Shown: positions 1 to 27,186 of the stretch, in pieces
Layout: each line of letters begins with the position of its first letter
Position numbering within the stretch: the stretch's first letter is position 1
Origin: a virus
Length of the DNA: 27,186 nt
Reading direction: 5' to 3' (one strand)
Virus record (IMG/VR): IMGVR_UViG_3300010370_000196
Span: 1-27,186 of that record
Notes under the pieces: model-generated
The model's input: only the letters and a program-made list of their open reading frames with translations
Told to the model about the DNA's origin: nothing
The model's database searches: none
Program-made: the position numbers and the translations under genes

Positions 1-174
1 ATGCAGGTTAAAAAACACGCAAGTAATTGGATCGCTTTACCCGCAAACGCTGAATTTTCAGAGGAAGCATATCAAGAGGGAGACACGCCCCTGATCGCGG
101 CCATGCGGTGCTACGTTGCAAGCAAACTGGGTGACGAGGTCGATGTGCCCGAAGAATTACTGGAGCAAGCATGA
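1..174 (+). CDS. Small phage protein, probably 5'-truncated
   Basis: The frame is open from the first base and ends in TGA at 172-174 after 57 codons. The C-terminal part, with the pattern PLIAAMRCYVASKLGDEV then VPEEL, resembles the conserved C-terminal end of DUF2591/NinX-like phage proteins, which are about 110-130 residues long. The ATG at position 1 is therefore probably internal, with the real start outside the window. The stop overlaps the next start as ATGA, which marks it as a member of a rightward operon ending near 380. The family assignment comes from memory of the motif and is tentative. No function is established for the family. Confidence 0.6.
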   Translation: MQVKKHASNWIALPANAEFSEEAYQEGDTPLIAAMRCYVASKLGDEVDVPEELLEQA

Positions 175-380
175 CCATGATCGCAGGACAACAAATCCTA
201 GACTTTCGACTCTTGACCCTGCGTAAAGGGCTGCAACTTGAGATCAAGGGGCTGCGCAAGACCGGGCGCAGCTGCTTTCAGATCATCAAATCCGAGTTTG
301 GCCTCAGGGGAACCCGTCAACAGGTACTCGCTGACTTTGAGAAACTTTTGCAAAACAAGGGGATTCATTACAGTAACTGA
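171..380 (+). CDS. Small basic phage protein, function unknown
   Basis: The 69-aa product starts at the ATG whose last two bases form the TGA of the preceding gene (ATGA overlap), so translation is probably coupled. The sequence has a basic amphipathic N-terminal half with the pattern LRKGLQLEIKGLRKTGRS, followed by a short helical tail. Similar small helical proteins, about 65-70 aa with this kind of LxLEIKGL segment, are common orphan genes in phages of proteobacteria. I know no function for them. The 3' end overlaps the convergent primase gene by 13 bases with no terminator between them, so the two transcripts should collide or overlap here. Confidence 0.7.
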   Translation: MTMIAGQQILDFRLLTLRKGLQLEIKGLRKTGRSCFQIIKSEFGLRGTRQQVLADFEKLLQNKGIHYSN

Positions 381-1156
381 GCAAGTGTGACTGCCGCTGC
401 CGGGGTTCCTAACCGCATCTCGGCATCGTTGAAATCCTCCCCAGGTTCACCATCGAGCCACACCCGGGAGGATATTTTTTTGGCTGCACGAATCCCGGTC
501 GGGTCATGGTCAGCTATCACCAAGGGATTATCCATGCCCCTAGCCACCTCGATCATGTTCCCGGCCGAGAAGCACACATGGATGCAGTACCGCTGCCGCA
601 AGTGCCTGAGCACACGCCGCACCGACAGGCCAGTCGCAAACCCTTCGACGAGTATGTTCTGGCCCTTGTTGTTCAGCATGAGGCTAGCGCCCTTGGTGAC
701 CTGCCCGGACAGGAAACGCTTGGTTCCATCCGCATCGATCAGCTGACACCCAACCAGCCGGTCGGCCACCCGCATCGGGAGCACGAGGCTACCGCGCCAC
801 ACATACCCCTTATCCTCAAACCCCTTGCGGATGAGGTAAGGGTGCTGCATGAGGCTAGCCTGGTTGAGAATCCACGCGGCCTTGTTTGCTGCAGAAGCCT
901 GGCGCTTGAGGCGTTCTTGCTCCATCTGCCTGCGCTTGGCTGCAGCCTGGGGGTCTGGCTTCCACGGCTCATCCGATCGATACAGGACGTGCTTGTCATG
1001 CACCGCGAAGTTAATCAGCGCACCCTCTCGGCCATCCCAGATGTATGCGCCGTTACGTTTCTTCGGGTGATCGACAGTCGGTACTCTGACCCAGCGGTCT
1101 AGTATGAGGCTATCGATCATCAATCCATGCTGCTCGGCAAACTGCTGGAAATTCAC
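368..1156 (-). CDS. Toprim-domain DNA primase
   Basis: The 262-aa protein probably synthesises RNA primers for phage replication. The C-terminal half carries a Toprim fold: the catalytic glutamate lies in ILVEGFATG (E171), and the acidic metal-binding motif VIADHDPTG has D216 and D218. Toprim_3-type phage and plasmid primases are built the same way. The N-terminal part (GAYIWDG and GALINF around residues 36-50) fits the small domain often found before Toprim in these proteins. I chose a GTG start because it overlaps the upstream TGA (GTGA at 1153-1156) and has AGGGG just upstream; the longer reading to 1207 would run deep into the neighbouring gene. The SF2 helicase encoded two genes upstream is the likely partner at the fork. 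Confidence 0.85.
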   Translation of the reverse strand: MNFQQFAEQHGLMIDSLILDRWVRVPTVDHPKKRNGAYIWDGREGALINFAVHDKHVLYRSDEPWKPDPQAAAKRRQMEQERLKRQASAANKAAWILNQASLMQHPYLIRKGFEDKGYVWRGSLVLPMRVADRLVGCQLIDADGTKRFLSGQVTKGASLMLNNKGQNILVEGFATGLSVRRVLRHLRQRYCIHVCFSAGNMIEVARGMDNPLVIADHDPTGIRAAKKISSRVWLDGEPGEDFNDAEMRLGTPAAAVTLAQLL

Positions 1157-1455
1157 AAATTCGCCCCTTTTCTCATGCGCCGGGCGACTTCCAGGTTCAC
1201 ACGCCACAGGGCCAACGGGTAAGACCGAACCTCCCCGTCATACCAGGTAACGTGGACCATCGAGCTATCAGACCACCAACACCCAAACAGCGTGCGGAAG
1301 TTTGGGCTTTGTGAATACATGTGATACCCGCCACCCTCTTTACAGGGAACATCGGTGAGCACCATGATGCCGCCCCCGTCGTTGTTCATGGTGGCCACGG
1401 TATCGGCCAGGACTGGCGACACGGCCAGGATCAGAGATAGAAGTAACTTTTTCAT
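1153..1455 (-). CDS. Small exported protein, function unknown
   Basis: The 100-aa product has a textbook Sec signal peptide: MKK, then a hydrophobic run LLLSLILAVSPV, then an A-x-A-like site (VLA before DTV, about residue 17). The mature part has two cysteines (CKEGG and FGCWW) that could form one disulfide, plus a Trp/Tyr-rich beta-like segment. The start is the ATG overlapping the helicase stop as ATGA (1452-1455), and the stop overlaps the primase GTG as GTGA. A periplasmic protein is thus translationally wedged between a helicase and a primase. That suggests a moron or an envelope/superinfection function rather than a role in replication. This is inference; I do not recognise the family. 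Confidence 0.8.
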   Translation of the reverse strand: MKKLLLSLILAVSPVLADTVATMNNDGGGIMVLTDVPCKEGGGYHMYSQSPNFRTLFGCWWSDSSMVHVTWYDGEVRSYPLALWRVNLEVARRMRKGANL

Positions 1456-2921
1456 TGTGCCCTCGCTTTTGCCCACGCGATATTGCGTGATTGAATCCAC
1501 CTGACAGTCTTTTGCTCAGTCGGGACGGGAACCTGCTGTAGACCCCTCGGCCAGACATTGAACTTCTCTTTGTACTTGTGCGCTACCCAGCCATCCTTGT
1601 ACCCGCGCATGCGTGAGTAGTAGAGAAGCTGGCTGTAGAACTGCTGTTGCTCGGTGCGGAAATTACCCATCCCCGCCCCCAGCTCATGGAGCTCGCCTGC
1701 AACCGAGGCTACCCCTCGAATAGGACGCTCATGCCCACACGATCCGCAGACGTTGGACTTCCAGACCCACAAAGCCCCGCAGCCTGGACACTTGGACTCT
1801 TTCTTTTCCTTCTCAGTCGGTTCTTTCTTGGCCTTCTCTCCTCCTTCATTGAGCTCGGTCACGCCCTCGTTGAAGACTTGATCCCAGTCTTTCTGGAATC
1901 GGAGGTAGTTTCCTGAGTGATCCAGCCATACCCCGTGGGTTTTTCCTGGTGACGGACGCATGATCCGCCCCATCTGCTGGACGTGGGAGCTAAAAGACTT
2001 GGAAAACGGCCGCGCAGACACGCCTATAAGCACGTCAGGCACGTCAAATCCCCGGGTCAGTATGTCCGTGGCTATCAACCCATGGATGGTCGAGTCAGGC
2101 TTTGAGAACTCCTCGATGGCCTCCCGCTTGAACTCGTCCTCTTCCAGGTATGAGATCGAGACAAAGTTAAACCCGCGCTCCTTGAACTGGCGCTCGAGAT
2201 CCTTGCCGTGAGCCACGCCTGCACAAAACACCACAGTCTTGACGGCCTTGTTGAATAGCCTGAAGGTCTGCTTGACCCACTCGTCAACGATATCGCCCGT
2301 GATCTTCATGCCGCGCTCAGTCACCTGGTCCTGCGCCCACTCGCCGGCAACCTTGGTCACCCCGGTCATGTCGATCTCTTTGGCTATAAAGACCCTGAGA
2401 GGCGTGAGCCAGCCATCCCTGATCAGCTCACCCGTAGCCTTGGCCCCGACGATATTGGTATAGACGTTGCCCAAACCCTTGGTAAAAGGCGTGGCTGTGA
2501 GTCCGATAACCTTGAGGTCAGGGTTTGCTTTGATGAGCTTGACGATGCTGGCGCGCTGAACGTGGCACTCATCGATGATCAAGAGATCCAGGTCGAGCTT
2601 GTTCTTGCGCTTCTCCAGGGTCTGTGCGCTCACGATCTGGATACGCTCGTGAGGCTTGTACCGCCAGTGGTCTGCCTGCATCACCCCGTGGTCTATCCCA
2701 TAAGAGGATAGCCGGGCTGACGTTTGGTTGACCAGGACGATCCGGTCTAGCATCATGGCCGTGCGCTTGTACTTCCTAGATACCTCGCGCATGATGGCCA
2801 TGGCTACTTCAGTTTTCCCAAAACCCGTGGGGGCATAGAGCAACTGGCATCGATGTCCTTCATTAAATCCGGCATCGATCTTGTCCACCACGTCTTGTTG
2901 GTGGGGCCTGAGTGAAAGCAT
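1452..2921 (-). CDS. Superfamily 2 DEAD/DEAH-type helicase
   Basis: The 489-aa product has the full motor set: Walker A in APTGFGKTE (residues 30-38), DECH at 117-120, TATP at 142-145, ATDILTRGFDVP at about 284-295 and the motif VI arginine region QQMGRIMRP at 315-323. A basic linker follows, then a four-cysteine zinc-ribbon-like element (CPGC at 378-381 and CGSC at 392-395). The SF2 domain arrangement is that of UvsW/RecG-like or RAD25-type phage helicases, which remodel forks or recombination intermediates; it could also serve as the replicative helicase here, since no DnaB-type gene is seen in the window. The start has AGGAG 7 bases upstream. The 3' end is coupled to the exported-protein gene by ATGA. 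Confidence 0.92.
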   Translation of the reverse strand: MLSLRPHQQDVVDKIDAGFNEGHRCQLLYAPTGFGKTEVAMAIMREVSRKYKRTAMMLDRIVLVNQTSARLSSYGIDHGVMQADHWRYKPHERIQIVSAQTLEKRKNKLDLDLLIIDECHVQRASIVKLIKANPDLKVIGLTATPFTKGLGNVYTNIVGAKATGELIRDGWLTPLRVFIAKEIDMTGVTKVAGEWAQDQVTERGMKITGDIVDEWVKQTFRLFNKAVKTVVFCAGVAHGKDLERQFKERGFNFVSISYLEEDEFKREAIEEFSKPDSTIHGLIATDILTRGFDVPDVLIGVSARPFSKSFSSHVQQMGRIMRPSPGKTHGVWLDHSGNYLRFQKDWDQVFNEGVTELNEGGEKAKKEPTEKEKKESKCPGCGALWVWKSNVCGSCGHERPIRGVASVAGELHELGAGMGNFRTEQQQFYSQLLYYSRMRGYKDGWVAHKYKEKFNVWPRGLQQVPVPTEQKTVRWIQSRNIAWAKARAQ

Positions 2922-2957
2922 TCAATTCTCCTACCGGGAAACCGCCCGGCTTCGGGT

Positions 2958-3764
2958 TTAAGCTGCCTGACGTTCTGCCTTTTCTGCGCGGCGCTTCCAA
3001 TACTGGACTTGCTTGATAGCCTCTGCGGCCTTGTTCTGAAACTCGTTGCGGGACTTGGTGACGGACGCCAGCTCACGCTCGAGCTGCTTGACCTGATCAC
3101 GCAACTCCTCGATGGTCTGCTCCACCTCGGCCTTGGCTTCGTCAGAGTCATCCATGCTTTGGATGGCCAGCTTGTCCTTGAGCTTGGCGTTCTCCTCGGC
3201 GATAGCCTGCATCTCCGTGGCCAGTTCCTGGATCTTGTCGTCCTCGGTCAGGGCCTGCTCACCCAAGACCGGCGGGGGTACTGGCTTGATGCTGGGCTTG
3301 GGAGGGGGAGGGGCGGGCAAAGATTCCTTCTTGTTGAGCTCGCGTTGCTTCCTGATGCGGCCCACAGTCATCGATGAGACCTTGCAGATCTTGGCTATGG
3401 TGCGATCGGTTTCCTCTTCGTACTCGGGGTCTTCCAGCAGGGATATGACCACGGCGCGCTTCTCTTCGTTTGTCCGGGGCATGCCGTGCTCAGCATTGGC
3501 ACCCCTGGAAAAGATGAAGGCATCGCGCTTGGTGCCCTTGTGGATGGTTGCCTCGATGGTCGGGACTTTGTTGCGGCGGTGGGCGTGGTAGCGGTGAAAC
3601 CCGTCAGCCAGCCAATAATGCTTGCCGTCAAAGAACACATCTACTGGGGGGAAGGTGGCACCGTCTAAGAGTGCCTCGGTGTAACTTGTTACAGTTTCAT
3701 CGTAGACCCGTGACCTTGGCTGGGTGTTGCCGTCCAGGCGGATCTCTTGTAGTTTTAGTTGCAT
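2958..3764 (-). CDS. ParB/Srx-domain DNA-binding protein
   Basis: The 268-aa protein starts with a ParB/sulfiredoxin-type domain, with VDVFFDGKHYWLADGFHR (about residues 41-58) as the nucleotide-binding signature. A helix-turn-helix-like segment (TIAKICKVSSMTVGRIRKQ, about 120-138) follows, then a proline-rich linker and a long C-terminal coiled coil (about 185-265). Phage proteins of this type bind DNA and may act in replication, transcription control or genome organisation; ParB-family domains hydrolyse CTP or act as nucleases. No ParA ATPase is seen nearby. The start is the ATG at 3764, preceded by AAAGGA, and a promoter candidate lies directly upstream. A 14-base palindrome inside the gene recurs elsewhere (3680-3693). 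Confidence 0.85.
   Translation of the reverse strand: MQLKLQEIRLDGNTQPRSRVYDETVTSYTEALLDGATFPPVDVFFDGKHYWLADGFHRYHAHRRNKVPTIEATIHKGTKRDAFIFSRGANAEHGMPRTNEEKRAVVISLLEDPEYEEETDRTIAKICKVSSMTVGRIRKQRELNKKESLPAPPPPKPSIKPVPPPVLGEQALTEDDKIQELATEMQAIAEENAKLKDKLAIQSMDDSDEAKAEVEQTIEELRDQVKQLERELASVTKSRNEFQNKAAEAIKQVQYWKRRAEKAERQAA
3680..3693. promoter_or_regulatory. Palindrome TGTAACTTGTTACA (copy 1)
   Basis: The arms TGTAAC and GTTACA are perfect inverted repeats around a 2-base centre. The same 14-mer, in the opposite orientation, occurs at 8622-8635 in front of a mini-gene, and a 13/14 copy lies at 25214-25227 in the giant gene. It looks like a dimeric protein-binding site. Its position inside the early part of the ParB-like gene is compatible with autoregulation or a centromere-like site, but that is inference. 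Confidence 0.4.
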
Positions 3765-3792
3765 TGTTATTTTCCTTTGGGGTTGTGGTTTT

Positions 3793-3821
3793 ATTACTAT
3801 TTGGCCGGTTTGTGAAGTCAA
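3793..3821 (-). promoter_or_regulatory. Leftward promoter candidate before the ParB-like gene
   Basis: Read on the minus strand there is a TTGACT -35 box (3816-3821), a 17-base spacer and AGTAAT as -10 (3793-3798); TAATAA just downstream is an alternative. It sits about 30 bases before the ParB-like start codon and overlaps the stop of the 47-aa gene. It would provide an internal start for the ParB-like, helicase, exported-protein and primase genes. The -35 box is identical to that of the promoter at 6688-6693. Confidence 0.5.
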
Positions 3822-3961
3822 TAATTAGTATTCTTCTCCTTCAATCTTTGTGCTGCCCACTCTGCACCGGCCCTGAAGGTGTAGTAGTCGGCAGATAGGT
3901 TGGCTTCTTTGTTTAGCTCATGCTCGGTTAGACCGATCCAGCCCGGCCTGCCCTTGTCCAT
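3818..3961 (-). CDS. 47-aa phage protein, function unknown
   Basis: This short frame encodes a 47-aa acidic/basic helical peptide beginning MDKGRPGWIGLTEHEL and ending in a helix (AEWAAQRLKEKNTNY). The composition is protein-like, with two tryptophans and a GW-GLTEHEL segment, and codon use matches the neighbours. GGGGCGG lies immediately before the ATG at 3961. The frame closes upstream, so it is not the end of a longer gene. It sits between the PP-loop gene and the ParB-like gene on the same strand. Similar short proteins ending in a motif like AxxWAxxxLKEKN are frequent in phages. No function can be assigned. Confidence 0.6.
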   Translation of the reverse strand: MDKGRPGWIGLTEHELNKEANLSADYYTFRAGAEWAAQRLKEKNTNY

Positions 3962-4037
3962 CCGCCCCAGGCTGTCTGACGATACGACCCGTCAGCGCGT
4001 TGCTCTAGCCCCGTCGGTTAATCAAATCGCGACGAAG

Positions 4038-4199
4038 ATGACCAATATCCGCAGGGCCATGACCACAATCAGCCAAGCTACAGAAGATCGCATGGATGAG
4101 GAAGAGAAGCAGCGTCAGATCAAGCAGTTGCGCGAGGCTGAGCGGCAGCTCTTGCAGGGTGTGAACCTGAAGAGACTGCGCGAGATGGCCAATCTTTAA
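4038..4199 (+). CDS. Possible small coiled-coil protein on the opposite strand
   Basis: The frame encodes 53 residues, rich in Glu, Gln, Arg and Lys (EDRMDEEEKQRQIKQLREAERQLL) and strongly predictive of a helix. It runs rightward inside an otherwise leftward block and ends 4 bases inside the 3' end of the PP-loop gene. No strong ribosome-binding site precedes the ATG at 4038; the later ATG at 4059 has GCAGGG before it. The heptad-like charge pattern and the lack of a good leftward gene across 3962-4195 support it. The strand switch and the weak start argue against it. Confidence 0.35.
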   Translation: MTNIRRAMTTISQATEDRMDEEEKQRQIKQLREAERQLLQGVNLKRLREMANL

Positions 4200-5017
4200 T
4201 CCCCGCAGAAGCAGGCAATAGCCTCTTCTGTTGGGTCGAACAGCTCTGTCTGTTGGCCAGCAAACTTCAGCATCTCTGCGTAGCTGGGGCGGTCGTTCCT
4301 AAACCTGGCGCCGTCGCCGATGGCTTGGCCGCTTGACTGAATAGTCCCTTCCATCTTTGCCCACCATACTGCGCGCTGTGGTTCTTCCCGGATCAGGCTC
4401 AGGATTTGAGCTGCAGGCTTGAGCATGCATAGGTCGCAGTTGCCATGCATGGTCTTGCCGCCATGGTTGGGCAGGCGCAGGTCAAACGGGTGGCTTGCCC
4501 AAAACTCTCCTACGTCCTTGGCGGTAACGTTTGCCGTTACCAGCGGGGTGCGTTCGCGCGCGATCTTGGCCGCCCGGCGGCGCTCGTCTGCCCGGATGCC
4601 GACCCAGTCCATGTTCTCGTTGTGCTCCCAACCCAAGGACTTCAAGTACTTGTGGATAGGCCGAATCTTTAGTTCGGTGGTGCAGAACCTGGTGACCGGG
4701 TTGGGCAAATAGTTCTTGCGCATTACCAGCGCCTCGAATGGCTCGCCGCTCCGGCTGGCTGTCTCAAACGTTACGCGCTTGAAGCGGGGCTCCTCTGCGG
4801 TGTACTCGAGCCAGTGGATTTCTACGTTCCATTTCTGCTCGCAGTCGCGGACGAACTCCAGCGTGGCCGGGTGCTCCTTGCCTGTATTGGCAAAGCAGAC
4901 GATAGCCTCTGCCGGCAGGCCGTTGTTGGCCTCGAGGACGCGGTGCAGCATGTAGGCTGACGTGCGACCACCAGAGAAGGATATGACCGTTGGCTCGTCG
5001 ATGATGAAGGGGTTCAT
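4196..5017 (-). CDS. PP-loop ATPase, PAPS-reductase-like
   Basis: The 273-aa product has the adenine-nucleotide alpha-hydrolase PP-loop SFSGGRTSAYM (SGGRTS at 15-20), typical of phage proteins annotated as phosphoadenosine phosphosulfate reductase. Downstream lie FCTTELKIRP (C112), a GNCDLCMLKP pair (C194, C197) and an extreme C-terminal CFC (C269, C271). Real PAPS reductases end in a different ECGLH-type motif, and this cysteine pattern could instead hold an Fe-S cluster. Phage members are often suspected of acting in nucleic-acid modification (compare DndC of DNA phosphorothioation), but no function is proven. The ATG at 5017 overlaps the upstream TGA as ATGA. No sulfur partner such as a cysteine desulfurase is seen in the window. 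Confidence 0.8.
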   Translation of the reverse strand: MNPFIIDEPTVISFSGGRTSAYMLHRVLEANNGLPAEAIVCFANTGKEHPATLEFVRDCEQKWNVEIHWLEYTAEEPRFKRVTFETASRSGEPFEALVMRKNYLPNPVTRFCTTELKIRPIHKYLKSLGWEHNENMDWVGIRADERRRAAKIARERTPLVTANVTAKDVGEFWASHPFDLRLPNHGGKTMHGNCDLCMLKPAAQILSLIREEPQRAVWWAKMEGTIQSSGQAIGDGARFRNDRPSYAEMLKFAGQQTELFDPTEEAIACFCGD

Positions 5018-5301
5018 TGTTTCTCTTCCTGTAGGGCCTGAATGGTCTTGGCCAGCAAGTCCCATTCTCCCATCTTGTAGCGGGTATAGAAACCCTTTGT
5101 TCCTAGCCCATGCAGGCCGCTGTTGCCGCGGTGGTGCTCGGGGCACAGGGGGATGACCAGCCAGTCTGATGCCTTCTGCGCTCCGCCCGCCGCCTCGCGG
5201 GGGTGGTGAAGCTCAGGGGGCGTCCTGCCATATCCCAAGTGCCGACACAGAATGCAGCCCAGATCTGCGACTGCGTTCATGTGTCGCTTGATGGATGTCA
5301 T
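5014..5301 (-). CDS. HNH/Ref-like nuclease
   Basis: The 95-aa product has a CILCRH zinc pair, then PPELHHPRE and PLCPEHHRGNSGLHGLG, and a helical tail. This is the pattern of the Ref superfamily of HNH nucleases (the P1 Ref protein is a RecA-dependent nuclease), in a very short version. The family gives a role in DNA cleavage; the exact substrate is unknown. The ATG at 5301 was chosen because it overlaps the upstream stop as ATGA; a GTG two codons earlier is possible. It is one of three HNH-type proteins in the window, with those at 6722-7306 and 15121-15417. Confidence 0.75.
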   Translation of the reverse strand: MTSIKRHMNAVADLGCILCRHLGYGRTPPELHHPREAAGGAQKASDWLVIPLCPEHHRGNSGLHGLGTKGFYTRYKMGEWDLLAKTIQALQEEKQ

Positions 5302-5528
5302 TCCCACGCCTTTCTGATTCCATCTGATACGCCCATAGCCTTGGCAAACGACATGGTGTCGTGGGCATCGGCTATCTCTCTTGCGCGGTGCTTGTTCTCA
5401 GCCCATAGCATCATGCAGTACCAATGCGACTGTTCCTGTCCGTTCTCAAGACATTCGATCGCCCTGCTCATCCATTTTGATTGGTTTGCCAGCGCCCCGT
5501 AGTAGCGGCTCATTTCGTCTTGGGTCAT
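5298..5528 (-). CDS. 76-aa phage protein, function unknown
   Basis: The product starts MTQDEMSRYYGALANQ and is mainly helical, with a central tryptophan/tyrosine patch (QSHWYCMMLWAENKHRA) and an acidic end. The start at 5528 overlaps the preceding stop as ATGA, and its own stop overlaps the Ref-like gene in the same way, so it sits in a tight translationally coupled series. No catalytic motif or membrane segment is visible. Confidence 0.7.
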   Translation of the reverse strand: MTQDEMSRYYGALANQSKWMSRAIECLENGQEQSHWYCMMLWAENKHRAREIADAHDTMSFAKAMGVSDGIRKAWE

Positions 5529-5878
5529 GCATTTTTCTCCTTCAAGGCTTGCTCGATGGCGCGTTCGTAATTCCAATCTGATTCCGTAAACCAGTGGGTC
5601 TGGTTGTAAATAGCTGACAACTCCTCATCCGTCAGCCCAACCCATTCACGCTCGATGTAGTCAAAGCAGGGGGACTTCTTTCTGTGCACGGATTCCAAAC
5701 GCCATGGCTCCCCGCACATGCATAGCCAGGGCGGTTTGGAGGACAGCGTATGTGCGTCTATAACTTGGCGTAGTGCGGGGATAACTTTTGGGGCATAGCA
5801 CATATCAAATACTTGCGTGTCCCCCGTGCGGTGAAGTTCTTCCAACGCCTCCAGCGCCTGTTTCATGACTTCGATCAT
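5525..5878 (-). CDS. 117-aa phage protein with EVMKQALEALE N-terminus
   Basis: The N-terminus MIEVMKQALEALEEL is a recurrent module of small phage proteins; a 43-aa protein at 9726-9857 on the other strand begins in the same way (SIEAMKQALAFVE). The middle has CMCGEPW, which might be a half zinc site, and the C-terminal half has GLTDEELSAIYNQ, another recurring phage motif. The domain-shuffled look is typical of accessory phage genes. The start overlaps the preceding stop as ATGA. No function is known to me. Confidence 0.75.
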   Translation of the reverse strand: MIEVMKQALEALEELHRTGDTQVFDMCYAPKVIPALRQVIDAHTLSSKPPWLCMCGEPWRLESVHRKKSPCFDYIEREWVGLTDEELSAIYNQTHWFTESDWNYERAIEQALKEKNA

Positions 5879-6090
5879 CGCTTCATCCCCCTGATGTAGA
5901 TGGCAAAGCTGCTAGTGGTGTCATCACCAAAGGCACCCCGGAACCTCTCCACTGCCCGGGCCACCTCATCGATGGTGTCGTTCCTGACCTTGGTGGTGTA
6001 TGGATCTACGTCCACCTTGTCTGCAATCTGCCGCTTGCGCCAGCCCTGCGCCTTCTCAATGCAGTCAAATGCTTCGTCCTCTGGTGTCAT
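5875..6090 (-). CDS. 71-aa phage protein, function unknown
   Basis: The product begins MTPEDEAFDCIEKAQGWRKRQ and is charged and helical. It has a pattern (TTKVRNDTIDEVARAVERFRGAFGDDTTSSFAIYIRGMK) common in small proteins of Burkholderiales-type phages that end in an AxxIRxMK helix. ATGA overlaps at both ends bind it into the leftward operon. No motif indicates an enzymatic role. Confidence 0.7.
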   Translation of the reverse strand: MTPEDEAFDCIEKAQGWRKRQIADKVDVDPYTTKVRNDTIDEVARAVERFRGAFGDDTTSSFAIYIRGMKR

Positions 6091-6320
6091 TTGCTTCTCT
6101 CCTCAATCATTGCGTTGGCCATCTCGTAGCACCACCGGGCAATATCCTGGGGCTGGTGAACCCTGTTGCGATCCAGCTGGTTCTGTAGCTCCAGGCGCAA
6201 CACGTCCATGGCTATGGCATCCCTGAGCGTGAGGCCACTGGTCTGGTACGTGTGTAGTTTTCCATCACTGTCGATCGATGCGATCTCAACCGACTTGGCG
6301 GGGTAATACGGCGTGTCCAT
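6087..6320 (-). CDS. 77-aa phage protein, function unknown
   Basis: The start was placed at the ATG at 6320 (MDTPYYPAKSVEIAS) because CTGGAG lies 5 bases before it; the longer reading to 6362 would run into the upstream gene. The N-terminal half is beta-like (VEIASIDSDGKLHTYQTSG) and the C-terminal half is helical with QPQDIARWCYEMANAMIEER. The protein is not recognised. It is separated by only two bases from the upstream stop and overlaps the downstream start as ATGA. Confidence 0.7.
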   Translation of the reverse strand: MDTPYYPAKSVEIASIDSDGKLHTYQTSGLTLRDAIAMDVLRLELQNQLDRNRVHQPQDIARWCYEMANAMIEERSK

Positions 6321-6322
6321 TC

Positions 6323-6637
6323 TCACTCCAGAATCAAGGTCATCGAAGTGCTGGACATACATTTGCCGTCGAACGGGTCATAGAGCGTCCCAGTGTCCAC
6401 GTCAGCCCAGTATTCACCCATCTCCTCGTATCGGTTGAGCACCGGGTAGAAGATCTCTACGTCCACCATCTTCATCGGGCGCTCGAGAATCTCAAACGAC
6501 GTATTCACCCGGCGCTTGATGATCTTGTGCTTCTGCTTCCTCAGGTTGTCAAAGCCCCTGGTCAAGCACAAAGGCTGGCCATAGATCACCACATAGGGTG
6601 ACTTAACCTTAGCGTGCAAATCCTTTTCCTCGCTCAT
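6323..6637 (-). CDS. 104-aa phage protein, first gene after a promoter
   Basis: The ATG at 6637 is preceded by a strong AAGGAG at a 6-base spacing. The product (MSEEKDLHAKVKSPYVVIYG and onward) has a basic middle (LRKQKHKIIKRR) and a beta-rich C-terminal half ending in a short hydrophobic tail. No family is recognised. It is the first gene downstream of the promoter candidate at 6665-6693 and so heads the compact leftward transcription unit. Confidence 0.75.
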   Translation of the reverse strand: MSEEKDLHAKVKSPYVVIYGQPLCLTRGFDNLRKQKHKIIKRRVNTSFEILERPMKMVDVEIFYPVLNRYEEMGEYWADVDTGTLYDPFDGKCMSSTSMTLILE

Positions 6638-6664
6638 GCTGTTCTCCTTGTTAAGGTTTTTGAA

Positions 6665-6693
6665 ATGTAACTCATGAATTCTAAGAAAGTCAA
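6665..6693 (-). promoter_or_regulatory. Leftward promoter candidate
   Basis: On the minus strand TTGACT (6688-6693, five of six consensus bases) is followed by a 17-base spacer and TTACAT (6665-6670). The 84-base gap here is one of the few intergenic spaces in the leftward block and precedes a gene with a strong ribosome-binding site. The -10 region contains the half-site TGTAAC (6666-6671, plus strand) of the palindrome found at 3680 and 8622, so a repressor could act here. Confidence 0.5.
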
Positions 6694-6721
6694 GTGTTGT
6701 ATCCATGATTAGGGTAAGTCC

Positions 6722-7306
6722 TTATCTCCAGTCTGTGTGATCCCAGTTTCCTTTGCCGTGGTTGCAGTCGTGGCAGAGCACCTGCAGGTTGTTGATATCG
6801 AGAGCCAGGTTGGGAAACAGCTTTCTCGGTTTGATGTGGTCTACGTTCATCACTGCCCCGGTCTGGGGTGTTGCTCCGCAGCACATGCACTTGGGCCCGT
6901 ATTTTTTCAGGGCCTGCATCCGAACTTTGCGCCATTCATAAGTGTTCAGGAAATCGGTAGTTGTTACATCAACACCAGCCACACGCGTGGGCCTTTGTTT
7001 GTTCGGCTTCTGTGACTTAGGCCGGTAACCTGGAGAAAACTTTTTCTTTTTCTTCTTGGCCGGCGTAGCCTTGACGACCGGCTGTGGGTAGGCTTCGTAG
7101 TACTTAGAACACATGTAAGCGAAGTTAGATCTTACCCAGCGCTCAGGATCAACATCCATGGGGCAAGGCATGCCTTCTATCTCCAAAGCTAGACAAGCCT
7201 GCTCGATCTCGCTTAGACCAAGCCTTTCTACCTCACTAACCCGAGAACTAACAAACCAAGGCAAAGCACTGCCCTTAACCCGTTTATTCTCAGTCTTATC
7301 TGACAT
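6722..7306 (-). CDS. HNH endonuclease
   Basis: The 194-aa protein ends in a canonical HNH domain: a CMCCG zinc knuckle, then NVDHIKPRKLFP with the catalytic His, then NNLQVLCHDCNHGKGN. Before it lies a lysine-rich linker with six consecutive lysines that should bind DNA nonspecifically or act as a flexible hinge. The N-terminal 90 residues are helical and unrecognised (SRVSEVERLGLSEIEQACLALE). The start at 7306 has AAGGGG upstream. It could be a free-standing homing-type nuclease or a phage DNA-processing nuclease. No intron or intein is visible next to it. Confidence 0.85.
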   Translation of the reverse strand: MSDKTENKRVKGSALPWFVSSRVSEVERLGLSEIEQACLALEIEGMPCPMDVDPERWVRSNFAYMCSKYYEAYPQPVVKATPAKKKKKKFSPGYRPKSQKPNKQRPTRVAGVDVTTTDFLNTYEWRKVRMQALKKYGPKCMCCGATPQTGAVMNVDHIKPRKLFPNLALDINNLQVLCHDCNHGKGNWDHTDWR

Positions 7307-7770
7307 GCCTGCCCCTTGGTTATCGCCCCGAGTGAGGGCCTGAGCTGCTTGGACACAACCCACCCCTAGCCCACTGGACGCGGGGTTGGCTGAAGATCAA
7401 AAGTCTGGGATCGCCCGTCGGTCGTTCCGTCGCCCTTTTGGTTGCGCTTACCTCTCAATGTTCCGGCGCAACTGGTCAGACATTTAGGCCCATTGTGAGA
7501 CCCCTCCTTAGCGCACTGACCGAGCTTGACCTGGATGCTGTCGTTACCCCGGATTACCCCAATCTCTCGACCTGGATCCGTTCTGGCGTTTTCATCAACA
7601 TCCAGCGCTATCTCCACCCGCGCTTGCCACGGCGGTAGTTCTTATGGCTCTCGCGCTGAACAAGAACGTTCGTGTCACCAAAAGGATCAGCGCAAAGCCG
7701 GTGCCAAAAGCAAAAACCCCGCAAATCACTCTGGTGGTCTTGGCTCTTGGCGGAGCAGCAGCAAGGCGAT
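7307..7770. other. 464-base stretch without a confident gene
   Basis: No frame here is convincing on either strand. On the minus strand, 7595-7792 (GTG start, 65 aa, one hydrophobic helix around VICGVFAFGTGFALILLV) is followed, with a 17-base overlap, by 7366-7611 (GTG start, 81 aa, Gly/Asn/Asp/Arg-rich); together they could be a small membrane protein and partner. On the plus strand, 7644-7820 (58 aa) is also hydrophobic in part, as complementary reading of the same DNA would give. Seven-base inverted arms at 7441-7447 and 7466-7472 (GTTGCGC and GCGCAAC) and six-base arms at 7474-7479 and 7516-7521 suggest RNA structure. The stretch may be the leader of the HNH gene. Confidence 0.4.
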
Positions 7771-7845
7771 TGATCCGAGGCCAAAGCCTCACCTGCTACC
7801 TGACAAGACCACCACAGTAATCTGCGGGGTTCTAACCTCGGATCA
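7771..7845 (-). ncRNA. Third long-stem RNA-like element, tRNA-sized
   Basis: The arms TGATCCGAGG (7771-7780) and CCTCGGATCA (7836-7845) are perfectly complementary over 10 bases. The pairing continues outward, past one bulged base, as GGCGA with TCGCC. Read on the minus strand, GGTTAG follows the left stem and GTGAGG lies 8 bases before the right stem, as in the two elements at 7907 and 8001. An internal hairpin CCGCAG-ATTA-CTGTGG can also form. A competing hairpin (GAGGC, loop CAAA, GCCTC) would disrupt the long stem, so two states are possible. Membership in the same family as the other two is tentative. Confidence 0.4.
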
Positions 7846-7888
7846 TCGCCGGTTGCCACACCGACAAGCGAAATGTACCACGGTTTTT

Positions 7889-7906
7889 AAAACCCTGCAA
7901 CAGGGT
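7889..7906 (-). terminator. Intrinsic terminator, leftward
   Basis: On the minus strand the hairpin ACCCTG-TTG-CAGGGT is followed directly by TTTT and then AAAAA. The 6-bp stem is short but GC-rich. It lies immediately downstream (leftward) of the two cloverleaf-like elements and would define their common 3' end. The neighbouring GGTTTTTAAAACC palindrome (7882-7894) partly overlaps it. Confidence 0.5.
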
Positions 7907-7991
7907 GCCTGGGCTGCTCACATAAAGCAGTGGCGGTTTGAACAACACTTTTGAAAAGTATTCCCCGGCGCTAACCCGGTTCAGCCCAGGC
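7907..7991 (-). ncRNA. tRNA-like cloverleaf element A (85 nt)
   Basis: The ends GCCTGGGCTG (7907-7916) and CAGCCCAGGC (7982-7991) are perfectly complementary. Inside lie an arm CCGG-CGCTAAC-CCGG (7965-7979, 7-base loop), a hairpin ACTTT-TGA-AAAGT (7947-7959) and a conserved block GCTCACATAAAGCAGTG (7916-7932) that can form a short arm. Element B (8001-8076) keeps the 17-base block, GTTTGAA and a 13-base loop/stem block at matching places, while its closing stem is entirely different in sequence but still pairs. Such covariation indicates a structured RNA. No canonical T-loop or clear anticodon arm is visible, so it is not a standard tRNA. The minus strand is preferred from the flanking gene direction and the downstream terminator. 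Confidence 0.6.
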
Positions 7992-8000
7992 AAAAAAGAT

Positions 8001-8076
8001 ATCCAAGCGGCTCACATAAAGCAGTGTGACTGTTTGAATTCAGAGCAACGGCGCTAACCCGTTGGACCGCCTGGAT
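8001..8076 (-). ncRNA. tRNA-like cloverleaf element B (76 nt)
   Basis: The ends ATCCAAGCGG (8001-8010) and CCGCCTGGAT (8067-8076) pair with one mismatch. The internal arm AACGG-CGCTAAC-CCGTT (8047-8063) is a perfect 5-bp stem with the same 7-base loop as element A but with changed, compensated stem bases. A second arm TCACA-TAAAGCAG-TGTGA (8012-8029) is perfect, and a weak CTG/CAG middle arm surrounds GTTTGAATT. The element is 9 bases shorter than A, all from the middle/variable part, which mimics the length difference between short- and long-variable-arm tRNAs. On the minus strand it is followed by ATC and TTTTTT. It begins just downstream of the gene at 8086-8292. Confidence 0.6.
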
Positions 8077-8085
8077 CTAAAAATT

Positions 8086-8292
8086 CTATCGCTCGTCCAG
8101 CCATGCATCCAACTGCTCGTGCGCCCAAGTCCTTACGGCATCAGAGGGAATATCCCCCTCGAGCAACATCTCGAAGCGATTCAGGCAGCTCGTCACCTTG
8201 GCCGTCCCGATATCCGCCGGCCATGGCTCGACGTCCTGGGTCCAATTGACCTGCAAGAATGGGTACTTGCTAAACAGTATTCCTGTGAGCAT
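8086..8292 (-). CDS. 68-aa phage protein, function unknown
   Basis: The product starts MLTGILFSKYPFLQVNWTQDVEPW and ends in an amphipathic acidic helix (SDAVRTWAHEQLDAWLDER). CTGGAG lies about 10 bases before the ATG at 8292, within the end of the upstream gene (23-base overlap). The mix of a beta-like front and a helical tail is ordinary for small phage proteins. It is the last gene before the RNA-like elements and may share their transcript. Confidence 0.7.
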   Translation of the reverse strand: MLTGILFSKYPFLQVNWTQDVEPWPADIGTAKVTSCLNRFEMLLEGDIPSDAVRTWAHEQLDAWLDER

Positions 8293-8470
8293 TGACTCTC
8301 TCCAGTTCTTTCTCAGCCATATCCCTGATAGACACCGAGATGATGCGACACTGGGTCGCCGCCTCGAGAGCCTGTTCTAGGGCTGTGTCGTAGTCACGTC
8401 TGAGCATGGCGCGGTGTAGCTCGTCAAGAGCCCGCTCGGCCAGCATGGTTGGGTATGCGTAATCAATCAT
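8270..8470 (-). CDS. 66-aa helical phage protein, start next to a terminator
   Basis: The product is almost entirely helical (AERALDELHRAMLRRDYDTALEQALEAATQCRI and onward) and resembles small proteins of the LxxLHxALLxRDYDTA type seen in many phages; no function is known. The ATG at 8470 directly follows the T-run of a strong leftward terminator, so no ribosome-binding site can be seen. Either the start is used from read-through mRNA, or translation begins at an internal codon such as the ATG at 8443 (MLAERALDEL), or a transcript starts here and the message is nearly leaderless. The longer reading to 8539 is only a translation of the terminator stem. Confidence 0.65.
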   Translation of the reverse strand: MIDYAYPTMLAERALDELHRAMLRRDYDTALEQALEAATQCRIISVSIRDMAEKELERVNAHRNTV

Positions 8471-8498
8471 AAAAAAGACCCCGGCACCAGACCGGGGT
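8471..8498 (-). terminator. Strong intrinsic terminator, leftward
   Basis: On the minus strand ACCCCGG, a 7-base loop and CCGGGGT form a perfect 7-bp stem (8478-8498), followed by TCTTTTTT. It lies 19 bases after the stop of the 30-aa mini-gene and would end the transcript of the resolvase and mini-gene. The T-run touches the start codon of the next gene, which is unusual. Confidence 0.85.
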
Positions 8499-8516
8499 AA
8501 AGCAACTGCGCCTTTA

Positions 8517-8609
8517 CTATACCGGAGCATCTTCTGCATCGGAAGGATAAATGGGCCCCTTGGGTTCTTTGTAAGGGGGTAAAGGAAAAGGTGGGAAAGG
8601 CCAGGTCAT
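8517..8609 (-). CDS. 30-aa proline-rich mini-protein
   Basis: A short frame encodes 30 residues beginning MTWPFPPFPLPPY and ending SDAEDAPV. Nine of the thirty residues are proline and the second half is acidic. The ATG at 8609 is preceded by a near-perfect GGAGGA at about a 4-base spacing, one of the strongest ribosome-binding sites in the window. The gene is followed within 20 bases by a strong terminator, and a palindrome lies just upstream. The combination of strong start, dedicated terminator and possible operator argues that it is expressed. A proline-rich peptide could bind SH3-like or other host proteins, but that is speculation. Confidence 0.6.
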   Translation of the reverse strand: MTWPFPPFPLPPYKEPKGPIYPSDAEDAPV

Positions 8610-8621
8610 ATCTCCTCCAGG

Positions 8622-8635
8622 TGTAACAAGTTACA
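8622..8635. promoter_or_regulatory. Palindrome TGTAACAAGTTACA (copy 2)
   Basis: This is the reverse complement of the site at 3680-3693, matching over all 14 bases. It lies between the resolvase stop and the ribosome-binding site of the 30-aa gene; a further half-site GTAAC follows at 8640-8644. Its intergenic position is what an operator controlling the mini-gene would have, but no promoter boxes of good quality overlap it. Confidence 0.45.
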
Positions 8636-8644
8636 AAACGTAAC

Positions 8645-9136
8645 TTAAGTATTAACTTTTCCATACAGGGCTAGCAACGCAGCCTCTGCACGGCCGTCAT
8701 CTTTCACGCGCTTAAACACACGAGCATCCTCAGGCCATATCTCCATGGCCATAAGACGGCTGGATTCCTTGCTAGAACCAAGTTTGAGCGCTTTTTTCCA
8801 CACGGCTGGTGCCACGGTATGGGTAGGGATGCAAAGCCCCGCCATAACGCCTCTAACGAGCCCGTATGCCTCGCCAAAGGCAAAGCACGAGCTGACTCCC
8901 TGGCCGGGTCTGGCACCAACCTTCTCGACCCAAGCGCAACATTGGTCCCCGAACAGATTACTCTGCATTTCTGACAGGATCTTCTGAATCTTTTCAGCGT
9001 TGATCCGCTTCTTGTTTGTCTTGCCGATCTTCACCAGGTCAAACGGCATGTCGTGTACAGCGACAAGTACCCCGTCTTCATTGATGACAGCCAGCGCGCC
9101 AAGAGCTCCCGGGTCAACACCTAAAAAATATTTCAT
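8645..9136 (-). CDS. RuvC-like Holliday junction resolvase
   Basis: The 163-aa protein has the RNase H-fold nuclease pattern of RuvC. The first strand is MKYFLGVDPGALGALAV with D8, the second acidic residue is in CAWVEKVGARPGQG (E71), and the C-terminal helix KDDGRAEAALLALYG supplies D146/D147 and E151. Phage RuvC homologues resolve branched replication and recombination intermediates before packaging. The start at 9136 was chosen because the VDPG strand must lie near the N-terminus and the upstream in-frame residues look non-coding. It is transcribed divergently from the operon at 9204. It complements the ERF recombinase and exonuclease of that operon. Confidence 0.88.
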   Translation of the reverse strand: MKYFLGVDPGALGALAVINEDGVLVAVHDMPFDLVKIGKTNKKRINAEKIQKILSEMQSNLFGDQCCAWVEKVGARPGQGVSSCFAFGEAYGLVRGVMAGLCIPTHTVAPAVWKKALKLGSSKESSRLMAMEIWPEDARVFKRVKDDGRAEAALLALYGKVNT

Positions 9137-9143
9137 AAAGTTC

Positions 9144-9173
9144 TTGCAACACATGAATTGTTGTGGGTACAAT
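9144..9173 (+). promoter_or_regulatory. Rightward promoter for the 9204-15417 operon
   Basis: TTGCAA (9144-9149), an 18-base spacer and TACAAT (9168-9173, five of six consensus bases) lie in the 67-base divergent gap before the first rightward gene. The predicted start of transcription is about 25 bases before the ATG at 9204, which has GGAG at a good distance. No other good promoter is seen before 15417. Confidence 0.55.
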
Positions 9174-9203
9174 GTGTCACAGATTTTAGTTGACGGAGAA
9201 AAA

Positions 9204-9488
9204 ATGTCAAGCACGCAGTATGAACAAAGAAGGGTTCCTCACTTTGACGAGTGGTGGGAGTCTGATGAGAACGATCTCCTGGGCCTTGTTGATATTGACG
9301 TGGCCAAAGAGATCTGGGTGGCAGCTTATCTTGCCGGCATGAAGGCTGAGCGAGAGGAATGCGCGAAGTTGTGTGAGTCTCTTCCAATTGAATGGGAAGA
9401 CCAGCCCAACATAGCACAGGCCGAATTGGCGACCATGATGGACTGCGCTTTAGCCATTCGAGAAAGGGAAAAGAATGAATCGAGATGA
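9204..9488 (+). CDS. 94-aa phage protein with EREECAKLCE motif
   Basis: GGAG six bases before the ATG at 9204 sets the start (MSSTQYEQRRVPHFDEWW). The C-terminal half contains AYLAGMKAEREECAKLCESL, a helix with a Cys-x3-Cys spacing that recurs in many small phage proteins and again in the next gene (AAEREACAKVCD). The N-terminal VPHFDEWWESD is also a recurring phage segment. The role is unknown; the paired cysteines might bind a metal on dimerisation, which is speculation. It is the first gene of the rightward operon. Confidence 0.75.
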   Translation: MSSTQYEQRRVPHFDEWWESDENDLLGLVDIDVAKEIWVAAYLAGMKAEREECAKLCESLPIEWEDQPNIAQAELATMMDCALAIREREKNESR

Positions 9489-9729
9489 CATCATCCGCAT
9501 GGCAGATGAGGCTGGTATTACGCCGTGGGAAAGACTCGAATACATTGGCGGCAAAAGATTTTCATCAACAGATGAGGGGCTTGACGGCGATCTTACTTGC
9601 CTAATCCAGTTCGCCAACCTTGTCGCCGCAGCAGAGCGTGAGGCGTGTGCGAAGGTGTGCGATGCGGCAGACAAATCAACGCATTCGGCAGACCTTGCCG
9701 ATTCCATCAGAGCAAGGGGACAAGCATGA
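9475..9729 (+). CDS. 84-aa phage protein with EREACAKVCD motif
   Basis: It overlaps the previous gene by 14 bases and begins MNRDDIIRMADEAGI, a start typical of small proteins in Burkholderiales-type phages. It ends with the helix AAEREACAKVCDAADK and the tail SIRARGQA. The tail codons double as the ribosome-binding site (AAGGGGACAAGC) of the following gene, whose ATG overlaps this stop as ATGA. A decayed copy of the same tail appears at 11058-11102, on the far side of the DpdA/YhhQ pair. The protein is not functionally assigned. Confidence 0.75.
   Translation: MNRDDIIRMADEAGITPWERLEYIGGKRFSSTDEGLDGDLTCLIQFANLVAAAEREACAKVCDAADKSTHSADLADSIRARGQA
9704..9729 (+). repeat. Direct repeat, left copy (partner 11071-11095)
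   Basis: CCATCAGAGCAAGGGGACAA followed by GCATGA matches CCATTCGAGCAAGGGGCAAG followed by CATGA at 11071-11095, with two substitutions and one single-base gap. Both copies encode an IRARG tail and supply the Shine-Dalgarno plus ATG of a downstream gene. The repeat brackets the DpdA-like and YhhQ-like genes. Confidence 0.6.
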
Positions 9730-9857
9730 GCATAGAAGCAATGAAACAGGCGCTGGCCTTTGTTGAACAAAACACCTACGGAGGTGATGACGTAACAACT
9801 CTTATGAACTCCCTACGCCAAGCAAGTGAAAGACTGCAAATAAGGAGCCATGAATGA
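9726..9857 (+). CDS. 43-aa phage protein with EAMKQAL N-terminus
   Basis: The start codon overlaps the preceding TGA (ATGA) with AAGGGG upstream. The product, MSIEAMKQALAFVEQNTYGG and 23 more residues, carries the same N-terminal helix as the leftward protein at 5525-5878 (IEVMKQALEALE), so the two genes are shuffled relatives of one module. It ends SHE, and its last codon overlaps the start of the DpdA-like gene at 9854. Function is unknown. Confidence 0.7.
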   Translation: MSIEAMKQALAFVEQNTYGGDDVTTLMNSLRQASERLQIRSHE

Positions 9858-10591
9858 TTCACTATCACGGACTCCCAATAACCCCGGCAACCTCGGCGCA
9901 CAAAGCAATTGATGCTGGTCACGCATTTGTTTCATTTGCACATTCTGATCAACTGATGATTGCCATTGAGGTTTGCCAATCCTTTGCTTTGGATAATGGA
10001 GCATTCTCAGCCTGGAAAAGTGGCAAGCCAGTTGAAGATTGGACAGAGTTTTACGATTGGGCGCTAAACATTAAAAAAATTCCGTCCTGTGATTTTGCTG
10101 TGATTCCAGACGTTATTGATGGCACAGAGGCTGACAATGATGCCTTGCTAAAAGACTGTCCATTTCCGACATGGTTTGGCGCTCCGGTTTGGCATTTGCA
10201 TGAAAGCATAGAAAGACTGGAACAATTGGCGAACACCTACGTTCGGGTTTGCATAGGCAGTTCTGGCGACTATTCACAGGTCGGCACAGCAAATTGGTGG
10301 TCTAGGATGGGTCAGGCTATGAGGGTAATTTGTGACGACATGGGTCGTCCAGTCTGCAAGCTACATGGACTTAGGATGTTAGATCCTACGGTGTTCTCAA
10401 AGTTCCCATTTGCGTCAGCCGACAGCACAAATATCGGTAGAAATATCGGTATTGACGCACATTGGAGGGTTGGGAACTATCTGCCTCCGACCAAAGAAAT
10501 GCGTGCTCAAGTCATGCGCTCAAGGATCGAGGCTCATAACGCCCCAGCAGTTTGGGGATTCCACATGGTTGAACAGGAGACATTGCTGTGA
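9854..10591 (+). CDS. dpdA: DpdA-like transglycosylase (TGT superfamily), putative
   Basis: The 245-aa protein looks like a compact TIM barrel with conserved loops at strand ends: FALDNGAFSAW (44-54), CDFAVIPDVIDGT (79-91), APVWHLHES, VCIGSSGDY (132-140), LHGLRML (170-176) and ASADSTNIGRN (187-197). I recognise this as the phage DpdA-type branch of tRNA-guanine transglycosylases. In that branch the enzyme exchanges guanine in DNA for a 7-deazaguanine such as preQ0 and so protects DNA from restriction. The CxCxxC zinc site of classical TGT is absent, as far as I can see. D47, D85 and D190 are candidate catalytic residues. The next gene, coupled by GTGA, is a probable preQ0 transporter, which strongly supports the assignment. 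Base composition is more AT-rich than the surroundings. Confidence 0.65.
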   Translation: MIHYHGLPITPATSAHKAIDAGHAFVSFAHSDQLMIAIEVCQSFALDNGAFSAWKSGKPVEDWTEFYDWALNIKKIPSCDFAVIPDVIDGTEADNDALLKDCPFPTWFGAPVWHLHESIERLEQLANTYVRVCIGSSGDYSQVGTANWWSRMGQAMRVICDDMGRPVCKLHGLRMLDPTVFSKFPFASADSTNIGRNIGIDAHWRVGNYLPPTKEMRAQVMRSRIEAHNAPAVWGFHMVEQETLL

Positions 10592-11061
10592 TTTATCTTT
10601 ACATTGGCGCTTTGGTTGCCGCTAATCTTTTGGTTTCATTTATTGGGCCTTGGTTTAGCGTTGTTAATTCGTTTTTCCTAATCGGATTGGATTTGACGCT
10701 AAGAGACAAGTTACATGACAAATGGGATGGTGATCCGCGCAAGATAGGTTCTTTGATCGTGATTGCAGGTGTGATCAGTTATTTGCTCAACCCGGCATCT
10801 GGTCAGATTGCAATTGCCAGCGTGGTTGCGTTTTGCTTGTCTATGGCTGTGGACTCTTTTGTTTACCAGAAACTTGCCAATAAGCCTTGGGAGACTCGGA
10901 CAACTGGATCAAATGTGGCAGGTGCTGCTGTGGATTCTGTGGCCTTCCCCACGATTGCGTTTGGTGGCCTGATGCCTGAAATTGTTGCTATGCAATTTGT
11001 TGCCAAAGTCATGGGTGGTTTTTTATGGACTAAGCTGATCAAAAGAGGAGCCGCAGTATGA
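10588..11061 (+). CDS. yhhQ: YhhQ/VUT-family preQ0-type precursor transporter
   Basis: The 157-aa protein has five or six hydrophobic helices (about 3-20, 24-36, 53-68, 73-90, 113-128 and 131-147). It carries the VUT/YhhQ-type conserved residues: RDKLHDKW after helix 2 (R39, D40), TGSNVAGAAVDS (107-117) and PTIAFGG. YhhQ imports queuosine precursors (preQ0/preQ1) across the inner membrane. Phage versions are shorter than the about 220-aa bacterial protein and occur beside dpdA. The GTG start at 10588 overlaps the DpdA stop (GTGA), so the two are translated together. The likely role is to feed host-environment preQ0 to DpdA when no biosynthesis genes (folE, queD, queE, queC) are carried; none is seen in the window. 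The first 150 bases are about 35-40% GC. Confidence 0.85.
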   Translation: MIYLYIGALVAANLLVSFIGPWFSVVNSFFLIGLDLTLRDKLHDKWDGDPRKIGSLIVIAGVISYLLNPASGQIAIASVVAFCLSMAVDSFVYQKLANKPWETRTTGSNVAGAAVDSVAFPTIAFGGLMPEIVAMQFVAKVMGGFLWTKLIKRGAAV

Positions 11062-11102
11062 CCGCCGAAGCCATTCGAGCAAGGGGCAAGCATGAAGCGT
11101 GA
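11058..11102 (+). pseudogene. 14-codon remnant of an IRARG-tail gene
   Basis: The frame begins at an ATG overlapping the YhhQ stop (GTATGA) and encodes MTAEAIRARGKHEA. AEAIRARG matches the last residues of the gene at 9475-9729 (ADSIRARGQA) and of many phage proteins ending in this tail. One base is missing compared with the left copy (GGGGCAA against GGGGACAA), so the frame runs past the old stop into the next gene. It may still be translated as a leader that couples YhhQ to the methyltransferase, whose ribosome-binding site lies inside it. Confidence 0.55.
11071..11095 (+). repeat. Direct repeat, right copy (partner 9704-9729)
   Basis: This copy lies in the remnant frame and contains the AAGGGGC ribosome-binding site and ATG of the methyltransferase gene. 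The two copies are about 1.37 kb apart and enclose the 43-aa gene and the DpdA/YhhQ pair. Confidence 0.6.
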
Positions 11103-11604
11103 ATTACTGATCGGCTGCGGGTCTGAGAGGACTAAGCGCCTGACCTGCGATGGGTCTAAGGAATGGTCTAACCTGACCACGCTGGACTACAACCCAGATC
11201 ACAAGCCTGACGTTGTGTGGGATCTGATGCAAGACTCTCTCCCATTCGAAGACAACTCCTTCGATGAGATCCATGCATACGAGGTGCTCGAGCACACGGG
11301 TAGCCAGGGTGACTACAAGTTTTTCTTCCGTCAGTTCTCTGACTTCTGGCGCGTGCTCAAACCCAATGGACACCTGCTGGCTACATGCCCGAGCAAGAAC
11401 TCTATCTGGGCCCTGGGTGACCCGAGCCACACACGCATCTTGGTGAAAGAGAACCTGGTGTTCCTGAGCCAGCAAGCCTATGCAGATCAGGTGGGCAAGA
11501 CTTCCATGTCTGACTTCCGCAATATCTACAAGGCTAACTTTGAGCCGTCCTTCGTTAATGAAGGCCCGGAGACATTTATGTTTGTACTGAGGGCAATCAA
11601 ATGA
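11092..11604 (+). CDS. SAM-dependent methyltransferase (class I)
   Basis: The 170-aa product starts with a glycine motif I (ELLIGCGSERTK). Later come DYNPDHKPDVVWDL (an acidic residue binding the SAM ribose) and the long conserved block LPFEDNSFDEIHAYEVLEHTG, as in Methyltransf_11-type enzymes of phages. There is no NPPY/DPPY or PC motif, so it is not a classic DNA adenine or cytosine methylase; the substrate may be a small molecule, a sugar or a modified base. Its place directly after the 7-deazaguanine pair makes action on the modified base conceivable, but orthologues also occur without that pair as far as I know. AAGGGGC lies before the ATG at 11092. The stop overlaps the next ATG (ATGA). 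Confidence 0.82.
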   Translation: MKRELLIGCGSERTKRLTCDGSKEWSNLTTLDYNPDHKPDVVWDLMQDSLPFEDNSFDEIHAYEVLEHTGSQGDYKFFFRQFSDFWRVLKPNGHLLATCPSKNSIWALGDPSHTRILVKENLVFLSQQAYADQVGKTSMSDFRNIYKANFEPSFVNEGPETFMFVLRAIK

Positions 11605-12485
11605 TCATCACTAACAAATACAACCTACCCCAGACCTTTGTCAACATCACGAAGCGCCCGACCTACTCTAAGGGTAAGGCTCACCTGTCTGTGACCGAGC
11701 TCATCAATTCGCCCCGTATCGTCCAGCTGCGTAAGGCCCATGAGCAAGAGCTCGAGACAGACGTGGCCGACATGGTCTGGTCTATCTTCGGCACCGCTAT
11801 CCACGGCGTTCTAGAACATGGCAAGGATGACAACCACTTAGTCGAAGAGCGTCTGCACGCACAGCTCGATGGTTGGAATATCTCTGGTGCTATTGATCTG
11901 CAGATCGTGAACGAAGACGGCAGCATCACCATCAACGACTACAAGACCACGGGCGCATGGTCAGTGATGAACGAGAAGATCGACTGGGAGTACCAGCTAA
12001 ACATCTACGCATGGCTAGTCGAGACTGTGAAGCAAGTCCCGGTCAAGAATTTAGAGATTGTGGCCATCATCAGGGATTGGAGCCGGCGTGACGCAACTCT
12101 TAAAGAGTCGTATCCTGACGCCCCCATCAAGACAATCCCGATCCAGCTGTGGCCGTACGAGATGAGAGAGTCGTTCATCCGCGAGCGCTTGATCAAGCAT
12201 TCAGAAGCAGAGTTTCAGTTTGATACTGGGGACGACCTGACCCAGTGCAATGCCGACGAGATGTGGGAGAAACCAACCACATACGCCGTCAAGAAGAAGG
12301 GTGGAGTCAAGGCACGCAACGTCTGCTCTACCTTAGAAGAAGCCAATAGCAAATTGGCCGAGTACGGGAAGGACTACGAAGTTGAGGTCCGCCCCGGAGA
12401 AAGAACCCGCTGCAAAACCTTTTGCCAGGTCAGCAGGTTCTGTGATCAATATCAATCCTACCTGGCGCAAGGAGAAAATGCATGA
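11601..12485 (+). CDS. PD-(D/E)XK exonuclease, RecB/Cas4-like
   Basis: The 294-aa protein carries the RecB-type nuclease set: GTAIHGVLE (H68, E72), GAIDLQIV (D99), INDYKTTG (D113-x-K115) and EYQLNIYAWL, the QxxxY motif (Q132, Y136). The C-terminal part has C271, C275 and C281 and there is an isolated C216. Cas4 and AddB use one distant plus three C-terminal cysteines for a 4Fe-4S cluster, so an Fe-S nuclease is possible. In phages such nucleases produce the single strands used by ERF-type annealing proteins; the ERF gene lies three genes downstream. The start at 11601 overlaps the methyltransferase stop as ATGA. Confidence 0.88.
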   Translation: MIITNKYNLPQTFVNITKRPTYSKGKAHLSVTELINSPRIVQLRKAHEQELETDVADMVWSIFGTAIHGVLEHGKDDNHLVEERLHAQLDGWNISGAIDLQIVNEDGSITINDYKTTGAWSVMNEKIDWEYQLNIYAWLVETVKQVPVKNLEIVAIIRDWSRRDATLKESYPDAPIKTIPIQLWPYEMRESFIRERLIKHSEAEFQFDTGDDLTQCNADEMWEKPTTYAVKKKGGVKARNVCSTLEEANSKLAEYGKDYEVEVRPGERTRCKTFCQVSRFCDQYQSYLAQGENA

Positions 12486-12703
12486 GAGACATAGCAGACA
12501 AGTTTGTGACCAAGGTCTACAAGCTGGGCCAGATCATTTACGTCCCGCACTATCAAGATGCCACGGCATTTGTGCGGCCTGGGTTTGGTCACTTCCACCG
12601 TGATGTGTACGCAGAGAAGGAGCTCATCGATGCAGGGGCCACTCCTTCTACGTTGTTGCTCTGGCCGCGGTCTCGCTTTGGCAGCATGAGCAAGGGGGCC
12701 TAA
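12482..12703 (+). CDS. 73-aa phage protein, function unknown
   Basis: It starts MRDIADKFVTKVYKLGQIIY at an ATG overlapping the nuclease stop (ATGA). The first half is beta-like with a YVPHYQDATAFVRPGFGHFH stretch, and the second half is short and ends RFGSMSKGA. It has no recognisable motif. It lies inside the recombination module, between the exonuclease and ERF genes. Confidence 0.75.
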   Translation: MRDIADKFVTKVYKLGQIIYVPHYQDATAFVRPGFGHFHRDVYAEKELIDAGATPSTLLLWPRSRFGSMSKGA

Positions 12704-12877
12704 ATGAAACAAGAACCTATGGTCCACCACACCAAGCCCGCCGGCCTGATGAATCCGTTCTTTGTTTACAAGAAGGGATCAGACGTCCAGCTCCTGTGGC
12801 GCAAGCACGGGTGGACCCCACCCACTGAGTATCGCAATGACTATGAGTTCGCCAAGAACCGAGAAGGAACAAAATGA
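12704..12877 (+). CDS. 57-aa phage protein, function unknown
   Basis: This short frame fills the only gap between the preceding gene and ERF. It encodes MKQEPMVHHTKPAGLMNPFF and 37 more residues, with a conserved-looking LLWRKHGWTPPTEYRNDYEF segment. AAGGGGG lies 6 bases before the ATG, and its TGA overlaps the ERF start (ATGA). The GWTPP-EYRNDYEFxxNRE ending recurs in small phage proteins next to recombinase genes, by my recollection. Function is unknown. Confidence 0.75.
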   Translation: MKQEPMVHHTKPAGLMNPFFVYKKGSDVQLLWRKHGWTPPTEYRNDYEFAKNREGTK

Positions 12878-13551
12878 AAGAGATCTTCGCAGCACTGGCC
12901 AAGGCCCAGAAGGAGTTCGGGCCTGCTCTCAAGACGAGCAGCAACCCGCACTTCCGTACCAAGTACGCGGCCCTGGATGCATGTATCGAGGCAGTGATTG
13001 ACGCCTTGAACAACAACGGCATCATGCTCATGCAGCAGACCCACCTGTGTGATGACGGGGTGATTGTTGAGACCACGTTCTTGCACGAGTCTGGCCAGCA
13101 GTTCAGCGCAGGTAAACTGCACATCCCCGCAGCCAAGCACGACCCACAGGGTTTCGGTGGTGCTTTGACCTATGCACGCCGCTACAGCCTGCAAGCCGCC
13201 TGCGGTATCGCACCAGAAGACGACGACGCTAACAAGGCTACGGCTTCCTATAACGAGCGTAAGAAGCCTGAGGCTAAGGTAGAAGAGGTCAAGCCCAAGG
13301 AGGAGAAGAAGACCTCGGGCAAAGGCGGTGAGTGGAACATTGTCCTCAAGGAGAAAGAGGGCGGTGACTGGGCGCAGGCCATCATGGATGCTGTTGAGGT
13401 AGCCCTGGAACTAGCCAAAAGCGCAGAAGACGTCAACAACATCTTCCGGGTTAACAAGGTTCACTTCGATCGCCTGAAGGAAGAGACACCCACCATCTAC
13501 GCAGACGCACTCGAGCTGCTCAAGAAAACCAAAGGTTCATTCAAGGAGTAA
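12874..13551 (+). CDS. erf: ERF-family single-strand annealing protein
   Basis: The 225-aa protein has the ERF N-terminal core: LAKAQKEFGPALKTSSNPHFRTKYAALDACIEAV, then a NGIMLMQQ strand, TTFLHESGQ, and GFGGALTYARRYSLQAACGI, in which GxxxTYARRY is the family hallmark. ERF proteins, like phage P22 Erf, anneal complementary strands and circularise or recombine phage DNA. A lysine/glutamate-rich linker (about 130-150) leads to a C-terminal helical domain. Its neighbours, a RecB-like exonuclease upstream and an SSB-like protein 2 bases downstream, make a complete annealing-type recombination module. Confidence 0.92.
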   Translation: MKEIFAALAKAQKEFGPALKTSSNPHFRTKYAALDACIEAVIDALNNNGIMLMQQTHLCDDGVIVETTFLHESGQQFSAGKLHIPAAKHDPQGFGGALTYARRYSLQAACGIAPEDDDANKATASYNERKKPEAKVEEVKPKEEKKTSGKGGEWNIVLKEKEGGDWAQAIMDAVEVALELAKSAEDVNNIFRVNKVHFDRLKEETPTIYADALELLKKTKGSFKE

Positions 13552-13553
13552 AC

Positions 13554-13814
13554 ATGGACTATCCCAATCGCGGAACACTCTGGTCTAACCAGTACAAGAA
13601 GACAGACACCCAGCCTGACATGAAGGGGGACATCAAGATCGAGATCGACCTGATACGCGAGCTCATCAAAGAGGCCGAGTCAGATCATGTCGTGATCAAG
13701 CTCGACGGCTGGGTCAGCAAGGACAAGGATGGCAATCGCAAGGTTGGCCTGAAGGTCAACACCTACAAGAAACCCGCAGCATCTGCACCTGGAAAGGATC
13801 CCTGGGATGACTAA
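13554..13814 (+). CDS. SSB-like/DUF736-like small OB-type protein
   Basis: The 86-aa product reads NRGTLWSNQYKKTDTQPDMKG near its start, later LDGWVSKDKDGNRKVGLKV, and ends KDPWDD. The order N-x-G-x-L-x-N-x-K-K-T, P-D-x-x-G, W-x-x-x-x-x-G-N, L-x-V is like the DUF736 family. The acidic end DPWDD resembles the tip by which single-stranded-DNA-binding proteins recruit partners. AAGGAG lies 5 bases before the ATG. Position directly after ERF supports an ssDNA-related role. The function is inferred, not proven. Confidence 0.65.
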   Translation: MDYPNRGTLWSNQYKKTDTQPDMKGDIKIEIDLIRELIKEAESDHVVIKLDGWVSKDKDGNRKVGLKVNTYKKPAASAPGKDPWDD

Positions 13815-14061
13815 TACCATTACTGTATCTGCCCGCCCCAAGCGTGGCCGTCCCCGCAAGAGCCCCGTGACTGACTGGGAGAAGCTGGCCAAGCAGCTAC
13901 AGGAGGCCCTGGAGTCCAGCGTCAAGGAGAACAACGATCTGACCAAGGCAAAGGCACGCATCATCAAGATGGCACATGAGTTGGAGAAGCAGGTCGTCGG
14001 CCTGACCGCCGTGGTTGAATTACTGGAGGAAAAACTTGACCGAGCCAACGATTCAATTTGA
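13807..14061 (+). CDS. Small AT-hook/coiled-coil protein
   Basis: The N-terminus has PKRGRPRKSP, an AT-hook-like DNA minor-groove motif (GRP core flanked by basic residues). After this comes a long charged coiled coil (EKLAKQLQEALESSVKENND to the end). The gene overlaps the preceding one by 8 bases. An AT-hook plus coiled coil suggests a dimeric DNA-binding accessory protein, but small phage proteins with this pattern are uncharacterised. Its end overlaps the TTG-started gene at 14036 by 26 bases. Confidence 0.72.
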   Translation: MTNTITVSARPKRGRPRKSPVTDWEKLAKQLQEALESSVKENNDLTKAKARIIKMAHELEKQVVGLTAVVELLEEKLDRANDSI

Positions 14062-14461
14062 AGGCGTCAAGGCTGGGTTGAAACAGTCTAAGGATGGATA
14101 TATCCTGACTTTGGCTGTTCACCCAGATGAAATCCCTGACGATCTAGTTCGTGACTTTGTTGGCTCCCGGTATGTTGTTGTAATGGTACGACTCGACGAG
14201 AATGAGCAACCCATGAACCGCAATAACGAGTTCCCGGGAGACCATGCTGTCAAGATGGCTGGTATCCTGTGCCGTGACCCAGACTTCTGGGAATGGCTCC
14301 ACGCCAAAGAATGGTTATTTGAGAAGAACGAAAAGGCTTGCACTGAATGGCTGATCTCTTACCTGGGCATTGAGTCCAGGAAGGAGCTCAAGACAGATCA
14401 GGAAGCACGCGAGCTATTTGTAAAACTAAAGAACAGTTTTGACGCATGGAGGCGTTCATGA
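14036..14461 (+). CDS. 141-aa phage protein with TTG start
   Basis: A perfect GGAGG lies 6 bases before the TTG at 14036, giving a product starting MTEPTIQFEGVKAGLKQSKD. No ATG is available nearby, so the TTG is the best start. The N-terminal part is a beta-like domain (GYILTLAVHPDEIPDDLVRDFVGSRYVVVMVRLDE), typical of a phage protein family that occurs beside recombination genes. The C-terminal half contains HAVKMAGILCRDPDFWEWL and ends with a helix. It is otherwise unrecognised. Its stop overlaps the next start (ATGA). Confidence 0.75.
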   Translation: MTEPTIQFEGVKAGLKQSKDGYILTLAVHPDEIPDDLVRDFVGSRYVVVMVRLDENEQPMNRNNEFPGDHAVKMAGILCRDPDFWEWLHAKEWLFEKNEKACTEWLISYLGIESRKELKTDQEARELFVKLKNSFDAWRRS

Positions 14462-14730
14462 AGAAACTCATCCCCTACAGCGTGTACTTGCCGCCCGAGT
14501 ACCACGACCAGATCAAGGAACTGGCCAAGGAGCGCAAGGCATCGAGCACTGTACGTGATGCTATCCAGATGATCTTGGATGGTGACGGCAGCTATGACGC
14601 CGGCTACCGCAAGGCCGTGAAGGACTGCATCAAAGTGATTGACGCCTGCAAGGAGATCGAGCACATCGCTATCAAGGGCAAGTACTTGAGCGAGGTCTTG
14701 GTTGACCAGTTGGAACAACTAGAGCCGTGA
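14458..14730 (+). CDS. Ribbon-helix-helix-like small protein
   Basis: The ATG at 14458 overlaps the previous stop and has GGAGG before it. The first 45 residues (KKLIPYSVYLPPEYHDQIKE, then LAKERKASSTVRDAIQMIL) follow the RHH/CopG pattern: a basic strand that would contact DNA, helix 1, a turn with SST, and helix 2. The C-terminal 45 residues are helical. It could be a local transcriptional regulator of the rightward operon. The fold call rests on pattern only. Confidence 0.65.
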   Translation: MKKLIPYSVYLPPEYHDQIKELAKERKASSTVRDAIQMILDGDGSYDAGYRKAVKDCIKVIDACKEIEHIAIKGKYLSEVLVDQLEQLEP

Positions 14731-14933
14731 ACAAAGAGAAGTACGCCTATAAGTTTGTCCAGCTTATCAATGAACATGATGAGCAGGAGATGATCCCACT
14801 GCTGGCCGGGATGTACCTGGCAGTAGTTGGGACATCGCTAGAGCTTGGCATGTCAGACAACATGATCCGGGCGCATATGGAGCGTGCTATCGATTACTTT
14901 GAGGCTCAGAACATGGACACGACGAGGCACTAA
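14727..14933 (+). CDS. 68-aa helical phage protein
   Basis: A GTG start at 14727 overlaps the preceding TGA (GTGA). The product, starting MNKEKYAYKFVQLINEHDEQ, is all-helical with a central semi-hydrophobic helix (LLAGMYLAVVGTSLELGM). It is not recognised. It is part of the tightly packed 3' end of the rightward operon. Confidence 0.68.
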   Translation: MNKEKYAYKFVQLINEHDEQEMIPLLAGMYLAVVGTSLELGMSDNMIRAHMERAIDYFEAQNMDTTRH

Positions 14934-15124
14934 TGACTGAACACGAAGAAAACCTACGAGACCTGGCTGCTATGTTCGCCTTGTGTGGTTTGCTTAACAA
15001 GAACGGCTTCTATGACACAGCCGCCAAGGATGCCTACGAGCAGGCAGACATGATGATGGACGCCAGGAAACCCGTGGAAGAGGCTGGCATTGTAGCCATC
15101 AAGAAGAGAAAGAAGGCGTCTTGA
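14933..15124 (+). CDS. 63-aa phage protein, function unknown
   Basis: It begins in a TAATG overlap with the gene before and ends in a TTGA overlap with the nuclease gene after it. The product starts MTEHEENLRDLAAMFALCGL, is helical and ends in the strongly basic tail AIKKRKKAS. No motif beyond that is visible. Confidence 0.68.
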   Translation: MTEHEENLRDLAAMFALCGLLNKNGFYDTAAKDAYEQADMMMDARKPVEEAGIVAIKKRKKAS

Positions 15125-15417
15125 ACTACCGCAACTCCAAGCTCACCGAGGCCGTGCGCCAGCTACCCTGCCAGCAGTGTGGCATTCAGGATGGCACGGT
15201 GGTAGCCGCGCACTCAAACCAACTAAGGGACGGCAAGGGTAAGGGCATCAAGGCCCACGATTACAGGATCGCGGCTCTATGCTATCGGTGCCATGCAGAC
15301 CTGGATCAGGGCAGCAAGATGAGCAAGGAAGAGCGTAAGGAAGTATGGGAAGAGGCTCACCGGGGGACTATAGGTGAGCTCTTCTCTCGCGGTCTTATTG
15401 ACGTTGTAAAGCCTTGA
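15121..15417 (+). CDS. YbcO-like (DUF1364-type) HNH nuclease
   Basis: The 98-aa product has LPCQQCGIQDGTVVAAHSNQ, then GKGKGIKAHDYRIAALCYRC and HADLDQG. This C-x2-C, AHSN, GKG-GIKA-D, C-x2-C, LDQG order is the signature of YbcO/DUF1364 phage nucleases of the lambda nin-like region, which are HNH-type enzymes linked to recombination. The start is a TTG overlapping the previous stop (TTGA at 15121-15124). It ends the rightward operon, and its last 23 bases overlap the convergent giant gene, with no terminator between. Confidence 0.85.
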   Translation: MNYRNSKLTEAVRQLPCQQCGIQDGTVVAAHSNQLRDGKGKGIKAHDYRIAALCYRCHADLDQGSKMSKEERKEVWEEAHRGTIGELFSRGLIDVVKP

Positions 15418-18400
15418 TACGTTCATTGAAGTTATTCATCATCCGTTGCTTTTGTTCTTTGTAGCGCTCGATCTGGGCCTTGGTCTGCTCAGTCTCCGGG
15501 CGCTTTTGTATTTCCTTGATCGTCTTGTTGATCTTGGAAATCTGATTCTCCAGGTTGTTGGCGTTCTGGATGAATCGGTACTCGGGATTATCCTTCATGA
15601 ACTCTGAGAGATTCTCACGCTTCTCCCGCATGCGCTTCATCTCACCCTCGAGCTCAGCCAGCATCGTGACGTTCTTGTAGAACTTGTCCGACACAGCTGA
15701 CGGGGTCTCCGTCTCACCATAAGCCTTGCCCAGGATCGGCACCTTGTACGGCGGCGTCTCTTCACCCTCGACCTTGGCCTTGACGAAGCCGGCAGCTTTG
15801 GCAACCTCACGACCCAGGCCACCCACGTACTGGGAGAACACATAGTCAATGTCGTCAGCGGTCGGGCTGTATGCACCGATGCCGTACTTACCACCACCCG
15901 TCAGGTAGTTGATACCGTAGGCCAAACCCTGGCTGATGGCAGATGCATTGTCCCGGCTACGCTCCCATCCAGGCGATGGGTTGGTAGCACGGTTCTCTTT
16001 GGAGATCGGTCGGCCAAAAGCATCCTTGTTCTCAGCGATAGCAACAAACGGATCTACCAGGGTAGGCGACAGGGTCTGGATCAGGCCGCTGGAACCTAGC
16101 GGGTTGAAGGCATCCAGCACAGCAGAGGCAATGCTCAGGACCGTCTTGGGCAAATCCCGCTTACCGGTCATAGCCCCGGCCTGGGTCAGCGCATACTCGG
16201 TCACCAGGCGTGCAACGTTGGGGAACACGTTTAGACCCAGTGGCATGGGAATGATTGCGTAGCCCTGGCCAAACGGATTGGGGATGATCAGGTTCTTGTT
16301 CTTCAGGAACTCAGGGGGCTCGTCTGCGTCAAAGCCTGCGAAGGCCAGCAACGCAGCTTGCATTGCCCCAATCATCATGCCGCCGGCGATAACTTTTTTA
16401 CCACCAGGAGTCAGTCTAACTTTGCCGTTTTCATCACGCTTAAAGATTAACTCCGCCATACGGGCAGAACCCTGTACAGAGGCGTTCAGGAAAGCATAGA
16501 AGGCGTTGGCATTGGTGGTCCATGCACCCTTGCGGTTGAAGTTAACCGTTAGGTTCTTAGCCAGCTCAGCAGCCCGGTCCTCGGAGAGGCCAGACTCCAG
16601 GGCAGCTTTGAACGCTGACAGACGCACAGCGTTTTCCATGGCGTCGTTGTAGTCAGACAGCCAGTCAGCCACAGCCTGGGCAGCACGGCGCACATTGGAA
16701 CGGTCCAGACGGGCCATCTCACGTTGGACCAGGGTTGCCTTGTCCTTGGCGCGGGTGAACTGCTCGCGGTAACCAGTCTGGCCACCAGCGTTAGCGAAGC
16801 GCTCGTACAGGTCGATCCACTCCTTAGCCTCGGCATCCTTCGGGGTCTTGCCGCGCAGGTCACGGTAGATAGCTTTGAGCGCAGGGATAGCCCCGGCCAC
16901 AACTTCCATGCGCTTGTCTGCGATCGGAGTGCCAGTCAGGTTAACGGCTGCAGACTCCACGTCACGCACAAAGTTCCAGGCACCGAACACAGGGTTGAAC
17001 TGGGTGTTCATCGCTGCGATCAGGCGGGTCAGCTCAGCAACCGTGTCCAGCCCGTTCTCAAGCTGGTTGGCGTCCAGGTTCTTCAGAGCCTTGACCATAC
17101 GTTTGGCACGCTCATCAGCCGGGTTAAAGATGATGAACCGGTCTTTGCCATTGATACGAACCGGGAACACGTTCTCTGCATTAAGAACGTTGGGATTGAT
17201 TCGGTATTGAACCAGTCCTGTTTTCTTATCGATGCTAGGACTGCGTGGTTGCTGGAAGATGTTCTCTGCCGTGTCAGGATCCAAGCCCATAGCCTGGAGC
17301 TCGGCGATCAGCTTCTTCTTGTTCTTGACCGCATCAGGATTGATGGGCATCCAGAACTCAGGGTTGGGAGCCTGCAGAGCCATGCCGTACAGAGCACGAC
17401 CCACGCGGGCTTTCTCAGACCTGACGATCGCCATCTCACGCTGGAGGGCAATGTTGTTTAGGATATCCACAACCGTCTTCAGCGAGCCGGTAGCCGTACG
17501 GGAGAAGTCACCCTTGATGGCAAAGCCCTTACCCATGCCAAAGCTCGGGTTCACAAAGTCCAGCTCGTTGGGATCGCGCTTGAGCGGGACGTAGTGCTTG
17601 AACATGTCACGCCAAGAATCGATACGCTCCTGGGTCTCAAGCCCGTTGGCCACCAGCATGTCCTGGGTTCCTTCGACAAACTTGTCGATGTCCTTGGCCA
17701 GCTCTTCGTACTTGGCTTTCTCTTCCTTGCTCAGGCCGTTGAGATAAGCAATTGCATCATCCGTGGGGATGCCAGAACCAGCGTCAGGCATGCCAGGGTT
17801 ACGGGCCGCGATCAGGTCGTTGTATTCCTGGGCGTGGCGGTTCTGCAGGTAGAACTCAAACTCGTCAACCTTGACGCCCATCTTGTCCATCTTCTCGATG
17901 AACGGACGGAAGTCACGCTTGAGGAAATCCATGGTCTGCTTTGAAACACGACCGTGGTACAGCGTCTCTTTCAGGTAAGCATCAAAGCGGTCAGCAATCT
18001 CGCCAATGCCTTTGACCACAGCCTGCACAACACGCTTGGTATCAACGTGCTTGTCCTGCCAACGGTATGCCCAGTCGTCCATCTTGGACTTCTCAGGAGA
18101 ATCCCACACAGACAGAGGAGCAGGCTTGCCCTTGTAGTTGCGGCGCGTGTTCTCATCCAGGTTGAGCATGCCCATCACGCTGGCTTCAACGTAGTCATTC
18201 AGGGCCGCTTTGGTAAAACGTTCACCCTTAGACGTCATGATGTCGTTGAAGATCCGATGCACAACGTACTGGTTGTCGAACCCGAACATGTACTTCAGAC
18301 CTTCAAACAGGCGCTTAGCGGCCAGGACGAATTTGTCCCAGCCAGTACCCAGCTTGCGTGCCATCAGCTTCTCAGCATTGACAGCCCAGTACTCAGACGG

Positions 18401-21400
18401 GTTGATGTACTGGTAATAGTCGTAGCTAGGCATCACGCTCATGGCGAAGTTGTATAGCTCAATCGATGGTTTGTTATAGAACTCCAGGATGGCCGCAAAA
18501 TAAAGTTGAGCCTTGGGAGACTTCTCTTTCTTAATGGCTTTGCCTAGCTTCTCAGACCAGTCCATGATCAGGTCTGCCACAGCATCAGCAGTCATCATCT
18601 GCTCGAGGCCGTGGGTAATCTCGTGGCGGATGGTCACAGGATCTTGGACCCCGGTGGTTCCTTTATACAGGCGAACCAAACGAGCCATGGCAAAGAACTG
18701 TCCAGCCGCATCACTGAATTCAGCGCCCTGTTTGACAGACAGGTTCAGCCCTTCCAGAACAAAGGGGAACTTCTCGTACATCGTCTTGATGGCGGCGTAC
18801 ACGTCATCGCTGATGTTGCCTTCGTTCCACTGCTTGGTGGCCTGGGCAAAGAAGTTCTTGGCGTCCGTGCGCTTGACCTTGCTTGCAGCGATCTCGTCCT
18901 TGAGCTGGCTAGCAACATCGTCAAGCGTATTGATTGCCTCTTGTTCATCCAGGCCGGCTTGGCCTTTCTTAAACTTACGCAGAATCATGCCGCGCTTCTG
19001 ACGCATACTCTGGTACTTGCGGATCAACGTCTCACGGTCAGCAACAAAGTTGGCCGTTGTGTTGAGACTCTCACGCTCAACATCAGGCTGGACGTTAGCC
19101 AGAGGCATCTTGGGAGCAAACATCTCCCGAGCTTCGTCCTTGTGGTTGTAAGCGATCAGAGTCTCGCCCCGGTCAGACAAAAGGTACTGGATAGCTTCGT
19201 TGGCTTTATCCTGGTCATAGACCGTCGTACGCATGATCTGGCCAGACTTGTACAAGTCACCAGTAATGTCGGTCAGGCCCTTGTCCAGATAGAAAGAACC
19301 GCCCTCACGCTTGGAGCTGGGTGTAACAAAGCGGTACTCAGTCCCGCCCATGTAGGCAATTCTCAGATTCCCATCCGGCGTGCTGACCTCAGCATTACGG
19401 CCAAATGTGTTGAAGAAGTCCATTACCGCGGCAAGGTTCTTCAGGCGCACATCTGCGTTCTTCTGAGCTTTCTCAAAGTCAAACGTGCGGGGCATCAAGA
19501 TACCCTGAGCCGTGGTGCCATCATCCTTGGTATAGGTTTTGATATGGCCCATGTTGTTGACAGCAGCAAACCCAGCCAAGATGTTGCCGGTCACCATCCA
19601 ACGATTTTCGCGGCGCACAGTTGCACCCTTGTCGAACAGATCCAGCATGGGGATGTATTCGAACTTGTCGGTCTCTTGGTTGAACCAAGGCGTCTCGAGC
19701 TCTCGCTTCAGCTGGTACACGCTACCAATCTGAGAGAACGGCATCGAGGTGGACTTGGATTCCCCGTCAGCCAGGGCAATCGTCATCTGCCAATCAGAGC
19801 CGGCCGCAGGGTTCTTGGTCTTCTGCTTGTTCTGGATGTCGGTCACAACGCCCTTGACCAGCATGCCCTTGGAGTTCTTGGCCACCACTGGAGTACCGAT
19901 CGGAAACTCAGTCAGGACCGTCTTGATGTGGGTGTACTGGGCGTTGATCTGGCCCTTTATAGATTCGATCTTGACCCGGTCTGGCTCAGCCTCGGCTTCC
20001 ATCTTCTCGATAATAGACTTGCCATATGCTTTGGTGCGGTCGCTCAGGTCGTGCCACATACGAGAAGACTTCTCGCTGGGTTTCTCCCCGTTCAGGCTGT
20101 TTTGAACCTGGCGCTGAACCTCTTCCTTGGAGTAAGGCTTGACCGTGCGCTTGACGTCCACCTTCTCCATGATGGCAGGCTTGGCAAAGATAGACGGATC
20201 ACCCTTGTCCTCGGTGATGGGCACAGAAGCAAGGGTCTTGGCGTCCAGGTCAGCAGCCTTGGATTCCAGCTTGTTGCTGCCCATGCTATCTTCGCGCTCA
20301 ATCAGATCGTTGTAGCGCTCAACCAGATCCTTGTATACCTCTTCCTGCTGCTTGATCGGCAGGATTGGGATATACCCAGTCAGCTTGCGAATGTCTTCTT
20401 CGCCGGCCTCGGACGGATTGTCTGCAATCTCCAGGATCTTCTTGCCACCCAAAGCCTCGTAAACCTCTGGGTTGTCACGCAGGTATTCCTGGGCAACCTG
20501 ACCACCATACTCGTTCATGAAGTCAACGGTGCCCTCAGCTGTAACAGCGGACTTGCGTGAAGCCGTGGTGTTGGCGTTCAGGCTGGCCATTTTCTTGAGT
20601 AGGACGGCGGCAGGGCGCATCTCAGCAGGGATGTCAGCCATCATCTGAGAGTACGCAGGCGGGATTACCTGGCCAGTACGCAGAGGACGGCCCAGCATCT
20701 GCATGTGAATGTCGATGTTACCCTCAGCCTGGACAATGATCATGTGACGCTTACGCTGATCCTTGAACTTGCTAGAGGCGTGCAACGACAGTCCGGTAGA
20801 ACCAGCTTGGTTCAGGATAATTACGTCAACTGCGCCGCTGTTAAAAGCCTTGACGGCATTCACACGTTGCTTGATGTTGGCAGAGCGGCTAGTCAGAATG
20901 GGACGGCCACTCTCGTAGTTCAGGGTCATAGTGCGACCCGTGATTTCTTCCGTCTTATAGCCTGCCTTACGCAGTTCTGCATGCATGTAGTCAATCGGAG
21001 ACATTGGTGCAGAGCCAAAGCCAGCATTCTCAATAAACTTTTTGATATCGTTGTATTGCTGAGTCAGTGCAGGCCCTAGATCATTGTCGGTTAAACGATA
21101 TTCTTCTTTTGCACCATTGGGTCGTTTGATTGTGACCTTGCGCTGTTTTTCCAAGTAACGAATGTACAAATCTTTGAATGAAAGATCCACAGGATCTCCA
21201 ATATTCAAATTCATTTCTTTGGCATATCCTTGAAGGAAAGATCCCATGGTGTTAGACACGGTCAATATAACCTTCTCGTTTGCTTTCAACCGCCCGATAG
21301 CGTGACGCACAGAGTCCTGAACCTTCAGAGATAACAGCATCTGGTCAATCAAGGAGTGCATGTTTGATCCAAAGTTTGCACTTTGAACCTGGGTCTTTTC

Positions 21401-24400
21401 CCCTTCCATGCCTAACTTGGCACCCTGCTTGTCATATTCTTTTTGCAAACTCTTTACAACCACTTCCTTGGCGCGTGAGAACGCCAGGATGTCGCGCATA
21501 GACGTGGCCATATTCTCGGCTGTCTCTTTGTTTACATTGGTCTGCTGCGTGTTGTAAGCAACGCCAGCAAATGTACGTTCGCGGCGGATATACTGGCCAA
21601 CCTGAGTCAGCATACGGGCCACGGTCTGCTGCATCGGAATTCCACCAGCCTTGATGGCTTCTGCCAGATCAGAAATGTTATCCACAGCCAGGCTCATGTC
21701 CGTGCTGGAATACAAATCCATCACATCAGGGCGCTTGGCATACGTGGCTGATGAGAAGAAAGTGCCGTAAGCGTTTTGCACCAGGTTACGCACGAATGCT
21801 GCACGCCCGGTAGCCAAACTTTCTCCAGCTTTAGCCTTTTCTCTTTGTTCTTTAGTGCGAGCTTGGGTTTCTCCACTACCGCCAGCGTTGTGGCTCTCGT
21901 CAAAGATCAAGTAGTTTTGAGCGCCAAATTGCTTGATAAAACGCTGACGTTCAGTTTCTTTCCCCTTGACGGTCTGCAGCTGTTTGTACGTGGTGAAGAT
22001 CACCTTGTAGTCGCCCAAACTTTCCTTCTGACTCATGGCCTTCATGAGCCCATCCATGGCAGAAACATTAGATTTGGCAGACTTCAGCGTCAGGTTGTTC
22101 TCAGTAATTTCTTCACCCTTCTTGCGAATCAGGGTGTAAGGAATGGCTTCTCCGTTGTTGGTAATAAAAATCTTGGGATTGGCAGTGTCAAGCCCCAGCT
22201 CTTTCGTCATACCAATATCGTCCAGGTCCCGGATCATGTCCGAGTACAGGTTGGGCGCTTCGGTTACAAAGATTGGAATCTTGTCATGGACCAGGGCATA
22301 ACGGATCATGGCGGCAACAACACGACCCTTGCCAACGCCGGTCTGGTCGCCAATGATGAAGCCTTTGCCGGCCTCTGCGTTGTAGATGGCCAGGGCTATA
22401 GCATCAACCTGTTCCGCCGAGAACAGCTCACGCACCGTCTCAGGATCCATGTCCAAAGACTCTGCAACGTAGTTATCCAGATCTCCGATCGAGCTCTCAA
22501 TCTTGGCTAGAGAGTTCTCGATTGAATCAGCCATAGCCTTAGGAACCAGGGTTCCAATAGAGCTGGCTTTAGAGTGGGGATAGTAAGCAACCTGGTTTTC
22601 TGTCTCGGTCTCCAGGCCACGGCGCTCTGCTAATCCAGACTGGACACGCTCACCTGAGACAACGCTAACTCCACCCAGCTTGGGAAGTCCACGTCCTTCA
22701 GCACCTGCTTCGCGTTCTCGTTTGGCCCGCTCACCTGCGCCGGCCACTGGTTCTCCCTCTGCTGCACGTTTAGGGACGTTAGCAGGTTTAGGTTGTTGCT
22801 CACCAGCGCCTCGCCCACTTGGTTCGCGTTGTCCACGCCCGGTAGGTCCAGCCTCCGACACGCCTCGTTCGCCGCCTCCAACGGGTTCTCTTCCTTCAGC
22901 ACCAACCACATCACTCGGTTGCTCAACGCCTCGACCCACTCGTTCTGGCTCAGCTTCCCGCTCGGCACTAACACCGACGTCAGCTCCGGCGGGGCCACGA
23001 TCTTCTCGGGATACCATGGGTTCATTTAGCTTCTCCTTCAGTTGTTCGTATGTGGTGATGAGCTCTGGCAGGTCAGCTGCAGGCAGATCGCGAGATGACT
23101 TGCCAACCCCATCAATCACGATCACATCAACGGGATAGGTGGTGCCCTGCTTGGCGTACATGTTGCCGCCGGCAGTAAAGTGATCCACAACGTTGTACAG
23201 GTTGTACAGCTCGTAATAGAAGTCACGCTTGGCACGGCCTCTGTAGCCCTCGCGGCGTCCCTCTTCGGTCGTTGCCTGGACACCGCCCACAATCAGTACA
23301 GCACGGCCGTTTTCCTTCATCCCAACCAAGGACTTCAGGACAATGTCGTGGTCGATGTTGCTGATCTCACCAGCCTTGCCAAACGGCGGGTTGGCAATCA
23401 CAACGTCAAAGGCATTGTTTTCAATGTCCATCTCCAGAGCATTCTCTTGAGAGATGTCCGCCCCAGACATGATGCTTTCCAGCATACGAACCCGGTCAAC
23501 ATCAAGCTCGTTTGCTCGCACCTTGTCCGGGTTAGCCGCGATCAACAGCATGCCGTTGCCTGCAGTAGGCTCGAGTACGCTGGTTTTGTTGGTGATGCCG
23601 GCCAGCTCAGACGCCACATAGGCCAGGGGGGCGGGCGTGGAGTAAGCCTGGTTGGCTACGCTGGTTGAGCTACGCACAGAAAGGTTTGGCTGGCGACTGT
23701 ACAGGTCAACCAGATCGTCATAGATTTCCTGGGTAGATTTCTTATTAAACCTGCCCTCTTCGATGATGTTGCGAGCGGCAATGATGACGCCTGCTTCAAT
23801 CGCTTCGTCAGCGTCCTTTGCGGCTTTGGTCCCTGGCTCAATCTTCTGGCCAGTCATTTTGCTGATCTGATCTCTGGCCTCAACGATTGTCTTGAAGCTA
23901 GCTCCTTCTGAGAGCTTGCCTCCAATCTTTCCCGCCATTTTTGCTTTGTTAGAAAACTGTGTAGCTTGTGCTACGCCGGCAGGCTCTTCAGCTTCTGCCA
24001 GACCTTCCATAGACTCAACAGCGATGACTTCTTTCTTGGAGCTAGCGCCTTGATCCTGGTACTTGCCGGCCATGCCAATGTAGGCACCCTGCAGGTGATC
24101 CAGAGTGATCTGGTCAGCAGCTTCGTCACCCAGCTTGGAACGGATCGTGTCCATCACAAACCGGGCAGCTTCCTTGAATTTGATCTTTCCAAGGCGGAAG
24201 GCTGCATCCATAAGCCGGGTCAGGATCGGCATGAGCTTTTGCTCGTCCTCAGGGACAATGTTCATGCGACCAGACTTGGTCAGCAACATGGACAGATCGC
24301 CCAGGGCGTCTTCTAGATCTTGCTTAGCCTTGGCTTTCTCGTCGGCTTCGGCCGGCTTGGCAGGCGTTACAGGGGCGGCAGGAGTGACGGCAGGTGCCTT

Positions 24401-26581
24401 TGCGGCAGGCTGCAACACGTTTTCACGAATCATCGCCTCGGCTTCTTCGCCGGACGGTTGTCTTGCACTGAGCCCGGGTGGCTTAATTTTGGTAAGCAAA
24501 TCACGGCCAGATGGCGTCAAGATTCCTCTGCCGTTAATCATGCCACTCGCTAACAACACATCCTTGACAGGGCCATCTTTCAACGACTCGGTTGAAGCAT
24601 CTTCCAGACCCATGTAGACCTGGATTGGTGTCGGGGTTACTGCTGCAGGCGGGGTAGGTGCAACCTTGGCTACTTCAATTCGGCGCTCTTCAAATGCACC
24701 ATCGGCAGACTTAACGGTAATTTGATTTCCGGTATGGCTAACAGCGGTAACAATCCATGTGCGGCCATTAAGTTCAACTTTTTGCCCTGGTTTGTATTCA
24801 CCAGCCGGGGCAATAATATTCTCACTTTTTATTTCTGGAAGTTCATTCCACCAGTCTTCAGCAGCCGCTGGCTTGCGCTGTTGTTCTAGAAGTGTTTTTG
24901 CGTATTCTTGTTGTTCTGGTGTTTTTAGGATTAAAGCGTTTGACGCGCCAGCAATTTTTTGCGGATAACTAAGTTCATTTTTATTCAATCTTGCGCCAGG
25001 AATCTTAGCAATAGCGTTAATTGCATCTCTAACTGTAGATGCCCGCGTAATACCGATTTCTGAGTCTGCAAATGCGCCGCCTAGCAGCTGATCCAACGTG
25101 TTTGTTGGCGCAGCAGTAGGCGTTACTGCAGGCGCGGTAGGAGGAGTAGTTGGTTGCTCAGGGGCAGGCGTTACCGCAGGCTCAGCCGCTGCAACAGGGG
25201 GCTGTGGAGTTCGTGTAACTTGTTTCACTTCTGTCCCAAAAGTACTCACTTCTGGGGGTGTAACAGGCCCTGGTGTTACCTTTGGTTCTACGGGTTTACC
25301 AGTAGAAACAGGCGGTTGTGCAGCAGGTCTTTCCTCTGTTTGAGCCAGGATCTCCCTCAGCATTTCGGAAGTATCTTGGGCCTCTGACGGGGCTGCTTGT
25401 GCCATGGGTTCGGCAGGCGGAGCAGGCGGGGCCGCAGAAGGCTCTGTGGGAGGCGCAACAGCCTCAGGAGGGGTAACGGTAGGTGCAGGCTGTTTAAGCG
25501 CCCCAGGAAGGCCAGGAGTACGCAGGGAGCGTGCTGCCAAGGGAACTTCAACAGCCGCCCCTCCAAGCTCGCCCAACATCTCCAGAGCAACATCTTCCAG
25601 ATCCACCTTGCCATAGGCCGCGAGCTGGCCACCGGCTTCAGAGATGCCACCGCCGGCAATGTCGATGCCAGCACCACCCAGGCCACGGCCAACCTTTTGG
25701 GCAAGCGTGCGGCTAGCCATGATCTCGTTAGCCCGGCTGGCCACTTGAGCCAGATCAGCGCCAGCACCAAGCTCAGTACGAGCTGCCTTGATAGCTGCGT
25801 TCTTAGCCCCGCCAGCAAACCTACCGCCGGCAAGCGTAGTAGCCGCGTCGATAGCGGCAGTTGTAGCGCCTTTGGTACGGGCGTCAGAGATGGCTTGTTG
25901 CACGAACGCCTTGTCCTGCATCAGGGCCTGGACGTTACGCTCGGTGGGTTCTAGCCCACGTTTTTGAAGCTCTTTACCAATCAAGCCAATGAACTCAGAG
26001 CCAATCTCAACAGGGGCTTGGCCAGTGAATGCGCCGCCGATAGCTCCAATACCAGCACCAATGGCCGCACCGCCGGGCCCACCCAGCGCGCCAACAGCAG
26101 CACCGCCCTTACCGCCAGCCAGCATGCCGACGATAGAGGGAACCATGTTTGCCGCCTGCTCAGCGGTCATGTACATCAAGCCCTTGGGATTGGTGATGGC
26201 CTGACGCCCCACCTCATAGAGCATCTCGCCAATAGCCTTGGAGCCCTGCATGAACCCTTGAGCTTCTTCCCAGGCTTTGCCCTCTTCTTTGAAGGCACCC
26301 TTGATGTCTTTCAGCTCTCTAGGCTCATTGGCTGTGGGCGTGGCCAACTGCTCGGCAATCACGCGAGACTTGGCCGCAACATCACCACCAGAGATGACGG
26401 CCGGGGCAACCTCAGCTGACGTTAGGGCTTGCTTGCCGCCCTTGACTAAGAGCTCTCCTACGTTGGATAAGAAGCCTGGCTCCTTGACTAAAGTACCACC
26501 GTACTGTTTGGCCAAAGCATCCAGATTCTCTGGCTTTGTTTCGACCCCACCGAACTGTTTTGCCAGAGCGTCGTAGTCCAT
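15395..26581 (-). CDS. Giant DarB-like polyvalent protein (methylase-helicase-protease-LPD)
   Basis: The 3728-aa protein is a chain of domains. Residues 1-30 hold two DALAKQ(F/Y)GG repeats. About 145-190 is a Gly/Ala-rich hydrophobic stretch, and 355-495 a Pro/Ala linker. About 985-1090 is an N6-adenine methylase (EPTAGNGMLL at 1004, NPPF at 1064). About 1189-1330 is an Arg/Gly/Glu-rich linker. About 1345-1990 is a Strawberry-notch/SNF2-like helicase (GDQTGVGKG at 1411, DESH at 1561, QMLGRPLRTGQ at 1961). A zincin HEITH lies at 2653-2657 with a possible third ligand E2730. An LPD38-like region spans about 3150-3650 with a hydrophobic helix near 3395-3413, followed by a terminal coiled coil. 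P1 DarB and Bcep22-type giant proteins are packaged and enter the cell with the DNA to block restriction; the same role is inferred here. TAATG overlaps the upstream gene. Confidence 0.9.
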   Translation of the reverse strand: MDYDALAKQFGGVETKPENLDALAKQYGGTLVKEPGFLSNVGELLVKGGKQALTSAEVAPAVISGGDVAAKSRVIAEQLATPTANEPRELKDIKGAFKEEGKAWEEAQGFMQGSKAIGEMLYEVGRQAITNPKGLMYMTAEQAANMVPSIVGMLAGGKGGAAVGALGGPGGAAIGAGIGAIGGAFTGQAPVEIGSEFIGLIGKELQKRGLEPTERNVQALMQDKAFVQQAISDARTKGATTAAIDAATTLAGGRFAGGAKNAAIKAARTELGAGADLAQVASRANEIMASRTLAQKVGRGLGGAGIDIAGGGISEAGGQLAAYGKVDLEDVALEMLGELGGAAVEVPLAARSLRTPGLPGALKQPAPTVTPPEAVAPPTEPSAAPPAPPAEPMAQAAPSEAQDTSEMLREILAQTEERPAAQPPVSTGKPVEPKVTPGPVTPPEVSTFGTEVKQVTRTPQPPVAAAEPAVTPAPEQPTTPPTAPAVTPTAAPTNTLDQLLGGAFADSEIGITRASTVRDAINAIAKIPGARLNKNELSYPQKIAGASNALILKTPEQQEYAKTLLEQQRKPAAAEDWWNELPEIKSENIIAPAGEYKPGQKVELNGRTWIVTAVSHTGNQITVKSADGAFEERRIEVAKVAPTPPAAVTPTPIQVYMGLEDASTESLKDGPVKDVLLASGMINGRGILTPSGRDLLTKIKPPGLSARQPSGEEAEAMIRENVLQPAAKAPAVTPAAPVTPAKPAEADEKAKAKQDLEDALGDLSMLLTKSGRMNIVPEDEQKLMPILTRLMDAAFRLGKIKFKEAARFVMDTIRSKLGDEAADQITLDHLQGAYIGMAGKYQDQGASSKKEVIAVESMEGLAEAEEPAGVAQATQFSNKAKMAGKIGGKLSEGASFKTIVEARDQISKMTGQKIEPGTKAAKDADEAIEAGVIIAARNIIEEGRFNKKSTQEIYDDLVDLYSRQPNLSVRSSTSVANQAYSTPAPLAYVASELAGITNKTSVLEPTAGNGMLLIAANPDKVRANELDVDRVRMLESIMSGADISQENALEMDIENNAFDVVIANPPFGKAGEISNIDHDIVLKSLVGMKENGRAVLIVGGVQATTEEGRREGYRGRAKRDFYYELYNLYNVVDHFTAGGNMYAKQGTTYPVDVIVIDGVGKSSRDLPAADLPELITTYEQLKEKLNEPMVSREDRGPAGADVGVSAEREAEPERVGRGVEQPSDVVGAEGREPVGGGERGVSEAGPTGRGQREPSGRGAGEQQPKPANVPKRAAEGEPVAGAGERAKREREAGAEGRGLPKLGGVSVVSGERVQSGLAERRGLETETENQVAYYPHSKASSIGTLVPKAMADSIENSLAKIESSIGDLDNYVAESLDMDPETVRELFSAEQVDAIALAIYNAEAGKGFIIGDQTGVGKGRVVAAMIRYALVHDKIPIFVTEAPNLYSDMIRDLDDIGMTKELGLDTANPKIFITNNGEAIPYTLIRKKGEEITENNLTLKSAKSNVSAMDGLMKAMSQKESLGDYKVIFTTYKQLQTVKGKETERQRFIKQFGAQNYLIFDESHNAGGSGETQARTKEQREKAKAGESLATGRAAFVRNLVQNAYGTFFSSATYAKRPDVMDLYSSTDMSLAVDNISDLAEAIKAGGIPMQQTVARMLTQVGQYIRRERTFAGVAYNTQQTNVNKETAENMATSMRDILAFSRAKEVVVKSLQKEYDKQGAKLGMEGEKTQVQSANFGSNMHSLIDQMLLSLKVQDSVRHAIGRLKANEKVILTVSNTMGSFLQGYAKEMNLNIGDPVDLSFKDLYIRYLEKQRKVTIKRPNGAKEEYRLTDNDLGPALTQQYNDIKKFIENAGFGSAPMSPIDYMHAELRKAGYKTEEITGRTMTLNYESGRPILTSRSANIKQRVNAVKAFNSGAVDVIILNQAGSTGLSLHASSKFKDQRKRHMIIVQAEGNIDIHMQMLGRPLRTGQVIPPAYSQMMADIPAEMRPAAVLLKKMASLNANTTASRKSAVTAEGTVDFMNEYGGQVAQEYLRDNPEVYEALGGKKILEIADNPSEAGEEDIRKLTGYIPILPIKQQEEVYKDLVERYNDLIEREDSMGSNKLESKAADLDAKTLASVPITEDKGDPSIFAKPAIMEKVDVKRTVKPYSKEEVQRQVQNSLNGEKPSEKSSRMWHDLSDRTKAYGKSIIEKMEAEAEPDRVKIESIKGQINAQYTHIKTVLTEFPIGTPVVAKNSKGMLVKGVVTDIQNKQKTKNPAAGSDWQMTIALADGESKSTSMPFSQIGSVYQLKRELETPWFNQETDKFEYIPMLDLFDKGATVRRENRWMVTGNILAGFAAVNNMGHIKTYTKDDGTTAQGILMPRTFDFEKAQKNADVRLKNLAAVMDFFNTFGRNAEVSTPDGNLRIAYMGGTEYRFVTPSSKREGGSFYLDKGLTDITGDLYKSGQIMRTTVYDQDKANEAIQYLLSDRGETLIAYNHKDEAREMFAPKMPLANVQPDVERESLNTTANFVADRETLIRKYQSMRQKRGMILRKFKKGQAGLDEQEAINTLDDVASQLKDEIAASKVKRTDAKNFFAQATKQWNEGNISDDVYAAIKTMYEKFPFVLEGLNLSVKQGAEFSDAAGQFFAMARLVRLYKGTTGVQDPVTIRHEITHGLEQMMTADAVADLIMDWSEKLGKAIKKEKSPKAQLYFAAILEFYNKPSIELYNFAMSVMPSYDYYQYINPSEYWAVNAEKLMARKLGTGWDKFVLAAKRLFEGLKYMFGFDNQYVVHRIFNDIMTSKGERFTKAALNDYVEASVMGMLNLDENTRRNYKGKPAPLSVWDSPEKSKMDDWAYRWQDKHVDTKRVVQAVVKGIGEIADRFDAYLKETLYHGRVSKQTMDFLKRDFRPFIEKMDKMGVKVDEFEFYLQNRHAQEYNDLIAARNPGMPDAGSGIPTDDAIAYLNGLSKEEKAKYEELAKDIDKFVEGTQDMLVANGLETQERIDSWRDMFKHYVPLKRDPNELDFVNPSFGMGKGFAIKGDFSRTATGSLKTVVDILNNIALQREMAIVRSEKARVGRALYGMALQAPNPEFWMPINPDAVKNKKKLIAELQAMGLDPDTAENIFQQPRSPSIDKKTGLVQYRINPNVLNAENVFPVRINGKDRFIIFNPADERAKRMVKALKNLDANQLENGLDTVAELTRLIAAMNTQFNPVFGAWNFVRDVESAAVNLTGTPIADKRMEVVAGAIPALKAIYRDLRGKTPKDAEAKEWIDLYERFANAGGQTGYREQFTRAKDKATLVQREMARLDRSNVRRAAQAVADWLSDYNDAMENAVRLSAFKAALESGLSEDRAAELAKNLTVNFNRKGAWTTNANAFYAFLNASVQGSARMAELIFKRDENGKVRLTPGGKKVIAGGMMIGAMQAALLAFAGFDADEPPEFLKNKNLIIPNPFGQGYAIIPMPLGLNVFPNVARLVTEYALTQAGAMTGKRDLPKTVLSIASAVLDAFNPLGSSGLIQTLSPTLVDPFVAIAENKDAFGRPISKENRATNPSPGWERSRDNASAISQGLAYGINYLTGGGKYGIGAYSPTADDIDYVFSQYVGGLGREVAKAAGFVKAKVEGEETPPYKVPILGKAYGETETPSAVSDKFYKNVTMLAELEGEMKRMREKRENLSEFMKDNPEYRFIQNANNLENQISKINKTIKEIQKRPETEQTKAQIERYKEQKQRMMNNFNERIKALQRQ
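22630..23025 (-). CDS. Candidate nested gene inside the giant gene (131 aa)
   Basis: In the +1 frame of the giant gene, an ATG at 23025 preceded by AAGGAG at a 7-base spacing opens a 131-aa frame starting MNPWYPEKIVAPPELTSVL. Its composition is that of a folded or helical protein: four Trp, many Asn, and balanced hydrophobics (ALSNRVMWLVLKEENPLEAA). The giant protein's own reading here is low-complexity Arg/Gly/Glu. Overprinted genes typically sit in such disordered linkers. Against it: the region is about 60% GC, so stops are rare in shadow frames, and the G-ending codons follow from the host frame. I recognise no homologue. Confidence 0.4.
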   Translation of the reverse strand: MNPWYPEKIVAPPELTSVLVPSGKLSQNEWVEALSNRVMWLVLKEENPLEAANEACRRLDLPGVDNANQVGEALVSNNLNLLTSLNVQQRENQWPAQVSGPNENAKQVLKDVDFPSWVELALSQVSVSSLD

Positions 26582-27186
26582 TATTTGATTCCTGCTTGAG
26601 CCTTAAATTTATCAGCAGCGGCTTGATTTGGGAAGGAGTAAGTTTTACCCCCAGCAGTAACTGTAACTGGTTCATAACCACCAACTTCTGCCCCACCCAT
26701 TTGCGCCATTATTTTGGTCAATTTAACTAAATCTTGAGCAGCTTGCTTCTGACCTTCAGGATCAAGAGGGCTCTTGCTAGGATCTGCCAAAATTGCTAAT
26801 TTGTCAGCAGCAGACTTAATGGTTGCAAGGTTTTGCTTGTCTGATGACAAATAAGAAGTCGGGTTAGTAACGGCCAGAAGAGCCTCGTCATAGGTCATCT
26901 TCTCGTTGCCAGGCTTCTTGAGCATAGCTTGAATTGCCCTTTCAGTACGAGCGTTAGCGGCCTGTTGCGGGCCGGCATAAATGTTCGCAACTTTAACGGC
27001 ATTAGCTTGTCTGTCAGCCTCAAGCACAGCCTCTTGGGCCAGCTTTTTGGCTTCAGAATCAGATTTACCCAAAGCAAGTGCTGCTTCAAGATTGTCTTTG
27101 TACACTTTGTCAAACTCTGCTTTGCCAATCGTAAACAGGTCTTTTCTCCAGCCACGCTTGACGTCAGAGATCTTGGTTTGGGTCTC
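26581..27186 (-). CDS. Probable virion protein, 5'-truncated by the window
   Basis: The frame is open to the window edge without a convincing start; 201 codons are visible. The protein is Ala/Gln/Lys-rich and helical (KLAQEAVLEADRQANAVKVA, then AADKLAILADPSKSPLDPEG). It ends in a small beta module with VTAGGKTYSFPNQAAADKFK, a short GK-x-Y-x-F-x-N-x-x-x-A-x-x-F pattern found at the ends of several phage structural proteins. Its stop overlaps the start of the giant gene (TAATG), so the two are translated together. That suggests an internal virion or ejection protein encoded with the polyvalent protein. This is inference from context. Confidence 0.7.
   Translation of the reverse strand, partial: ETQTKISDVKRGWRKDLFTIGKAEFDKVYKDNLEAALALGKSDSEAKKLAQEAVLEADRQANAVKVANIYAGPQQAANARTERAIQAMLKKPGNEKMTYDEALLAVTNPTSYLSSDKQNLATIKSAADKLAILADPSKSPLDPEGQKQAAQDLVKLTKIMAQMGGAEVGGYEPVTVTAGGKTYSFPNQAAADKFKAQAGIK

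Follow-up and report, generated by a model that had tools for sequence, protein, structure and literature searches.

Tandem elements in a virus contig as members of a predicted, widespread family of tRNA-sized phage RNAs

Two elements in the window

The DNA analysed here (the window) is a virus record of 27,186 bases. A single reading frame of 3,728 amino acids (15395-26581, minus strand) takes up 41% of it, and queuine tRNA-ribosyltransferase-like and PAPS-reductase-like proteins are also encoded (9854-10591, plus strand, and 4196-5146, minus strand, respectively). Two structured elements, here called copy A and copy B, lie next to each other and are assigned to the minus strand (Table 1). 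An earlier note on this DNA had described them as sharing repeats, and the repeats GCTCACATAAAGCAGTG (family D2, spacing 94) and CGGCGCTAACCCG (D5) were indeed found to be exact on the plus strand. The closing stems had been said to be completely different in sequence yet to pair in both copies, and the second arm to carry compensated changes; both descriptions agree with the stems listed in Table 1. As to the lengths given in the note, 76 nt is correct for copy B, whereas the 85 nt given for copy A had to be changed to about 87 nt. The family model R1, described below, matched copy B at 8078-7998 with 70.5 bits (E 9.9e-16) and copy A at 7993-7904 with 65.2 bits (E 2.7e-14). Copy A belongs to a subset of the family in which P2 has 4 bp and the middle arm contains a UUGUUCAA segment.

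Directly 3' of copy A there is a candidate small RNA that does not belong to the family. Its two long stems are interleaved in the order A5-B5-A3-B3, which makes a pseudoknot, and the first stem (A) is changed on both sides among the window and the related loci L003 and L007.

Table 1. Coordinates of the two element copies and of the adjacent candidate small RNA in the window
Feature	Position	Strand	Description	Basis
Putative sigma-70 promoter of copy B	8083..8112	minus	-35 TTGGAT 8112-8107, 18 nt, -10 TAGAAT 8088-8083	
Element copy B	8001..8076	minus	76 nt, RNA 5' end at 8076	
Copy B P1	8076-8067 with 8010-8001	minus		sequence, coordinates, fold
Copy B P2	within 8065-8046	minus	CAACGG/CCGTTG around loop GUUAGCG	
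Copy B P3	8026-8013	minus	CAC-UGCUUUAU-GUG	
Element copy A	about 7906-7992	minus	87 nt, variant with 4-bp P2	
Copy A P1	7992-7982 with 7916-7906	minus	TGCCTGGGCTG (7906-7916) / CAGCCCAGGCA (7982-7992)	sequence, coordinates, fold
Copy A P2	within 7979-7965	minus	CCGG-GUUAGCG-CCGG	
Copy A extra hairpin	7960-7945	minus		
Copy A P3	3' side of copy A	minus	CAC-UGCUUUAU-GUG	
Adjacent candidate small RNA	7710..7877	minus	directly 3' of copy A, outside the family	inverted repeat I1, sequence
Its promoter	-35 7900-7895, -10 7877-7872	minus	TTGCAG, TACATT	
Its hairpin	7865-7848	minus		
Its interleaved stems	7850-7836 with 7780-7765; 7831-7804 with 7742-7715	minus	followed by a U-run	

Fold and distribution of the family

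The structure was described from 82 elements aligned in the orientation of the RNA, with 10 pairs in P1, six in P2 and three in P3, the ends of P1 being placed by a helix-scoring script. Judged from this comparison, it is essentially certain that the predicted fold consists of a closing helix (P1) that encloses a hairpin (P2) whose 7-nt loop reads GUUAGCG, a variable arm, and a further hairpin (P3) of 3 bp and an 8-nt loop, UGCUUYAU. Paired cells made up 87% in the alignment, 14 pairs of P1 and P2 showed double-sided (compensatory) changes, and the covariation score was 0.557, compared to 0.06-0.18 with slid partners. P1 is 6-18 bp long, free in sequence and not fixed at 7 bp. The linker between P1 and P2 varies, and a fixed 2-nt linker as in tRNA was dropped. 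The P2 loop was GUUAGCG in 121 of 131 elements; the P3 loop was UGCUUYAU in all 131, as the search patterns demanded. Pairing between AGCG of the P2 loop and UGCU of the P3 loop (3-4 bp), which are invariant in both loops, is a possible tertiary contact.

P3 at first seemed invariant because the seed pattern fixed it. Among the 131 elements the middle pair of P3 was A-U in 81, G-C in 39 and C-G in 11 and was never unpaired, a distribution partly imposed by the seed patterns. CGC/GCG in place of CAC/GUG was seen in L199 and in the second copy of L057. When the whole viral collection was searched, the CGC/GCG pattern was found in 103 contigs, nearly all of them confirmed by the model, and the CCC/GGG pattern in 16, all with the P2 and P1 context. 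The mixed combinations occurred in the same collection four times (wobble, CGC/GUG) and twice (mismatch, CAC/GCG), and all six were unrelated sequence without the fold. These combination searches do not depend on the model and are, as an argument from sequence, the strongest single proof of the predicted fold.

The folding z-score was -3.2 for both copies on the minus strand, and -2.5 and -2.3 on the plus strand. In P2 the alignment contained 29 G-U and 3 A-C cells on the RNA strand, and tRNAs near elements were on the same strand as the element in 13 of 13 cases. Taking these counts and the direction of the tRNAs together, the RNA strand is the minus strand. An RNA on the plus strand, as the elements had first been drawn, was excluded by the wobble pairs, the tRNA direction and the promoters, all of which favour the minus strand.

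The narrow pattern CATAAAGCAGTG..GTTTGAA, taken from the two window copies, was present in eight viral contigs, some of them clearly different phages. The broader pattern GCTCAYATRAAGCAGTG retrieved at least 120 viral contigs, nearly all of which also have the second arm CGGCGCTAACCCG and closing-stem strands that pair. The model built from the 82-element alignment detected additional copies that had escaped the seed pattern: second copies in L057, L077 and L081 and a copy in a Burkholderiales prophage (L199). Contigs carried one or two copies, most of them one, in a collection that consists of contigs, mostly fragments, and gives copy number and gene context only in part. Another pattern, CAGCGCC..CTGCTTYATG, gave mostly chance matches and was used as a specificity control: of 98 of its loci that were scanned, only L307 and L375 gave hits.

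In 257 Gb of bacterial and archaeal genomes the broader pattern gave only 39 stretches, six of which contained an element, and in the genomes of one bacterial order a match was found in 2 of 399. Since these matches are so few, the element is essentially a phage or prophage feature. Three of the six elements (L143, L151 and L155) came from Burkholderiales-type genomes. The other three (L133, L140 and L142) were one identical copy, present in genomes that bear the labels Aeriscardovia, Vreelandella and Clostridia, an indication that one phage has contaminated these genomes or is carried widely. To judge from the few copies in bacterial genomes and metagenome-assembled genomes, the hosts would seem to be mostly Beta- and Gammaproteobacteria.

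No match to the window was obtained with Rfam at the gathering score, and relaxing the threshold brought up a SAH-riboswitch only (14 bits, E 2.6). When the window and 32 related loci were scanned with Rfam 15, which includes the self-cleaving ribozymes, there was no credible match to the elements; the sole overlap with an element was sn2417 in L041, with an E value of 2.9, far below the gathering score. A self-cleaving ribozyme was considered, but no such model matched. Locus L041 also contains, about 370 nt 3' of an element, an int-alpA RNA (RF02996; 588-655, minus strand, 40 bits, above the gathering score); this is a separate RNA, and no element matched its model. In the Rfam scans the tRNA (RF00005) and tmRNA models matched only true tRNAs beside the elements, and ARAGORN found no tRNA in the window, in line with the statement of the earlier note that the elements are not a recognisable tRNA. 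The absence of a T-loop and of a clear anticodon arm noted there holds for the family, in which the loops are those given above and the middle arm is variable both in sequence and in length; with no model match, tRNA and tmRNA were discarded as identities of the element.

The elements of the window, L122, L058, L231, L267, L039 and L234 gave only short chance matches or matches to neighbouring genes in BLAST searches of reference phages. The family has perhaps been overlooked because its carriers are uncultivated. In open-access papers the conserved strings led to nothing but unrelated work. By these comparisons the elements constitute a new RNA family, absent from Rfam 15 and from the open-access papers searched.

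The check proposed in the note, a search for covarying copies in other genomes, thus turned out positive: the pattern from both copies led to more than 100 viral contigs with a complete element, which excludes a chance repeat. The proposal of an undescribed structured RNA family is upheld by covarying copies in more than 200 viral contigs, by strong, strand-specific covariation and by the lack of a tRNA, tmRNA or Rfam model match. On sequence grounds, both window elements are hereby shown to belong, as minus-strand copies, to a widespread family of phage RNAs. A covarying family with near-invariant loops in this many virus contigs points to an unrecognised RNA-based phage function.

Transcript ends, neighbouring genes and possible function

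The -10 hexamer of the putative copy B promoter begins 12 nt ahead of P1, which predicts that transcription starts on the first base of P1 (8076); L008 has the same arrangement. In a set of 120 non-redundant elements the -10 box started 12 or 13 nt before P1 in 20 (about one in six), whereas other offsets occurred 0-3 times each; the predicted transcription start of these elements is therefore the first base of P1. Most of the 120 elements have no promoter positioned in this way. At the other end, ACC directly followed P1 in 22 of 122 elements (18%), compared to a background of 1.5% (p 1e-17, a value inflated by relatedness), and in 16 of 98 distinct P1 strands. The ACC was often part of ACCA or ACCU, with ACCA in 9 of 122, and the enrichment was strongest near a promoter or a start codon. 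ACC is missing from most copies, including both window copies. It is shown (STATISTICALLY) that transcription of elements with their own promoter is predicted to begin exactly with P1, and that ACC after P1 is far above background.

Some of the neighbouring ORFs are unreliable. The genes before the element often code for helicases or Holliday-junction resolvases; those after it include genes for a head protein, a terminase small subunit, an acyl-carrier-like protein, an HNH nuclease and a primase, and many unknowns. In L032 and L253 the element belongs to a tRNA array and is separated from the preceding tRNA by 9 and 2 nt, respectively, and in L046 and L052 a tRNA-Met follows 9-10 nt after it.

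Taking into account the few copies, the unrelated neighbours, the membership in tRNA arrays and the defined ends, we tentatively favour the reading that the element is a small RNA gene made like a tRNA and probably acting in trans. One or two copies per contig and unrelated neighbouring genes are what makes it look like a gene rather than a site. The 5' end of P1 would be fixed either where transcription starts or where an upstream RNA is processed, and the 3' end would be the ACC tail. Trimming or binding would probably be carried out by the host tRNA-maturation machinery, with RNase P as the likeliest partner, and what is released would be a stable RNA of tRNA size, with a function in trans in the infected cell. 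In size and in its cloverleaf-like layout the element resembles a tRNA: the closing helix is followed at a short distance by a hairpin, and a second hairpin comes immediately ahead of the 3' strand of this helix. Further likenesses are its occurrence in tRNA arrays and the ACC(A) that follows the closing helix in some members, a few of which have a 7-bp P1 (L216, L237, L261, L268 and L299). In contrast to tRNA, P3 has only 3 bp and an 8-nt loop, P1 is not fixed at 7 bp, ACC is present in a minority, and tRNA model match, T-loop and conserved anticodon arm are all missing, which speaks against this reading, as does the absence of ACC from both window copies. Moreover, elements with their own promoter require no RNase P cut. 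The nearest parallel in setting, though not in sequence, is provided by T4 rnaC and rnaD (species 1 and 2), small phage RNAs annotated beside a tRNA cluster. They are longer (139 and 119 nt), and the model did not match them; its only match in the T4 tRNA region scored 7.6 bits and lay on the other strand.

The main rival, which we consider rather unlikely, is a cis-acting antiterminator like the put RNA of phage HK022: the nascent RNA would fold at the start of a transcription unit and bind RNA polymerase directly, so that later terminators are ignored. HK022 put suppresses termination through the zinc-binding domain of the RNA polymerase beta' subunit. Same-strand terminators were denser just upstream than downstream of the elements, and therefore the element tends to open a new unit. 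This fits an antiterminator, as do the frequent site between replication or recombination genes and the terminase small subunit or head genes, the independence from the gene that comes next, and the window element that precedes a terminator-like structure, itself ahead of an HNH gene. The enrichment of same-strand terminators downstream that antitermination would predict was, however, not clearly seen, and copies in the middle of tRNA arrays and tandem copies exist. Put is a phage RNA similar in size to the element; it needs no dedicated protein and is found at the beginning of an early transcript or close to it, putL being located just downstream of PL (PMC9378689), an arrangement into which the promoter-proximal elements would fit. 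The folds differ, since put consists of two stem-loops without an enclosing helix whereas the hairpins of the element are inside the closing helix, and model R1 run with filters off found no homologous copy in the HK022 genome (best 11.5 bits, E 0.7).

Still less probable is a cis-acting 5' leader that would protect the message by a helix flush with its 5' end, control translation of the next gene or sense a ligand as a riboswitch does. Such a leader would suit the prediction that the transcript begins exactly with P1, and a ribosome-binding site and start codon come closely after the element in 35 of 122 cases, an arrangement that also counts against the small RNA gene. Against a leader, the genes that follow are unrelated, and the association with genes of one pathway expected of a riboswitch was not seen among them; many copies have no start codon nearby or lie beside tRNAs; the conserved loops would be needless for simple protection; and there is as a rule one copy per contig. 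Integron attC and similar recombination sites of single-stranded DNA likewise combine conserved loops with variable stems, yet a DNA-level site (for recombination, packaging or replication) that folds as single-stranded DNA is very improbable, as G-U but not A-C is kept, on one strand only, promoters point into the element and the tRNAs are always on the same strand.

The layout, with a defined 5' end, an ACC tail and a location within tRNA arrays or at the beginning of a transcription unit, leaves a tRNA mimic, an RNA-only antiterminator and a general leader as options. Returning to the small RNA gene made like a tRNA, we would suggest, with somewhat greater reserve, that the family might be an undescribed class of tRNA-mimicking small RNA, with ends produced by the transcription start or by host tRNA-processing enzymes, which a large group of uncultivated, mostly aquatic phages would carry and which would act in trans on a host RNA-binding machine.

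Structured modules beside the elements

The element is often directly adjoined by a second structured module, a long stem (for example CCAACACGCATGGGGACTG / CAGTCCCCAGCCGTGTTGG) whose 3' strand overlaps P1 (L024, L039, L056, L088, L092, L122 and about 20 other loci); in L018, L020 and L099 the element is inside the long stem. Two further modules recur beside the element, a small-RNA-like unit with its own promoter and terminator (GAAGCCRYTTACACATGC .. GTAAGYGGCTTTTTT) and the conserved motif CGTACTCCGCACGWTAGCAAGCACC .. GGTGGCGCGGAAGA (L012, L058, L064, L065, L088, L092 and L122), and neither matches Rfam in the scanned loci. In a prophage of the Vreelandella rituensis genome, a 1.3-kb stretch between the terminase and portal genes (L202:2569-3896) holds an element together with repeated stem-like units such as GGAGCCTGCGCGAGCAGGGCCTTCAAG.
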